Assembly (NCBI GenBank): GCA_012033015.1
Contig: JAAUPS010000004.1
Coordinates: forward strand, 1 to 62,919
DNA: 62,919 bases
Reading direction: 5' to 3'
Origin: Phormidesmis sp. RL_2_1
GTDB taxonomy: Bacteria > Cyanobacteriota > Cyanobacteriia > Phormidesmidales > Phormidesmidaceae
Positions 1 through 62,919 of this stretch are shown here, piece by piece. The position numbers and the translations under genes are program-made. Each line of letters starts with the position of its first letter. Positions within the stretch are counted from its first letter, which is position 1. A model generated the notes under the pieces. That model saw only the letters and a program-made list of their open reading frames with translations, was not told where the DNA came from and searched no databases.

Positions 1-158
1 ATTGCTCGGGCCGGGCGGGGATTGGGAAAGGTGATCAGCTTTCCTTCTGTAATCGCTCGCTCACCGTACAAAGTGGGCTTTTCGGTTGCAGTGAAAGCTG
101 TATCTTGCATAGTCATAGAGTTGGCAAAAATCTGTAAAACGCCAAGCTTTAGCGTAGC
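1..158. other. left-edge noncoding stretch
   Basis: No convincing gene. Open frames here lack a plausible start and only mirror the neighbouring dehydrogenase. This is the region downstream of the minus-strand SDR gene. Confidence 0.4.
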
Positions 159-947
159 TTATACCTTCCCTAATCGTAGCTTTCTCGGTGCACTCAGCTT
201 CAAGATGGTTTCGAGTAGCCAAGGCGATAGGCGATCGCACCAAACTGCCATATGTGACTGCCAGCCGACCAATACCTCCGGCGCATCGCGACTGAGCCCT
301 TGCAAACAGGCACGAGCAACCTGCTGAGCGCTCATCGGAATGACGCCGTGAAACTTTTGTAGCTCTTTGGCCATGTCGGTGTCGGTCAGTGAGGGTAAAA
401 GGGTCATTACCTTGACATTGTGAGGGGCTAGCTCTAGACGCAGAGCGCGGCTGAAGCCGACAATGGCAAATTTTGTAGCGCAGTAGGTCGCCATAGTAGG
501 TGCAGCTACTTTGCCCATCAGGCTAGAGACATTGACAATCGTGCCGGTATGTTTGGCGGCCATACGTCGAGCGATCAAGCTGGTGACGATATACATGCCC
601 ATCAGGTTCGTAGAGAGTTCTTGCTGTACGCTAAAGGCCCGCGATCGCAGAAAAGGCGTTTGGTGAGCCACTCCGGCGCAGTTAATCAGTAGGTCGATAT
701 CACCATAGTCACGCCATGCTTTGGCTATAGTGGCGCTAACCTGCGATCGCACCGTCAGATCGATCGCCAAAGGAATCGCCTCAGCCCCAAGCTGCTGTAT
801 TTCAACTGCGACTTGGTTGAGCAAATAAGGATTGCGAGCCACTAAAATCAATCGACGGATGCCGTTGCGAGCAAGCTCGATGGCGATCGCTCGGCCAATC
901 CCCCGCGATGCCCCCGTAATGAGGGCGACTTTGTTTTGAACATTCAT
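159..947 (-). CDS. short-chain dehydrogenase/reductase (SDR)
   Basis: A classical-size SDR of 262 residues, predicted to be an NAD(P)-dependent soluble oxidoreductase. The Rossmann dinucleotide motif TGASRGIG is at residues 11-18, NCAG (the family's NNAG) at 89-92, the catalytic Ser region VSS near 140-142, and the YCATK catalytic Tyr/Lys pair at 155-159. A purine-rich AAAGGA lies a short distance upstream of the ATG. The C-terminal ~40 residues are hydrophobic and may bind a lipid substrate or membrane. The substrate cannot be read from sequence. The gene stands alone, with a long repeat-rich region upstream and no operon partner visible. Confidence 0.9.
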   Translation of the reverse strand: MNVQNKVALITGASRGIGRAIAIELARNGIRRLILVARNPYLLNQVAVEIQQLGAEAIPLAIDLTVRSQVSATIAKAWRDYGDIDLLINCAGVAHQTPFLRSRAFSVQQELSTNLMGMYIVTSLIARRMAAKHTGTIVNVSSLMGKVAAPTMATYCATKFAIVGFSRALRLELAPHNVKVMTLLPSLTDTDMAKELQKFHGVIPMSAQQVARACLQGLSRDAPEVLVGWQSHMAVWCDRLSPWLLETILKLSAPRKLRLGKV

Positions 948-1013
948 CTGTAAAATCCTTTGGGTAATTGTCCGTTAATCGGAACTTCGCCACGTCATAT
1001 AGCCATGTCATAG

Positions 1014-1186
1014 AGCAAAGTAAGGATGCATTCTTACTTTGTCTTGGTGAGCATTCCTTAGCGCCGTACGACGACGCAGGGTCTCACCGCAGTCGAGTTA
1101 GCTTCTGCTAGTCAAGGCTTCCAGCGTTGGCGTAGCCTCTTTGAGGAGAATTACTATGGTCCTAACTCACTCGACAGAAGCTATAG
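1014..1186 (+). repeat. dispersed repeat family A, copy A1 (full)
   Basis: Starts with a 9-bp hairpin, CAAAGTAAG...CTTACTTTG (1016-1041). An inner segment follows, bounded by GGTGAG and CTCACC. Then come an arm beginning GTCGAGTTAG, a second inserted segment with TTGGCGTAGCCTC, and the closing arm CTAACTCACTCGAC. The segments are present or absent in the other copies, so the element looks nested. Confidence 0.8.
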
Positions 1187-1259
1187 AGCGTGATCAAACA
1201 GCAGACAACCCGAATAGATCGTCTACGCCTATGAATCGTCTGCGCTCACAAATCACTTG

Positions 1260-1295
1260 CACCTATGCATATGGATGAGTGCATCTGCATAGGTG
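1260..1295. repeat. 10-bp inverted repeat
   Basis: CACCTATGCA at 1260-1269 pairs perfectly with TGCATAGGTG at 1286-1295. The word GCATATGGATGA recurs just after it. There is no T-run, so it does not look like a standard terminator. Confidence 0.6.
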
Positions 1296-1480
1296 CATAT
1301 GGATGAACGCAAGGTACACCATGCGAGCAATAACCTACGCGAGCAATAACTTATGCAATGTGCGAAATAGAAATACACGAAATGTAGCCGCAAGATAGCC
1401 ATGCAGGCGTCTTAGCAGACGCAGTGCAAAAACTTCATGACAAGCTTCTTCAATAGTCCAAAGTCCAATGGCTACGCTGA

Positions 1481-1671
1481 TAGCAAAGTAAGGATGCATT
1501 CTGACTTTGTCTTGGTGAGCATTCCTTAGCGCCGTGCGACGACGCAGGGTCTCACCGCTAGCGCCGTACGACGACGCAGGGCCTCACCGCTGCTAGTCAA
1601 GGCTTCCAGCGTTGGGTAGCCTCTCCGAGGAGAATGACTATTGTCCTAACTCACTCGACAGAGGCTATAGG
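1481..1671 (+). repeat. dispersed repeat family A, copy A2 (module duplicated)
   Basis: Nearly identical to A1 and in the same orientation. The ~31-nt GC-rich module (core CGACGACGCAGGG, ending CTCACCGC) occurs twice in tandem. The TTGG(CG)TAGCCTC module is 2 nt shorter than in A1. Confidence 0.8.
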
Positions 1672-1748
1672 AGCAAAGGCAAGCAGCCATTATTGAACCA
1701 TTACGGTTGAACCATCACAGTCAGGAGCTGTTAGCAAAATTGGATTGT

Positions 1749-1934
1749 TTAGTAAGACTGACTGGCCCGCTGATCGACGGGCCTAGCAGTATTGAGTAAA
1801 ACTTTAGCGGTAAACAGGCAGAGCTTCAGTGAAATCGCTACAGCCGCTCTCATCAGGATGCTCTGGCAGTAGGCCACACATTTTTTCAACCCTACTTGAG
1901 GTAAAAACAACGATCTCTCTAAACGAATATTCAT
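1749..1934 (-). CDS. possible 61-aa small protein (doubtful)
   Basis: A 61-codon frame with an AGGAG about 11 nt upstream of its ATG. It would encode a basic peptide with a hydrophobic middle. I recognise no family, and it sits within a repeat-rich gap, so it may be a chance frame. The only support is the Shine-Dalgarno-like sequence. Confidence 0.2.
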   Translation of the reverse strand: MNIRLERSLFLPQVGLKKCVAYCQSILMRAAVAISLKLCLFTAKVLLNTARPVDQRASQSY

Positions 1935-2379
1935 GGTAAGCAGATCTCCTAATGTTTTAGTCAGGCATTAGCTGCCGTGCATAGCCAAAGACAGTAGCCA
2001 AGGATAGTAGCCAATGTAGATTAGCCGCTGGGGGCAGCGGAGTCGCTCAAACACACCTACGATTTGATTTCTAGGAGCAGAATTAAATCGACACGCATAC
2101 CCTAACAATGGGATCAATAAAACGCAACATATTTTTATATACGGGCATTTCTGTTACATTTTTTAATATTTATTTAAATAACTTAAATCCATCTTGAGGC
2201 AGAGGCCATCACAGGCAAGCGTTGCGAGATGCCGATTCTCAAGATTATGGCTGCTTTTAAGACTATGAGAAACACTCCTAGCCTCGCCCAAATCTGCCTG
2301 AGAGGATAAATAGCCCAATGACTGCGCAAGTCACTCGTATCACCTAGGCAGATATCCTATGCAGATATAGCGTTAGATA

Positions 2380-2502
2380 TAGCGTTTCTCACTTGGCTAG
2401 CCTACAGATATTTCGGTAAACCCTTTGCAGAACAATAGGCCAAGCGAGTCGCGGTACCCGTTGGCGTAGCCTCGCCGTCGGCGTTATGCATCCGGGTGTC
2501 GC
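2380..2502 (+). repeat. dispersed repeat family B, copy B1
   Basis: Begins TAGCGTTTCTCACTTGGCT. The arm TCACTTGGC is matched by an imperfect GCCAAGCGA 40-50 nt later, giving a long hairpin. The tail carries a GTTGGCGTAGCCTC module, also present in family A, before TGCATCCGGG. Homologous to 13564-13667 and 49214-49339 (both inverted). Confidence 0.8.
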
Positions 2503-2608
2503 GATTTGAAGTATGCAGTCATACCACTTGATAAACTGATTTTGTATCCCTGATGTCACCGCAACCCAGTAAACTTCAGGAGAATAAATTCACTAATTTA
2601 TACAGGCT

Positions 2609-3526
2609 TTGACGTTTTCTTTATTCGTAAAAGATCTGTGCCACCACAGTCTTGTTTTTTTTGCCATTACCGTAGCTGGCTATGTGGCTGCAGCCGGAAG
2701 CCTTTACTGGGCGCTGTACTATCGCCGTTCGTCACGGTTTACCGCAGCTACTACAGCATCAATTTCCGGGCGATCGCTGCAAGATATCTGGAGATCCATT
2801 CGCAGTGATGTCGGTCTGTCAGTGCTGTCATCTGCAATTTTTTCAATCTGTGCGGCCCTCATGACCGGTGCTTACACCCTAGGTTTTACCAAAATTTACT
2901 TGCAGCCTGAGCGCTATGGACTGGGTTATCTGGCTGTCAGCTTATGCTTGATACTGATTGCGCAAGACACGTACTTTTACTTCATCCACCGCCTTTCTCA
3001 TCACCCTAAGTGCTACAAGTGGCTGCACCAAGGTCACCATCATTCCAAAAACCCTACCCCCTGGACATCCTTTGCTTTTGACCCCGCCGAAGCAATGGTG
3101 CAATCGATCTATTTAATGGGGGTCGTTTTACTGATTCCCATACATATTTCAGTGTTGGTTGCTGTCGTTATGATCATGACCATGGGGGCACTGCTCCATC
3201 ACTTTGGCGTTCGGCTGTTTGATGATTCAGTGCTGGGCAAATGGCTGGGTAGCTGGTTAATCGGGAGTACCCATCATTGGTTGCACCACCGCAAATACAC
3301 GGTGCACTATAGCTTGTATTTCACCTTTTGGGATAAGCTCATGGGCACTCAGTACAAGGGTTACGAAGATGCATTAACACCGTCAGTTGAGCTATTTGTG
3401 CTCTCATCAGCCAATTCTTCAGAAACTTTAGAAGCTGCAGCGGCTGCAGAAGCGACGGAGAAGGTGGCAGAAAAGGTGGCAGAGAAAACACTGCCTTTCC
3501 CTCTGCCCCTAGAGAAAGCTTCCTAA
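2609..3526 (+). CDS. sterol desaturase / fatty acid hydroxylase family membrane protein
   Basis: A 305-residue integral membrane di-iron hydroxylase. The three histidine boxes of the family are present: HRLSHH (~128-133), HQGHHH (~140-145) and HHWLHHRKY (~222-230), with hydrophobic segments before, between and after them. The likely reaction is oxygen-dependent hydroxylation or desaturation of a lipid or carotenoid; substrate unknown. The start is uncertain: the frame opens at a TTG because a TAA lies 13 nt upstream, and the AGGAG at about 2578 is too far away to be ideal. The C-terminus ends in a low-complexity Ala/Glu/Lys tail, and its stop codon lies inside a 20-nt tandem repeat, so the tail may have been created by repeat expansion. 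Confidence 0.85.
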   Translation: MTFSLFVKDLCHHSLVFFAITVAGYVAAAGSLYWALYYRRSSRFTAATTASISGRSLQDIWRSIRSDVGLSVLSSAIFSICAALMTGAYTLGFTKIYLQPERYGLGYLAVSLCLILIAQDTYFYFIHRLSHHPKCYKWLHQGHHHSKNPTPWTSFAFDPAEAMVQSIYLMGVVLLIPIHISVLVAVVMIMTMGALLHHFGVRLFDDSVLGKWLGSWLIGSTHHWLHHRKYTVHYSLYFTFWDKLMGTQYKGYEDALTPSVELFVLSSANSSETLEAAAAAEATEKVAEKVAEKTLPFPLPLEKAS

Positions 3527-3570
3527 AGCCAGAGAAAGCTTCCTAAAGCCAGAGAAAGCTACCCTAAGGA
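3511..3570. repeat. 20-nt tandem repeat x3 spanning a stop codon
   Basis: Unit AGAGAAAGCTTCCTAAAGCC, two exact copies and one degenerate copy. The TAA stop of the hydroxylase gene (3524-3526) is inside the first unit. Confidence 0.9.
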
Positions 3571-3599
3571 TATCTGCTGGAAATGTCTCTTAAAAAGAT

Positions 3600-3632
3600 T
3601 ACCTATGGGAAAATATTACCTATAGGTACTTT
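3600..3632. terminator. probable bidirectional terminator
   Basis: Inverted repeat TACCTAT...ATAGGTA followed by a T-run on the plus strand, between the convergent hydroxylase and mtnP genes. Confidence 0.5.
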
Positions 3633-3633
3633 T

Positions 3634-4538
3634 TCAACAGCAAGGCCAGCTTTTCTTTCGTTTTTGGGGTGCTTTATCCAAAGGCGTAATAATGGCAAAC
3701 TGTAGGGCTGAGTGGGCCTCGGATGTTGGTGGATTTTGGCTCAATTGGCGGACAACCTCTTTGATCACCTTTTGCGCGTTGAGTGCGTTCTTTTGCAGGT
3801 TGCCGATCACCATGTCCACAGTGACGCTATCGTGATCAGGGTGCCAGCAGTCGTAATCTGTCACCATGGCCAAGGTAGCGTAAGCCATTTCCGCTTCTCG
3901 GGCTAGCTTGGCCTCAGGCAAATTGGTCATGCCAATTACCGTGGCATCCCAACTGCGATACAGGTTTGATTCGGCCTTGGTAGAAAAAGCAGGCCCTTCC
4001 ATGCACACGTAGGTGCCGCCTCGATGTAGGGTGACCCCTTCCAACTGCTGACTTTCGACCGCATCGGCTAAGACGGCTGCTAGATGGTGGCATACCGGAT
4101 CGCCAAAGGAAATATGACCAACAATCCCTTCACCAAAGAAGGTGGACACTCTGTTTTTGGTGCGGTCAATAAACTGATCGGGTATGACCATATCAACGGG
4201 TTTGGCTTCAGCTTTGAGTGAGCCGACGGCTGATGCGGATATGAGGTACTCCACCCCAAGAGATTTGAGCGCATAGATATTGGCGCGAAGTTTAGCTCGG
4301 AAGGCATCAGGGTATGGCCCCGGCCATGACGGGCTAAAAAGGCCACAGGCACACCCTCAAGGTTGCCGACTATTAAGGCGTCAGAAGGGGCACCAAAGGG
4401 GGTTTCTACCGTCATCTCTTGCACGTCGCTGAGCGCTTCCATCTGATACAGGCCGCTGCCACCAATGATGCCAATTTTAATCGGGGCCATTTGGGTGGGG
4501 TCGTTACGGGAGGGTGTCGGTTGCTGGGCGACCATCAA
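3634..4538 (-). CDS. mtnP: S-methyl-5'-thioadenosine phosphorylase (one frame break)
   Basis: Cleaves methylthioadenosine to adenine and methylthioribose-1-phosphate in methionine salvage; cytosolic. The N-terminal part has the phosphate-binding [10 protein letters not shown] and [11 protein letters not shown]. The second part has [28 protein letters not shown] and TDYDCWH, all typical of the MTAP branch of the PNP/UDP family. The frame is broken near 4286. Restoring one base there gives the family sequence [16 protein letters not shown] across the joint and a full-length protein of about 300 residues. The break is probably a sequencing deletion, since both halves are well conserved. The tail ends in two cysteines. 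Confidence 0.9.
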
Positions 4539-4690
4539 TTTTTCCTATTGGGGTGTCAAGAGGAATTCTACCGTTCTCATCTGTGCTTAAAACAGCGCCA
4601 CCCAGAATATTTTTTGCTTTAAAAGCACGGCGTTACCGAACTCGCTGCTGCAGGACTGGTGTCATAACGAGATGACTGGCGGCTAGCAGA

Positions 4691-5922
4691 ATGCTCCTGT
4701 TTTGTGCTCCGTCTTATTCCTTAAAATCTTTGTCACTTTTATCACCTATGCATTTTTCTAACTCTGGGTCATCTCCATTACGCTTGCTGGTCACGGGTGC
4801 TTTATTTGCTTTGGGACTGGGTGTCGGTGCTAGTTTGACCACGCTTTCGGCTAAGGCTGCGACTGCTGAGGTGAATTTTTCGGCTGATGTTGCTGTCGTA
4901 CCGGCTCGGGTGCAGTTGGCTTACACCTCGTCAGCCAATGGCTTAAGCACTGAGCAGCGTGCAGATATTTTGCGTGCGGGTGAGCTGGCGAATGAAGGGG
5001 TACAGGCGTTTACCGGAGGTGACGCGGAGCAAGCATTTGAAAAGTGGCAGCAGGCGATGCTGTTGTACCAACAAGCAGAGGATTTGGCTGGTGAGGGCCG
5101 AATGCTAGAAAATCTCAGTGTGATTCACCGCTTAGCAGATCGCGCGCAAGCGGCAGTTGAAATGAGTGAGCAGGCCTTGGCACGTTATGAGGAACTTGGT
5201 GTGGCTGATGAGCAATCAAGTTTGTATCTCAATTTGGGGAGTGCTTATCGGTTGGCAGGGCAAATTCCGGCGGCGATCGCAGCTTACACAAGAGGCTTGG
5301 AAATTTACCAGCAGGAGCGCGACGAATCTGGCCAACGCATTATGCTCTCTTTGCTAGCGCAAGTGTATGAAGATCAAGGTGATTATGGGCGAACGATTGG
5401 CTATCAAACCCAAATTTTAGAGATTGCCCAGCGAGCAGGTGATCTGGTGATGGAGGCAGAAGCTTTATCCGAGTTGGGTTATGCATATGTCATGAGTGAT
5501 CAGCCCGCAGTGGCGATGACCTATTTTCAGCCCGCGTTGGCTTTGTTCCGCCAGTTGGGCGATCGCGCGCAAGAAGTCGTGACGCTCAACAACTTAGGCC
5601 GTGCCGCTGCGCTGAGCCAAACTACACTCAAGCTCTTAATGCATATCAGCAGGCCAGGGTGATTTTCCAAGCGATGAACCGGCCAGCTCAAGAAGCTCAT
5701 TTACTGGTCAACATTGGCCAAGCCCAAATGGGCAATGGGCAAACAGACGCTGCGATCGCCTCATTTCAGCAAGCCGTCAACCTTTCTGAAACCCTCCGTC
5801 AGCAGCAGTCTAGGGCAACTGAGCTATCGGCTCATATAGAGGCCGCCTACCGAAATTTAGCGACGCTTCTGATTCAGCAAAATCGCAATGATGAGGCCCA
5901 GCAGATTCTCAACTTAATCTAG
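4691..5922 (+). CDS. exported tetratricopeptide repeat protein (one frame break)
   Basis: About 410 residues once one base is restored. A signal-peptide-like hydrophobic stretch (VTGALFALGLGVGASLTTLS) lies near residues 35-54, with a possible AKA-A cleavage site, so it is probably periplasmic. Behind it are six or seven TPR-like helical pairs rich in A, Q and L (for example LYLNLGSAYRLAGQ). The first frame ends just after NNLGRAAALS. Adding one A to the AAA run at about 5619-5621 continues the repeat as NYTQALNAYQQARVIFQ and joins the second frame. An internal ATG at 4748 could be the true start. TPR proteins act as protein-protein scaffolds; no partner is indicated. Confidence 0.8.
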
Positions 5923-5941
5923 ATAACTCAATCCAAATCAA

Positions 5942-6048
5942 AGCTATAGCTTCTGTCGAGTTAGTTAGGACAATAGTAATCGCTGGAAGCCTTGACTAGC
6001 AGCGGCTAATTCGACTGGCAAAGTAAGAATGCATCCTTACTTTGCTAT
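5942..6048 (-). repeat. dispersed repeat family A, copy A3 (minimal form)
   Basis: Inverted relative to A1 and A2, and lacking both inner modules. Its reverse complement runs directly from CTTACTTTG to the CAGTCGAATTAG arm, and from CCAGCG to ATTACTATTGTCCTAACT. It therefore looks like the uninserted core of the family. Confidence 0.8.
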
Positions 6049-6125
6049 ATCCAAGTCTCCATTTGAAGCTCGCTAACTTGAAGCTCGCTAACCTCGGCCA
6101 TAGCAGTCGTAAAAATCACCTGTGC

Positions 6126-7007
6126 TCAGCGGACTGCCGCCTGGATTTGCTTGCTTGCGGTTGATTGCAGCAGCCAAAAGCCGGTGTAGGTCACGCCAGA
6201 ATCATCTGGGCGTACGAGCAAAAAGTGTAGTCCCTTAGTGGCTTGCTTGCGCTCGGTAAAGGTTCTGGCGGCTGCGGCCATGTCTGTATCGGTAAAGGTG
6301 GCTAAAATCCACCGTTCATAAAGTCCTGCTTCCAACAGCAGTCCATGGGGCACGCCTGCAATATATTGCAGCATCACGGGCTGAGAGGACTGTAGCCATT
6401 GAGATAAGGCCATGGACTGGCGACCGCCGTCAATAATGACCCCAGGAATCAGCAGGGAACTAGACAAGCCTAGCTCAACAGGGTTGAGCGCTGCGGGGAC
6501 TGAGCACAGGGGTATGGGTTCGCTGGCTAGTCGCAGAAGCTGCTCGCTGCTAATGGCGGCAAACTGCCACTGCTCACCCATCAAATGGTCTGCTATCGGT
6601 TGCGGCGCGGGCCGTTCGATGGCGATAGGCGCATAGGCTTCGTCTACATAGTTATGCAGATTTTTGTACCAAATGGCTCTTTGCCGCAGCCACTGCTTAA
6701 GGGTAGGCAGATCTCGCCTGGGCCGCAATGCTATCGGTAGCTCTCGGCAGGCCACTTCTACGAGGCTGAGAGTCTGTGGTCGAAAAATATCGATGTAAGA
6801 CGGCCAGCCACCAGCGCGATCGCAAGCAATCTCTAGCTGTTGGCGTATCCAAGGCGCACTGACATCTGCTTGCGGGCAAAACTCACTATAGGTAAAGCTC
6901 ATCTGCGGATCACAAATCAGCAGTTCCCACAGCGGTTTGCCTGCAGGATCTTGCAGAGGGCGACGATAGCAGTCGAGTTGCCAAGAAGGCTGTAGAAGAT
7001 CACTCAT
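6126..7007 (-). CDS. Tab2/Atab2-like RNA-binding protein
   Basis: 293 residues matching the Tab2/Atab2 family, which in algae and plants binds RNA and is needed for translation of photosystem I reaction-centre mRNA. Recognised from the N-terminal WQLDCYRRPLQD and GKPLWELLICD, the central acidic/aromatic region and the C-terminal GFWLLQ motif. Length is normal for the cyanobacterial members. The gene is transcribed alone. Its cyanobacterial role is inferred from the family. Confidence 0.85.
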   Translation of the reverse strand: MSDLLQPSWQLDCYRRPLQDPAGKPLWELLICDPQMSFTYSEFCPQADVSAPWIRQQLEIACDRAGGWPSYIDIFRPQTLSLVEVACRELPIALRPRRDLPTLKQWLRQRAIWYKNLHNYVDEAYAPIAIERPAPQPIADHLMGEQWQFAAISSEQLLRLASEPIPLCSVPAALNPVELGLSSSLLIPGVIIDGGRQSMALSQWLQSSQPVMLQYIAGVPHGLLLEAGLYERWILATFTDTDMAAAARTFTERKQATKGLHFLLVRPDDSGVTYTGFWLLQSTASKQIQAAVR

Positions 7008-7025
7008 ACGGGGAACTTACAACAT

Positions 7026-7076
7026 GGGGTCTGAAAGATAGGGGCTGAAAGATAGGGGCTGAAAGCGGTTTGATTA
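7026..7076. repeat. 14-nt tandem repeat
   Basis: About three copies of GGGGCTGAAAGATA in the divergent region between the Tab2-like and avtA-like genes. Confidence 0.8.
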
Positions 7077-7178
7077 AGGCATAGGCCGCGTAGGTCGCAT
7101 GGAGGTTTTTAACGTGATTGCAGATCCACCTATCGACGAAAGGTTATATTTGATCGGATAGTCTCAACAAAATCCATC

Positions 7179-8494
7179 ATGACTCTTGCGCTTACCCAGT
7201 TTGGCGATCGCATGTCTCACCTGACCGGGGTGAGAGCGATTATGAAAGACATCATTGAAACGCTGGAGGCAAGCAAGGCGTCAAATGAGCGTCAAGAATT
7301 TATTAACCTCAGTGCCGGTAACCCTGTCATTTTGCCAGAGGTCGAGCAGCTTTGGCGCGATTGTACAGCAGACTTGCTAGCCAGCAAAGAATATGGCGAA
7401 GTCGTCTGCCGCTATGGCGCAAGTCAAGGCTACGAGCCTTTCATTGAAGCGATTAGAGACGATTTTAACCAGCGCTATCAACTCAACTTAACCTCTCGAA
7501 ATATCCTGATCACCCCCGGCAGCCAAAACCTTTACTTTTTGGCGGCAAATGCCCTAGGCGGTTACAACACCAGCGGCCAACTCAAAGATATTGTGCTACC
7601 GCTGAGCCCCGACTATACAGGCTATGGCGGAGTGACGCTCTACCCGGAAGCTGTCAAGGCTTATCGGCCTTTTATTGAGCTAGGTAGCGATGCGCACTCC
7701 TTTAAATATCGCCCAGATTTTGATCAGCTAGAAATCAATGAAAATACAGGCTTTGTTCTCTTTTCACGGCCCTGCAATCCAACCGGTAATGTAATTACAG
7801 ACGATGAAGTGCAGGGTATTGTCAATTTGGCCGCACCTCACGATGTGCCGGTTTTTGTTGACTCTGCCTATGCGCCCCCTTTCCCAGCGCTCAACTTCAC
7901 CGAAATGAGCCCTGTTTTTGGGGACAATATTGTGCATTGCATCAGTCTTTCTAAAGCGGGATTGCCCGGTGAGCGGGTCGGCATTGCCATTGGCGATGAA
8001 AAAATTATTCAGATCCTTGAGGCATTTCAAACGAACCTGTGCATTCATTCCAGTCGCTACGGACAGGCGATCGCGCCCGAGCCATCCGCAGTGGTGCCCT
8101 TGCGGATATTGCCGTCAACGTCATTCGGCCCCACTACCAAAGCAAATTTGCAGTGCTCGAAGAAACGCTCAGCCAGCATATGCCCCAGCAAGTGCCTTGG
8201 CGTTTGCACCGAGGGGAAGGGGCTATTTTTGCTTGGCTTTGGTTTGACAATTTGCCCATGACTGATTGGGCTTTTTACAACGAGCTGAAGCATTATGGGG
8301 TGATTATTGTGCCAGGTAGTCCATTTTTCCCAGGGCTCAAAGAAAGCCTCAAGGGTGAAGATTGGCCCCACATGCGTCAGTGTTTTCGCCTTAGCCTGAC
8401 GGCTACCGAAGAGCAGTTGGTCACGGCCCTGAAGCACCTAGCAACCCTCACCGACAAGGTGTACTCGGCCCGGCCTGCCATGGCGGCTGTGTAG
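7179..8494 (+). CDS. avtA: valine--pyruvate aminotransferase family PLP enzyme (one frame break)
   Basis: A fold-type I PLP aminotransferase of about 437 residues after frame repair. Visible family features are INLSAGNP near residue 47, ITPGSQNLYF (PLP phosphate region), SRPCNPTGN, the DSAYAPPFP cofactor-contact motif, and SLSKAGLPGERVGIA containing the Schiff-base lysine. The SLSKAGLPGER wording and overall length fit AvtA-type valine-pyruvate transaminases better than aspartate or LL-DAP aminotransferases. The frame is lost near 8075, just after SSRYGQAIA. One extra base joins it to ARAIRSGALADIAVNVIRP and the C-terminal domain. This is likely a sequencing deletion. Confidence 0.85.
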
Positions 8495-8524
8495 GAAGTC
8501 TGTATCAAACGCTGTATCGGAAAA

Positions 8525-9276
8525 ATGGCAAACGTAGCAGACAACACAACCAAGCAAGACTGGCTTTTAATTGGCCGAATTGTGGGGGCTCACGGGCTCG
8601 ATGGGCATGTCAAGGTTTACCCCGAAAGTGATTTTCCTGAGCGATTTACCCGGCCGGAGAGCGCTGGCTGAAAAAGCCCCATGGTCAGCTCGAACCCATT
8701 CGTCTGGTGAGTGGTCGCTACTTGGAAGGCAAGAACCAATATTTGGTCAAACTAGAAGGTGTCAATTATCGCGATCAGGCGGAAAATTTGCGCCAAGCGG
8801 AGCTGTTGGTCGAGTCGTGCGATCGCCTCGCGTTAGAACCTGGCGAATTTCATGTATCTGATCTCATTGGCATGACGGTTATTTTGCAGGCAGAACAAGC
8901 TGTTTTAGGTACGGTGAGCGATGTGTTTACCATGGGCCATGACATGCTCGAAGTAGTCGTCTTAGAGACAGCAGAGATAGCAGAGACAGCAGAGGCAGCA
9001 GCAAGCACACTGGCTGTAGACGATGAATCTCAAGCGTTAACAGCAGAAGCCATAACAGCCGCCGCCTTAACCGTCGCAGCAGTCCCCCATGCTTCGATGC
9101 GCACCAAGGCTGTGCAAAAGCTAAAGCGCCAAGCCCAAAAAAAAGCCAAAAAAAGCGCCCAGAAAAAAGCGCCCAAAACACTCTTAATTCCGTTTGTAGA
9201 AGAGATTGTTCCTGTCGTGGACATCGACTCAGGCCGAATAGAAATTACACCACCGCCCGGTTTGATCGACCTTTAG
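8525..9276 (+). CDS. rimM: ribosome maturation factor RimM (one frame break)
   Basis: Assists late 30S ribosome assembly by binding S19. The N-terminal RimM domain begins ATG AAC-rich leader then [19 protein letters not shown]. The PRC-barrel follows ([12 protein letters not shown]... and [16 protein letters not shown] near the end). The frame breaks near 8657: adding one G to the GG run turns the premature TGA into [14 protein letters not shown] and restores the gene. Between the two conserved halves of the PRC barrel lies an insertion of about 70 residues, first Ala/Glu-rich and then strongly Lys-rich ([14 protein letters not shown]). That is longer than I expect for the family and may contact rRNA. 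Confidence 0.92.
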
Positions 9277-9346
9277 CCTGTTGATCTTTGGATAGGGATA
9301 ATTGTGTTTGCAGACTGACTGTCCAGACTGATTGTGCAGACTGGCT

Positions 9347-9772
9347 TTACAGACTGGCCGCCTTCAAAGTTTCCAGATCTTTTTTAATCCGGTCAATGCC
9401 CGCTTTTGTGGCTTGCTTATCGTAGGCATCACTCGCTTTTAGCAAGCTACGAACGGCTTTGTTATTATCGCCGACATTGGCATAGGCTAAACCAATATTG
9501 TGCCAAGCTTCAGCGCAGTTGGGTTCTTGTTCTACCACAGGTGTGAGTTGTTCGATTGCCCCCCGATAGTCTCCTGCTCTGTAGGTGCCCACTGCGCCGA
9601 CAAAAGCACTCATAGCAGGTTCAGCCAGCGGGATAGAGGGTTGGGCGATCGCACCATCCGGAAACGGAACCTGATCAATCGGCCGACGAAACGCACTCAG
9701 CATAGAGCTGATCGCAAAACCAGCAATACCAAAAACCACCACAGCCCAGATTAAAAAGTTAGGAACTTCCAT
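9347..9772 (-). CDS. small membrane-anchored TPR protein
   Basis: 141 residues. A single N-terminal transmembrane helix (FLIWAVVVFGIAGFAISSML, residues 6-25) is followed by a short linker and two TPR units, the clearest being CAEAWHNIGLAYANVGDNNKAV. Small TPR proteins of this design are common in cyanobacteria; their function is generally unknown. Convergent with rimM; the 70 nt between them contains an imperfect CAGACTG repeat. Confidence 0.75.
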   Translation of the reverse strand: MEVPNFLIWAVVVFGIAGFAISSMLSAFRRPIDQVPFPDGAIAQPSIPLAEPAMSAFVGAVGTYRAGDYRGAIEQLTPVVEQEPNCAEAWHNIGLAYANVGDNNKAVRSLLKASDAYDKQATKAGIDRIKKDLETLKAASL

Positions 9773-9846
9773 ATTTTTTCGTCATGCATTTGTGCAATGC
9801 CTTTAGCAGCGCGTCACAACCCTACCATGGGCAAATCCCTCACCTC

Positions 9847-9882
9847 AGAACATGGGCCAGAACATGGGCCAGAACATGGGCC
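9847..9882. repeat. 12-nt tandem repeat x3
   Basis: Three exact copies of AGAACATGGGCC in the divergent region upstream of the TPR and hydrolase genes. Confidence 0.95.
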
Positions 9883-9973
9883 GCATTTCCCCCCTTAGCC
9901 AAAACCCCCAGCCAAAATAGGGCCTTACGCATTCTAAAATAAAAGAAATATCCTACGGAAAACGGTTATCTCG

Positions 9974-11038
9974 ATGACGGCCCAACTGACCAGCCAGCCT
10001 TCTCCCCCCTCAACCACCTCCCTACCAGAAAAACCATCAGCAGCAGCCCCACCATCGGCTCAACCATCGGCTCAACCATCGGCCCAACCATCGGCCCAAT
10101 CCTCAGACCAGTCAACCGCTGGCATCACCGTTACCACCGACCTGATCGATTGCCACCCATCAACATATACCGGTCAAAAACTCACCTGGGACTGGCGCGG
10201 CTACGATGTTAAATATATCGCCCATGGAGAAGGCCAACCCATCGTACTCCTCCACGGATTTGGGGCCTCTATCGGCCATTGGCGCAAAAATATACCCGTT
10301 CTCGCTGCCGCTGGCTATCGGGTCTATGCCTTAGATCTACTGGGCTTTGGTGACTCTGATAAGCCCGATCTCAGCTATACCTTAGATTTTTGGGTCAAAC
10401 TAATTCATGACTTTTGGCAGGTACATGTCAAAACACCCGCCATATTTGCCGGTAATTCTATTGGTGCGCTGATGGCACTGATGACCCTAGCAAACTATCC
10501 AGATTCAGCTTGTGGTGGCATATTGCTCAATTGCGCCGGTAGCTTGAACCATCGCCCCGAAGATTTGCCTGCCCCCTTGCGAGTGATTATGGGCACATTC
10601 AGCAAACTCGTTAGCTCAAAAATTACTGGGCCATTTTTATTCAATCGAGTGCGTACCAAAGGCCGGATTCGCAGCTCACTAAAGCAGGTATACGGCAACC
10701 GCCAAGCGATCACACCTGAACTTGTCGATATTTTGCACGCCCCCGCCTGCCAACCGGGTGCGCAAAAAGTATTTGCCTCGATTTTGACAGCTCCGCCAGG
10801 GCCAAGGCCCAGTGCACTATTGCCTAATATCAGTCAGCCACTGCTGGTACTGTGGGGTGAAAAAGATCCCTGGACGCCAATTACCGCTGCCAGTATCTAT
10901 CAGGAAATGGCGGCTGATCCCGCTCAGTCAGTGACATTTCAAGCGATTCCTGATACCGGGCATTGTCCCCATGACGAGCGACCAGAGGTAGTGAACCAAC
11001 TGATTTTGAATTGGCTGAAGTTAAAGAACGAGAAATGA
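9974..11038 (+). CDS. alpha/beta hydrolase (cyanobacterial/plastid type)
   Basis: 354 residues. The oxyanion segment VLLHGFGAS (~93-101), the nucleophile elbow GNSIGA, the acid in GEKDPWTP and the catalytic His in DTGHCPHDERPE form a complete catalytic triad. The WDWRGYDVKYIAHGEG start and HWRKNIPVLA motif resemble a family conserved in phototrophs that includes chlorophyll/pheophytin dephytylase-like proteins. A role in pigment or lipid ester hydrolysis is an inference. The first ~45 residues are low complexity and include a PSAQ repeat encoded by a 12-nt tandem array (10050-10100), which probably expanded by slippage. No signal peptide. Confidence 0.85.
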   Translation: MTAQLTSQPSPPSTTSLPEKPSAAAPPSAQPSAQPSAQPSAQSSDQSTAGITVTTDLIDCHPSTYTGQKLTWDWRGYDVKYIAHGEGQPIVLLHGFGASIGHWRKNIPVLAAAGYRVYALDLLGFGDSDKPDLSYTLDFWVKLIHDFWQVHVKTPAIFAGNSIGALMALMTLANYPDSACGGILLNCAGSLNHRPEDLPAPLRVIMGTFSKLVSSKITGPFLFNRVRTKGRIRSSLKQVYGNRQAITPELVDILHAPACQPGAQKVFASILTAPPGPRPSALLPNISQPLLVLWGEKDPWTPITAASIYQEMAADPAQSVTFQAIPDTGHCPHDERPEVVNQLILNWLKLKNEK

Positions 11039-11070
11039 AGTTATAAGAACGAGACATAACTGAATGAACG

Positions 11071-11892
11071 ATGAGCGATGAACGGATGAGCAATGGTTTG
11101 CCAATGAGTGACAAGAGCTGCGTGGATGAGGGCTGTATGGATGAGCAGTTGGATAAGCACTTGGATGAGCACCTTATCTTGGATGAGCACCTTATCGATG
11201 AGGGCTACATTAAGTACCGCTGTGAGTGGCTTGAAGAAGATGCTATCGCGGCTGAATCGGTTGCTCAGATCACGCCCTACCGTGACGCTCTCCACCATCT
11301 CAACTTTATCGGCGAATACCCTAACGGCATCGGCTTTGGCAACATTTCCCAGCGCCTCACCCATATCCCTGTTCAGTCTTCATCCTTTTCTGCTTATCCT
11401 TTGGGATTTATCATCACGGGCACCCAAACCGGTCACCTGCCTACCTTGAAACCGGCTGACTACGCCCTTGTGAGTGACTTCGATCCGGCCCAAAATAGAC
11501 TGACGTGCCAGGGCTTGCGCAAAGCTTCTTCAGAATCTCTCACCCATGGCGTCATTTATGCCACTCACCCGGCCATTGGTGCCATTATCCATGTTCACCA
11601 TCCCCAACTGTGGCAGCAGATTCTCTATCGAGTGCCGACAACAGAGGCGAGCATACCCTACGGCACGCCTGAAATGGCAGCAGAAACACAGCGACTGTTT
11701 CGCGATCGCTCGCTATTACAGAGTAAAATTTTCGCCATGGCCGGACATGAAGATGGCGTATTCACCTTTGGCGACAGCTTGCAAACGGCCTACCGTATAT
11801 TGATCAACTGGGCTAGGATGACTGGGATTATGACCGAGCCAGCCTCATCGGTAGCGCTGCAACTGCCGTATCAATTGGCATCCTGCCAGTAG
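11071..11892 (+). CDS. class II aldolase/adducin family protein
   Basis: Up to 273 residues. The conserved core starts at about residue 65 with YRDALHHLNFIGEYPNGIGFGNISQR, followed by GFIITGTQTG, HGVIYATHPAIGAIIHVHHP and AGHEDGVFTFGD. The HVHH and AGHED histidines correspond to the metal site of class II aldolases and dehydratases. Sugar-phosphate aldolase and MtnB-like dehydratase activities occur in this superfamily and I cannot choose between them. The first ~50 residues are an odd Asp/Glu/His/Leu-rich stretch made of short tandem repeats (WMSS/DEHL-type), so the real start may lie downstream or the N-terminus may be repeat-derived. The gene begins 32 nt after the hydrolase gene. Confidence 0.75.
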   Translation: MSDERMSNGLPMSDKSCVDEGCMDEQLDKHLDEHLILDEHLIDEGYIKYRCEWLEEDAIAAESVAQITPYRDALHHLNFIGEYPNGIGFGNISQRLTHIPVQSSSFSAYPLGFIITGTQTGHLPTLKPADYALVSDFDPAQNRLTCQGLRKASSESLTHGVIYATHPAIGAIIHVHHPQLWQQILYRVPTTEASIPYGTPEMAAETQRLFRDRSLLQSKIFAMAGHEDGVFTFGDSLQTAYRILINWARMTGIMTEPASSVALQLPYQLASCQ

Positions 11893-11954
11893 CCCAACAT
11901 CAAGCATTGCAGACGCTCAGAAAAATCCTAATGGCCATTTGCATTGATTTTTAC

Positions 11955-12028
11955 ATGGGCTATGGTAAGTGGGCTCATGGTGAGTGGGCTATGGTGAATG
12001 GGCTATGGTGAATGGGCTATGGTGAATT
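11955..12028. repeat. 14-nt tandem repeat, about 5 copies
   Basis: Variants of GGGCTATGGTGAAT between the class II aldolase gene and the convergent tsaE gene. Confidence 0.85.
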
Positions 12029-12135
12029 GAATATTGACAAGTCTAAGGTAAGTGACTTTGGCAACGTTAGAGCGGCTTTACGCCCTTCGGAGATATTCCC
12101 ATGGGGAGCTTCAGAGATATCTCCAGAAGCACCCT

Positions 12136-12531
12136 TCAAAAAACCTCAGAGGAATAGCTCAACGTCAGCTCAATAGGATTAGGCGGTAAATGGCTCAAGC
12201 GATCTGACCATTCAATGGCGACGATTCCGGGTTCTACTTCTGTGCCTTCCCAATAAATTTCCAAAAATAGCGCATCTGTTTCTGTCGCTGAAAGGCGATA
12301 TAAGTCGATGTGGTAGAGCGGTAATCGCCCCTCGGTGTATTCATTGATCAACGTAAAGGTGGGGCTGTCGATATCAGCAATACCCAAGCCGCGGCCTAGA
12401 CCCTGGACTAAGGTGGTTTTACCACTGCCCAAATCACCTTTGAGCAGCAGGACGCTGCCTGCTAGAAGCTGCTGGCCTAAAGCTTCGCCTAAAGCTTGAG
12501 TAGCCTGTGCATTGGGTAAATCAATCACCAC
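12136..12531 (-). CDS. tsaE: tRNA threonylcarbamoyladenosine biosynthesis ATPase TsaE
   Basis: 131 residues; ATPase partner of TsaB/TsaD in making t6A37 of ANN-decoding tRNAs. The Walker A motif GDLGSGKTT is at about residues 33-41. SPTFTLINEY and LYHIDLYRL, both characteristic of TsaE, follow. The frame starts at a GTG; upstream there is only a short open stretch before a TAG and no ATG, so the GTG is the best choice. Slightly shorter than the usual ~150 residues because the C-terminus is short. Divergent from the ParA-like gene. Confidence 0.92.
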   Translation of the reverse strand: MVIDLPNAQATQALGEALGQQLLAGSVLLLKGDLGSGKTTLVQGLGRGLGIADIDSPTFTLINEYTEGRLPLYHIDLYRLSATETDALFLEIYWEGTEVEPGIVAIEWSDRLSHLPPNPIELTLSYSSEVF

Positions 12532-12607
12532 TCGCTGCCCGATGCCCTCCGATGAGTCGTCCTAACACTGTATAAACTATATACAGCTATTCCTGCCTGT
12601 CTGCGTC

Positions 12608-13264
12608 ATGATTATCACCGTTGCCAGCTTTAAAGGCGGCGTCGGCAAAACGACGACTGCTATTCATCTTGCGGCCTTTTTACAAGGGCAGGCCGAAACC
12701 CTACTGGTAGACGCAGATCCTAATCGCTCAGCGTTGGGCTGGGCGAGTCGGGGAGAACTGCCATTTAAGGTGATGGATCAGTGGGAAGCCGGGCAAAATG
12801 TGAACCCTAATGGCAATGTGGTTATCGATACGCCAGCACGGCCTATCCCCGAAGACTTGAGTGCTCTGGCTGAAACGTGCGATTTGCTGGTGCTGCCGAC
12901 GACACCTGATGTGCTCGCTTTAGATGCGTTGGTGCTGACGGTGGAATATCTCAAGAAGATCAGCACCAACCACTATCGTATTTTGATCACCTCAATTCCG
13001 CCTAAGCCCAGTAAAGCTGGTGAAGAGGTGAAGGCGCTGTTGCAAGAGGCTAGGCTACCTGTTTTTGAGCAGGGTATTCGTCGATTTGCGGCATTTCAAA
13101 AGGCGGCTTTGCAGGGACTACCGGTTTATTCGGTGAAAGATCCTCGGGCTGAAACGGGCTGGCAAGATTACGAGAAGGTGGGCCAAGAAATTGTCGAAAT
13201 TATGGAATTACGGGCACTGGCTGTCGAGGCAGAAGATATGTCTGCCTCAACAGATTTTTTTTGA
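12608..13264 (+). CDS. ParA/MinD-family ATPase
   Basis: 218 residues. The deviant Walker A FKGGVGKTTTA is at residues 9-19. LLVDADPNRSALGWASR (Walker A' Asp) and VVIDTPARP (Walker B) follow. This is the ParA subfamily that positions DNA or cargo complexes dynamically. No parB-like gene follows and there is no plasmid context, so it is more likely an orphan cargo-positioning ATPase than a partition system. The last 15 residues are acidic. Confident on family, unsure of cargo. Confidence 0.88.
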   Translation: MIITVASFKGGVGKTTTAIHLAAFLQGQAETLLVDADPNRSALGWASRGELPFKVMDQWEAGQNVNPNGNVVIDTPARPIPEDLSALAETCDLLVLPTTPDVLALDALVLTVEYLKKISTNHYRILITSIPPKPSKAGEEVKALLQEARLPVFEQGIRRFAAFQKAALQGLPVYSVKDPRAETGWQDYEKVGQEIVEIMELRALAVEAEDMSASTDFF

Positions 13265-13283
13265 AAGCCCGATGTTAACGGCC

Positions 13284-13496
13284 CTAGTCTGCTTGGGGCG
13301 CTCGAATAACGGATTCAAATCCTATTTGGCGATGGTTACCGCTGCAAAAGGGCTGGGTGGTAGAGGCCCCACAGCGGCACAGCGGTACGATTTCTTTGTC
13401 GATAGTAAAGTCATTGCCTTCAGCGTCGGTCAGGGTAATGGGGCCTTTGACCACAAAAGGGCCGCTGTCTTTAATGGTGATTTGGGTCTCGGACAT
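13284..13496 (-). CDS. CDGSH iron-sulfur domain protein
   Basis: 70 residues. The cluster motif CRCGASTTQPFCSGNH supplies the three Cys and one His ligands of a CDGSH [2Fe-2S] centre. The usual Asp-Gly-Ser before the His is Ser-Gly-Asn here. These small proteins are redox or cluster-transfer proteins. The N-terminal half (PFVVKGPITLTDAEGN) matches the beta part of single-CDGSH bacterial members. Convergent with the ParA-like gene; its promoter region contains family B repeat B2 and the double hairpin. Confidence 0.85.
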   Translation of the reverse strand: MSETQITIKDSGPFVVKGPITLTDAEGNDFTIDKEIVPLCRCGASTTQPFCSGNHRQIGFESVIRAPQAD

Positions 13497-13563
13497 TAGG
13501 AATTCCTCTCAAGTAGTTGTCGCAGCGATAGATTAAATTCTGTGCTGCCTGCTTATCACTATA

Positions 13564-13667
13564 TAGCGGTACCCGGATGCATTTGAGTTCTGCGACTCAC
13601 TTGGCCTGTTGTTCTGTAACGGTTTCACCGAAATATCTGTAGTCTAGCCAAGTGAGAAATGCTATGT
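13564..13667 (-). repeat. dispersed repeat family B, copy B2
   Basis: Reverse complement reads CATTTCTCACTTGGCTAGAC, then CTACAGATATTTCGGTGAAA, and later GGCCAAGTGAGTC and ATGCATCCGGG. It aligns with B1 throughout but lacks the TTGGCGTAGCC module that B1 carries before the TGCATCC tail. Confidence 0.8.
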
Positions 13668-13683
13668 ACAGATTCAATATGTA

Positions 13684-13742
13684 CAGATATTTGACGAGAC
13701 ATGTCGATCAGATATCTCGTCAAATATCTGATCGACATGTCT
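13684..13742. promoter_or_regulatory. two overlapping, mutually exclusive hairpins
   Basis: Positions 13684-13699 pair perfectly with 13715-13730 (16 bp). Positions 13697-13715 pair perfectly with 13724-13742 (19 bp, 8-nt loop). The arms interleave in the order X, Y, X', Y', so the two stems compete. No T-run follows. It sits about 40 nt upstream of the GTG of the N-formylglutamate amidohydrolase gene, in the divergent region shared with the CDGSH gene. Confidence 0.7.
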
Positions 13743-13782
13743 ATGATGGGTCTACGTGAGAGCCCCTTCCTGATATTTCCTT

Positions 13783-14571
13783 GTGATTGAAGATCTTTTT
13801 ACTGTGCTGCCTGCGCAAGGGCAGCCTCTGCCGATTATTGCCAATCTTCCCCACAGTGGGCTCCAGGTACCGCCGAATGTCGCTAGGCAGTTGATCCCGG
13901 AGCATCTGCGCAGTTTGCCTAATTCTGACTGGCATTTGCAGGAACTCTATCGCTTTTTGCCCAGTTTAGGTATTACTGTTTTGCAGGCGAACTATAGTCG
14001 CTATGTTGTTGATCTTAATCGGGCGCTGAGGCCACCTTTTTTGGGCTCTTTTTGGTCGGCGGTGGTGCCTGAACAAACGGCGTTTAAGCAGCCTATTTAT
14101 GTGCAAAAACCGAGTCGAGAAGAGGTGCGATCGCGCATTAATGAATACTACACGCCTTACCACCGCAAGCTCACAGCGCTGTTAAATGGTGCGATCGCTC
14201 AATTTGGTACCGTCACCTTACTCGATCTCCACAGCTTTATGGGACTGATCACCGACGACGTTTGTCTAGGCAATGCCAATGGCCAAACGTGCCTGCCTGC
14301 GCTGATTGACGCGGCTGCTGCTGGCTTTGCTCAGCAAGGCTATCAAGTTGTAAAAAACAAAGTATTTAGCGGCGGCTACATTACCCGGCACTATGGCAAA
14401 CAGCCTCAGATCAACGCCCTACAAATAGAAATTCGCTATCCCATTTATCTGCCTGACGATCAGCTCGAAATAGATCATATTCCCCAGTGGCAAGGCGCTC
14501 AGTTCGAACAAGCACAAGCGAAGTTGCAACAAGTCTTGGCGCATATTTGCACCACAGTGCACCACCGTTAG
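13783..14571 (+). CDS. N-formylglutamate amidohydrolase family protein
   Basis: 262 residues. Matches the family by NLPHSGLQVPP near the start (metal-ligand His), YVVDLNRALRPP, TLLDLHSFMG (second His) and the C-terminal ALQIEIR. The family hydrolyses N-formylglutamate or related N-acyl amino acids with a zinc centre. No hut genes are nearby, so the substrate is open. The start is a GTG preceded by a weak purine-rich stretch; the double hairpin lies just upstream in the leader. Confidence 0.85.
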   Translation: MIEDLFTVLPAQGQPLPIIANLPHSGLQVPPNVARQLIPEHLRSLPNSDWHLQELYRFLPSLGITVLQANYSRYVVDLNRALRPPFLGSFWSAVVPEQTAFKQPIYVQKPSREEVRSRINEYYTPYHRKLTALLNGAIAQFGTVTLLDLHSFMGLITDDVCLGNANGQTCLPALIDAAAAGFAQQGYQVVKNKVFSGGYITRHYGKQPQINALQIEIRYPIYLPDDQLEIDHIPQWQGAQFEQAQAKLQQVLAHICTTVHHR

Positions 14572-14580
14572 GTAAGCGTA

Positions 14581-14693
14581 ATTCGTCACTGTCAATTCGT
14601 CACTGTCAATTCGTCACTGCCTTTAAAGAGCAATATGTCGTTGTATGTAGACAGTATGCAGGCCGTATGTAGACAGTATGTAGGCCGTATGTA
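14581..14693. repeat. two adjacent micro-tandem arrays
   Basis: ATTCGTCACTGTCA (14 nt) about three times, followed by roughly two copies of a ~24-nt unit beginning GTATGTAGACAGTATG. They fill the gap before the FecR-like gene. Confidence 0.8.
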
Positions 14694-14788
14694 ACAGTGC
14701 GATAAAAGTACCCGGTGGGGTAGTCACTGGCCTGAAAGATAGAGTGTACGTTGATTAGAGCACTCAAGTGCTGGCCATTCATTCGATA

Positions 14789-15892
14789 ATGAGGATGCGG
14801 ACAATGCCAAAACAGCGACTAAGAGAGCTTCCCCCTTGGATCGAAAGTCTTTTGCTCGGTAGTTGTTTGAGCCTGCTGTGGATGCCTTGGGCCTTAGCTC
14901 AGTCACCTACCCTAACGAGAGCAGAGATATATAGCTTTCGTAATACTGTCGAATTGTTGCTGCGGGGGCAATCGCCTCGTCAGGCACGATTACAAGATGT
15001 GTTGGTTCCCCGTGATGCCCTCAGAACAGGTCGTAATTCTCGTGCTGGGCTGCTGTTTAACGAAGGGTCGCTAGCCCTTGTCGGTGCCAATGGACGGTTT
15101 AATTTTGTCCCCGGCATTAGAACCTACCAGCTTCCAGACGGCAGCTCGCGCTCAAGTACGATTTTGCAATTGAGTAGTGGTGTTGCCCTCGTGACGAGTC
15201 CGCCCGGTGGCAGTGGCGGTGGCATCGATACCACCATTGAGACGCCCGGCGGACAAGTGCAGCTATTGGCTGCGATGCTACCGCCCGATGGCCCAATTTC
15301 TGTAGAAGAACAGTTGGAATTTACCAGTGCGGCCATTGTTATTTTTGATCCTAGCCTCAATCAAATGCAGGTGCTAGCGCTCACCAATGATGTGCGTGTG
15401 CTCGATCCGACCGGAGAAAACTTCGTCCTGCTTCAAGGCGGTCAGACGGTTAGCATCACGGATGGTCTGATTGGCCCGGTGCAAGATTTTGATTTGCGAC
15501 AGTTTTATCAAACCTCGTCCTTGGCGGCGGGCCTAGGGCCAGGGCAAGAAGCGTTGATTTTTCAGGAGCCTGAAGCTGTGCAAGAGACGCTGCGGGCAGT
15601 GCGGACAGAGACGCTAGCGGCGATCGCCCAGCAAGATAACCGCCTCCAAGGGCTGTGCACCCTCAATGCCCGTGGCCGTGACAGTACCCTCTCTGAAAAC
15701 TGTATCAGCACAGGGGCAGATGATCCGATCACTAGCTTTGAAGAACAGCGCGGTGATACGACAAATGATCCGCGCGTCCCTGTAGAGCCACCCAATACAC
15801 CGCCATCCAATACACCGCCCATACCGACCACGCCGACCACGCCCAATACACCCAATACACCACCTCCAGGTGGGCCACCCAATGTGCCTTAA
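14789..15892 (+). CDS. exported FecR-domain protein
   Basis: About 367 residues from the ATG at 14789; an in-frame GTG at 14768 is less likely. A signal peptide ends at ALA-QS (~residue 38). The FecR-like beta-rich region spans roughly 75-230 (RAGLLFNEGSLALVGANGRF, SGVALVTSPPGG, TTIETPGGQV, ALTNDVRVLDPTG). The C-terminal 50 residues are a Pro/Thr/Asn tail built from short repeats (NTPPSNTPPIP). Such periplasmic FecR proteins in cyanobacteria lie next to CHAT/CHASE2 or surface-protein genes and may anchor or sense surface structures. It precedes the barrel gene by 48 nt and is probably cotranscribed. Confidence 0.75.
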   Translation: MRMRTMPKQRLRELPPWIESLLLGSCLSLLWMPWALAQSPTLTRAEIYSFRNTVELLLRGQSPRQARLQDVLVPRDALRTGRNSRAGLLFNEGSLALVGANGRFNFVPGIRTYQLPDGSSRSSTILQLSSGVALVTSPPGGSGGGIDTTIETPGGQVQLLAAMLPPDGPISVEEQLEFTSAAIVIFDPSLNQMQVLALTNDVRVLDPTGENFVLLQGGQTVSITDGLIGPVQDFDLRQFYQTSSLAAGLGPGQEALIFQEPEAVQETLRAVRTETLAAIAQQDNRLQGLCTLNARGRDSTLSENCISTGADDPITSFEEQRGDTTNDPRVPVEPPNTPPSNTPPIPTTPTTPNTPNTPPPGGPPNVP

Positions 15893-15940
15893 CGTGAGCG
15901 CCTTAAAGAGCATGTGCCTTAAAAGTTAATGGAGTGTTGA

Positions 15941-16948
15941 GTGATGCGAATTTCCCGATATACCCAGGTTTCCGGTTCTATGCGGTGTTTTACGATGGGG
16001 AGCGCTGTGGTGACTCTGGCCATTGCGATCGCCCTGACTTCGACAGGCGAACTATTGGCTCAGGGCATTGCAGAGATTGAAGAAGGCAGTCCAGTTTTGC
16101 CCTCACCTACAGAAGACGACTTTCTCTCAACCGATCCTAATGCGGCCCCATTAGATGAGGAAGACCTAGAATCAGACGTTGGCGAGATCCGAATTTTGTC
16201 CCGTCCGGCCCAGACCCCGTCGCAGCATCAGCCGCCGCGTCAACCCAATGCTCAGCTCTTGCTGCGCTCTTCTGCCTTTAGCAGTTCCAACGTCGCCGGT
16301 AGCACTTTGAGTCCGGCCAGCGATGCTGTTTTTGTCAATCAGGCTACGCTGCTGCTTACCCCCGAGCTTGGCCCCAACACTCGCTTGATTGCCACAGCCC
16401 ATGGTGGGCTCACTCGCTTCGCTACCGAAGGGGAGAATAACTACAATGCTTTTGGCGTTAGTGTTGGTGTGCAGCAACGCTTGACACCTAAGACCTATGG
16501 GCAAATTGACTGGCTCAACAATCAGCTATTCGATGCCAACGACGGCAGCCGTGAACTAACAGACAATAGCGCCCGCCTGATCATCGGTCGCCAAGATCAG
16601 CTAGATAATCGCCTGCGTCTAGATACGGCCTATGAGCTACAGGCCCGCTTTACCAATCCGAGCGATCGCAGCCGCATCAGCAATACTTTAGGCACTCGTT
16701 TGCGATACGACTTTTCGCCTGATTGGCAAGCTACGTTAGGCTATCGCTTTTCGATGGATGATTACACACAAAACGGACGTTTCGACACAGCCCATCAGTT
16801 ACAGGTATCCACCACCTATGTGCCCAGCAAAAACACCTTTGTCTCAGGCTATGCCTCTTATCGATTTGGTCACTCTTCAGATGCAACCGTGCAGCCCGAA
16901 AATTTATCCTTTGGCATTGGTGTTGGCATCAATATCCCACTGTTCTAA
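15941..16948 (+). CDS. outer-membrane beta-barrel-like protein
   Basis: 335 residues. An N-terminal signal peptide (hydrophobic GSAVVTLAIAIALTSTGELL) is followed by an acidic, Pro-rich linker (to ~100). Then come repeated amphipathic beta strands with alternating aromatic residues (YNAFGVSVGVQQRLTP, TYGQIDWLNNQLF, RLRYDFSPDWQATLGYRF). The last residue is Phe (IGVGINIPLF), as expected for a BAM-inserted barrel. No POTRA or SLH domain is visible, so it is not a typical cyanobacterial porin or ShlB. Probably cotranscribed with the FecR gene; partner role is an inference. Confidence 0.65.
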   Translation: MMRISRYTQVSGSMRCFTMGSAVVTLAIAIALTSTGELLAQGIAEIEEGSPVLPSPTEDDFLSTDPNAAPLDEEDLESDVGEIRILSRPAQTPSQHQPPRQPNAQLLLRSSAFSSSNVAGSTLSPASDAVFVNQATLLLTPELGPNTRLIATAHGGLTRFATEGENNYNAFGVSVGVQQRLTPKTYGQIDWLNNQLFDANDGSRELTDNSARLIIGRQDQLDNRLRLDTAYELQARFTNPSDRSRISNTLGTRLRYDFSPDWQATLGYRFSMDDYTQNGRFDTAHQLQVSTTYVPSKNTFVSGYASYRFGHSSDATVQPENLSFGIGVGINIPLF

Positions 16949-17135
16949 TCTAATACGGTTCTAATACGGTTTTGATAGAGATAGGCCGAATTTAGTATGA
17001 TCAATTAGTGTGATCAATTAGTGTGCTCAATAGGCCAACTGCATACCCTGAATAATCTTTTCCTAAGTAAATCTTACAGAGCGATTCCCTCTGAGATTTA
17101 TCAACCGTTTAGGGGCATTTGGAGACATATTCACC

Positions 17136-18445
17136 ATGGGTACACTGCATCCCATCAGATCTTGCCAAACCAGTTTAGGGCGCGCTTCACAACCAGCTTC
17201 ACAGCACTATCTGCAACTTGTTCAGCCACAACAATTTGTCCACCCACAACAATTTGTCCACCTACAACCACTCGTCCACCTACAACCGCCTAGAGGCTCT
17301 ACCAGACGGCACCCTCATAGAGAGAGTTTGCCTCCAGCGAGCACCGCTAAACGGGTGGTGCTCAGGTTAGGCCAAGCCGAAGCTAAAGGTATTCCCGTGA
17401 CGCTGCAAATTGGGGATGAAGGCAGGCTACCGCAGTTAGAAACCACAGGCTGGCTGCCGCCTATCGAAAGGCTGATCGAAAGTCAGCAGCGGTGGCAAAA
17501 AGCCTACGCACAAACGCAACTGTCACAGCTATGTCCCTCGCGGCTGCAAGCGCCTGCTGGGCAAATTACCAATGTCAGCTACCAAGAGCTGATGGAGCAG
17601 TGCGATCGCTCGCACCGAGGTTTAGTCACCCAAATCAACCAGTGGCTAAATTCAGAACGCTTTCGCCCAGTGCGAGAAACGCTTTTGGCACAGTTGAGCC
17701 CAACGGATTCTATTCGGTTTGTCCTGCAAACCGATCAGGCCCAAATTCGCTCTTTGCCGCTGCATGTTTGGGATTGGTTTGAGCGTTATGCCCAAGCAGA
17801 GTTGGTTTTAAGCGAACTGAACTACCGGCAGTTAGGGCCTTTGTCCGAGGCTGGTTGCCAACCTGCAGCGCAGGTCAGAATTTTGGCGATTTTAGGCGAT
17901 AGCACTGGGTTGGATGTGCAGCGCGATCGCAAGCTGTAGAAGCGTTGCCCAATGTTGAACTCACTTGGTTGGTAGAACCAGCGCGATCGCAACTCAACGA
18001 TGCCCTCTGGCAACAACCCTGGGATATTTTATTCTTTGCAGGCCATAGCGCTGATACCCAAGGCCAACAAAAACTACGCATCAACGCCCAAGAAGCGCTA
18101 GCCATCAGCGAACTAAAATACGCTCTGGCAAAAGCGGTTGCATCTGGCTTAAAACTTGCTATTTTCAATGCCTGTAATGGCCTACAGCTCATTCAAGATC
18201 TCTGCCAAGATCTCTGCTTACCCTCTACTATTGTGATGCGTCATGCCGTCGCCGATGCTGTCGCTCAAGCCTTTTTAAAGCACTTTTTGAGCGCCTTTTC
18301 CCAGGGCATTGGTCTACCCCAAGCCGTCCGCCAAGCCCGCGAAAGATTACAAGGGCTAGAGTCTCAGTTTCCCTTTGCAACATGGCTCCCGGTACTATGT
18401 CAAAATCCGGTGGCATCCACGGTTACTTGGCCTGATTTTACGTAG
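17136..18445 (+). CDS. CHAT-domain protease (one frame break)
   Basis: About 436 residues after repair. The N-terminal ~60 residues are a His/Gln/Pro/Val repeat (HPQQFVHPQQFVHLQP) from an 18-nt tandem array. From VVLRLGQAEAKGIPVTLQIG onward the protein matches the CHAT module usually fused to CHASE2 in cyanobacteria: SIRFVLQTD, then LPLHVWDWFERY, then the caspase-like core. The catalytic His is in FFAGHS and the catalytic Cys in FNACNGL. Translation stops at RDRKL near 17932. One added A gives RDRKAVEALPNVELTWL and joins the frames. No CHASE2 sensor or transmembrane part follows. It lies 187 nt after the barrel gene and may be regulated with it. Confidence 0.8.
17227..17288. repeat. 18-nt tandem repeat inside the CHAT gene
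   Basis: About 3.5 copies of CCACAACAATTTGTCCAC and variants, in frame, encoding HPQQFV/HLQPLV units. Confidence 0.9.
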
Positions 18446-18533
18446 CATCCTTGCTTACCTAAGATCATTTCACCTCGTTCCACCTCGTTTCACCTCGTTC
18501 CATCTCTATATCACCACCATACCCAGCATCACT

Positions 18534-19312
18534 ATGCTCCCCAAAGCAGACCTGCTCAAACAGGCCGAGCACAAAGCGGCCCTCACTCGCATTATCGATA
18601 AAGCTGAGCAGGCGATTCGCACATGGGAACCCGTAGCTACAGATTTTTTGTCACCGCCGGAATTACTCGAAGCCCAGCAAGTCTTTGATCGACTGACAGA
18701 TATTCATGCGATCGCCGATGGCGGCTATCCCCAAGCCGAACGGCAACGATGGTAATCGCCCGCAGCGAAATTCCGTTGGCAGCGCAGCTAGTGCCTCTGG
18801 CGGCAGTCAGTATTGCCGGTAACTTTTTGTTCGACACCGCCTCTCACCGCGACTTTTTGGGATCGCTGTTAGGTACAGGGCTAGTGCGTGACAAAGTAGG
18901 CGATATTATCGTGCTGGGCGAGCGCGGCGCTCAGGCGATTGTCGCACCAGAACTGGTGGAATTTTTACAGACGAGTTTGGTGCAGGTGCGCTCAGTGCCG
19001 GTAAAAACGCAACCCATAGCCCTGAGCGAACTGCGCGTTCGAGCGCCACGGAAAAAGGAAATGACCACCGTAGAAGCATCTCTGCGCTTAGATGCGCTGG
19101 CTTCGGCTGGCTTTGGTATGTCGCGCAGCAAAATGGCTGATTTAATTACAGGTGGAGATGTGCGAGTAAATTGGAAGCCGGTTACCCAATCGAGTTATAC
19201 CGTTCAAAGTGGCGATTTGATTGCCATTCGCGGCAAAGGTCGCTTGGAGATTGGGGCCGTGAGCATCACTAAAAAGCAGCGCTATCGGATTGAGCTAACC
19301 CGTCTTGTGTAG
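18534..19312 (+). CDS. photosystem II-type S4 domain RNA-binding protein (one frame break)
   Basis: About 260 residues after repair, of the YlmH/PSII S4 family. The N-terminal part (LLKQAEHKAALTRIIDKAEQ, DFLSPPELLEAQ) and middle (RSEIPLAAQLVPLAAVSIAGN) fit the family. The C-terminal S4 RNA-binding domain is at LRLDALASAGFGMSRSKMADLITGGDVRVNW. The frame breaks near 18749 at ERQRW; one added A gives ERQRMVIARSEIP. The start is the ATG at 18534, directly after the CACCTCGTT micro-repeats. The PSII link of the family comes from gene co-occurrence and is not proven here. Confidence 0.85.
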
Positions 19313-19566
19313 ATCATCTGTAGATCACCTGTAGATCAACCCATTTGGCATCCATCAATGATGGGCCGAACTCAAGCTGAACAGGGCGAAATCTGAGTGG
19401 GGGAAGCCTAGTAGGCCAATTTACAAACCGTATCAATATGAAGTGACCTCGATCACTTTGTATAGTTTTGATTTAGATCATGGGCTATTTCAGTGAATTT
19501 ACCGGATGCTTTCGTGCCCTTTGAGAAGGACGAAACGGAGTTCCTGTAAATCTACTGAGGCCCGCA

Positions 19567-20964
19567 ATGTCTCGTCTAAGCGATCGCGCCTTTTTGACAA
19601 TCAAAAAATGGATTGAAAGCCGTTACAGCAATAGCCCTGCCGATCAATCTGAGCGGATGCTTTTGCTGGCTCGCTTGCAAGTATTGCGGGCCCAGCCTGG
19701 GCCACCCATGACCAGCGTGCAGCTTTGGGAAGCACTCTGTGATGTCGTGCCCAATATTGATCGCACCCTGCTCAAAAAAGCCACGACTACAGAAGTAGAT
19801 GTTTGTTCCGTCATATTAGGGGCCAGTACATCGGTCGGCGTCGGTGGGATGACGGCTGTTCTGATGGCGGCAGCGGTTGGATTAGATCCTTTGTCTGTCC
19901 AAGGCGTTTCCATCAATCCTGAGGGCAATTCAGCCGCATCAGAAGCCCATAGTGCTGTCGACATGCGCCAATATGGCCGGGCTGGGCGGACTGTTTCTGG
20001 AAGCACTGTTGCAACAAACACTATCATCCAGCAACACAGCCCTGCCCCAGTCCGTTTCACCTCTGCTAGCCCAGCTTCAGCAGAGAACATGGCTATTCAG
20101 CAGCCTCAGACCAGCGCTTTGGCAATGGCGAAGTCACTGGGTTGGCAGGCGGCGCTCAAAAGCCAAAATGCGCCCCACAGCGCTCAGCACTGGGCTGAAA
20201 CAGCCATCCTGTGGCAACAGGCCCTAGCCTATTTAGATCGGATTCCTGTACAAGACAGCGACTACGGTACGGCTCAAGCGAAAAAGGCCCAGTACCGCCA
20301 AAATCTTCGCCAAGTGGAGGCACGCCAACTCGCTGCCCAGCAGAGCGCTCAGTCCATTGCTGCTGCTTTGATCCCGAGGGTAAGTCAGTCTGTCGGGACT
20401 GCGGCCAACCATTTCTCTGGCTCCACCTCAGCGCCTGCGGTAAGCCAACCCATCAGCCCAGGGACAACGACTAGCCCAGGGCCAAATCGCCCAGAGACAG
20501 ATTTCTTGGCAGTAGCCAAACGCCACGGTTGGCAAGCGGCTGTCGCCAGCCAAAATGCGCCCCATCCGCCGGAAAAATGGGCGAATATTTCCCGGTTGTG
20601 GCAAGTGGCACTTCAACATCTCGAAAAAATAGACGCGCAGCATCCTGACTATGTCGAAGCGCAGCAGGTTAAAGCCGACTATGAAAATAACTTAGCCATC
20701 ATTCGCCAGCGTTATCAACAGGCGCAATCTGCCCATCAACGGTTGCAGTCTTTAGAGGCGAGCTTGGCTGAAATAGACAAGGCGGCCATGCCAACTGTCA
20801 CCAGATACAAACAATTGTTTGCAATTGATGAGCAACTGCAAACAATTTCGTCAGCGACGTTGGCTTATCAGCAGGCTCAGCCGTTAATCGTTCAAACGCG
20901 CGATCGCCTGAATGCGATCGCCAACCACCCTGACAATGCGGTATTGCTTTCTTCGACCGACTAA
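19567..20964 (+). CDS. unknown membrane protein with a duplicated ~70-aa domain
   Basis: 465 residues; I do not recognise the full protein. Residues ~1-65 are a helical basic domain (AFLTIKKWIESRYSNSP). A hydrophobic segment at ~83-105 could cross the membrane. A Ser/Ala/Gln-rich linker follows. Two homologous domains occur at ~182-255 and ~313-385. Both share the pattern A..GWQAA..SQNAPH, then W....LWQ.AL..L..I and an A..K..Y..NL ending. A coiled-coil-like tail extends to 465. Monocistronic, with ndhF1 downstream in the same direction. The repeat resembles an undescribed cyanobacterial helical module; function unknown. Confidence 0.6.
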   Translation: MSRLSDRAFLTIKKWIESRYSNSPADQSERMLLLARLQVLRAQPGPPMTSVQLWEALCDVVPNIDRTLLKKATTTEVDVCSVILGASTSVGVGGMTAVLMAAAVGLDPLSVQGVSINPEGNSAASEAHSAVDMRQYGRAGRTVSGSTVATNTIIQQHSPAPVRFTSASPASAENMAIQQPQTSALAMAKSLGWQAALKSQNAPHSAQHWAETAILWQQALAYLDRIPVQDSDYGTAQAKKAQYRQNLRQVEARQLAAQQSAQSIAAALIPRVSQSVGTAANHFSGSTSAPAVSQPISPGTTTSPGPNRPETDFLAVAKRHGWQAAVASQNAPHPPEKWANISRLWQVALQHLEKIDAQHPDYVEAQQVKADYENNLAIIRQRYQQAQSAHQRLQSLEASLAEIDKAAMPTVTRYKQLFAIDEQLQTISSATLAYQQAQPLIVQTRDRLNAIANHPDNAVLLSSTD

Positions 20965-21147
20965 ACTGGCTGCGACTTATCCATGCCGCCGTAAACTGAT
21001 CTGCCCCGCAAAACATTTTTATTTGATTAAAATTTACATTTTCTATCACTCTTATGCCAAAAGCGACAGAGCGAGACGGGCAGGTTGTGTCAATATAAGA
21101 GCGGTTTGCCAAGATCGAAATCACATTGGCAGGAAATGGAGTAATCA

Positions 21148-23217
21148 ATGGAATCTGTCGAGGCCATTTATCAATACGTCTGGCTGATACCCGTGCTGCC
21201 CTTGCTAGGGGCGGCGATTGTCGGCATCGGACTCATTAGCTATAACAAGGCGACCAATCAGCTGAGAAAGCCTGTCGCCGCTTTCATCGTCAGCCTTATC
21301 GGGGCGGCGATGACCCTATCTATTTTACTTTTAATCAGTCAGTGGCAAGGCCACGCGCCCTACACCTATCTCATAGAGTGGGCCTCCGCTGGAGACTTCC
21401 AGATCAATATGGGCTTCACGGTCGATCACATTACCTCACTGATGCTGGTGATTGTCACCACAGTGGCGTTTTTGGTAATGATCTACACCGATGGCTACAT
21501 GGCCCACGATCCAAGCTATGTTCGCTTTTATGCCTATTTGAGTCTATTTAGCTCGTCCATGTTGGGCCTTGTGATCAGCCCGAACTTGCTCCAGGTATAT
21601 GTGTTTTGGGAGCTGGTGGGCATGTGTTCCTACCTGCTGATTGGCTACTGGTATGACCGCGATGGTGCTGCCGATGCTTGTCAAAAAGCTTTTGTCACGA
21701 ACCGAGTGGGTGATTTTGGCCTGCTGCTGGGGATGCTCGGCCTATTTTGGGCAACGGGCACATTTGAATTTGATCTGATGGGCGATCGCCTCTCTGAGCT
21801 GGTCAGCACGGGCACTCTTTCCGGTGGCTTGGCAGTGCTCTTTGCCGGACTGGTCTTTATGGGGCCAGTGGCCAAGTCAGCGCAGTTTCCATTGCATGTA
21901 TGGTTGCCAGACGCAATGGAAGGCCCAACCCCGATTTCGGCGCTGATTCATGCTGCCACCATGGTGGCAGCGGGCGTATTTTTAATTGCCCGGATGTACC
22001 CCGTTTTCGAAGATATTCCGACGGTGATGAGCATCATCGCTTGGACCGGGACAATCACCGCTTTTTTGGGTGCGTCAATTGCGATTACCCAAAACGACAT
22101 CAAGAAAGGTTTGGCCTTTTCGACCATGTCCCAATTGGGCTACATGGTGATGGCCATGGGTGTAGGTGCTTATACTGCTGGTCTGTTTCACCTGATGACG
22201 CACGCCTACTTTAAGGCGATGTTGTTTTTAGGCTCGGGCTCAGTGATTCACGGCATGGAAGAGGTGGTGGGTCATGATCCGGCATTGGCGCAGGACATGC
22301 GTTTGATGGGTGGATTGCGCAAGTATATGCCAATTACCTCAATCACATTTTTGATCGGGACGCTGGCGATTTCTGGCTTGCCTCCGTTTGCGGGGTTTTG
22401 GTCAAAAGATGAGATTTTAGGCGCTGTGTTTGAGGTGAACCCGGCCATGTGGGCCATTGGCTGGCTGACGGCTGGGATTACTGCGTTCTACATGTTCCGC
22501 ATGTACTTTTCGACCTTTGAAGGCGAGTTTCGTGGTAATGACGATGGCCTGCGGGCGATGGTCAAGCGGCAGTCGCTGCAAATGGCTGGCGCTTCTCTAG
22601 GGCCAGGGGCCATGAGTACTCAGGAGCTGGCCATTGAAGATGCCCATGGGGATCATCACCATGCTGAAGAACCGCACGAGTCGGCTTTGAGTATGACGTT
22701 CCCGCTGATGATGTTGGCGATTCCGTCCGCCCTTGTCGGCTTGGTAGGCACCCCATTTGCCAACTATTTTGAGGCGTTTATTCATCCGGCGGGCGAGGCT
22801 CTAACGGTAGCTGAAATTGCCGAAGAGTTCGATATAAGTGAATTTGTGCGGATGGCGGGCGCTTCGGTAGCGATTTCGGTGGCTGGGATTGTCCTAGCGG
22901 TGCTGATGTACCGCGTTAAGCAGATTGATCCGGCTGCGATCGCCAACAAAATCAAACCCCTGTACAACCTCTCGCTCAACAAGTGGTACATCGACGATCT
23001 CTACCGCGAGGTGTTCATTAAAGGCACTCGCCGGTTAGCCAAAGGCGTACTGAATGTAGATATTAGAATTGTCGATGGCATTGTCAACCTCACCGGCTTT
23101 GTCACCTTAGTCACCGGCGAAGGCTTGAAATACTTTGAGAATGGTCGCGCTCAGTTTTACGCGCTGATTGTTTTCGGCGCAGTGCTTGGGCTGGTCTTTA
23201 TCTCAGGATTGACCTAA
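21148..23217 (+). CDS. ndhF: NAD(P)H-quinone oxidoreductase subunit 5 (NdhF1)
   Basis: 689 residues; antiporter-like proton-pumping subunit of thylakoid NDH-1, used in respiration and cyclic electron flow. Typical sequences include FTVDHITSLMLVIVTTVAFL, LQVYVFWELVGMCSYLLIGYW and GPVAKSAQFPLHVWLPDAMEGPTPISALIHAATMV (read as consecutive segments). The ~15 transmembrane helices and the long C-terminal lateral helix region (KPLYNLSLNKWYIDDLYREV) are present. Intact, full length. The N-terminal MESVEAIYQYVWLIPVLPLL fits cyanobacterial NdhF1. A strong terminator follows, so ndhD has its own promoter. Confidence 0.97.
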   Translation: MESVEAIYQYVWLIPVLPLLGAAIVGIGLISYNKATNQLRKPVAAFIVSLIGAAMTLSILLLISQWQGHAPYTYLIEWASAGDFQINMGFTVDHITSLMLVIVTTVAFLVMIYTDGYMAHDPSYVRFYAYLSLFSSSMLGLVISPNLLQVYVFWELVGMCSYLLIGYWYDRDGAADACQKAFVTNRVGDFGLLLGMLGLFWATGTFEFDLMGDRLSELVSTGTLSGGLAVLFAGLVFMGPVAKSAQFPLHVWLPDAMEGPTPISALIHAATMVAAGVFLIARMYPVFEDIPTVMSIIAWTGTITAFLGASIAITQNDIKKGLAFSTMSQLGYMVMAMGVGAYTAGLFHLMTHAYFKAMLFLGSGSVIHGMEEVVGHDPALAQDMRLMGGLRKYMPITSITFLIGTLAISGLPPFAGFWSKDEILGAVFEVNPAMWAIGWLTAGITAFYMFRMYFSTFEGEFRGNDDGLRAMVKRQSLQMAGASLGPGAMSTQELAIEDAHGDHHHAEEPHESALSMTFPLMMLAIPSALVGLVGTPFANYFEAFIHPAGEALTVAEIAEEFDISEFVRMAGASVAISVAGIVLAVLMYRVKQIDPAAIANKIKPLYNLSLNKWYIDDLYREVFIKGTRRLAKGVLNVDIRIVDGIVNLTGFVTLVTGEGLKYFENGRAQFYALIVFGAVLGLVFISGLT

Positions 23218-23242
23218 GACTTCCATTAACAGCACCGAGAAA

Positions 23243-23283
23243 AGGGGGGACTGAGATTTCATGTCAGTCCCCCCTTTTTAACC
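23243..23283 (+). terminator. strong Rho-independent terminator after ndhF
   Basis: AAAAGGGGGGACTGA and TCAGTCCCCCCTTTT form a long GC stem with a short loop, followed by a T-run. Confidence 0.9.
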
Positions 23284-23730
23284 TCTGCCGCTTCGTTGGC
23301 TTCATCGAAGAACGCTTGAGCAGCATGAGAAAAAATGATGCCGTATCAGCGATGCCATGATTGAATGGAACGATCCTTAAGGTGGTGCTAAGTTGAAGGG
23401 CGTTTTGGATAAGTCACAGTATCATGCACTGGCAGCGGGCGTTTTGAATCGTATTTGGAACGTGACGTGCCACTGCTGATCTGTATTATCGGTAACCTTA
23501 AGAGCCCTTTTAGAAGAGCACTGTAGAAGAGCACTGTTAGAAAAGCACTGCTAGAAGAGCCCTTTTAGAAGAAAGAGCCCTTTTAGAAGAAGCTGAATTT
23601 AAAGATTGCTTTTTACCCAAACCTGATTTTTCTCTCTACAGTGTGAAAAGAAATCCAGCCTCAGCTTAATATATTTCATCAATAGCCCACCTGTTTGACG
23701 CACCCTACGCCGCAGAATATCAGTTTCGTT
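23284..23730. other. leader region of ndhD with micro-repeats
   Basis: No gene seen. At 23510-23595 there are several imperfect copies of TAGAAGAGCACTG / AGAGCCCTTTTAGAAG. Confidence 0.6.
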
Positions 23731-25312
23731 ATGGATCAATTCCCCTGGCTGTCGTTCATTATCTTCTTTCCGTTTTTAGCGGCACTGCTGATCCCTTTCA
23801 TCCCCGATGAAAAAGGTCGCACCGTGCGCTGGTATGCCCTAGTTATTGGTCTGATTGACTTCGCTGTCATCGTCTATGCGTTCGTCAACAACTATGACAT
23901 CAATAGCTCAGGGATGCAGCTATACGAAAGCTACACCTGGGTACCTCAGCTCGATTTGCGCTGGTCAGTCGGGGTCGATGGCCTTTCGATGCCACTGGTG
24001 CTGCTGACGGGTTTTATCACGACCCTGGCGATTTTGGCCTCTTGGCCGGTGACCTTTAAGCCCAAGCTGTTTTACTTTTTGCTTTTGAGCATGTACGCCG
24101 GTCAAATTGGCGTATTCGTGGTGCAGGACATGCTGCTGTTTTCCTCATGTGGGAACTGGAGCTGTTGCCGGTGTATCTGCTGCTCTCTATTTGGGGCGGT
24201 AAAAAGCGACTGTATGCAGCGACAAAATTCATTCTCTATACCGCTGGGGGATCGCTATTTATTTTGCTGGCGGCGCTGGGAATGGCCTTTTACGGGGACA
24301 CCATCAGCTTCGACATGCAGACGATGATGGCTAAGGAATTTCCGCTCAGGCTGCAGCTATTTTTGTATTCAGGCTTTCTGATTGCCTATGCGGTCAAGCT
24401 GCCGATTATCCCGTTTCATACTTGGCTGCCCGATGCCCATGGTGAGGCAACGGCCCCTGTGCACATGTTGCTGGCGGGCATTTTGCTGAAAATGGGCGGC
24501 TATGCGATTATTCGCATGAATGTGGAGATGCTGCCTGACGCCCATGCAATTATTGCGCCCGGCCTGGTGATTTTGGGGTGATCAATATCATTTATGCGGC
24601 ACTGACCTCGTTTGCGCAAAATAACCTCAAGCGCAAAATTGCCTATTCGTCGATTTCCCATATGGGCTTTGTGATGATTGGAATTGGTTCCTTTACCAAT
24701 TTGGGGCTCAGCGGCGCGGTGCTGCAGATGGTTTCCCATGGCCTGATTGGGGCGAGTTTGTTCTTTTTAGTCGGGGCCACTTATGATCGCACCCACACGC
24801 TGATTTTGGACGAAATGGGCGGTGTGGGCCGCAAAATGCCGAAGATTTTTGCGATGTTTACTACTTGCTCAATGGCGTCTTTGGCGCTGCCGGGGATGAG
24901 TGGTTTTGTCGCAGAGCTGATGGTGTTTGTGGGCTTTGCCAATAGCGATGCCTATGGCTTTAACTTTAAGCTGATTGTGGTGATGCTGATGGCGGTAGGT
25001 GTCATTCTCACGCCGCTGTATCTGCTAGCGATGCTGCGCGATATTTTCTATGGCCCTGAGAATGAGGCGCTCATTGAAAATGAGGTGCTAGTCGATGCAG
25101 AGCCGCGTGAGGTGTTTGTGATTGCCTGCTTGCTGATTCCTATCATTGGCTTTGGGCTCTATCCGAAGGGGCTAACACAGCTTTACGATGCGAAGACAGT
25201 GCAGATCACAGAGAAAATTCGGACGGAAATGTTTGCGATCGCGCAAAACAAAGTTCCCCCCTTACCGATTGCTACTACCCCTTTGCTGAATGCCCCCGAA
25301 CTGCCCAAGTAA
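23731..25312 (+). CDS. ndhD: NAD(P)H-quinone oxidoreductase chain 4 (NdhD1; two frame breaks)
   Basis: About 527 residues after repair; proton-pumping NDH-1 subunit paralogous to NdhF. The start [20 protein letters not shown] agrees with the family; an in-frame TTG 36 nt upstream is less likely. Break 1 near 24139: adding one T gives [20 protein letters not shown], the conserved helix-5 motif. Break 2 near 24578: adding one G gives [16 protein letters not shown]. Other motifs are [17 protein letters not shown] and [15 protein letters not shown]. Both breaks are in homopolymers, so they are very likely sequence errors. Pairing of ndhF1 with ndhD1 is common in cyanobacteria. Confidence 0.93.
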
Positions 25313-25347
25313 GTCAGTAAATGGGTAAGTCAGTTCGTCGTAGCCAG

Positions 25348-25371
25348 TAACCGCTGAGCAAGCGGTTTTTA
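25348..25371 (+). terminator. terminator after ndhD
   Basis: AACCGCT, a short loop, AGCGGTT and then TTT; a compact Rho-independent-like hairpin 35 nt past the ndhD stop. Confidence 0.75.
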
Positions 25372-25435
25372 TCCGAGAGACTACGCAAAGTCTTGACACC
25401 TTGACCCCTTATCCCCTATAGCTCTAAGAGCATTT

Positions 25436-26818
25436 TTGTTTCTACCTAAAGCGGCTCCCTTGAATTCAACTTTCGCCAGTAGCGTCACCAGTGGTATCAG
25501 CCGCATTTTTTCAGTGCGAGGCTGGGCTTTAGAAGCGAGACTCTTGCGTTGGATGACGCTGCTGTGGATATCGGTAGGGCTAGTCGTGCTCTTTTCGGCC
25601 TCCTATCCGGTGGCCGAAGCTGCTTTTGATGATGGCGCTCGCTATTTTAAGATTCAGCTTATTTGGGTCTTTGTGGGCCTATTTATTTCCCGTTGGATTA
25701 CCCGCCATCCGCTCCATCAGGTGATGCGGCTCTCGGGTTTTTTCTTGCTGATAAGTATGCTGATGGTGATGGCCACCCACATTTCCGGGGTGGGCGTTTC
25801 GGTCAATGGGGCCACTCGCTGGCTGCCATTCGGGCCTTTTTTGCTGCAGCCGTCGGAGCTGATGAAGCCTTTTTTGGTGATGCATAGCGCTCAGCTTTTT
25901 GGCAAGTGGCATAAGCTGACCAATCAAACACGGCTGATCTGGCTGGGCATTTTTACCAGCGGCCTGCTGATGATTTTGACGCAGCCAAACTTGAGTACGA
26001 CAGCGGTGTGTGGGATCACGATTTGGCTCATTGCCTTAGCCGCAGGGTTACCTTACCAGCAGTTGTTTTTAACGGCGGGCACGGGCGTGATGGCAGCCGT
26101 GCTGAGTGTAAGTCTTAAGTCTTATCAGCGCGATCGCATCATCTCCTTTTTAGATCCCTGGGCCGATCCGAGCGAAAACGGCTATCAGCTTATTCAAAGC
26201 CTGCTAGCAATTGGATCTGGCGGTGCCGGGGGGACAGGCTACGGCCTTTCCGCTCAAAAACTCTACTTTTTGCCGATTCAATATACTGACTTTATCTTTT
26301 CCGTTTTTGCTGAAGAATTTGGCTTTATCGGCTGCATTATGCTGCTGGTATTTTTAGCGGTATACAGCACAGTCGCGATGATGGTTGCCGTGCAAGCCAA
26401 ACAAGCGGTGCATCGACTGGTTGCTATTGGCTGCATGGTACTGCTCGTCGGTCAGGCCCTGGTGAATATTGGCGTCGCAACCGGCACGATGCCGACCACT
26501 GGTTTACCCTTCCCGATGTTTAGCTACGGGGGCAGCTCCATGTTGGCGAGCTTAATTACCGCTGGGGTGTTGATTCGAGTAGCAAGAGAATCTAAAGGTG
26601 CTGATGTGCTAGTGCTAAATCGTCCGACACCTCCTGCCGGAGTCTCTGACAGCTCCACCGCTTTTCAGCCAGATTACAAGCTAGATCCCAAGCCAGCTCA
26701 CAAGCTAGATCACAAGCTTAAGAGAACGGGCAAAGCTTCGTCAGAAAAAGATCTGCTCACTGCGCGTAATTTGCTAAAAAAGCCTGCTCTACGGATTAAA
26801 AATCTGAGAGGACGTTAA
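25436..26818 (+). CDS. ftsW: cell-division SEDS protein FtsW
   Basis: 460 residues; septal peptidoglycan glycosyltransferase working with a class B PBP. The SEDS signature is clear: NGATRWLPFGPFLLQPSELM, DRIISFLDPWADPSENGYQ, QYTDFIFSVFAEEFGFIG and PTTGLPFPMFSYGGSSM. About ten transmembrane helices. The annotated start is a TTG and the first 35 residues are poorly conserved, so the start is uncertain. The C-terminal cytosolic tail includes a short PDYKLDPKPAHKLDHKLKR repeat. FtsW rather than RodA is chosen from the long, basic cytosolic ends; RodA is the alternative. Confidence 0.88.
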   Translation: MFLPKAAPLNSTFASSVTSGISRIFSVRGWALEARLLRWMTLLWISVGLVVLFSASYPVAEAAFDDGARYFKIQLIWVFVGLFISRWITRHPLHQVMRLSGFFLLISMLMVMATHISGVGVSVNGATRWLPFGPFLLQPSELMKPFLVMHSAQLFGKWHKLTNQTRLIWLGIFTSGLLMILTQPNLSTTAVCGITIWLIALAAGLPYQQLFLTAGTGVMAAVLSVSLKSYQRDRIISFLDPWADPSENGYQLIQSLLAIGSGGAGGTGYGLSAQKLYFLPIQYTDFIFSVFAEEFGFIGCIMLLVFLAVYSTVAMMVAVQAKQAVHRLVAIGCMVLLVGQALVNIGVATGTMPTTGLPFPMFSYGGSSMLASLITAGVLIRVARESKGADVLVLNRPTPPAGVSDSSTAFQPDYKLDPKPAHKLDHKLKRTGKASSEKDLLTARNLLKKPALRIKNLRGR

Positions 26819-26824
26819 CCATTC

Positions 26825-26872
26825 GATACAATTAGGGGGTATTTCTTCATTGCCCCCTTTTTACCCTTTTTT
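26825..26872 (+). terminator. probable terminator after ftsW
   Basis: AGGGGG, a 13-nt loop, CCCCCT and T-rich sequence, directly after the ftsW stop. Confidence 0.6.
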
Positions 26873-26912
26873 TTGATGAGCGAATCTGGCGAATTTACGG
26901 GTAGACAAATCG

Positions 26913-27665
26913 ATGGGTGAATTGATCGGCGAGAATTTCCAGCTTTTTCTCTATCACCTTAGTCAACAGGCCAACGGCTTAGTCGAAGCCCAGCTTGGCC
27001 ACCTTTCGCTGATCAGTATTGGCATTATTGCGCTGGCGGGACTGCTCACGAGCTTGACGCCCTGTATGCTTTCTATGCTGCCGATTACCGTAGGCTACAT
27101 GGGCAGCTATGAGCTGGAAAACCGCTGGCAGGCTGTAGGCCAATCTGCTTGGTTTGCGCTGGGTTTGGCAACGACCTTGGCAGGGCTGGGTTTAGCTGCA
27201 AGCAGCTTGGGTTGGGTGTACGGTCAAGTGGGCGTTGGCCTGCCGATTCTGGTGAGTGCGATCGCCATCGTCATGGGCCTCAATCTGCTCGAAGCCCTAC
27301 CTTTGCCGCCTTTACCTTCGTTCAACGGCACTGGCTTTTTAGAAAACAACATGCCCCGTTCTGCAAAGTCATACCTGCTCGGGCTCACCTTTGGCCTCGT
27401 GGCCTCCCCTTGCAGCACACCCGTGCTAGCAACATTGCTAGCTTGGGTCGGCAAGCAAGGCGATCCAGTGCTAGGCGGATCACTCCTATTGGCTTACACC
27501 GTCGGCTATGTCGCACCTTTGATACTGGCAGGGACTTTTACCGCATCCATTAAACGCCTGTTAGAACTGCGCCGCTGGTCAGGATGGATTACCCCTGCAA
27601 GCGGCATCTTACTCGTCGGCTTCGGTCTATTTTCCCTCGTCACTCGTTTACTCCCAATCACTTAA
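26913..27665 (+). CDS. ccdA: cytochrome c biogenesis thiol transporter CcdA
   Basis: 250 residues, six transmembrane helices. The two redox cysteines are in the symmetric motifs [10 protein letters not shown] and [10 protein letters not shown]. CcdA carries reducing power across the thylakoid membrane to keep apocytochrome c haem-binding cysteines reduced. It is followed after 31 nt by ccs1, the expected System II partner, so the two form an operon. Confidence 0.93.
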
Positions 27666-27696
27666 CCCCCCCCTTTATCTCTTCCTCCTTCCCCCC

Positions 27697-29115
27697 ATGC
27701 CCCCCGCTATTACTGCAATAAAACGATACTTCCGCAAAGATCTATTACCCCTACTGGCCGATCTTCGACTCGCCATCGGCCTATTGCTTGCGATCGCCAT
27801 TTTCAGCATTAGCGGCACCGTCATCGAACAGGGGCAAGGGCTTTCCTTTTACCAAGAGAACTACCCCGAACAGCCTGCCCTGTTCGGCTTCCTCACTTGG
27901 AAATTCATTCTTATGACCGGGCTAAACCAGGTCTATAGCACCTGGTGGTTCTTGGCCATTTTGATTCTCTTTGGTGCGAGTCTTACAGCCTGCACCTTTA
28001 CTCGCCAAATTACGGCGCTGCGCTGGTTTTCACGAACCTGGAATTTTTACAGTAAACCTCGCCAGTTTGGCAAGATGGCGCTGAGCACAGAGCTAGAAGT
28101 GAGCCCAGCGCTGGGAAAAGGGTCTGTTGATACGTTGAAGGGGTTGCTCTGCGATCGCCGCTATAAAGTTTTTGAGAAAGCCAGCGAAGACAGCACCGCG
28201 CAAATGCTCTATGCCCACAAGGGCCTAATCGGACGCATCGGCCCGATTGTGGTTCATGCCAGCATGTTGCTGGTTTTAGTCGGTGCGATTTTAGGCGCTA
28301 TGACCGGCTTTTTCGCCCAAGAAATGGTGCCTAGCGGCCAAACCTTTAGCATTCAAAACATTTTTGAAGCAGGCCCGTGGTCAGCCTCTCAAGTACCCAA
28401 AGACTGGTCAGTCCATGTCAATCGCTTTTGGATTGACTATTCCCCCGAAGGCCGCGTCGATCAGTTTTACTCCGATCTCTCCATTCTTGATGACAGCGGC
28501 GAAGAGGTCAAACGCAAAACCATCTGGGTGAATCAACCCCTACGTTATAAAAACGTCACCCTCTACCAAGCCGACTGGTCCGTAGCGGCCGTCAAAGTAC
28601 GGCTAAATAACAGCCCTACATTTAACCTGACCATGGCTGCTCTAGAAGGTAAAAATGGCAGACTTTGGGGCACTTGGGTGCCCACCAAACCCGATATGAG
28701 CGAAGGCGTTTCGCTGATTGCTCAAGATCTCCAAGGCACCTTGCTAGTGTATGACATGAAGGGCCAACTCATTTCCACTGTCCGCGAGGGCAGCGCCACT
28801 GAGGTCAACGGCATTAACTTGTTTGTCGATGAAATCATTGGCAGCACGGGGCTACAAATTAAAGCTGATCCAGGCATCCCTGTCGTTTACCTAGGCTTTG
28901 GCCTACTGATGATTGGGGTGATGATGAGCTATGTCTCTCACTCTCAAGTTTGGGCACTCCAAACAGATGACAAACTCTACATCGGTGGCCGCACCAACCG
29001 CGCCCAAGTTGCCTTTGAAAAAGAAATCCTAAGCGTATTAGATAAACTCACAGAACATGCTTCCGGGGAAGATGCAGACCGTGAAAAGGATGTCTTAGTG
29101 GCGACCATTCCTTAA
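27697..29115 (+). CDS. ccs1: System II cytochrome c biogenesis protein Ccs1/ResB
   Basis: 472 residues; with CcsA it moves haem and ligates it to c-type cytochromes on the lumen side. N-terminal helices ([40 protein letters not shown]), a third helix preceded by [20 protein letters not shown] (conserved His), a large lumenal domain and a final helix ([19 protein letters not shown], second conserved His) follow the family pattern. Full length. Operon with ccdA. Confidence 0.93.
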
Positions 29116-29163
29116 ATTTTTCGGTTTGAGTCATTCGGTTCATTGTCAGCCGAGCTGTCATGC

Positions 29164-30024
29164 TTACGACTTTTTATCGGCGGGTGGTGGATTGCCAAAA
29201 GCAGGTGTTAAGAAGGCGACGATCGCACCGATGATAAAGCCGGAGACGTTGCGAATAACGGGCAAAAGTTCGGGTGTGCGGGTGACGACAGGGCCGAGGC
29301 CAAAGGCAATGAATAAAATTCCCCATAGTGGTGAAAATAACAGTGCCCATTGCCAAGCAATGCCATCGCCTTCTCGTCTGGGTTGGGCCGCAAATCCACA
29401 AATGACCCCACCTAGAATAGAAGTAATCAAAGTCAAAATCCACTGTTCACGAGGAAGACCTGGCACTACCGCGCATCCGCCTCTGTTTAGGCATGTTTCT
29501 AAGGCGTTAATCGCGCCGAGCACCGCGCCGTCTTCACCATTGTCACGGACAAAAAACTGGTTGCCAAAACGAGTTTGCAGCTCAATCCAAAAGGTGCGGG
29601 GCAGCAGGGGATAAAGGTCATCGCCTACGCTGAAATTGAGCAGGTTACCGCCACGGGGGTCGGCGACGAGCATAATACTTTTTTGATCTAGGCCCCAAAA
29701 CTCTTTCACGGCTCGTCCGGGGGTTTGATCGAACTGGGTTAGCACTCTTAGTTTCCACCCAGTGGCCGCTTCAAATGCGGGCAACCGTTCGTTTAAAGAG
29801 TCTTCTTGCGCATCGTTTAAAATCCGGGCCAAATCGATTACGACTGTGGGCTCATCAGGCAGCAATTCTGGATGATTAACGGCTTGAGCTGGCATGGTAG
29901 GTGCCCACACCAGTAACATTGCGCAAAAAACGGCTGCGCACTTCAGCGCCCATTTGGTGGCCCACTCATGGATAGTCGGATAGAGCATAGTTTTAGAGCG
30001 CATGTTCATTAGTTCGAGCCGCAT
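29164..30024 (-). CDS. psb32: TPM-domain protein, Psb32/TLP18.3-like
   Basis: 286 residues. An N-terminal hydrophobic export segment with a possible AQA cleavage (KCAAVFCAMLLVWAPTMPAQ) is followed by the TPM domain: LNDAQEDSLNERLPAFEAATGWKL, then FWGLDQKSIMLVADPRGGN and FNVGDDLY-like FSVGDDLYPLL. Two to three C-terminal transmembrane helices end the protein. In phototrophs this family takes part in photosystem II repair. The start codon choice is uncertain; three Met residues lie in the first 12 positions. Convergent with ccs1. Confidence 0.88.
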   Translation of the reverse strand: MRLELMNMRSKTMLYPTIHEWATKWALKCAAVFCAMLLVWAPTMPAQAVNHPELLPDEPTVVIDLARILNDAQEDSLNERLPAFEAATGWKLRVLTQFDQTPGRAVKEFWGLDQKSIMLVADPRGGNLLNFSVGDDLYPLLPRTFWIELQTRFGNQFFVRDNGEDGAVLGAINALETCLNRGGCAVVPGLPREQWILTLITSILGGVICGFAAQPRREGDGIAWQWALLFSPLWGILFIAFGLGPVVTRTPELLPVIRNVSGFIIGAIVAFLTPAFGNPPPADKKS

Positions 30025-30112
30025 CCAGCCTTGCCTTTGTTTACAGTTGTTTACCTAATTTTAAGATACTTGAAGCAAACAAGGAAATTATTTGCCGACA
30101 AGAGGGGCTTTT

Positions 30113-30700
30113 TTAACGTTCTTGTCTGTGAGAGTGACTGGTGTCAGCGGCTTGTGGTGGGTGTGGTGCAGTGGGGGAAGGATTATGAGAATCCGTTGGG
30201 ATGGCGGCTTGAGCAGGCGGCTGAGCAGGCGGCTGAGCAGGCGGTTGAACGGTGGAGGATTGAGCAGGCGGCTGAACGGTGGACTGAGCGGGCGGCTGAA
30301 TGGGTGGGCGGCGAGTGGGTGGGCGGCGGCGACGTGAGGGTTTGGTGAGGACGCGGAAGGCGGCGCTGGCACCTGCCCATAGGCTGCGGCTAGTGACTTG
30401 TGCTTTATGCGCTTGTACTTTGACTTCCAAAAGACTTTGATCTACTTGCTTGACAACGCTGTGAGCGCTTTGCAGGCTGCCGCTGACTTCGTCGGTAAGC
30501 GTAGCAAGTTCTTTCCCGGTGAGTCGCAGGTCTTGGAGGGTGGCGGGCAGTTCTTGATTGAGGCTATCTAATAATTTTTCGGCGCTTCTGGCGGCGCGGG
30601 CAAGCTCTTGGAGGGTCAAAATAGCGACGGTGAGTAGGGCCATCAAACTGATAGCAACCAATAGAATAGAAATGCCAAGCCAGAAGAAAGGGTTGTTCAC
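30113..30700 (-). CDS. DUF948-like membrane protein
   Basis: 195 residues. One N-terminal transmembrane helix (FWLGISILLVAISLMALLTV) is followed by a long amphipathic helix of DUF948/YtxG type (ELARAARSAEKLLDSLNQELP). A basic patch (SRRRRPPTRRPP) and a Pro/Gln/Ala tail (PPAQ repeats from a 12-nt array near 30205-30310) end the protein. The family is often paired with YtxH proteins, as here; it starts 5 nt after the YtxH stop. Stress or envelope function is presumed, not shown. Confidence 0.75.
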   Translation of the reverse strand: MNNPFFWLGISILLVAISLMALLTVAILTLQELARAARSAEKLLDSLNQELPATLQDLRLTGKELATLTDEVSGSLQSAHSVVKQVDQSLLEVKVQAHKAQVTSRSLWAGASAAFRVLTKPSRRRRPPTRRPPIQPPAQSTVQPPAQSSTVQPPAQPPAQPPAQAAIPTDSHNPSPTAPHPPQAADTSHSHRQER

Positions 30701-30705
30701 AGTGG

Positions 30706-31098
30706 CTATGCTTCATCCCTGACGGTGTGAACAGCGTTGCCATCGGTATCTGGATTGATTGGCGTATTTTTGGGGCTATTGATTGGGCCGTTCATGGGCA
30801 TTGACTGTTCTTTGGCCCACTCGCGGCGGCTGGCGGCTTGTCCGGCGGCGATCGCTTCGCGCAGTCGATCTAGGGTTTGATCCCAGTTGCTGAGGCTGGT
30901 TAGCGATAGGCGATCGGCTTGGAACTGAATGCTGGTGGCCAGATCTTCGGCGAGTTCTGGGAGGGCGTCGGCGGATTTTTTGAGGATGCGGCGGGTTTCA
31001 CGGCCTGTGCGCGGGGCGGCTAAAATCCCGGCGATCGCACCGATGGCTGTACCAATAATCAGGCCGCCTAAAAGTCCGTTGGATTTGTTATCTGCCAT
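30706..31098 (-). CDS. YtxH domain protein
   Basis: 130 residues. The YtxH signature is GGLIIGTAIGAIAGILAAPR at ~11-30 with TGRETRRILKKSA after it: one glycine-rich hydrophobic helix and an amphipathic tail. Asn/Pro-rich micro-repeats (NGPINSPKNTPINPDT) occur near the C-terminus. First gene of a two-gene minus-strand operon with the DUF948-like protein. Confidence 0.85.
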   Translation of the reverse strand: MADNKSNGLLGGLIIGTAIGAIAGILAAPRTGRETRRILKKSADALPELAEDLATSIQFQADRLSLTSLSNWDQTLDRLREAIAAGQAASRREWAKEQSMPMNGPINSPKNTPINPDTDGNAVHTVRDEA

Positions 31099-31177
31099 GG
31101 CTGCTGCGCTCTAGTGGTCACACTAGGGGTAGGTTAAAAGGACTCAGTAATAGGGGTTTAAGTCTGAATTCTAATCG

Positions 31178-31486
31178 CTATTTGCGTGAATACATAGCTC
31201 GATATAGCACTAGCGCCCGAAGTAGCTCAACCATTTTGATGATTTGGCGAATTTGCCGCGATCGCAACTGCCATTGGGCAAACTTGAGCCGAGTTTCAGC
31301 GATCTGAGCCCGTTTAATCGCTAGGACGTAGCCTGCTTGCTGTGGCCCTAGCATGGCATTTTGTGCAAGATATTGCAGCCGAGCCGCCAAATGGGCGATC
31401 CGACAGCGCATGTGCCAAAGGCGATGGGCCATCTTCAGGATCAAGATGGTGAGTAAGCAGTTAATGCCGATAACGATACTCATCAT
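31178..31486 (-). CDS. small membrane protein, unknown
   Basis: 102 residues. An N-terminal transmembrane segment (MMSIVIGINCLLTILILKMA) precedes a highly basic helical region rich in Arg, Gln and Ala. No recognised motif. The base composition, the Met-rich start and its position upstream of the YtxH operon suggest a conserved cyanobacterial gene, but I cannot name it. Confidence 0.6.
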   Translation of the reverse strand: MMSIVIGINCLLTILILKMAHRLWHMRCRIAHLAARLQYLAQNAMLGPQQAGYVLAIKRAQIAETRLKFAQWQLRSRQIRQIIKMVELLRALVLYRAMYSRK

Positions 31487-31492
31487 GATGTT

Positions 31493-31542
31493 GGTTATTC
31501 TGGCCGGTTATTCTGGCCGGTTATTCTGGCCGGTTATTCTGG
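31493..31542. repeat. 13-nt tandem repeat spanning a stop codon
   Basis: Nearly four copies of GGTTATTCTGGCC. The TAA stop of the neighbouring minus-strand gene (31534-31536) lies in the last unit. Confidence 0.95.
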
Positions 31543-33335
31543 GTCATAGCTCATCATCAGCGGGGCCAAACCCAACTCATCAGGCTGTTTGGCTTGCAGC
31601 TCAAAGAAACCAACGATTTCTTTAATGGTCGGCCTACCCTGGTGGATACCTGTCGCGCCCGTAGCAATAATGCAGCCGCAGCACCCGTCGTTTTGCGCAG
31701 TCCCTTCGGCCCACTTTTCTAGGCTGTGACCATCGATAGGATTGTTGAGTTCATATTCATTGAATAAATGCAAGTGGCCGAGTTCTGTCTCTAGTAAACC
31801 AACCTGAAAAAATTGCCCGCTCAGTGGATCGGTACCCGGATTAAAACAAATGGCACGAATGCCCCCTTCTCGGCGGAGCTGGGCCAGCAGTTTTTGTGCT
31901 TTTGGGCGACTGGTCTGAATCGTGAGTATGGGCCAGCTTGCTTTGGCAGTAGGCCGTTTTTGAGGGGGATGAATAAAGCTTTGGTAGTAAATCCGTGGGT
32001 TGTCCCGTAGGGGCGCTAGCTTTTTGTCGGTGTGGTTGCCCAGCATAATAAATGATCCATCTGGGACGCTGTCACTGATTAAAGGGGCTGTGTTGAAAGC
32101 CGTTTTACCATCGGAGGCCGCGCTGTAATCGATATCTGCATCGAAGGTTTCGGCCAAAAAGGTCGCTGAGACGCAGGCACCGTCGGAAACTTTGACGGCG
32201 ATCTTGTCAGGGCCAGGGTCGATTTCAAGCGGGGAGGTATGGAGGCTGGCTTTTGCCGGATTTGGAATGCGAAAGCGGCTGCTGGCGGGCTTTAGGGCAA
32301 ATTTATCAGTGCTGAGATCGTGCTTTTTAAAGAAGCGATGGAGGGCCTCTAAAACGACCACTAAGCTCGCAGCTTCTTCTTCAGCGAGTTGCGATCGCAG
32401 CCCTTCCAGTGGGTGCAAGCTGCCAAACTCGTACTCAACGGCAGTATTATCGACGATCGCCGCTTTGCCCTCTAGCGGCATCGCAATAACATCTTCAGCC
32501 GGATTGAAGTTGATAAATAAACAGTTTTGCTCCAAAAAAGCCTGCTGCATATCATCAGAAAAGTCTTGGCTATTCAGCAGCTTGTGGCGAAACTGCTGCA
32601 GTGATTCTAAATCACGGTAAAACAGCAGCCCGTATTCTAATCCTGCTAGCCCTAATACCGATAGATACAGGGTTTCTATTTCCCAACGGTTGAGTTCAAT
32701 CGCGAGAATTTCTTGCTCACTCAAATGCTGCCAAGGGGCATCTTCCCAAAGCAGGGCGGCTTTTTCGAGCAGAGCTTTTTCAAAGGCTGCAGGCAGCTTG
32801 GGATCCAGGATTTCAGGAGACTGAAGCTTTTCAAAGACCTCGTCAATCACCGGTAATACAGGAGTATATTCAACCGGAATATCTAGATCTTGCAAGGCCC
32901 CTCGCAAAAAAAAAACTGAATCTCGCGATCGCGCACCACCACTTTGCGAGGCCGAGCTGGCTCTACACCGCTGCCCCCTTGGGGCGTTTCAATCGCCTGC
33001 AGCAGCGTCCGCACAATGGCTTCATTGCCGGTTTCGCTGGGCACGACACTCAGCCCCCGCACCACCCCCTGCAAACTATCGACCCACATAATGCAGTCGC
33101 CTTGCGGCATATCTGCTAGTTCGCCGCCGGATGCTTTATCGGCACCCTTCGTCAGGCCGTAGCCCGCCGCAGGCAGTGGACGGCGATCGCACTCCCAAAC
33201 GCTCGTCAGCCTAGGAAGCTGACTCAAACGACGACAGGTAAAAGGGCTCAGTTGATGCATCAAAACAGAGACATTGAATAAAACGTAAACAATACATGCA
33301 AAAGAAATCAGCGCAGACGACGGCCAATCTATCAA
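31534..33335 (-). CDS. large cyanobacterial protein of unknown function (one frame break)
   Basis: About 600 residues after repair. I believe it belongs to a cyanobacteria-restricted family (probably DUF6930) but no catalytic motif is recognised. The N-terminal region has RLPRLTSVWECDRRPL-type sequence (LSQLPRLTSVWECDRRPLP) and a block RGLSVVPSETGNEAIVRTLL. The joint REIQFF(F)LRGALQDLDIPVEY is disrupted by a run of ten A on the plus strand near 32910; eleven would restore the frame. The C-terminal part has NDGCCGCIIATG, a cysteine cluster. The stop codon lies in a 13-nt tandem array. Confidence 0.7.
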
Positions 33336-33625
33336 AGCGATCTACCAAAGCAATCTACCACCAGCCCTCTAGACCAACAGCCGTCTAGACTAACAGGCAT
33401 CTAGATAGGGATCAGCAGCATATCGCCTAACCTCCATCTTATACAGTGAGCGTGATTCAGTGAGCGTGATTTAGCGCGATCTCATCGCTGTATCTGATCG
33501 CCCGCTCTATAGCAGAGCATCGGTGAGTTGCTATTTATCCTTAAGATAAGGGCTGCCTAGAGCCGTAAAGCCCAAGACTGATACGTTAAACTAAAAACTA
33601 ATCCATCAACCCAATTTTAATTGCC

Positions 33626-34027
33626 ATGACACAGGCCACACCATCCACCGAAGCACCTCAGGCTATCACGCCAACGCCTGCAGCAGCCGGTACTGAAAAA
33701 GGTATCCTCATGTCCGAAGCAGCCCTTAACCACGTTAAGGCGCTGCGCGAAAAACAAGGCAGTGATTTATGTTTGCGAGTGGGCGTCCGTCAGGGAGGCT
33801 GCTCTGGCATGTCTTACATGATGGATTTTGAAGATATTGCCAATGTGGGCGAGCACGATGAAGTGTACGATTACGACGGCTTTAAAGTTATCTGCGATCG
33901 CAAAAGTCTTCTCTATCTATATGGACTAATGCTCGATTACAGCGATGCGCTCATTGGCGGAGGCTTTCAATTTACCAATCCCAACGCCAACCAAACCTGC
34001 GGCTGTGGCAAATCCTTTGGCACGTAA
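33626..34027 (+). CDS. sufA: Fe-S assembly A-type carrier (IscA/SufA)
   Basis: 133 residues; A-type carrier for Fe-S cluster or iron delivery. The three conserved cysteines are in GGCSGMSY and CGCGKSF near the C-terminus. The core [18 protein letters not shown] and [14 protein letters not shown] match the family. The ~25-residue Ala/Thr/Pro N-terminal extension is unusual but seen in some cyanobacterial members. I cannot separate SufA from IscA by sequence alone. Confidence 0.9.
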
Positions 34028-34079
34028 TACAGACCTGTAATACAGACCTACACATAGGCATTACTCACCCGTTTCCTGA

Positions 34080-34116
34080 GCCACTTTTAGCCACTTTTAG
34101 CCACTTTTAGCCACTG
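34080..34116. repeat. 10-nt tandem repeat
   Basis: About 3.5 exact copies of CCACTTTTAG, between the IscA/SufA gene and the TPR gene. Confidence 0.95.
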
Positions 34117-34144
34117 TTGCTCGATTCCCTTTTTCTCCCTCAAT

Positions 34145-34564
34145 ATGCAAACTCTAGAAACTCAATTTGACGAGGGCATTGCCCGCTATAAAGCAGGCGA
34201 ATCTGCCGAAACTTTGCTGCCTACTTTTAAAGAAATTTGCCTCCATGCGCCCAAAAACAGCGCCGCGCAAACCTGCTTGTCTTGGCTATATCTCCTGCTA
34301 GATAAACCCAACGCCGCCTACAAAGCCGCTCAGCGAGCCGTCAAGCTCGCTCCCAAAGATCCCCAAGCCCGCGTCAATCTTTCGATTGCCATGTTAGAAA
34401 CCGGCAAAAGCGGTGTCCGAGAGCAAATAGAGATCGTCACACAAGTGCTTTATGCCGTAGATGAACTCAAAGCTGAAATTGAGGAAAATCTTGAAGAAGG
34501 ATTAAGAAGGAAGCCTGATTGGAAAAGCCTCAAGCGAGTTCAAAAATGGCTACTTGAAGCGTGA
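34145..34564 (+). CDS. small TPR protein
   Basis: 139 residues, no signal peptide. Helical repeats of TPR type (AAQTCLSWLYLLLDKPNAAYKAAQ, then DPQARVNLSIAMLETGK, each quoted in part) followed by an acidic helix (ELKAEIEENLEEGL) and a C-terminal WLLEA. Small cytosolic TPR adapters like this are found in many cyanobacteria. It sits 117 nt after the IscA/SufA-like gene; operon membership is uncertain because of the repeat array between them. Confidence 0.75.
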   Translation: MQTLETQFDEGIARYKAGESAETLLPTFKEICLHAPKNSAAQTCLSWLYLLLDKPNAAYKAAQRAVKLAPKDPQARVNLSIAMLETGKSGVREQIEIVTQVLYAVDELKAEIEENLEEGLRRKPDWKSLKRVQKWLLEA

Positions 34565-34661
34565 ACCCCTGAATACTCATAGCCCCGGTTAACACAAAAC
34601 TCATTTGAAGCCACCCAAAGCCTTATCCTAACTTAATTAACTATTGCAACAAAAATCATAT

Positions 34662-34704
34662 AAGGGGGTGGGGATCAAACGCATTTGCGATCCCCACCCC
34701 TTTT
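34662..34704 (+). terminator. strong terminator after the TPR gene
   Basis: GGGGTGGGGATC (34665-34676) pairs with GATCCCCACCCC (34689-34700), followed by TTTT. Confidence 0.9.
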
Positions 34705-34902
34705 ACTTGACGATTTCAAGAAACCTTGTCGTTGGGCACTTTAGCCCCTCTCAGAAGGCTCAAAACCCTGCCCTGAAACTGTCTCCCGGCCTTGAAAAAA
34801 TGCCCCAAAGGTTTGAAACAATAACTTAATGAGCGATCCCCGAGACGACTGATAAGATTAGATGAAGGAATCGATAAGCACACCTTAACTGTTTGAAGTC
34901 TG

Positions 34903-34950
34903 CTTCATTGAACCAGTTCTTCATTGAACCAGTTCTTCATTGAATCAGTC
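34903..34950. repeat. 16-nt tandem repeat x3
   Basis: Copies of TTCATTGAACCAGTTC in the leader region of the 64-aa gene. Confidence 0.9.
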
Positions 34951-35019
34951 CTTTCACATTTAAGTTGAGCTAACCGGTTTAACACCTAAACTCACTCTAC
35001 TCATTTCGGGAGCAATTTT

Positions 35020-35214
35020 ATGGATCTTCGAACAGTTGCAATTAAGCCAGAAACGAGAAATCACAAGGGCTTTTTCGTCCAAAATGCGGACTACACCTTT
35101 GTTGAAATTGACAAGTCTGGGTGGGCTTTGATCTGTGTTGATGATGCCGTATGTCACTATGTTGATCCTGACAACATAGTTATGGCTAAAGCAGATGCCC
35201 CACAGGCAATGTAG
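35020..35214 (+). CDS. 64-aa protein of unknown function
   Basis: I do not recognise it. 64 residues, slightly acidic, with two cysteines (ALICVDDAVCHYVD) and alternating hydrophobic residues that suggest a small beta-rich domain. Support for a real gene: a GGGAG 8 nt before the ATG, a balanced amino-acid composition, and two hairpins directly downstream (35221-35244 and 35278-35312), the second with a T-run. It therefore looks like an independent short transcript. Confidence 0.65.
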   Translation: MDLRTVAIKPETRNHKGFFVQNADYTFVEIDKSGWALICVDDAVCHYVDPDNIVMAKADAPQAM

Positions 35215-35277
35215 GTCAATGAGCCCCTAATTTATAGGGGGCTCAAGGGACATTGATTCTATGATGAATAACCATGG

Positions 35278-35312
35278 TATGGCTGCTTCTCCGATGAGGC
35301 AGCCATATTTTG
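35278..35312 (+). terminator. terminator after the 64-aa gene
   Basis: TATGGCTGC pairs with GCAGCCATA (9 bp) and is followed by TTTT. A second GC hairpin (GAGCCCC/GGGGCTC, 35221-35244) precedes it. Confidence 0.75.
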
Positions 35313-35416
35313 TCAGGGGGTATAGGGGTTTTTATCAGGGGGTGCTGCTAGGACGAAACACTGGCCGATAGGGTGCAATTTGTAGCTAGCGTGCGTCACG
35401 CCAAAGCTATAAAGTT

Positions 35417-35689
35417 GTGAGCAGTTGCGATGGCAGTTGTGATGAAAAATCAGTTGGTAAACGGATTGAATACGGTGCTGATGCTCAATCTGTTTTTGTG
35501 TTGTTTTGCTTTGCTTGGTTCGCTGTTGCCCTCATTGGCCGCTTTGCGCAGGTTGATTTGGGCTTTGATCTTTGGTATAGCCTGTGGGAGCCGGTGATTA
35601 TGCCTGCGATTGGGATTCTGATGGCCGGGGCTTTGGTGAGTGGGCTGAGCAACTGGGTTGGCCAAAAATTTTTAAAAGATTCACCTTAA
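35417..35689 (+). CDS. small membrane protein, unknown
   Basis: 90 residues from a GTG. Two transmembrane helices (SVFVLFCFAWFAVALIGRFA and PVIMPAIGILMAGALVSGLS) flank a short lumenal or periplasmic loop (QVDLGFDLWYSLWE). The N-terminus has three Cys/Ser-rich residues. The start is uncertain. No family recognised. Confidence 0.55.
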   Translation: MSSCDGSCDEKSVGKRIEYGADAQSVFVLFCFAWFAVALIGRFAQVDLGFDLWYSLWEPVIMPAIGILMAGALVSGLSNWVGQKFLKDSP

Positions 35690-35754
35690 AGGGATTTGCC
35701 TCAAAAGGGATTTACCTCAATTCAGGATTCACCTGATGGGCTGATCTGCTCAGC

Positions 35755-35865
35755 CATGACTCGACCATGACTCGACTATGACTCGACCATGACTCGACCA
35801 TGACTCAGCCATTACCATCGCCCTATTGCCATCGCCCTATTGCCATCGCCCTATTGCCATCGCCC
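35755..35865. repeat. two adjacent tandem arrays spanning the yvcK stop
   Basis: CATGACTCGAC (11 nt) about five times, then GCCATCGCCCTATT (14 nt) about four times. The minus-strand yvcK stop (TAG, 35851-35853) is inside the second array. Confidence 0.95.
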
Positions 35866-37215
35866 TTTGGTGCGTTCGTACCATTTCACCAGCACCCTTG
35901 CTAAGCGTTTGGGATCATGGCGTACGGCGGTGTCTTCTTCGTCCATCACGTTGGCAATGACGATACGGCGACCTGAATCAATAATTGCCTTGCGATCTAA
36001 AATGACGGGGGTGGCACCTTCTTTGAGATATCGATTAATGGCGGCTTCAGAAGGAATTTTCTTTTGCACTAGGACGGCATCAAACAGTCGCTGACCGCAG
36101 GCTCGATCAATCGCCTTAATGTGCTCAGAAACGGTGTAGCCTTGGGTTTCTCCTGGCTCAGTCATAATGTTGCAAATATAGATGCTAGGCACGTTACGAG
36201 CCGCCAAAGCGTCTACTAGCTCAGGCACAAGCAGGTTGGGAATGATGCTGGTATATAGGCTGCCGGGGCCAATGATGATGTATTCTGCGCTGTTGATCGC
36301 TTCTATGGCTTGAGGGAGTGCAGGAGGGTTTTCGGGCACACAGCCAATTTCATCGATACTGCCTCTGGCTTTGGTGATGTTTGATTCTCCTTGGATGTGG
36401 CGACCGTCGCTGAGATTGGCCCAGAGGCTGACATCGCTCAAGGTGGAGGGCAGTACCCGGCCACGAATGGCGAGAACCTGAGAGCTAGCTGCGATCGCCC
36501 GCTCCCAATCTCCAGTTATTTCATTCATTGCTGATAGAAATAAATTGCCAAAACTGTGGCCGCTGAGCCCACTGCCTGCTTCAAATCGATACTGAAACAG
36601 CTCTGTTAAGAGTTTTTCCTCGTCAGCTAGCGCTGTCAAACAGTTGCGAATATCGCCCGGTGGAATTCCGCCCATTTCTCGTCGCAGCCGACCAGATGAG
36701 CCGCCATCATCGGCTACCGTCACAATTGCGGTGATATTGGCACTGTAGCGTTTGAGCCCCCGCAGCAACGTCGAAAGGCCCGTCCCTCCGCCAATGACCA
36801 CAATGCGAGGCCCCCGAATTAACCGCCGGTGAGTCGCTAGGGCATCCCAAAGCGTGTCTTCGTTGTTAGCCGGTAGCAGCACCTCCACAATAGAAAAGAG
36901 CGTACGCGTTTGGCCCCAGATGATAAAGAGTAAACCGCCCACAATCGCTAGGGGGCCACTGACATAGCTTGGGATCAAGCGGGTGATGAAGTTGAGCACA
37001 TTGCCCACAAACTTCACCGTATAAAACACGGGTGTGAGCTTGAGCCATACCATGATGCCAAGGCCCACCGCAAGAATGCCGATTGTGCTCAAAAACATCC
37101 AGCGCTTAACAAATAGCCCTGGCCTTAACCACCTCACCCAGCGCTTAGGCTTGGCATATAGTTTGTGACGATTTGAGCGCATGGTGGTTGCTAGCGGCGA
37201 GTTGGGATCACGCAT
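35851..37215 (-). CDS. yvcK: YvcK/CofD-like protein with membrane anchor
   Basis: 454 residues. Two N-terminal transmembrane helices ([37 protein letters not shown]) precede the YvcK domain from ~135: [64 protein letters not shown] and [17 protein letters not shown]. YvcK binds UDP-sugars and links central carbon metabolism to cell-wall synthesis in other bacteria. The anchored form is the usual one in cyanobacteria. The final residues overlap the repeat array. Confidence 0.9.
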
Positions 37216-37346
37216 TAGGGTTATACAGCAAAAAGGCCAACTTTCATTGGGTCAGTGCTGAATATTCAGTAGGATAGGGACAGCCTATACAAACATATTT
37301 AAATTAAATATGGGCTTCAAGTGGGCTTCAAGATCGCTAGGTTTGC

Positions 37347-38234
37347 ATGGCTTATCCCAATTCTTCTCAATTTCAAGACTCACATCCTGAGGGAGAAAAT
37401 CCTGAAAGAGCAGATTTTTCACGGCCACATCGATCGCTGGGTGGCTCATTGGTCGGTGTTCAATCGCCGCTGGTGGAGCTGAAGGGAATCTCTAAGCGGT
37501 TTGGCACTCATCCTGTGTTAGAGAATATTGACCTTACCCTCTATCCTGAAGAGGCAATGGCGATCATTGGCCCATCGGGAACGGGCAAATCTACTATTTT
37601 GCGCATTATTGCTGGCCTATTGGCACCTGATGCAGGAGAAATTTGGGTGGCCGGGCAAAAACGCCAAGGACTGATAGAAGATGCCCCCGATCCGTTGGGT
37701 GTGGGCATGGTGTTTCAGCAGCCTGCGTTGTTTGATTCGCTCACGGTAGCGGAAAATGTGGGATTTTCGCTTTACCAGCATTCTCGATTGAGTCAGCGTG
37801 AAATTAAATCATTGGTGCTAGAAGCGTTGAATATGGTCGGTTTGCCGGATATTTCAGCTCAATATCCGGCTGAGCTGTCTGGCGGTATGCGTAAGCGGGT
37901 CAGCTTTGCGCGAGCGGTGATTGCTAATCCTCATAATCCGAAAGATAGACCGGGCCTTTTGCTGTACGATGAGCCGACAGCCGGGCTTGATCCTATTGCC
38001 TCTACGGTGATTGAAGATTTGATTCGGGGGGTGCGTCATCAAGCCTGCGGGGCCTATGTCATTGTGACGCATCAAGAAAGTACGATTCGCCGGACGGCGG
38101 ATAGGGTCGTGTTTCTCCACGATGGAAAGCTACAGTGGCTTGGGGGTGTAGATGAAATTGATGCCACCGACAATCCGTTTGTCCGTCAATTTTTTAGTGC
38201 CCAGGTTGAAGGGCCGATTCATGTGACGGGGTAA
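37347..38234 (+). CDS. ABC ATPase of an MCE/Mla-type lipid transporter
   Basis: 295 residues. Walker A GPSGTGKS, signature ELSGGMRKRVSFARA and Walker B LLLYDEPTAGLDP are intact, and QQPALFDSLTVAENVGF is typical of MlaF/TGD3. The first ~45 residues are a non-conserved polar extension. The downstream gene encodes the MlaD-like MCE protein, so together they should move phospholipid between envelope membranes. The MlaE-type permease is not in the window. Confidence 0.9.
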   Translation: MAYPNSSQFQDSHPEGENPERADFSRPHRSLGGSLVGVQSPLVELKGISKRFGTHPVLENIDLTLYPEEAMAIIGPSGTGKSTILRIIAGLLAPDAGEIWVAGQKRQGLIEDAPDPLGVGMVFQQPALFDSLTVAENVGFSLYQHSRLSQREIKSLVLEALNMVGLPDISAQYPAELSGGMRKRVSFARAVIANPHNPKDRPGLLLYDEPTAGLDPIASTVIEDLIRGVRHQACGAYVIVTHQESTIRRTADRVVFLHDGKLQWLGGVDEIDATDNPFVRQFFSAQVEGPIHVTG

Positions 38235-38235
38235 T

Positions 38236-38292
38236 CGGAAAGCGAAGAGGAAAGCAAAAGGAAAGCAAGAGGAAAGCGAAGAGGAAAGCGCA
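38236..38292 (+). promoter_or_regulatory. array of five SD-like GAGGAAAGC units
   Basis: Purine-only micro-repeat (AGAGGAAAGC / AAAGGAAAGC) fills the 58 nt between the ATPase and MCE genes and ends 2 nt before the ATG. Any of several units could act as ribosome binding site. Confidence 0.7.
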
Positions 38293-39615
38293 ATGCGATC
38301 GCGAACAATTAGGGAAGGTTCTGTAGGACTGTTGATTCTCTTGGGGATTGGTTTGTTTGGCGGGTTGTTGCTTTGGCTGCGAGGGTTTAATCCAACCAAT
38401 CGACCCTATCAGCTAGTCGCTGAATTTAAGGACACCATGGGGGTACAGGTGGGGACACCCGTGCTGTATCGAGGGGTGTCCGTCGGTCGAGTGATTTCTA
38501 TTACACCGCGCTCTAATGCGGTGGATTTGGGGCTAGAGATCACCCAAAGTGATTTACGGATGCCCAATAGAGTCACGGTAGAAACGGTGGAATCAGGTCT
38601 GATCGGCGAAATGTCGATTGAGATTACGCCGCTAGTAGAGCTGCCAGCGCGTGCTGCTGAGATTCCACCTGTGGGCAAAGACTGCGAAGGCGATGTGATT
38701 TTGTGCGATGGCGATCGTCTCGTTGGGGTTACCGGCCCTAGCTATGAAGCCCTGCTACGCTCAGCCGGAGAAGTTGCCGAACTGTTTGCCGATCCTGAAC
38801 TCGTCGCCCAGCTCAAAACCGTTTTAGAAAGCGTCACCCAAACGACTAACGATGCTGGGGTATTGGCCCAAGAAGCCACTGAACTGACCCGTTTGGCCCG
38901 TGCTGAAATTGGCCCTTTGGCCGATTCTGCTAGGGGGGCAACTGATTCGGCTGCGATCGCAGCCCAACAGTTCGCCCTTACCGCCAGTGACATCAACAGT
39001 TTGATTGGTGAAAATCGCGGCATGTTAGTAGATACCTTAGCAAATGTTCAATCGGCCAGTCTCCAGCTACGAGGAGCAGCCGATGTCCTCGGGCCACGCT
39101 TACAAAGCGGTGAATTGGTCGATGATTTAGAGCGGCTAGTTGGCAATGCTGCAGATGCTTCTGCTGATCTACAGGCCATCACAGCGTCGCTCAATAACCC
39201 CGCGAACCTCGTGCTGCTTCAGCAAACGTTAGAATCTGCTCGAGATGCTTTAGCAAGCGCCCAAAAGGTCATGGCAGATGTCGATGAAATCACCGGAGAT
39301 CCAGCGATTCGACAACAGCTACGAAATTTGATCAATGGCCTGGGCAATTTGGTTTCTTCTACCCAATCGTTAGAACAACAAACTGAGGTGGCCAGTATGT
39401 TGGCCCCCTTGAATGAACAGGCCCAACAGCAGGCCCAACAACCGGCTCGCCGTGACCGCCTAGATCAGCTTGCTAATGAGCAAATTCAAGCTGAACAGCC
39501 GGTTTCTCCCGCTACGGCCCCCCTCTTAATCTTTGACGGAGAACGCTATATTTTAAGGCCCACAGACCAGCTAGCAGGTAGCCCCGACGAAGCCGCCGAT
39601 AAAAACGTTCGGTAG
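38293..39615 (+). CDS. MCE-domain (MlaD-like) lipid transport protein
   Basis: 440 residues. One N-terminal transmembrane helix (GLLILLGIGLFGGLLLWLRG) is followed by the MCE domain at ~36-118 (GVQVGTPVLYRGVSVGRVIS; ESGLIGEMSIEI). A long helical, Ala/Gln/Asp-rich region continues to ~360 and a short C-terminal Ala/Asp tail ends it. Matches the TGD2/MlaD-like substrate-binding subunit of cyanobacterial MCE transporters. Confidence 0.9.
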   Translation: MRSRTIREGSVGLLILLGIGLFGGLLLWLRGFNPTNRPYQLVAEFKDTMGVQVGTPVLYRGVSVGRVISITPRSNAVDLGLEITQSDLRMPNRVTVETVESGLIGEMSIEITPLVELPARAAEIPPVGKDCEGDVILCDGDRLVGVTGPSYEALLRSAGEVAELFADPELVAQLKTVLESVTQTTNDAGVLAQEATELTRLARAEIGPLADSARGATDSAAIAAQQFALTASDINSLIGENRGMLVDTLANVQSASLQLRGAADVLGPRLQSGELVDDLERLVGNAADASADLQAITASLNNPANLVLLQQTLESARDALASAQKVMADVDEITGDPAIRQQLRNLINGLGNLVSSTQSLEQQTEVASMLAPLNEQAQQQAQQPARRDRLDQLANEQIQAEQPVSPATAPLLIFDGERYILRPTDQLAGSPDEAADKNVR

Positions 39616-39717
39616 GGCCAGCGCAGTTAACGCTGTCATACCAACTTTTTCGGGAACATTGAGACCACCATAGTTTTAGCGACAGTGATTTGTGTCTCTG
39701 CTCTATTTTGATGGAGC

Positions 39718-41835
39718 ATGTTTAGGGTGACTTATTCTCCACTTTTACCGACCACCCAGGGCAACTGTGCCTCATTTGGTCTATCGTCAGATACGCTGTT
39801 GAGTCGTTTAGGCTGTTTATTGCACTGCCCGAGTGATACACCTAATCTCTGGCCTCAGGTGCTTTCTGTTCTATGTGAGGAGCTTCATTGTGATAACGCT
39901 CAGCTATTTTTGTCTGGGCTGTATCGGGCTAGCGGTAACGCTCAGCACTTTTCGAGCGATGGTTCGGCAGATGGTTCGGCAAATGGTTCGGCAGATGGCG
40001 GCGTTGCAAAACCTGCCGTAGCCCTGCCTGTAAATGTCAACCAATTACTGCGGCAGTATTTGGGGATTGCTGCTCCAAGGGAGGTGAATATCCTCTGGCA
40101 AAGTCAGGCCACTGACTTGCAGGCGCAGTTGACGTCGCTGGTGTCTGGGGGCTTTTTTCATCTCAGTGGTACGCAAACCTATCTAGAGGATTGTTGGCCT
40201 GCTCAGTTGAGTGACATATTTGGGTCTAGCCAAGGGCGTCACTTACTATTGCTGCCTTTAGTCGTCTCTGACTTATCTCAAGCTGATCAAGCCTCCCAGG
40301 CTGCTCAAGCCTCTCAGTCTTCTCAGGTCTCTTTCGAATCACCGCATACCGAGATGGAGGCAGCTCACATCGATCATAGGTCTGTGCCTGAGCCAGCTTT
40401 TGTCGGGGTCTTGGTGCTGTTTCGCCAAGCTGCACAGGGGGGCTGGTTAGCTGAGGATGTGGCGTTATTGGAAGCAGCGGGAAGTCAAATTTATTTGGCC
40501 ATTCGGCGATCGCGCCTCGATCAGATCGCCCAATACCGCAGCGCCTGTGATCAGCTTACCGAACTCCCTGATCGGGTGTTATTTACTCAGCAAATGGTCA
40601 GAGCCATTGCCGCTGCAGCAGAACAGGACACAATGCTGGGGGTTGCTTTTTTAGATTTGGATCGCTTTAAAAATATTAACGACACGCTGGGGCATGAGGC
40701 AGGGGACTGCCTTTTGCAACAGGTCGCGGAACGCTTGAAAAGCTGCCTACGGGGCTATGATGTGGTGGCCCGCTGGGGCGGCGATGAGTTTACCCTGCTG
40801 CTGTGTGCGCTGCGATCGTCCGAAGACATCTCTAATATTTTGGAGCGAATTTTGCAGCGGCTCTCGGCCCCCTTTTACATCCAGGGAGAAGAGCTGTATG
40901 TCACGGCGAGTTTGGGCATTGCCCTAGCGCCTTATGATGGCGAAGATGAGCAAACCTTGCTGCGCAATGCTGATGCCGCCATGTATCAGGCCAAAGCGCA
41001 AGGCCGCAATAACTATCAGGTTTACTTTGAAGAAATCAATGCGGATGCTCGCACCCAGCTCAACTTAGAGACCGACCTGCGTAAGGCCATAGATAATAAC
41101 GAACTTTTTTTGTGCTATCAGCCCCAAGTAGACTTGCTCAGCGGTCAGTGGATTGGGCTAGAGGCGCTGATTCGCTGGCAGCACCCTAGCTTAGGGCTGA
41201 TCTCGCCTGCTAAGTTTATTCCGATTGCTGAAGATACAGGACTCATTGAACCGATTGGCCGTTGGGTATTGCAGAAAGCCTGCACCCAGTATCGCCAGTG
41301 GCGGCAGATGGGATTTCCGCAGTTGCGGCTAGCGGTGAATTTGTCTGCGCACCAGTTTCATCGGAGTCATCTGGTGCGTTCAATTATGCAAATTTTGAAA
41401 AATACCGACTTTGATCCGCACTATTTGGAACTAGAGGTGACTGAAAGTGCTGCGATGCACGATGTGGACTATGCCATTGAAGTGCTCAAAAAGCTCTCCC
41501 ATACGGGCATCCAAATTGCCATGGATGATTTTGGTACGGGCTATTCGTCGTTGAGCGTGCTCAAGCGTTTTCCCTTAGATACGATTAAAATCGATCGCTC
41601 TTTTGTCATGGATTTGGTCGATAGTCCTAGCGATGCTGCGATCGCATCGACCATCATTGCCTTGGCCAAAGGACTCAACTTTAAAGTGCTAGCCGAAGGG
41701 ATTGAAACCCCAGAGCAAATAGCAGTACTCAGTAAAATGGGCTGCGATTACGCTCAGGGCTATTGGTACAGTAAGCCGCTGACCGTAGAACAGATTGACG
41801 GGCTGCTAACGCAAGGGACTTTGCAAAACCGCTAA
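39718..41835 (+). CDS. GAF-GGDEF-EAL cyclic-di-GMP enzyme
   Basis: 705 residues. A GAF-like sensor (~25-265) contains two short repeat insertions (SADGSANGSADGG; QASQAAQASQSSQ). Then a GGDEF domain (ARWGGDEFTLLL) with an RxxD five residues before GGDEF, the allosteric I-site spacing. Then an EAL domain with all main motifs: LEALIRWQHPS, LAVNLSAHQF, ELEVTESAAMH, DDFGTGYSSL, IKIDRSF and LAEGIETPEQ. Both diguanylate cyclase and phosphodiesterase sites look intact, so the net activity is presumably set by the sensor. Its stop overlaps the stop of the opposite-strand gene by 4 nt. Confidence 0.93.
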   Translation: MFRVTYSPLLPTTQGNCASFGLSSDTLLSRLGCLLHCPSDTPNLWPQVLSVLCEELHCDNAQLFLSGLYRASGNAQHFSSDGSADGSANGSADGGVAKPAVALPVNVNQLLRQYLGIAAPREVNILWQSQATDLQAQLTSLVSGGFFHLSGTQTYLEDCWPAQLSDIFGSSQGRHLLLLPLVVSDLSQADQASQAAQASQSSQVSFESPHTEMEAAHIDHRSVPEPAFVGVLVLFRQAAQGGWLAEDVALLEAAGSQIYLAIRRSRLDQIAQYRSACDQLTELPDRVLFTQQMVRAIAAAAEQDTMLGVAFLDLDRFKNINDTLGHEAGDCLLQQVAERLKSCLRGYDVVARWGGDEFTLLLCALRSSEDISNILERILQRLSAPFYIQGEELYVTASLGIALAPYDGEDEQTLLRNADAAMYQAKAQGRNNYQVYFEEINADARTQLNLETDLRKAIDNNELFLCYQPQVDLLSGQWIGLEALIRWQHPSLGLISPAKFIPIAEDTGLIEPIGRWVLQKACTQYRQWRQMGFPQLRLAVNLSAHQFHRSHLVRSIMQILKNTDFDPHYLELEVTESAAMHDVDYAIEVLKKLSHTGIQIAMDDFGTGYSSLSVLKRFPLDTIKIDRSFVMDLVDSPSDAAIASTIIALAKGLNFKVLAEGIETPEQIAVLSKMGCDYAQGYWYSKPLTVEQIDGLLTQGTLQNR

Positions 41836-42653
41836 GATTGTCGAGACGCAGACGGCATAGCCGCAGACGGTCTGATCACAGCAATCGGCTGTCCGCACAG
41901 CTCATCAGCTTCAGCCTCGCGCATATCCCAAGGGACAACAGAAAAAAAGAACAGGGTTAATGCTATGACCAGCCCGGTGGTCAAAAACTGCCAGCTAGGA
42001 TTGAGTGATAGCGCAGTAATCGCCATGCCATGAACCAGACTAGCCGCGCCAAAGCAGCGCGATCGCAAACCTAATCCCATGGCCAAATAGCCCACCGCAC
42101 ATAGCCCTAGCCACAGCGAACACAGATGAGCCAGCACAAGGACAACGCTACAAAAAATGCCATAGGCCGTCACGACCATCCCACCTGCCATCAGCACAGC
42201 CCAGAGGAAAACCACCCAGCGCAGTTTTTCGCTACAGGCCAGCCGCCAAGTCAACTGGGCACTGCCTGCAATGCCGATACCGGTCAGGGCCGCATCAATA
42301 GAAGATTGAGTTGTCCAACTCAGGTGAGAAAACTGAGCCAGGAAAAAAATTGTGATCGCCACCCCTCCCCACAGCAAAAAAGCGCGATCAATTTGCGTCA
42401 AGGAAAAATTGATTGAGGAGAGCCAAGCCGCTAGCTTGCTTAGCACTGGGCTGGCTACAAACCGCCGCTTGAGATGAACCTTCAACAAACGATTGAGATC
42501 TTGCATCCCAATCGTCTCTGGATTGGGTGGCACTAAGGGTTCACTCAAATTAAAAAAAGTCATAACTGACAGTTTCGAAATCCTAGCTAACGACTTGATA
42601 GTTCTGGCCTGTCCGTTTGGCCTATCGGCTGGGCTCGTCTGTGACGTAAGCAC
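41832..42653 (-). CDS. multi-pass membrane protein, unknown
   Basis: Up to 273 residues; an internal Met at 42563 (MTFFNLSEPLVPPNPETIGM) is the more conserved-looking start. About six transmembrane helices (for example FLLWGGVAITIFFLAQFSHL and VVFLWAVLMAGGMVVTAYGI). No family recognised. The C-terminal ~30 residues are cytosolic and polar. Tail-to-tail with the GGDEF-EAL gene; its upstream region contains a 13-nt tandem array (42658-42710). Confidence 0.65.
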   Translation of the reverse strand: MLTSQTSPADRPNGQARTIKSLARISKLSVMTFFNLSEPLVPPNPETIGMQDLNRLLKVHLKRRFVASPVLSKLAAWLSSINFSLTQIDRAFLLWGGVAITIFFLAQFSHLSWTTQSSIDAALTGIGIAGSAQLTWRLACSEKLRWVVFLWAVLMAGGMVVTAYGIFCSVVLVLAHLCSLWLGLCAVGYLAMGLGLRSRCFGAASLVHGMAITALSLNPSWQFLTTGLVIALTLFFFSVVPWDMREAEADELCGQPIAVIRPSAAMPSASRQS

Positions 42654-42657
42654 TCAA

Positions 42658-42710
42658 ACAATATGCAGAAGCAATATGCAGAAGCAATATGCAAAAGCAA
42701 TATGTAGAAG
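42658..42710. repeat. 13-nt tandem repeat x4
   Basis: Copies of ATATGCAGAAGCA in the region between the membrane protein gene and the ABC exporter operon. Confidence 0.9.
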
Positions 42711-42850
42711 TGTAACCGAATATTAAGCTAACGTTATTTTTTTATTGGATCGGTAAACCGTCGTTTCCCACCGTATTGCTCTGTATATTTCTCCGCTAGG
42801 ATATTTATCTCATTCAATATATCTGCCTGGACTATCCTTGTAATGACCCA

Positions 42851-43842
42851 ATGACGCCTTTTAGCCCGCTCGTTTCTCCGGTCTCGGCGCCACCTGCTTT
42901 AGATGCCCAAGATCTGCGGAAAAGCTATGGCCGAGGCAAACGACGCTTTGCAGCGGTGCAAGGGGTAACACTCACCATCGCACCGGGACAAGTCTTGGCT
43001 TTTTTAGGGCCGAACGGGGCTGGCAAGACCACCACCATCAAAATGATTGCGGGCTTGATTCGACCGGATGGCGGCTGGGTGAACATTGCTGGGAAAAATC
43101 CCCACCGACAGCCTCAGGCTTTACAAGGCGTAGGGGCGGTATTAGAAGGTAATCGAAACCTATATTGGCGGCTAACGCCTTTAGAGAATTTGGAATATTT
43201 TGGCGTGCTGCGACAGATGTCCGGGAAGATGGCTAGGCGTCGTGGCCAGTCGCTGCTAGCGTCGTTTGGCCTGCTGGATAAGCAGCAAGTGCCCGTGCAG
43301 AAGCTCTCGCGGGGAATGCAGCAAAAAATTGCGATCGCGCCGCCCTGATTCACGAACCCAAACTATTGCTACTCGATGAGCCCACCTTGGGCCTTGATGT
43401 CGAATCGGGCGAAACGGTCAAAGATCTGGTGCGGCAGGTTGCAGCTTCTGGCTGCGCTATTTTGCTGACGACCCACCAGCTCAATGTGGCCGAAGAACTG
43501 GCCGATCGCGTGGCGGTGATTCGGCAGGGGAAAATTGTAGCTGAGCAGTCTACCCAAGCGTTGATTCAGCAGTTTTCAAATCAGACAGCCTATCGGATTA
43601 CCTTTGAAGGCACATTAGCAGCCGCTCAGCGAGCAGCGATTGAAAGATTAGGGGCAAACGTGACCGATGGGCTGATCTACTACCATCCTATGGTGACGGC
43701 TGATCGCCAGCAGCCGTCATCGTCGGCCATGGTCTATAGAATCTTGAGCTTATTGGCACCGCTGCCACTGCTGGAAGTGCGTCAAGATCGCGCTGATTTG
43801 ACCCATATTTTCTTAAAACTGGTGCAGAACCAATCGTCATGA
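42851..43842 (+). CDS. ABC-2 exporter ATPase (one frame break)
   Basis: About 330 residues after repair. Walker A LGPNGAGKTTTIKMIAGLI, signature KLSRGMQQKIAIA and Walker B LLLLDEPTLGLDVESG, with H-loop LTTHQLN. The frame breaks near 43340, directly after the signature; one added base gives KIAIAAALIHEPKLL. The C-terminal accessory domain (~80 residues) is typical of DrrA/CcmA-like exporters. It overlaps the permease gene by 4 nt (ATGA), a translational coupling arrangement. Confidence 0.88.
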
Positions 43843-44612
43843 TTCACTTGCTAATCGGGGAGCTAAAGCGTACCTGGCGACAAACCATTCGCTACCCAGC
43901 GGAGGTCATCGGCGGGGTGGTGATTTTAACGGCGGTGTTTTACGGCATATTCTTGGGCTCCCAGTACATGGCAGGGCCTACGAGCAGCTTTGGTAACCGC
44001 CTTGATACAGTGGTGGTGGGCTATGTGATCTGGTCATTGGTGCTCTATATCGTCAATGATATTGCCACAAATCTACAGCTAGAGGCCCAAACGGGGACAT
44101 TGGAGCAGGTATTTTTGTCACCGTTTGGCGCACCACGGGTGTTTTTGGCTCGGGCCATCGCTAGCCTTACCTTGCGATTGCTTCTGATTGTGATTGTATT
44201 GGCCATCATTATGGTGATGACGGGCAGCCAATTGGCCTTTCCTGTCTTGCTGCTGTTGCCGCTAGGGACATTATTGCTCAGCGCCTATGGACTGGCCTTT
44301 TTTATTGGCTCTTTTGCGCTGGTGCTCAAAAAGGTACAGCAGGTGCTCAGCCTTTTTCAGTTTTTGCTGCTGTTTTTATTAGCTACACCTACTGAACATT
44401 GGCAGGGGAGCGCCCGACTGGTGGCAAATATGCTGCCGATTTTGCCCAGTACAGGACTGCTGCGAGATTTGATGGCTAGAGAGCAGCCTTTGGACTGGCG
44501 GATCTGGGCGATCGCCCTCGCCAATGGCATGGTGTACTTCACCCTAGGCACCCTGACTTTTCGCTGGGCCGAAAAACAAGCCAAACGACAGGGCACGCTA
44601 GGAGGGTACTAA
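43839..44612 (+). CDS. ABC-2 type permease
   Basis: 257 residues, six transmembrane helices (VIGGVVILTAVFYGIFLGSQ; LLLLPLGTLLLSAYGLAFFI). The family pattern is an N-terminal cytosolic arm, GYVIWSLVLYIVNDIATNL and TGTLEQVFLSPFG. Partner of the overlapping ATPase gene; substrate unknown (antibiotic, lipid or polysaccharide in relatives). Confidence 0.85.
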   Translation: MIHLLIGELKRTWRQTIRYPAEVIGGVVILTAVFYGIFLGSQYMAGPTSSFGNRLDTVVVGYVIWSLVLYIVNDIATNLQLEAQTGTLEQVFLSPFGAPRVFLARAIASLTLRLLLIVIVLAIIMVMTGSQLAFPVLLLLPLGTLLLSAYGLAFFIGSFALVLKKVQQVLSLFQFLLLFLLATPTEHWQGSARLVANMLPILPSTGLLRDLMAREQPLDWRIWAIALANGMVYFTLGTLTFRWAEKQAKRQGTLGGY

Positions 44613-44627
44613 TGAAAGTGACTTAAG

Positions 44628-44664
44628 ACGCGCGATACTGACGTGCGATACTGACGCGCGATAC
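44628..44664. repeat. 13-nt tandem repeat x3
   Basis: Copies of GCGATACTGACGC/T after the permease gene. Confidence 0.85.
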
Positions 44665-44691
44665 TTAAGAAATACCGGTTTTGTCCCATTA

Positions 44692-45994
44692 CTACCGATT
44701 ATCCCACTCGGCAGCGGCATCTGCGATCGCCTCATCAACGCTCTTATCTTTGAGCATAGCCGCCTGCAAATTGTCATAGATAATTTTTGCAGCTCTTTGA
44801 CATCTTCCATCGCTGGAATCAGCACCGCCGCGTCATCGAGCTGACTCGCGCTGACAGCACGGGCAACTTCTACCGGGGTGGCGTCAGCCGGTACAGCGGT
44901 AAAGTAGCTATCCTTCATGGCTGTCACGGTCGAAGGCAGCACATTCGCCTGCTTGGCAAACTCAAGCTGATTGGCATCATTGGTCACATAGAGCGCGAAT
45001 TTCAGCGCAGCTTCCTCAACATCTGTAGATTTAGGAATCACCAAATCCATCGCAGCGACGTTCTTTTTACCCGTGCTGCCGCTAATTTGGGGCGCACTTT
45101 TGGTCGCAGCCGCGATATCTGGGGCGTTACTTGCGATCGTATCCAAAAATTCTGCCCCGGACGCCAAAATCGCCGTTTCACCCGATTGATAGAGTTGAAT
45201 CGCCTGCTGGTGGCCTTGAGTGAGCACTTCGCGAGGCAGCAACTCCTGCTGGTAAAGGTCACTCCAATATTGAAAAACGGCTTTTCCTTCAGGCGTATTA
45301 AAAGCAGCATTGCCGTCGTCATCGACCAAAGGCACACCCATTTGAATAAAGGACTGCAGCACATCAGCAGCATCTTCAGGCACAAAGCTAATAAAAAAGG
45401 CGTACTTCCCGGTCTTTTCTTTAATTTGCTTAGCGACTTCAGCGAGTTCTGCAAACGTTGCAGGCGGTTCAGTGATGCCTGCCGCTTGAAAGATTTCGCT
45501 GTTATATAGCGTCACTCGAGCCGTCAGATACCAGGAAAGCCAAAGCTATCGCCATTGAGCTGAGTGGCCTGCCAAATTTTGGGTAAATAAATAGCCTGCT
45601 CTGCTGCTGAAAGTTTGTCATCAAGGGTGAGCCAAGCGCCTTTTGAAGCAAGCTGTGAGGCAAAGTTAGGGTTGAGGTTCACCACATCTGGCGCGTTGCC
45701 TGCTGAAACTGCCGCCAAAATTTTGGTTTCCATATCGCTCCAAGGCACATCAACCCATTTCACAGTGATATCAGGGTTTTCAGCTTCAAAAGCGGCAATC
45801 AGCTGATTGAAGTAGTCATCAAACTTGGGCGAGAGCTGCATTGTCCAAAATTCGACCTCTGCTTTGCCGGATTGGCCAGCATCAGCCGTATCACTAGTGG
45901 TGTTGGCAGCGTTGCCACAGCTAATCAGCCAGCTTGAGAGCATACCGATAAACACGAAGAGCAAAAACTTTTTCCAATGGCGTAGAAAAGACAT
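44692..45994 (-). CDS. ABC sugar-binding lipoprotein (two frame breaks)
   Basis: About 433 residues after repair; periplasmic solute-binding protein of the MalE/UgpB family. A lipobox (LISC) at residues ~23-26 follows a hydrophobic signal. Then come EVEFWTMQLSPKFDDYF, NPDITVKWVDVPWSDMETKI, NAPDVVNLNPNF and TLYNSEIFQAAGITEPPATF. Break 1 near 45532 (GFPGI to GFPWYLTARVTLYN) and break 2 near 44790 (KELQK to IIYDNLQAAML) each need one added base. The repaired stop is TAG at 44692-44694 after AAAEWDNR. No permease or ATPase gene for it lies beside it. Confidence 0.88.
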
Positions 45995-46530
45995 AGCGAT
46001 TACAACAACTCAGTTTAAAGACGATGCAATTGAGAGGCACAATTGGCTGCGCGGTGACTTGACAGCACAGAGACCTTACAGCACAGAGACCTTACAGCAC
46101 AGAGACTTTACAGCACAGATCGCCAATTTGGACGGCCCAGTAGACGGATTTTAAATCAACGATGGTTACTATCCGTCTACGGGGCATGGCCTATCAAGCA
46201 TGTTTGTTGCATCGATACAGTGGGCAAACTGCATTGCCGATGGATTTTTGGGCCGTTGATGATTGGCTGGATTTTGCACCTGTAAAAACTGTTCATAGAC
46301 TTGGGCTCAAACAACGAGTTCAACCCCAAGTCAAAGCAACTCAGTAAAAGCGCTGAGAGATTGTTTTGAGCAGGAGATGACTAGCAAATCGTCAGAATGT
46401 GGGCCAGCGCAAAAGTACTGAAGCCGTCAGGGTTCAAATGTAATTTTCTTGTTTAAATCTGGGCAATCTAGAGTCCAAATTCGGATCTTTTCGGGTTGTC
46501 TCCGTTATTAGTCACCGGGCAAGCGCAGTC
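45995..46530. other. 536-nt gap before pilM
   Basis: Holds a 16-nt tandem array (ACAGCACAGAGACCTT, four copies, 46062-46119). No convincing gene; the pil promoter is expected here but no clear -10/-35 pair was assigned. Confidence 0.6.
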
Positions 46531-47622
46531 GTGAACAGACTCAAGTCTTTATTTTCTAAGAAATCGCCAGGGGTTGGCATCGAGCTGACGCCCGAACGCA
46601 TCAATATTGCTTACTTAAAAAAACAGGGTCAAAAGATCAAGCTGCAAACGTTGGCAACGGCTGAAATTCCTGAAGGCGTTTTTGTAGAAGGGCAAATTGT
46701 TGATAGCGCCACTATGGCTGAAATTATCCAATCAACCCTGGCTGAAAACAAAATCAAGGTCAAAAAAGCGACAACCGCCGTGCCGGGTCGGGCCGTGACT
46801 CGGGTGATTCCTGTGCCAGCAGAGCTAGACGATAACGAACTGCGGGAGATGGTGCTCAACCAAGAAGCCAGCCTATATTTACCTTTTCCTCGGGATGAGG
46901 CGGATGTGGACTATCAAAAGCTGGGCTTTTTTGTAGATGATGACGGCATTGAAAAGGTTCAGGTGCTGTTGGTCGCAGTTAAAAAAGACATTACGGACAG
47001 CTACACCGAAACCTTCGCGCAAGCCGGTATCAGCCTTAATGTGTTAGAAACCAGCAGCTTTGCTTTGATTCGCACCATTCGTGAACAATTGCGCCAGTTC
47101 ACGTCTCAAGAGGCAGCAGCCATTGTTGATATTCAGTTTGATAGCACCGAAATTTCTATCGTCGTCGATGGCATTCCGCATTTTTCGCGCACGGTTCCGT
47201 TGGGCACCTCTCAAATTCAGAATGCGCTCAGTCGGGCAATGAACCTACCGGGTTCTCGCAATGCCGATTTGCTTCAGGGCCTGTCGGTGCCGCCAGGGCC
47301 TATAGCCGGAGGGCCAAAAGGGGGGATGAATCCAGGCACAGCAGCCATGTTGCGGGTGCTAGGCGAGCTCGCTGACGAACTCAGACGCTCGATTGATTTT
47401 TACTTGAATCAAGGGGAAGACATGGAAGTCGCTCAGCTTTTGCTAGCGGGTGCTGGCAGCGCCATTGGGAATTTGGACGAGTTTTTTGCGCAGCGTCTCG
47501 GGCTGCCGACGAGTGTGGTTGACCCGGTTGATGCATTAGCGATTGAGGTGGATGAAGAGATGTCTCCAGCTCAGCGTTCAGGGTTGGCAACGGTGTTGGG
47601 TTTAGGGCTGAGGGAGGTTTAA
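46531..47622 (+). CDS. pilM: type IV pilus assembly protein PilM
   Basis: 363 residues; actin-like ATPase of the pilus inner-membrane platform. N-terminal GVGIELTPERINIAYL; then VKKATTAVPGRAVTRVI, EEASLYLPFP-like NQEASLYLPFPRDEADVDYQ and the nucleotide-binding AAAIVDIQFDSTEISIVVDG and LLLAGAGSAIGNL. The start is a GTG at 46531. First gene of an intact pilMNOQ operon driving motility, phototaxis and DNA uptake in cyanobacteria. Confidence 0.96.
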   Translation: MNRLKSLFSKKSPGVGIELTPERINIAYLKKQGQKIKLQTLATAEIPEGVFVEGQIVDSATMAEIIQSTLAENKIKVKKATTAVPGRAVTRVIPVPAELDDNELREMVLNQEASLYLPFPRDEADVDYQKLGFFVDDDGIEKVQVLLVAVKKDITDSYTETFAQAGISLNVLETSSFALIRTIREQLRQFTSQEAAAIVDIQFDSTEISIVVDGIPHFSRTVPLGTSQIQNALSRAMNLPGSRNADLLQGLSVPPGPIAGGPKGGMNPGTAAMLRVLGELADELRRSIDFYLNQGEDMEVAQLLLAGAGSAIGNLDEFFAQRLGLPTSVVDPVDALAIEVDEEMSPAQRSGLATVLGLGLREV

Positions 47623-47627
47623 AGGCT

Positions 47628-48371
47628 ATGTACGGAATTGATATTAACTTTTTAAATGATCGCGCTGATCGGCCCGTCGAGGCGATTGTCCCGGTTGATC
47701 GGCCCAAGGTCAGTATGGCTGGCAAAACGCCGCTGTTAGTTGGGGCCGTTTTGGCGATCGCAGCCTGCGGCGGCGTTGGTGGCTACTGGTTCATTTTGCA
47801 AAATCACCAAAAAACGCTAACCGCTCAAAGTGCCAGCCTAGACGGCCAGCTCGGTGAGCTACAGCAAAAACTCGCCCAAGTAGACACCTTGCGCCAGCAA
47901 ACTCAAGCAATTGAAACAGAGATTCAGGGCCTTGCCAGTGTCTTTGAGCGCATCCGCCCTTGGTCAGTGATTGTGCGCGATATCCAAGGCCGAATACCCA
48001 CCCGTGCTCAAATTTCGAGTTTGGTACAAGACGCTGGCAGTGGCGAGTCAACCGCCGGTGGCCTCACCCTTATCGGCAAAGCCTGCTCATTTGAAGATAT
48101 CAATGACTTTTTACTCACGCTAAAAACGTCCCCTTTTTTAGCAGCACAGTCCGTGCAGATTACCGCTGCAACCTTGGGTGAAAAAGTCCCAGGCTACTGC
48201 CCCGGTGGTGTTGACAATGGTGAACCTATCGAGCTGGTGGACTACACCATCACCGGAGACATTAAAAGCATTCCGGCAACAGCCCTGCTCGATGAGTTAA
48301 ACCGCCAGCAAGAAGCCACTGGCCTCGCCGCCCGTATTCGTACCCTTCAAGCAACAGGAGCAATTCAGTAA
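47628..48371 (+). CDS. pilN: type IV pilus assembly protein PilN
   Basis: 247 residues. Starts MYGIDINFLNDR, the PilN tail that inserts in PilM. A transmembrane helix (LLVGAVLAIAACGGVGGYWF) and a coiled coil (LDGQLGELQQKLAQVDTLRQ) follow, then a periplasmic ferredoxin-like domain. It begins 5 nt after pilM and its stop overlaps the pilO start. Confidence 0.94.
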   Translation: MYGIDINFLNDRADRPVEAIVPVDRPKVSMAGKTPLLVGAVLAIAACGGVGGYWFILQNHQKTLTAQSASLDGQLGELQQKLAQVDTLRQQTQAIETEIQGLASVFERIRPWSVIVRDIQGRIPTRAQISSLVQDAGSGESTAGGLTLIGKACSFEDINDFLLTLKTSPFLAAQSVQITAATLGEKVPGYCPGGVDNGEPIELVDYTITGDIKSIPATALLDELNRQQEATGLAARIRTLQATGAIQ

Positions 48372-49204
48372 TGACTGCCACTGGCGACTTTATTCCATCT
48401 GATGAAGATTTTCTAGATGAACCGCTCAATCCCGTTATTTTCGGCATTGAGCTATCACCTGCCGTGATTGGGGGCCTGATCGCGCTCGTGGGTATTGGCG
48501 CAGCAGTCTATGGCTATATCAAGTTAGTGCAGCCTGTCGTCCAAGCAAATACGGCCTTAAGTGCTGAGATTGCGACCAAAGAGGGCCAGCTCGTATCCCA
48601 GGCTCAGCAACTTCAAGACATTGCCAAAGTTGAAGCAGAGCTAGATACCGCCATGGCCCGTCGTCGCGATGTCTATTCACTGTTTGCCAACGAAAAAACC
48701 ATGGATACGCTGCTAATTGATATCAACCAGCGAATTGAGGGCAGCAACGCGACCTTGAGTGGCGTGCGCAATCAGGTGAAGGCTCGGGGTATTCCGCCCA
48801 TTTTGGTAGAAGCCAAATTAGAAGCCTTCACGCCAGGAGAAAAAGTAGTGGTCAGCGATGGCTCTTTAGGAGATGGGGTAAATGGCAAACTCAAGCGTGA
48901 AACTTACTCTATCCAGTTTTCTGGTGATTACGCCCAAACGCAAGTCATCTTGCGCAATTTAGAGCGCTTAGAGCCCCTATTGATGATTCGTGATTTTAAC
49001 TTAACCAGCGGTTCGCCAGTTGCTGAAACGGTGATTGGCTCAGGTGGCACAGTAGTTGTAGAACCCAAAATTCCTTTGACCACCTCTTTTCAAATAGATG
49101 CGCTGATGCCTACAGCAGATGTGGATGTGCCCCCCCCGGTTGCCGAGGCGCCACCGGCAGCAGCGCCACCGGCAGAGGCACCACCGCCTGCACCGGGCGG
49201 GTAA
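48371..49204 (+). CDS. pilO: type IV pilus assembly protein PilO
   Basis: 277 residues. One transmembrane helix (VIGGLIALVGIGAAVYGYIK), a coiled coil with QLQDIAKVEAELDTAMARR, and a globular domain with FSGDYAQTQVILRNLERLEP, the PilO hallmark. The C-terminal 25 residues are Pro/Ala/Glu-rich. It overlaps pilN by one base. No separate pilP gene follows, so the Pro-rich tail or PilQ may take over the link to the secretin. Confidence 0.94.
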   Translation: MTATGDFIPSDEDFLDEPLNPVIFGIELSPAVIGGLIALVGIGAAVYGYIKLVQPVVQANTALSAEIATKEGQLVSQAQQLQDIAKVEAELDTAMARRRDVYSLFANEKTMDTLLIDINQRIEGSNATLSGVRNQVKARGIPPILVEAKLEAFTPGEKVVVSDGSLGDGVNGKLKRETYSIQFSGDYAQTQVILRNLERLEPLLMIRDFNLTSGSPVAETVIGSGGTVVVEPKIPLTTSFQIDALMPTADVDVPPPVAEAPPAAAPPAEAPPPAPGG

Positions 49205-49213
49205 CCCTTCCCC

Positions 49214-49339
49214 ATAGCGGTTTGCGGGATGCATACTCTGCGAGCAGGCAGCGCCTACGCATCCCGTAAGTCACTTGGCCCGTTGCCCTGTAGGGATTCC
49301 GCCAGTAAACCTGCATTCAAGCCAAGTGACAAACGCTAG
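49214..49339 (-). repeat. dispersed repeat family B, copy B3
   Basis: Reverse complement starts TAGCGTTTGTCACTTGGCTT and includes GGCCAAGTGACTTACGGG and TATGCATCCCGC. A different ~28-nt module (core GTAGGCGCTGCCTGCTCGC) occupies the site where B1 carries TTGGCGTAGCC. It lies in the pilO-pilQ gap. Confidence 0.75.
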
Positions 49340-49433
49340 ATGTTTTTATTTGCTGCAGTTTATTTTGTATCCACCGTTTGTATCCACCGCTAGTTCTGAT
49401 TTCAAGACTAGTTCTGATTTCAAGGAGTGACTT

Positions 49434-51623
49434 GTGAAACGCCGTCATAATTTTAGAAGCTTAATGGTTGGGGGTGCTTTGGCTGTCCTCGCTAGCCCGC
49501 TCACTGCTGTTGAATCTGCTAGTGGTGCGACCACCGTTGAGGGCATTGCCCTGCGCCAAACTCGTTCAGGATTGGTGCTGACGTTAGCAACATCTGGGGA
49601 CACACCTCAGATGGTAACGGCTACCGCTGGCAAAGTATTACAGGCTGACATTGCCCATGCTGAGCTGAGTTTGGCTGAAGGTAAACGCTTTAGCCAAAAG
49701 AATCCTGCACCTGGTATTGACTCTATTCAGCTAGAGAGCATAGGAGAAGACCGAGTGCGCCTGACGGTGAATGGCCATGAGCGAGCACCGATGAGTGATA
49801 TTCAAAAGTCGGCGGGCGATGACGCCGTGCTGATTAAGCTAGATACGCGGGCGATCGCTAAAGCCAGACCTTCCAAGTTGCCAGATGCCATTGCCACCAT
49901 TCCGGGTGACTCTCAGTCTCCAGCGAGCGCCTCTGAAACCAGTTCTCCTCAGGCCAGTTCTGAGCGAGTAGAACCTGCCATTGAACTGGCCCAAGCGCAG
50001 CGCACAGAAACGCCAGATGTGTTGGTCCCTAATCCCTCTGTGGTGATCGACGGAACGCCAATTAGCGCCCCTTCTCTCAACACTGCCCCGCCCTTTTTAC
50101 CCAGAGCTTCAGCCCCACCAGTTGGTGACTTTGCCGTTTCAGACATTGATTCAACCTTAGATGTGATTGATTTGGGTTCAGCAGAACGGGTGCCTCGGCT
50201 GGTACTGCGAGATGCTTCTGCGCGAGAGGTGCTGTCACTGCTGGCTCGCGCGGCTGGCTTAAACATGGCTTTTACCAATGCCGACGAAAATGGTGGAGAA
50301 GGCCCCGACGTGCGGGTTTCTTTGGATATTGAAAATGAGCCTGTGCAAAACGTGTTTAACTATGTGCTGCAGCTTTCGGGCCTAGAGGCCAACAAGGTGG
50401 GTCGAACGATTTTTGTCGGGCCTCGGCTGCCGAACAGTGCTCGGAATGTCTTGGTTCGCAGTATTCGGCTCAATCAAATTGACGTCAGCAGTGCGGTGAA
50501 CTTTTTGGTCTCCATGGGAGCAGAAAGTGCTGTCTCAAAAGAAAGCACAACCACTAGCGTCAATGCGGTAGAAGTGGGCGGCGGCACAAACGTCAGCGAG
50601 ACCACCACCACCGGCGCTGCGATTGAAAACCAACGGGCTGACTTTGAAGATTCTGATCCGCTGCTCAGGGGCTTACAGATTATTGGTGATGAGCGCACCA
50701 ACTCTTTGACGCTGATTGGCACACCTCGCCAAATTGAAATTGCCACTGCCCAGATGGTGCAGCTCGACTTACGTCGTCGTCAAGTTGCGGTGAACCTGCG
50801 TGTAATTGATGTCAACCTCAATGCCTTGGATGCATTTGGTACGAGCTTTTCTTTTGGTGCCGGAAACACCAGCATCCTGCAGTCAGGGGGATTAGGTGTG
50901 GTGAACTTTGGCAACATAGAGCCAGCGAGTACTCGCCTCAGTCCTTCTGAGGTCGGCAGCGGTCTAGCACCGCTGTTGGGGTCATTGCCCTTTAGCTTTG
51001 CTTCTCAGTTTTTAGCCCAGTTACAAGCTGTTGTTACTAACGGCCAAGCTAAGATTGTGACCGATCCGACTCTGGTGGTTCAAGAGGGCCAAACAGCGGC
51101 TGTACAACTTACTCAAGAGGTTGTTACGAATATTACGATTGACCGGGAAACCACAGAAACCGGCGTACTTACAACGACAAGCTTTGAGAAAGAAGATGCT
51201 GGATTGAACCTCCAAGTGCAAATAGATCGCATTGATGACAATGGCTTTGTCAACCTATCGGTGGCTCCCTCTATCTCTGCACCAACGGGCACATTTGATG
51301 TCGGGGATAGCGGTACGGCTATTTTACTCTCTGAGCGTCAGCTCACGTCTGGGCAAATTCGCGTTAGAGACGGGCAAACCTTGGTACTCTCAGGGATTAT
51401 TCAAGAGTCTGATCGCGTCACGACTTCTAAGATACCTATTTTGGGTGATCTGCCGCTGTTAGGGGCGCTCTTTAGAAGTACTAATCGTACGAATGATCGC
51501 CGTGAACTCATTGTGTTGCTGACGCCACAGGTGATGGATGATGCTGACACGAGTGTGTATGGCTATAGCTACACACCAGGGGAAGATGTGCAGCAGCTTT
51601 TGGAAGAGCGGCAAAGTCAATAG
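49434..51623 (+). CDS. pilQ: type IV pilus secretin PilQ
   Basis: 729 residues; outer-membrane pore for the pilus. Signal peptide (LMVGGALAVLASPLTAV), AMIN domain at ~35-120, Pro/Ser/Glu-rich linker to ~255, secretin N-domains (REVLSLLARAAGLNMAFTNA; FNYVLQLSGLEANKVGRTIF) and the secretin core with QLDLRRRQVAVNLRVIDVN, VTDPTLVVQEGQTA and RELIVLLTPQVMD. The frame starts at a GTG with AAGGAGTG 3 nt upstream. Separated from pilO by 229 nt that contain repeat B3, so it may have an extra promoter. Confidence 0.96.
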   Translation: MKRRHNFRSLMVGGALAVLASPLTAVESASGATTVEGIALRQTRSGLVLTLATSGDTPQMVTATAGKVLQADIAHAELSLAEGKRFSQKNPAPGIDSIQLESIGEDRVRLTVNGHERAPMSDIQKSAGDDAVLIKLDTRAIAKARPSKLPDAIATIPGDSQSPASASETSSPQASSERVEPAIELAQAQRTETPDVLVPNPSVVIDGTPISAPSLNTAPPFLPRASAPPVGDFAVSDIDSTLDVIDLGSAERVPRLVLRDASAREVLSLLARAAGLNMAFTNADENGGEGPDVRVSLDIENEPVQNVFNYVLQLSGLEANKVGRTIFVGPRLPNSARNVLVRSIRLNQIDVSSAVNFLVSMGAESAVSKESTTTSVNAVEVGGGTNVSETTTTGAAIENQRADFEDSDPLLRGLQIIGDERTNSLTLIGTPRQIEIATAQMVQLDLRRRQVAVNLRVIDVNLNALDAFGTSFSFGAGNTSILQSGGLGVVNFGNIEPASTRLSPSEVGSGLAPLLGSLPFSFASQFLAQLQAVVTNGQAKIVTDPTLVVQEGQTAAVQLTQEVVTNITIDRETTETGVLTTTSFEKEDAGLNLQVQIDRIDDNGFVNLSVAPSISAPTGTFDVGDSGTAILLSERQLTSGQIRVRDGQTLVLSGIIQESDRVTTSKIPILGDLPLLGALFRSTNRTNDRRELIVLLTPQVMDDADTSVYGYSYTPGEDVQQLLEERQSQ

Positions 51624-51662
51624 TTTGAGGGTTAATGGCCTTTTCGGTTCAATTAACCTACC

Positions 51663-51693
51663 CGAATGCATCCTTACTTTGCTATATATGGCG
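51663..51693 (-). repeat. fragment of dispersed repeat family A
   Basis: GAATGCATCCTTACTTTGCTATAT equals the end of copy A3. Only this end remains, about 40 nt past the pilQ stop. Confidence 0.65.
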
Positions 51694-51715
51694 AATCAAT
51701 AGATTGGATAGAATC

Positions 51716-51757
51716 AAGCCGATGTTTCCAGATTTATCAGGAGGCATCGGCTTTTTG
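51716..51757 (+). terminator. terminator after the pil operon
   Basis: AAGCCGATG pairs with CATCGGCTT, with an inner short stem, followed by TTTTG. Confidence 0.85.
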
Positions 51758-52114
51758 TCAAGACAGAATTTTTAATTTTTTTCGGAAAAACTATGAACTT
51801 TCTTGAAAAAGCCTGAAATCCATACAAATTAAAGGTTTTCTCTGTTCAGATTGCGCAAGTACCCCTTAGAATGATTCAGTGAAAATTATGAGGTTTCAAG
51901 GGTTTCAGCGGTTCGTGTTTGACGGCTGTTTTCTCTGCCTTTGTCTAGCTTGGTCTAGCCTCATAGAAACTTTAAAGTTTGCCATCGGGCAAGGTGTCGT
52001 CCGTTTAGTCCATTTAGTTCAATTTGCCAAGAGCAGTCTGCGCCAAGAGCAGTCTAAATTTAGCTCAATCTATTTAGCTCAAAGTAATCCAAATCATCCT
52101 CTAAGGAGATAAGC
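51758..52114. other. leader region of the HU gene
   Basis: AT-rich. Contains a duplicated CCAAGAGCAGTCT segment near 52025-52060 and TTTAGCTCAAT-type micro-repeats. No gene is supported; a 77-codon frame at 51879-52112 has no ribosome site and odd composition. Confidence 0.5.
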
Positions 52115-52402
52115 ATGAATAAAGGTGAACTCGTCGATACAGTCGCAGAGAAATCTTCAGTGACCAAGAAGCAGGCTGATGCTGTGATTTCAGCGGCTGT
52201 AGAGTCCATTATGGAAGCCGTGTCGAAAGGCGAAAAGGTGACGTTAGTAGGCTTTGGTTCGTTTGAGCCCCGTGCCCGCAAGGAGCGCGAAGGCCGCAAC
52301 CCCAAAACTGGTGATACGATGGTGATCCCAGCAACTACGGTGCCTGCTTTTTCGGCGGGAAAGCAGTTTAAGGAGATGGTGGCAGGTAAAAAGAAAAAGT
52401 AA
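52115..52402 (+). CDS. hup: HU-type nucleoid DNA-binding protein
   Basis: 95 residues. Typical HU: MNKGELVDTVAEKSSVTKKQ, VTLVGFGSFEPRARKEREGRNPKTG (the DNA-binding arm, given in parts) and FSAGKQFKEMV with a lysine tail. The TAAGGAGAT Shine-Dalgarno 5 nt from the ATG is strong. Its last stop base is the first base of the next ATG, so the cobC-like gene is translationally coupled to it, an unexpected pairing. Confidence 0.97.
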   Translation: MNKGELVDTVAEKSSVTKKQADAVISAAVESIMEAVSKGEKVTLVGFGSFEPRARKEREGRNPKTGDTMVIPATTVPAFSAGKQFKEMVAGKKKK

Positions 52403-53570
52403 TGTCGAGGCCAGTTCATGGGGGCAATTTGGCTTGGGCTGCCCGAATAGCCGGGTGTGCTCCGGATGAACTGTTAGACTTTTCAGCTAGTATTAGTCCG
52501 CTCGGGCCGCCTTATTCTGTCAATGAGGCGATTCGAGCGGCTTTTTCGTCGATGGGGGCTTACCCAGATCCCAATTATGGTGAGCTGCGAGCGGCGCTAG
52601 CTGAGTATCACAACATTTCGCCTGAGTGGGTGTTACCTGGTAATGGCGCGGCTGAGCTGTTAACTTGGGCGGCTAGGGATTTGGCGGCGTTGGGGCACGG
52701 TTGCTTTGTGCTTTCACCGGGCTTTAGTGATTATGATCGAGCGCTGCAGGCGTTTGGGGGTAGGGCTAGTGGTATTCCGTTGGTCGGTTTTGAGACCGGT
52801 TTGAACGCTCGCTTAGGGGCCTGCTCAGCCCATGGGGAAGATGAGTGGAATTTGGCGGGTTGGGATGCTAATTTGGGGCGTGATTTACTACGGACGGCCG
52901 ATCAGTTGAGTGGCTGTGGGTTGCTGTTGAATAATCCCCATAATCCTACGGGGGCTTTGTTTGAGCGATCGCGAGTAGGACGGTTAATCGCCCAAATGGG
53001 CCTGGTGGTGGTGGATGAGGCGTTTATGGATTTTTGCCGCCTGATCGCCAGCAGAGTGTAATTGATTGGGTGGGTGAGTTTTCAAATTTGGTGGTGATTC
53101 GTTCGCTGACGAAGTTTTATCGGTTGCCGGGGCTGCGGTTGGGGTATGCGGTGGCGCAGCCAGAAACGCTGCGACGCTGGCAAAAGTGGCGTGATCCTTG
53201 GTCGGTGAATGTGTTGGCGGCGGCAGCGGGCGTGGCTGCGGTTCAAGATGCTGATTTTCAACGGCAAACTTGGGATTGGCTAGAAGCCGCGAATGCTCAG
53301 ATGTATGAAGGTTTGAAGGGCCTATCGGGGCTAAGGCCGTTGCCGAGCTGTGCGAATTTTTTTTTGGTGGGCGCTCAGGTCTCTACTAGGGCGTTACAGA
53401 CACAGTTGCTGAAGCAGTATCAAATTTATATTCGTGACTGTATGAGTTTTGAGCGGTTGGGCGATCGCTATTTTCGCGTGGCGGTGAAAACCCTTGAAGA
53501 GAATCAGCGGTTATTGGCTGCGATCGCGCAAGTTCTGCCCCAACTATCAGAAACCGCCCATGCCCGTTGA
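52402..53570 (+). CDS. cobC: threonine-phosphate decarboxylase-like PLP enzyme (one frame break)
   Basis: About 389 residues after repair. Fold-type I PLP enzyme of the histidinol-phosphate aminotransferase/CobC-CobD group, making aminopropanol phosphate for cobalamin. The N-terminal HGGNLAWAARIAGCAPDELLDFSAS and YPDPNYGELR are typical of cobalamin CobD/CobC. LLNNPHNPTG and SLTKFYRLPGLRLGYA carry the cofactor contacts and the Schiff-base Lys. The break near 53033 (TTTTT run) needs one T: VVDEAFMDFLPPDRQQSVI. It overlaps the downstream flavoprotein gene by 11 nt. Confidence 0.88.
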
Positions 53571-55090
53571 CTATGACCTGGTGATTTTAGGCGGCACGCT
53601 GGCAGGACGGGTGGCGGCCCAAACGGCCATCGACTATGGCGCTCGGGTGGCATTGGTGGAGCCGCCCGGTTTGTTTGAGCAGCGGCAGCAGGCGCAGTAT
53701 TTGCTGCATGGCATACAGCAGATTGGCAATGGCCGACAGCATCAGCAGGTCAGTCAATGGTTTCAGCCCAGGGTGCAAAGGGTAAGCCAGGTGAAGCCAG
53801 GCTTGGTATGGTCGGCATTGGTGGCATGGAGTAGGATTGCCGCTGAAACGCAGCTCGCCGCACTATCGCCCGCAGCGCTAAGCACAAAGGGGGTCGATGT
53901 GATTTTGGCGATGCCTGAGAAGTTGGCGGCGCATGGGGCTAACCGCTTAGCGCTCACCGTCTCGCATCGCAGGCTATCAACGCGCGCGCTTTTGGCTGCT
54001 TTTGGGACAGTGCCAGTGCCCCTATTTGAAACAGCCTTATTTAAGGCCGCATTTGGAAAAACACTTGGAAAAACACTTGAAAAAACGCCTGCAAAATACC
54101 TCCCCAAGATATGGGTCAATGCCTTTTTGCAACGGGGATAGACAGGTTGCTGGCGATGCCAACGTTACCGCAGGCGTTGACGATTTGGGGCGGCTCTCTA
54201 GAGGCAGTGGTTTGGGCTGAAGCGCTCAGTGCGATTGGAGTCGAGATCCAACTGGTGACGGATAGTTTTTTAAAAGATGAGGATGGGGATATTCGGCAGC
54301 TAATGCGATCGCAGCTCCTCATCAACGGTGTTACCATTGCCCATCCTTCCTCAGTCTGCGATTCTTCAAATCTTCATTCCCTAGTCCTAGCGCAGCTTAC
54401 AGGGGCTGGGCAAAAACCTTGGCCAACCACTCACTGCTGCTAGATCAACAGCGACCGGCTTTGGTTTTGCCCAAATTTGTATATGGGGCAAAGGGTAAAC
54501 CGCTAACAGGTTTTGAAGCAAGCGCCTGTTTACCGGTTACCCAGTATCTGCAAACGGGCCATTCGCGGGTGTTTGCCTGTGGCGCTGTGATTCATCCCAT
54601 GCCAGTGCATGGGGCGATCGCACAGCAGGAAGCTAAAGTTGCGGTATGGAATGCGCTGTTTGTCCCAAACCGCCAAGTTGACTATGGTGCAATTGCTGAA
54701 GGCTATGATCGATTTGCCCGCGTGGGGCGCGCGCTCACCCGTCGCCGCGGGCAATCGTGGACGGCGAGCGCTTCCAACAGTACCGATTTGACCCACATCA
54801 CTCCGCTGCCTAGCTACTGCAAAGTGATCACTGATCGGGGCCGACTGCAGGGTGCATATTTGCTAGGCGATGGGGCTAGCGAACTGATTCAGCTCCTCGC
54901 GCCGATGGTGGGGCAATCGGTGGATTCATTGCTAGATGTGATGGGTCGATCGCTCGTATTTTCTAAGGCATCAGGCTTAGCCGAAGTGGTGCGCGTGGCG
55001 TTGGCAAAATCGCAGCAGGCTCGCTGGCAAGGGGGCCACTGGCGTAGGGATTGGGCCGAAAATTGGTTTAACTGGCGGCGAAGTCGGTGA
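53560..55090 (+). CDS. FAD-dependent pyridine nucleotide oxidoreductase-like protein (two frame breaks)
   Basis: About 510 residues after repair. The N-terminal FAD motif is DYDLVILGGTLAGRVAAQTA; an NAD-domain-like TIWGGSLEAVVWAEALSAIG lies mid-protein; a dimerisation-like C-terminal part has HSRVFACGAVIHPMPVHGAI. Break 1 near 54125 (one T: NAFFATGIDRLL) and break 2 near 54413 (one A) join the frames. Unlike lipoamide dehydrogenase, the region after the first FAD strand (EPPGLFEQRQQ) has no CxxxxC redox disulfide, so it cannot use the classical mechanism. A KTLGKTLEKTPAK micro-repeat is inserted near residue 170. Confidence 0.75.
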
Positions 55091-55205
55091 ATGGGTCTAC
55101 CAGTGAATGGGTCTACCAGTGAATGGGCCTACCAGTGAATGGGTCTACCAGTGAATGGGCCTATCGGTAAATGGGCCTATCGGTAAATGGGCCTACTGGT
55201 GAATG
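55089..55205. repeat. 16-nt tandem repeat, about 7 copies
   Basis: Unit GAATGGGTCTACCAGT and variants (GGGCCTATCGGTAAAT) immediately after the flavoprotein stop; the longest array in the window. Confidence 0.95.
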
Positions 55206-55316
55206 AGTCCAAAGAAGTGTTGAGCTGACATTAAAAAACTATAAATTGTATTCCTTGATACTGAAGTGCCTGGGATGATTAAGAGGTAAACATGCGTATA
55301 TGGGGTGAACCTTGAT

Positions 55317-55532
55317 ATGACTTACCAAGCTTCTTCGACCTATGATTCGACGACTGGTCGTGCGATCGCAGGCATTTTTGTTGCAGGGGTTATGTTTGTT
55401 TTAGGCTACACCGTGGTTCGCGTTAGTTTGGCTCAACCGGCTGCATCTTCACCAGCACCAGAGCTGGCTGAAGTGCAAGTCGTCGTTCCCGGTGAAGGCA
55501 CACTTTGGGCTGATGTTGGCACCAGCTACTAG
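55317..55532 (+). CDS. small single-pass membrane protein, unknown
   Basis: 71 residues from the ATG at 55317; a GTG at 55305 would add four. One transmembrane helix (GIFVAGVMFVLGYTVVRVSL) is flanked by a polar N-terminus (TYQASSTYDSTTGRA) and an acidic Pro/Ala-rich C-terminus. I do not recognise the family. A good terminator follows at 55591, supporting a real short gene. Confidence 0.6.
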   Translation: MTYQASSTYDSTTGRAIAGIFVAGVMFVLGYTVVRVSLAQPAASSPAPELAEVQVVVPGEGTLWADVGTSY

Positions 55533-55590
55533 TTCTTAATGGCTGCGATATATCCTCTCTACGACTACAAACACACGACCATAAACATCA

Positions 55591-55636
55591 AGAGCGGTTA
55601 AGCTTTCTCATTTGCAGGAAGCTCAGCCGCTTTTTT
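55591..55636 (+). terminator. terminator after the small membrane protein gene
   Basis: AGCGGTTAAGCTT and AAGCTCAGCCGCT form a long stem followed by seven T. Confidence 0.85.
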
Positions 55637-55672
55637 TGATGTTGGCTATTTTGCAATTCATTTCATCAAGGT

Positions 55673-55726
55673 CTGCATAACCATTCAATCTCCTTCCTAA
55701 GTAAAAAGTGACGAGGAAAACCCCTC
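55673..55726 (+). promoter_or_regulatory. shared leader element, copy 1
   Basis: CTGCATA, then TTCCTAAG 21 nt after the start of CTGCATA, then the small hairpin GAGGAAAACCCCTC, all within 54 nt. The same three blocks occur with the same order and spacing upstream of the secreted protein at 57278. CTGCATA may be a -10 region, but this is not proven. Confidence 0.65.
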
Positions 55727-55774
55727 GAAAATTACACCACTCACTTTCCTTTTTACTTTTAGGAGTCTTGAACA

Positions 55775-56437
55775 ATGTCTTTCCACAAACTTTCTGCTTC
55801 CTTGCTGGCTACCACTGGACTACTCTTCACCTCCGTTCCTGCCTTTGCAGGCCCTTTCGATACAGTTCTACCCGGTAGCATTTTTACGAACCCTGGCACA
55901 GTCATCACCCCTGGCCCAACAGGCATTGCCACACCTGAAGCGACCCCTACCCCTGGCGCTCAAAGCGAAAATGTAGGCAACAGTGAAGTGCAAGGGCTAG
56001 GCGATCACGACTCTTGGGTTAGCCAAGAGGTATTGGCTGAAGACCCTCGGGCACTGTGTAGTGATGTGGGCCTAGGCAACAACACCTACGCTAGCAACAG
56101 CCAAAGCTCAACTGATAACTCCGAACGCACTCGTAGCCGCAGTTCAAGCTCTTCTGCTGGCGGCGGCGGCGGTGGCGTCAGCTTCTTAGGAATTGGCGTT
56201 AATGGCAGTGGCTCTAGCCAAAATGGGCAAAGCAGCAGTAATTCACGCGATACCCGCAACCGCCAGTCCGATGCTCAAAGCACGGAAACATCTACCGTAG
56301 TGGTAGGCCGCAATTGCGACGCATTTGTAGAATCAGCCGCCGCACGGGATATGAACTACGAAGACAACTTGACCCGCCGTTACGAGATTCGCTCCGGTCG
56401 TCGAGGTGAGCAGGTAGATAATTTGCTGACGCGATAG
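55775..56437 (+). CDS. secreted Ser/Gly-rich protein, unknown
   Basis: 220 residues. Signal peptide with an AFAG cleavage site (~25); a Pro/Thr/Gly-rich segment; a conserved-looking block GDHDSWVSQEVLAEDPRALC; a Ser/Asn/Arg-rich linker with a glycine run (SSSSSAGGGGGGVSFLGIGV); and a C-terminal VVVGRNCDAFVESAAARDMN with the second Cys. The two Cys could form a disulfide outside the cytoplasm. AGGAG lies 8 nt upstream. Function unknown. Confidence 0.7.
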   Translation: MSFHKLSASLLATTGLLFTSVPAFAGPFDTVLPGSIFTNPGTVITPGPTGIATPEATPTPGAQSENVGNSEVQGLGDHDSWVSQEVLAEDPRALCSDVGLGNNTYASNSQSSTDNSERTRSRSSSSSAGGGGGGVSFLGIGVNGSGSSQNGQSSSNSRDTRNRQSDAQSTETSTVVVGRNCDAFVESAAARDMNYEDNLTRRYEIRSGRRGEQVDNLLTR

Positions 56438-56511
56438 ATATAGCATTGGTCAGTTTGATTCAACCCATAGCATTTGCCACATCGCTCTACTCAACCCATC
56501 GCTCTACTCAG

Positions 56512-56540
56512 CAGATAGCCCAGATTCTATGGGCTATCTG
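56512..56540 (+). terminator. perfect 11-bp hairpin between secreted-protein genes
   Basis: CAGATAGCCCA pairs with TGGGCTATCTG over a 7-nt loop, about 75 nt past the preceding stop and 38 nt before the next ATG. Weak T-run (TTTT after GCCTG). Could be a terminator or leader structure. Confidence 0.6.
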
Positions 56541-56577
56541 GCCTGTTTTCCAACTCTTTCTGCAAGAGATTTTTGCC

Positions 56578-57156
56578 ATGACCTTCAAACTGTTTTTTAT
56601 TTTAGGAACAGCCCTCGTGCTGTTGCCAGTGTTGCCAGCGGGGGCTCAAATCTATGAAAGTGAGTCCTATTTTTCTAGCCAGACCGCTCAAAGTTCTCAG
56701 ACCGCTCAAAGTTCTCAGACCGCTCAAAGTTCTCAGACCGCTCAAATGGTGCAAACCCTTGGACAATTTGCGCCATCTACAGCGTCAAGATTGCCGAGTA
56801 CGTCATCTCCAACCGTCGTTGTGCGCTGCTGGCAAACTAGCCAGCGGCAAAGTCTTCGCAGTCTTATCAGCATCATTCAGCCCTCGTCATCGACAGCGTC
56901 TCACCCTGCTGAGTCGGCGATTCGAGAGTTGCTCACCCGTCAAGCAGAGCGCCAGGTAACGATCGAAATCCATGGCAATTGTCATGATGTTTCTATTCAA
57001 GTTGAATCTGCACGGCCTGAATCTACATGGCCTGAATCTACATGGCCTGAATCTACATGGCCTGAATGGCAGGAACGAACCTATCCCTTGGAGCAGCTTG
57101 AACCGTGGTTAACCCGTACAGGATCGGGCTGGGACTGGTTTTTGCGACAACGGTAA
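56578..57156 (+). CDS. secreted protein with two internal tandem repeats, unknown
   Basis: 192 residues from the ATG at 56578, chosen because it begins a clean signal peptide (FKLFFILGTALVLLPVLPAG, cleavage near GAQ). An upstream in-frame start would add a non-signal extension. The mature part begins with four SSQTAQ units (18-nt repeats), continues with a conserved-looking VVVRCWQTSQRQSLRSLISI, then three PESTW units (15-nt repeats) and a Trp-rich C-terminus. Two Cys (RCW and GNCHD). Function unknown. Confidence 0.65.
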   Translation: MTFKLFFILGTALVLLPVLPAGAQIYESESYFSSQTAQSSQTAQSSQTAQSSQTAQMVQTLGQFAPSTASRLPSTSSPTVVVRCWQTSQRQSLRSLISIIQPSSSTASHPAESAIRELLTRQAERQVTIEIHGNCHDVSIQVESARPESTWPESTWPESTWPEWQERTYPLEQLEPWLTRTGSGWDWFLRQR

Positions 57157-57175
57157 ATCAAATATTTTGCCAAGG

Positions 57176-57230
57176 CTGCATACCGATTGAGTTTCGTTCC
57201 TAAGGTATGAATAGAGAGGGAAAACCCCTC
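57176..57230 (+). promoter_or_regulatory. shared leader element, copy 2
   Basis: CTGCATA, TTCCTAAG (again 21 nt after the start of CTGCATA) and GAGGGAAAACCCCTC, ending 47 nt before the next ATG. Homologous to 55673-55726. Confidence 0.65.
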
Positions 57231-57277
57231 ACCACAATTTTTCAACATTCACCTTATCAGTACAAGGAAGACCTGAG

Positions 57278-57994
57278 ATGAAATTTCAAACGTTATTGAA
57301 TTTTGCTGCTTCTGCAGCGGCTTCTGTTGCTTTTGTCGGTGCTCAAGTGTTACCGGCGGCGGCCCAATCCACCGTTCAATCTGCTGGCCAATCCACCGTT
57401 CAATCTGCTGTTCAATCTACCGTTCAATCTACTCCGCACTCACCCCTGCAATCTACCATTCAAACCAGACAGCTTCAGGCTCAAACGATCACAATTCCAG
57501 CGACAACTGGTATTGTCATTAGCTTTTTAGCACCTGTCAGCATAGATGCAGGAGAAGCTGCCTATCCATTAACTGTGCCCCTTTCACAAGCTATTACTGA
57601 TCCGCAAGGGAATGTGATTGTCGCTGAGAATAGTCCTGTCAGTATTGTGATTCAGCCGGAAGCGGGCGGCGCTAAAATTGTTGCCCAATCTATTTTAATC
57701 AACGGTCAAATTGTTCCTGTTCAAGCGACCAGCCCGGTGATTCCGGGGACGACGGTGGTTCATGTGCGCGCCAATGATCGAGCCGCTGACAACGGCGCAA
57801 CGATAGGTCGAATTGTTGGCAGTGGCTGGGGCTTTATCAATGGGGGCGATCCAGATGCCTTTGATCAAGGCGGTATGTTAGGTAGTTTTGTCGGTATGTT
57901 GTCTGGTAGGCAAGATGAGAGCACCCGTGTGGTACAAATTCCTCAGGGTAGCGTTTATGTACTCTCTTTGGAAGAAGCCATCCACCTGCGGTAG
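57278..57994 (+). CDS. secreted beta-rich protein, unknown
   Basis: 238 residues. Signal peptide (SAAASVAFVGAQVLPAAAQ, cleavage after AAA/AAAQ). A STVQSA-type repeat region (~30-60) follows. A beta-rich domain begins TITIPATTGIVISFLAPVSI and continues with VIVAENSPVSIVIQPEAGG and GQIVPVQATSPVIPGTTV. A glycine-rich segment and LPQG-like VVQIPQGSVYVLSLEEAI close it. It probably lies in the periplasm or outer envelope. It ends 46 nt before the caspase gene in the same direction, so the two may be cotranscribed. Confidence 0.7.
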   Translation: MKFQTLLNFAASAAASVAFVGAQVLPAAAQSTVQSAGQSTVQSAVQSTVQSTPHSPLQSTIQTRQLQAQTITIPATTGIVISFLAPVSIDAGEAAYPLTVPLSQAITDPQGNVIVAENSPVSIVIQPEAGGAKIVAQSILINGQIVPVQATSPVIPGTTVVHVRANDRAADNGATIGRIVGSGWGFINGGDPDAFDQGGMLGSFVGMLSGRQDESTRVVQIPQGSVYVLSLEEAIHLR

Positions 57995-58040
57995 TTGCAT
58001 CTATTTTGTCTGAGTTGTTGTTTATGGTTTTGTTTGCGCT

Positions 58041-61000
58041 ATGTGCCCTGCGAGTATCGGTACCAGCCAATCTGTGCGATCGCCCAAAACGCAGAATGCC
58101 AAACTTTGGCTTGTTTTAGTCGGCGTCAACCACTACCAAGATGCTGAACTGCCGAACCTGTGCTATTCAGTCATGGACTGCCAGGGACTCAGCGAAGCAC
58201 TGCAAGAAGCAACCCAGGCCGCTGATCAAGCTCAAATGAGGGTGCATCATGATAATGCTGAGCAGCCACCAACCTTGGCTGCAGTTCAGGCCAGCCTAGA
58301 AGCAATGGTCTGTCAGGCTCAAAGGCAAGACACAATTTTGCTGTATTTTTCGGGGCATGGGGTGCAAGATTTGCCCAGTCAACAGGCCGTACTGTGCTTA
58401 GCAGATACCCATAAAGACAACTTGCTGACTACAGGACTACCATTGGCGTCAATTTTGCAGGCTTTTGGTCGCTGTAGCGCCCGCCAGCAGTTGGTGTGGT
58501 TAGATGCTTGCCACAGTGGCGGCATGAGCTTGAGAGGGACGCAGGCAGAGATGCAAACAGGGATGCAGACAGGCGCAGCGCCCTTACCTGATCCGATGCC
58601 ACCAATGGTGAGTGTCTTGCGTCAGCGAGCGGCCCAGAGTAACGGCTTTTATGCGCTGCTATCGTGCGATCAAGATCAGCGCTCTTGGGAGTTTCCCCAG
58701 CTTGGCCATGGCGTGTTTACCTACTATCTGATGGCAGGGCTGCGGGGCCGTGCGGCCAATGCACAGGGGATAATTGAAGCAGATAGTTTGTACCGCTATG
58801 TGTATTATCAAACGCTGCAGTACATTGATAAAACGAATCAACAGCTTCGCTTGATCAACCAGCAAAAGCGCAGCAAAGGCGATGCTCAGCTTCATCGTGA
58901 ATACCCATTACAAACGCCTAAGCGAATTGTTGAAGGCGTTGGTGAGATTACGCTAGATCTCAAAACTGTCAGTGTTGAACAATACCATCTGCGCCAAGCA
59001 CTATTAATCGACGGGCAAACCAATTCACCCACTAAGCTGCCACTGAGTAAAGTGCTTCGGCAGACTGGGGATTTTGACTTAAGCTATTGGCCCCAGCCCA
59101 GTGACGAGAAGGAGGATGTTCGAGCAGCGATTGGAAAGTGTTTGAAAATTGAAAAGAACTTTCAAGTCGATGGCCCCAAGTCTGTTCAGTCGATGGTCAG
59201 TCCAGGGGTTGAGCCAGGGGTTGAGCCAGGGGTTGAGCCAGGGGTTGAGCCAGTAGGAACAGCGTTGCTATATGTACGGGGCGAAATCAAGACGACAGAA
59301 ATCGGAGACTCTGTGCTGGTACTTGCCGATGGCACTCACCTGAGTCGCTCTTGGCTGAGGCAGATGCTGCGACGCTCGACCATGGCGCAACAAATTGTTG
59401 TTCTTGACTGCCCGAAGGCCGAGATACTAGCAGAATGGGTAGAAGAGCTGCAAGCGGAGATTGGGCGAGAACAGTGTTTGTTGGCTGCGGCGGCCCCTGC
59501 ATCAGCGCCGGATGCCTTTGTCCAAGCCTTATTAGATACGTTAAGCGAGGCCGACTTACCCACGGGGCTACCGGTGGCGGGATGGATTACCCAATTACAA
59601 GGGCGACTGGCGCTAGCAGGCGTAACGCTGCACTTTTGGCTCTCTGGCAATAGTGTGATTGAGGTGATTCCTGGCCGCACGGCCTCCCGCAGAGGGGAGG
59701 CCCAACCACCCGTTGATATTGGGTTATGCCCTTATATGGGACTGCGTGCATTTGGGACGGGTGATGCGGCGTTCTTTTTTGGCCGTGAGACTTTAGTCCA
59801 AAGACTGTTGCAAGCTTTGAATGCTCAATCGTTTTTGGCAGTCGTAGGGGCTTCTGGCAGTGGTAAGTCTTCGGTGGTGCAGGCAGGGTTAATGGCCCAA
59901 CTGCGGCAGGGTAAACAAATTCCAGGCAGTAAAAGCTGGTGGACGGGTAGCTTTCGTCCGGGGGCAAATCCTTTGCAGGCATTGGCGATCAGTCTGGCTC
60001 ACCAATCGATGGATGGTAAATCGGTTGAGGTGGATGGTGAAACAGAGCGACTTCAGGTGGAGGGACTTTTACATCTGGGGGTGGAAGGGTTTGTCCGATG
60101 GCTGAGAATGCGCCTTGAACCGATGGTGGTGCTGGTGGTCGATCAATTTGAAGAGTTGTTTACCCTGGCCAGTGAGCAAGAGCGACAACAGTTTTTGGCA
60201 TTGATGATGGGCGCGATCGCCCATGCCTCAGATCGTTTTAAACTCATCATCACCCTCCGCGCCGACTTTGTCTCTGCCTGTTTGGATATTCCTGCTCTGG
60301 CCCAAAGGCTACAGCAATCTAGCGTATTTGTTCCCCCTGTGCTCTCCGAGGCCGATTACCGACAAATTATCTTGCGGCCCGCTGAAAAGGTAGGCTTGGT
60401 TGTTGAACCCGAGCTGGTCAATGTGCTGTTACAAGATATTCATCAGGGGGTGGGGAACTTACCCCTGTTGGAATTTGTTCTAGAGCAGATTTGGGAGCAG
60501 CGTCAACCCGGACGGTTGGCCTTGCAAGTATACCAAGAACAAGTCGGTGGGCTAAAAGGGGCGCTAGAGCGTAAAGCACAAGCTGTGTATGACTCTTTAG
60601 CGCCAGCCGCTCAAGACTGCGCTCGTTGGATTTTCTTAAACCTAACCCAGCTTGGTGAAGGCACAGAAGATACACGCAGGCGGGTTGAAAAATCTGAACT
60701 GATGGTTGCTAAGTATCCTGAAAAACTCATCGATGAGACGCTTCAAGCGCTCACAACTGCCAAACTAGTTGTTCTAGATGGCGGCGATGAGCCACCGAGA
60801 ATAACCGCTGATGCAGCCAAACCGCGTGGTTCCCATCCAGCCTTGATAGCTGATCGTTCCGCCTCTTTTTCTGCTTCCCTTTCCACCTCTGCTGTCACCA
60901 TTGAAGTGGCCCATGAAATTATTATTCGCCATTGGTCTACTTTGCGTTGGTGGCTAGAAGAAAACCGGGTGCGGTTGCGATCGCAGCGTCAGGTAGAACA

Positions 61001-62919
61001 AGCGGCATTGGCTTGGATGCACAGCGATCACCAACCGGACTTTTTGCTGCGAGGGGTGCCTTTAGATGCGGCAGTAGACATTTACATCAACCATACCGAC
61101 GAGCTATCGCAAGATGTGCAAACGTTTGTAGAAGCTGGGTTAGCGCAGCGCGAGGCTGAGCAACAAAAAACACAACAACAACTGCGACAGGCCAAAAGGG
61201 CGATCGCCCTGATCAGCACCTTGGCGATTGGGGTCACCGGCTTTGGCGGGGCGACTTACTGGCAACAGCAGCAAGGGCGACTCAGAGAAATAGAGACTCT
61301 CAATGCACTGTCAACCGCCCAGCTTGCCAATCATCAATCCTTAGAATCAATGGTGAGTGCAGTGCAGGCAGGCCAGCAGTTGCAGGCGATTCCCAAACTG
61401 TTGCGGCGGTGGCAGGCTCAGCCGCTATGGGCCCAAACCACAGGTACATTACAGCAGGCGGTGAACCTATCTTTTGAGCGCAACCGGCTAGAGGCGCACA
61501 CTCAGCAGGTCAATGCCGTCGCCTACAGCCCAGATGGACAGTTGCTGGCCTCGGGCAGTGACGATGGGCAGCTTGAAAGTGTGGCGAGCAGATGGCACCC
61601 TGCTGAATTCTATGGTGGTAGGGGCCAAGGCAGCCGATGCGATCGCGCCCAGTCGAATAACGGATGTCACGTTTAGCCCCGATGGACAAAGGATTGCCGT
61701 TGCTCAATCAGATGGAGTAGTAACCCTTTGGCAACCAACTAGCGACAGCGCTCAGCAGCACATTACAGCCCATTCAGATTGGGTCACTGCCGTTGACTTT
61801 AGTGCCGATGGTCGGCAGCTTGCAACGGCTAGTCGCGATGGGCGAATCAAACTGTGGTCAGCAGAAGACGGGCAATTTATCACGACACTTGCCGGTCATC
61901 GGGGCTGGGTGAATGCGTTGAGCTGGAGCCCTAATGGCCAGCAGTTGGCTTCAGGCGGAGAAGATCAGCGCCTGAAGCTGTGGAACGTGGCTCAAGGCCA
62001 GCTCGCTTGGGAAGTCGATGGCCACGATGGCGAATCGGTAAGCGCTGTAGATTTTAGTCCCGATGGGGCTTGGCTGGTGTCAGGCGGCGGCGATCGCACG
62101 GTCAAGCGATGGGCTTTGGCAGCCAAAGCACCTGAAATTTTAGGCACACATGGGCAGCCAGTCACCGCCGTTGCCTTTAGCCCTGACGGCAAATCTGTGG
62201 CTTCGGCTGGCAGCGATCGCACCGTGCAGCTTTGGCCCCTCGAAGATACCCACGCACAGAGCAGTGTTGCGCGTTCTACGATGAGCCTTGAAGGGCATGG
62301 CGGCAGTGTGTTAGATCTGGCCTGGCGTCCTGATGGCGAGCGATCGCATCTGCCAGTACTGACAAAACCATCCGACTGTGGCAAGTGCCCCCATCGAGCA
62401 GCCATCTACGCTGGAGCTATATGGCGTGCAGCTCAGCCCGGATGGAAAAACACTGGCCGGAATAGATTGGCAAGGTGATGTGCAACTATGGGCGCGCGAT
62501 CATGACCACCTAGGAGCACAACTCATGACATTGCCAACCCAAGCCAGCTACGTTTTCCAAATATCGTTTGGCGAAAAGATACTGGCCTCGGCCAGCGAAG
62601 ATGGAATCGTGCGGCTGTGGAACTTGACGGATGGCAGCTTGGCGAAGGCCCTAGTCGGGCACGAAGGGGCTGTTGAAACGGTAGCATTTAGGCCAACGGT
62701 TAGGCCCTATAAACAACAACTGCTTTCAGGTGGCATCGATGGCATGTTGCGTTTGTGGGCAGCCGATGGCGAAACGCTCCAGCATTGGCGGGCGCATGAT
62801 CAAGGCGTCAGTGCGATCGCCTGGAACCCGAAAGGAACTTTGATAGCCTCAGGCAGCACTGATAAAACAGTGAAAATTTGGGCTGATAACGGCACATTGC
62901 AGCATGTTTTAACAGGTCA
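58041..62919 (+). CDS. caspase-nSTAND1-WD40 protein (partial at right edge; three frame breaks)
   Basis: More than 1600 residues. Domain order: peptidase C14 caspase (~20-270; catalytic His in LLYFSGHG, Cys in LDACHSGG); linker; a degenerate second caspase-like region (~410-530); nSTAND1 NTPase from CPYMGLRAFGTGDAAFFFGR (Walker A GASGSGKSS, Walker B VVLVVDQFEELF); a coiled coil and a transmembrane-like segment (AIALISTLAIGVTGFGGATY); then at least eleven WD40 blades continuing off the window. Breaks: near 61566 (one G too many), near 62342 (one G missing) and near 62408 (one A missing). Such STAND proteases are proposed to act in programmed cell death or phage defence. A 12-nt array encodes PGVE repeats near residue 395. 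Confidence 0.88.

Follow-up and report, generated by a model that had tools for sequence, protein, structure and literature searches.

An orthocaspase gene of Phormidesmis sp. RL_2_1 encodes, between its active-type caspase domain (D1) and an nSTAND1 NTPase switch domain, a second domain (D2) that is almost certainly a pseudo-caspase. The preliminary description of this DNA had suggested such a tandem of caspase and pseudo-caspase, and the suggestion stood: the predicted fold of D2 is caspase-like, caspase profiles align with it and the catalytic dyad is gone. The explanation that we consider best, and reasonably probable, is that D2 is a caspase-fold pseudo-protease within an active-type orthocaspase, where it would act as a partner in cis that relays the state of the C-terminal part to D1.

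The gene lies near the end of the stretch of 62,919 nucleotides that was analyzed (the window), and its parts are listed in Table 1. D2 directly precedes nSTAND1 in the window protein. A search of the window genome with the first 586 residues returned the protein's own locus as the only full-length match, and two other caspases matched weakly. Genes at 52402-53570, 53494-55090 and 61513-62917, including the WD40 end of the caspase gene, are split across overlapping frames, which looks like the result of assembly indel errors rather than of real breaks.

Table 1. Features of the tandem caspase gene and their positions in the window.
Feature	Position	Strand	Basis
Gene frame: D1 caspase, D2 pseudo-caspase, nSTAND1 and start of WD40; 1211 aa	58041..61676	+	ORF list, Pfam
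D1 (aa 20-282), active-type orthocaspase domain; His (FSGHG) and Cys (LDACHSG) both present	58098..58886	+	Pfam, NCBIfam, alignment
Conserved connecting segment (YPLQTPKRIVEGVGE); also found in some D1 proteins without D2	58887..58982	+	
D2, almost certainly a pseudo-caspase domain; predicted complete caspase fold, catalytic dyad absent	~58983..59690 (aa ~315-550)	+	profiles, AlphaFold2, Foldseek
PGVE-coding perfect 12-bp repeat, 4.3 copies; loop within D2	59202..59253	+	repeat scan; low-pLDDT stretch
nSTAND1 NTPase switch domain (aa 564-999)	59730..61037	+	Pfam PF20703, E 1.1e-119
WD40 repeats over three overlapping frames, reaching the contig end	61485..62917	+	ORF list, Pfam

Fold, extent and active site of D2

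All of the motif pairs that had been quoted as a replay of the caspase core after PGVE are present in the gene frame, and the core pairs aligned in order when the profiles of D2 and D1 were compared (E 5.4e-7 over 72 columns; E 6.3e-7 over 70 columns in a second comparison). A profile of 24 DCC-motif orthocaspases, which are active-type cyanobacterial proteins, matched 60 of the 66 aligned D2 copies at E<=0.01 but none of 330 shuffles. The same profile recognized the D2 copy of the window at E 1.3e-9 and, in a comparison of profiles, aligned with D2 over 174 columns (E 6.4e-16).

Established caspase models gave a divided answer. The NCBIfam model NF047832 (caspase, EACC1-associated type) matched 53 of the 66 D2 copies at E<=1 (best 3.1e-6), far below its curated cut-off of 140 bits, whereas the Pfam model PF00656 (Peptidase_C14), which matches D1 of the window at 4.9e-14, matched none of the 66 at E<=0.05 and was absent for D2 at E<=1 among the Pfam matches listed (25 of 40 families). 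In the window, NF047832 gave E 5.8e-4 and 19.4 bits for the D2 copy and E 7.3e-4 for the middle region of the whole protein; scores for the D1 stretch (122.5 bits) and the whole protein (134.4 bits) also lie under the cut-off. D2 is homologous to NF047832 and is not a member of that family. A PDB sequence search with the D2 profile returned nothing convincing (best E 0.27), and weak Pfam matches of D2 to SopB HTH, ATP_bind_1, DmmA-like and RsbRD_N were judged to be due to chance.

Structure prediction and a fold search, both of which the preliminary description had proposed, pointed to a caspase-like domain. The AlphaFold2 model of D2, built from the 66-row alignment, reached a pLDDT of 88.3 and a pTM of 0.84. 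Foldseek returned 31 PDB matches to this model at E<=0.001, and ranks 1-31 were all paracaspase, metacaspase or caspase structures, amongst them MALT1, metacaspase 9, CED-3, drICE, caspases 4, 6, 7 and 9 and, at rank 30, the complex of c-FLIP with caspase-8 (PDB 3h11). On the basis of this model, D2 appears to adopt the caspase-hemoglobinase fold.

Strand 1 (QALLIDG), helix 1, strand 2 and helix 2 of the model precede the PGVE repeat, and strand 3 (TALLYVRG) comes after it; the domain is therefore taken to begin at ~58983. The region first assigned to the second domain, 59270-59700, holds about the last three fifths of D2 but misses its true start, and PGVE, which had been read as a linker between domains, is instead encoded by a 12-bp repeat in a low-confidence loop inside D2. 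In one of the 66 D2 copies (L063, a minus-strand frame), a collagen-like GxxGxx insert sits in another loop, directly after LDCP. When D1 and D2 were modelled together (536 residues), the pTM was 0.86, so the model is confident of the mutual placement of both domains; this value is high for a pair with a connecting segment between its members, and suggests that the predicted packing is fixed.

The His-Cys dyad was found in D1 of all 66 aligned tandem proteins and in D2 of none, and GH and DxC motifs were present in 78 of 78 near-complete D1 domains of the named set described below. At the His position, D2 carries Arg in 36 copies, Lys in 10, Gln in 6, Glu in 3 and other residues in the remainder (n=66), so that the Glu noted previously is correct for the window copy but represents a minority state. 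The absence of His is itself conserved among the homologues, as 65 of 66 copies do not have it and the single copy that does has no Cys nucleophile. The nucleophile position is occupied by Pro in 56 of 66 copies and by Cys in none. The Cys that had been described as remaining, in LDCPKAE, stands one residue before that position, where 57 of the 66 copies have Cys. The corresponding sequence in the active-type DCC-motif relatives is LDCC in 24 of 24, with GHG and DCC kept in every one (DCC[HY]S in 21, DCCNS in two and DCCFA in one), and the Cys of LDCP aligns with the first, non-nucleophilic Cys of this motif; the remaining Cys is therefore no sign of activity. Judging from these alignments, both catalytic residues are lost in D2.

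The frequency of the LDCP Cys could be taken to mean that D2 is still an enzyme acting through this residue. With His gone from 65 copies, the Cys itself missing from nine and its counterpart in active relatives non-nucleophilic, we regard this as hardly credible. Other residues of D2 are conserved, including the Asp of LDC (66 of 66), the Arg two positions before the lost His (61 of 66) and a basic motif, SRSWLRQxLRRS. D2 has two conserved Cys, and a disulfide bond linking them was considered and rejected: judging from the predicted order of strands and the sheet order of caspases, they would be on adjacent parallel strands but at opposite ends.

Distribution, selection and domain architectures

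The D2 profile identified at least 70 places in 53 of the 388 genomes of the class at E<=2.4e-46, followed by a gap to 1.4e-12, where ordinary caspases start; these genome counts are lower bounds, since the best seven candidates per genome were scored. The D2 alignment contains 66 of the 70 places and the D1 alignment 43 of the 66 tandem proteins, and D1 accompanies D2 in all 66. The species-genome collection yielded 140 confirmed loci when scanned, and the 80 named loci that were kept are all from Cyanobacteriota, a statement that covers 80 of the 140. Cultured carriers of the tandem include Phormidesmis priestleyi ULC007 (L133) and Oscillatoria sp. PCC 10802 (L148). These named loci hold 81 D2 frames, each of which also carries D1, whole or partial, and the order active to pseudo was seen in the 66 and in the 81 tandem frames. 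Amongst six other genomes sampled from the genus of the window, D2 was found in two, and weak caspase matches alone in four. Two tandem caspase genes adjoin in Anabaena subtropica (L197), and two share a contig in Nostoc sp. T09 (L170/L178).

D2 is more variable than D1, with a mean column identity of 35% (66 rows) against 55% (43 rows), as might be expected of a decaying remnant without function. This is the least credible of the readings considered. In all 26 close pairs compared, which are not independent of one another, dN/dS was 0.06-0.36 for D2 (0.06-0.34 for D1), which places D2 under purifying selection, and the domain is present in 53 genomes of the class.

The C-terminal parts of the 81 named frames comprised nSTAND1 in 48, GPIA repeats in 13, a GUN4 motif in 10 and tails of no assigned class in 10, where nSTAND1 was assigned by profile and GUN4 and GPIA by simple motifs, with GUN4 confirmed by Pfam in one frame. 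The arrangement is thus not restricted to nSTAND1-WD40 proteins, the setting in which it was first described. The GPIA-repeat module behind two of the tandem caspases (L180:4604-7186 and L198:4574-6898) had no Pfam match at E<=0.01.

These architectures bear on the reading that D2 serves chiefly as a structural adaptor. In that case it would be a rigid spacer, or a surface for oligomerisation, linking D1 to the STAND ring without acting directly on catalysis by D1. The position of D2 immediately before nSTAND1 in the window, the confident joint placement of D1 and D2 by AlphaFold2 and the conserved basic motif are all consistent with such a role. D2 is, however, retained where GUN4 or GPIA repeats stand in place of nSTAND1, and the former active-site region is conserved (the Arg, Asp and Pro described above), which a mere spacer would not need. 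We therefore consider the adaptor reading unlikely, and prefer that of a cis partner acting on D1.

The genes beside the tandem caspase were also examined. Just upstream in the window, 57278-57994 encodes a 238-aa, apparently secreted protein with no Pfam match; in 4 of the 80 named loci (L132, L133, L144 and L146), a relative of this protein is likewise encoded upstream of the tandem gene. PF19953 (EACC1) gave no match at E<=1 in the three upstream frames of the window (55775-57994), which was the one locus searched in this way, and the window is therefore not assigned to the EACC1 two-gene system (PMC7159879). In three of three proteins, PADLOC assigned a caspase model to D1. Its other labels were mad3, a weak match located on nSTAND1, HEAT-ARM_XIII in the WD40 region and PD-T4-6 in the GUN4 portion of L168, and we do not infer a defence locus from any of these labels. 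In two Nostocales loci, a small gene (L166:9849-10343 and L206:9815-10324) lies behind the tandem caspase; its start resembles a methionine sulfoxide reductase and includes a putative export signal.

Origin of D2

D1 also occurs without D2, in 24 places at E<=1.1e-62. Twenty of these were fetched, with WD40-like motifs in 15 (three of them Pfam-checked) and nSTAND1 in none, and these relatives, at least 20 in number, indicate that D1 does not depend on D2 in general. The closest relatives of D2 are the DCC-motif caspases, a set made up of the best non-tandem matches of the D2 profile. Of these, 22 of 24 continue into nSTAND1 in the same frame, a fusion rate that applies to D2 look-alikes and not to all orthocaspases. 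No second caspase was found in the DCC-motif orthocaspase-nSTAND1 proteins. The window's own genome has a protein of this kind, which D2 resembles, a DCCHS caspase-nSTAND1 protein (L113/L212, C406).

In a tree with outgroups, D2 formed one clade (100/100) that grouped with the DCC-motif caspases (99/99), with D1 elsewhere. This tree included 20 of 33 D2 rows (six divergent ones were removed by name), 20 of 24 DCC rows, 19 of 37 D1 rows and 16 outgroup rows, and left out five other fetched caspase loci; a first tree without outgroups had comprised 33 of 66 D2, 17 of 66 tandem D1, 20 single D1 and 24 DCC rows. In a tree of nSTAND1 domains, those of the tandem proteins formed one clade (99) and those of the DCC-motif proteins fell in another (99), which includes three nSTAND1 labelled 'other', and the two clades were not joined.

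The preliminary description implied that D2 was a copy of the neighbouring caspase. Internal duplication of D1 is disfavoured, as no D2 copy among the 66 was matched by the D1 profile at E<=0.01 and the outgroup tree places the nearest relatives of D2 in another orthocaspase lineage, that of the DCC motif with nSTAND1; the AU test, however, did not reject D2 and D1 as one clade (p 0.077). The sequences lead us to favour, short of proof, an origin of D2 by demotion. D2 would originally have been the catalytic caspase of an ancestral caspase-nSTAND1 protein, and would have been demoted when a second caspase of the caspase-WD40 kind, now D1, was fused in front of it.

Putative role of D2 and relation to known systems

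By analogy with c-FLIP, coral caspase-X and Csx29, we lean towards D2 being a regulator of D1, with inhibition likelier than activation. D2 would pack on D1 as a permanent cis partner, as c-FLIP does with caspase-8, and would relay to it the state of a C-terminal sensor or switch, such that D1 may be held off until nSTAND1 (or GUN4) changes state.

Coral caspase-X from Acropora millepora has, like the proteins studied here, two caspase domains per chain, one of them without the His and Cys, and removal of its dead domain raised killing in HeLa cells (PMC4715348). Its model pairs the domains through their beta-6 strands, as in c-FLIP/caspase-8, where a dead caspase domain is likewise paired with a live one (PMC4715348). 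Caspase-X differs in its dead-to-live order, in its animal caspases and in that no STAND or WD40 domain is mentioned in the accessible text (PMC4715348). Its likeness to D1-D2 is most likely convergent. The c-FLIP and caspase-8 pair differs in being two separate proteins of animal apoptosis. Csx29 (TPR-CHAT) also has a pseudo-caspase next to an active caspase in a gated protease, but in Csx29 and separase the pseudo domain is N-terminal to the active one (CHAT1 before CHAT2), the domains belong to the CHAT/separase branch and the gate is a CRISPR effector, not STAND (PMC10028731). TPR, the scaffold of Csx29, was absent from the window protein among the Pfam matches listed (25 of 27 families).

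Closer to the organism, cyanobacterial pseudo-orthocaspases have a p20 domain without the His-Cys dyad, as does D2 when taken as a domain (PMC6426788). That classification, however, concerns whole proteins, with Tyr-Ser as the commonest change, whereas here an active-type p20 is followed by a dead one with Arg or Lys and Pro (PMC6426788); owing to D1, the window protein as a whole would count among the true orthocaspases. The same source mentions multiple p20 domains in a few proteins, with no detail in its accessible portion, and states that orthocaspases cut their substrates behind residues with a positive charge (PMC6426788). D2's nearest relatives found, the DCC-motif orthocaspase-nSTAND1 proteins, many with WD40 (e.g., L113), have their caspase in the same place before nSTAND1 but retain GHG and DCC.

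In vWA-MoxR conflict systems, ~70% of the caspases in effector position are inactive (PMC7159879), so that dead caspases such as D2 have a precedent in prokaryotic conflict proteins. Those caspases, however, take the effector position of vWA proteins, and a tandem with a live caspase is not described in the accessible part of that paper. The proposal made there that they are dominant-negative regulators or peptide-binding domains (PMC7159879) is in keeping with a further reading, in which D2 is a binding or decoy site that uses its rebuilt pocket to recruit or sense a ligand, be it a peptide, a phage protein or a substrate of D1. The rebuilt pocket residues of D2 are indeed conserved, but of the three upstream genes of the window only the one encoding the 238-aa protein recurs beside the tandem gene, in so few of the named loci that we consider this reading improbable, and we retain that of a cis partner controlling D1.

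A pair of active and dead caspases in a cyanobacterial protein was not described in the accessible portions of the open-access papers PMC6426788, PMC8283722, PMC7475262, PMC3501461 and PMC2853523, nor in those of PMC5756287, PMC7159879, PMC8195603 and PMC10907252. Cyanobacterial orthocaspase surveys, as far as their accessible text extends, record accessory domains and whole-protein pseudo-forms, and do not record a dead caspase behind a live one. The same literature already records dead caspases in prokaryotic conflict systems and, for corals and Csx29/separase, chains that combine a dead caspase with a live one. What sets the present proteins apart from these precedents is the live-dead order, a caspase pair coupled to nSTAND1 or GUN4 and two domains, D1 and D2, that probably differ in ancestry.

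Altogether, these comparisons suggest that a dead caspase came separately to partner a live one in animals (c-FLIP, caspase-X), in the separase/Csx29 branch and in cyanobacteria. For the family as a whole, we tentatively propose that a demoted ancestral caspase controls a widespread group of cyanobacterial orthocaspases in cis; a foreign caspase would have been added in front, D2 would serve as the coupler between NTPase switch and protease, and the cassette would later have been joined to GUN4 or GPIA sensors. Cyanobacterial orthocaspases serve as models in the study of how programmed cell death arose, and surveys of them, in their accessible portions, count p20 domains by means of caspase profiles. 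The Pfam caspase model is blind to D2. Within the open-access literature, a conserved dead caspase inside active-type orthocaspases has so far gone unnamed, and D2 would offer a direct handle on the silencing of a STAND-linked bacterial caspase. If the proposal is true, the demoted-caspase cassette would be a prokaryotic counterpart of c-FLIP/caspase-8, fused in a single chain.
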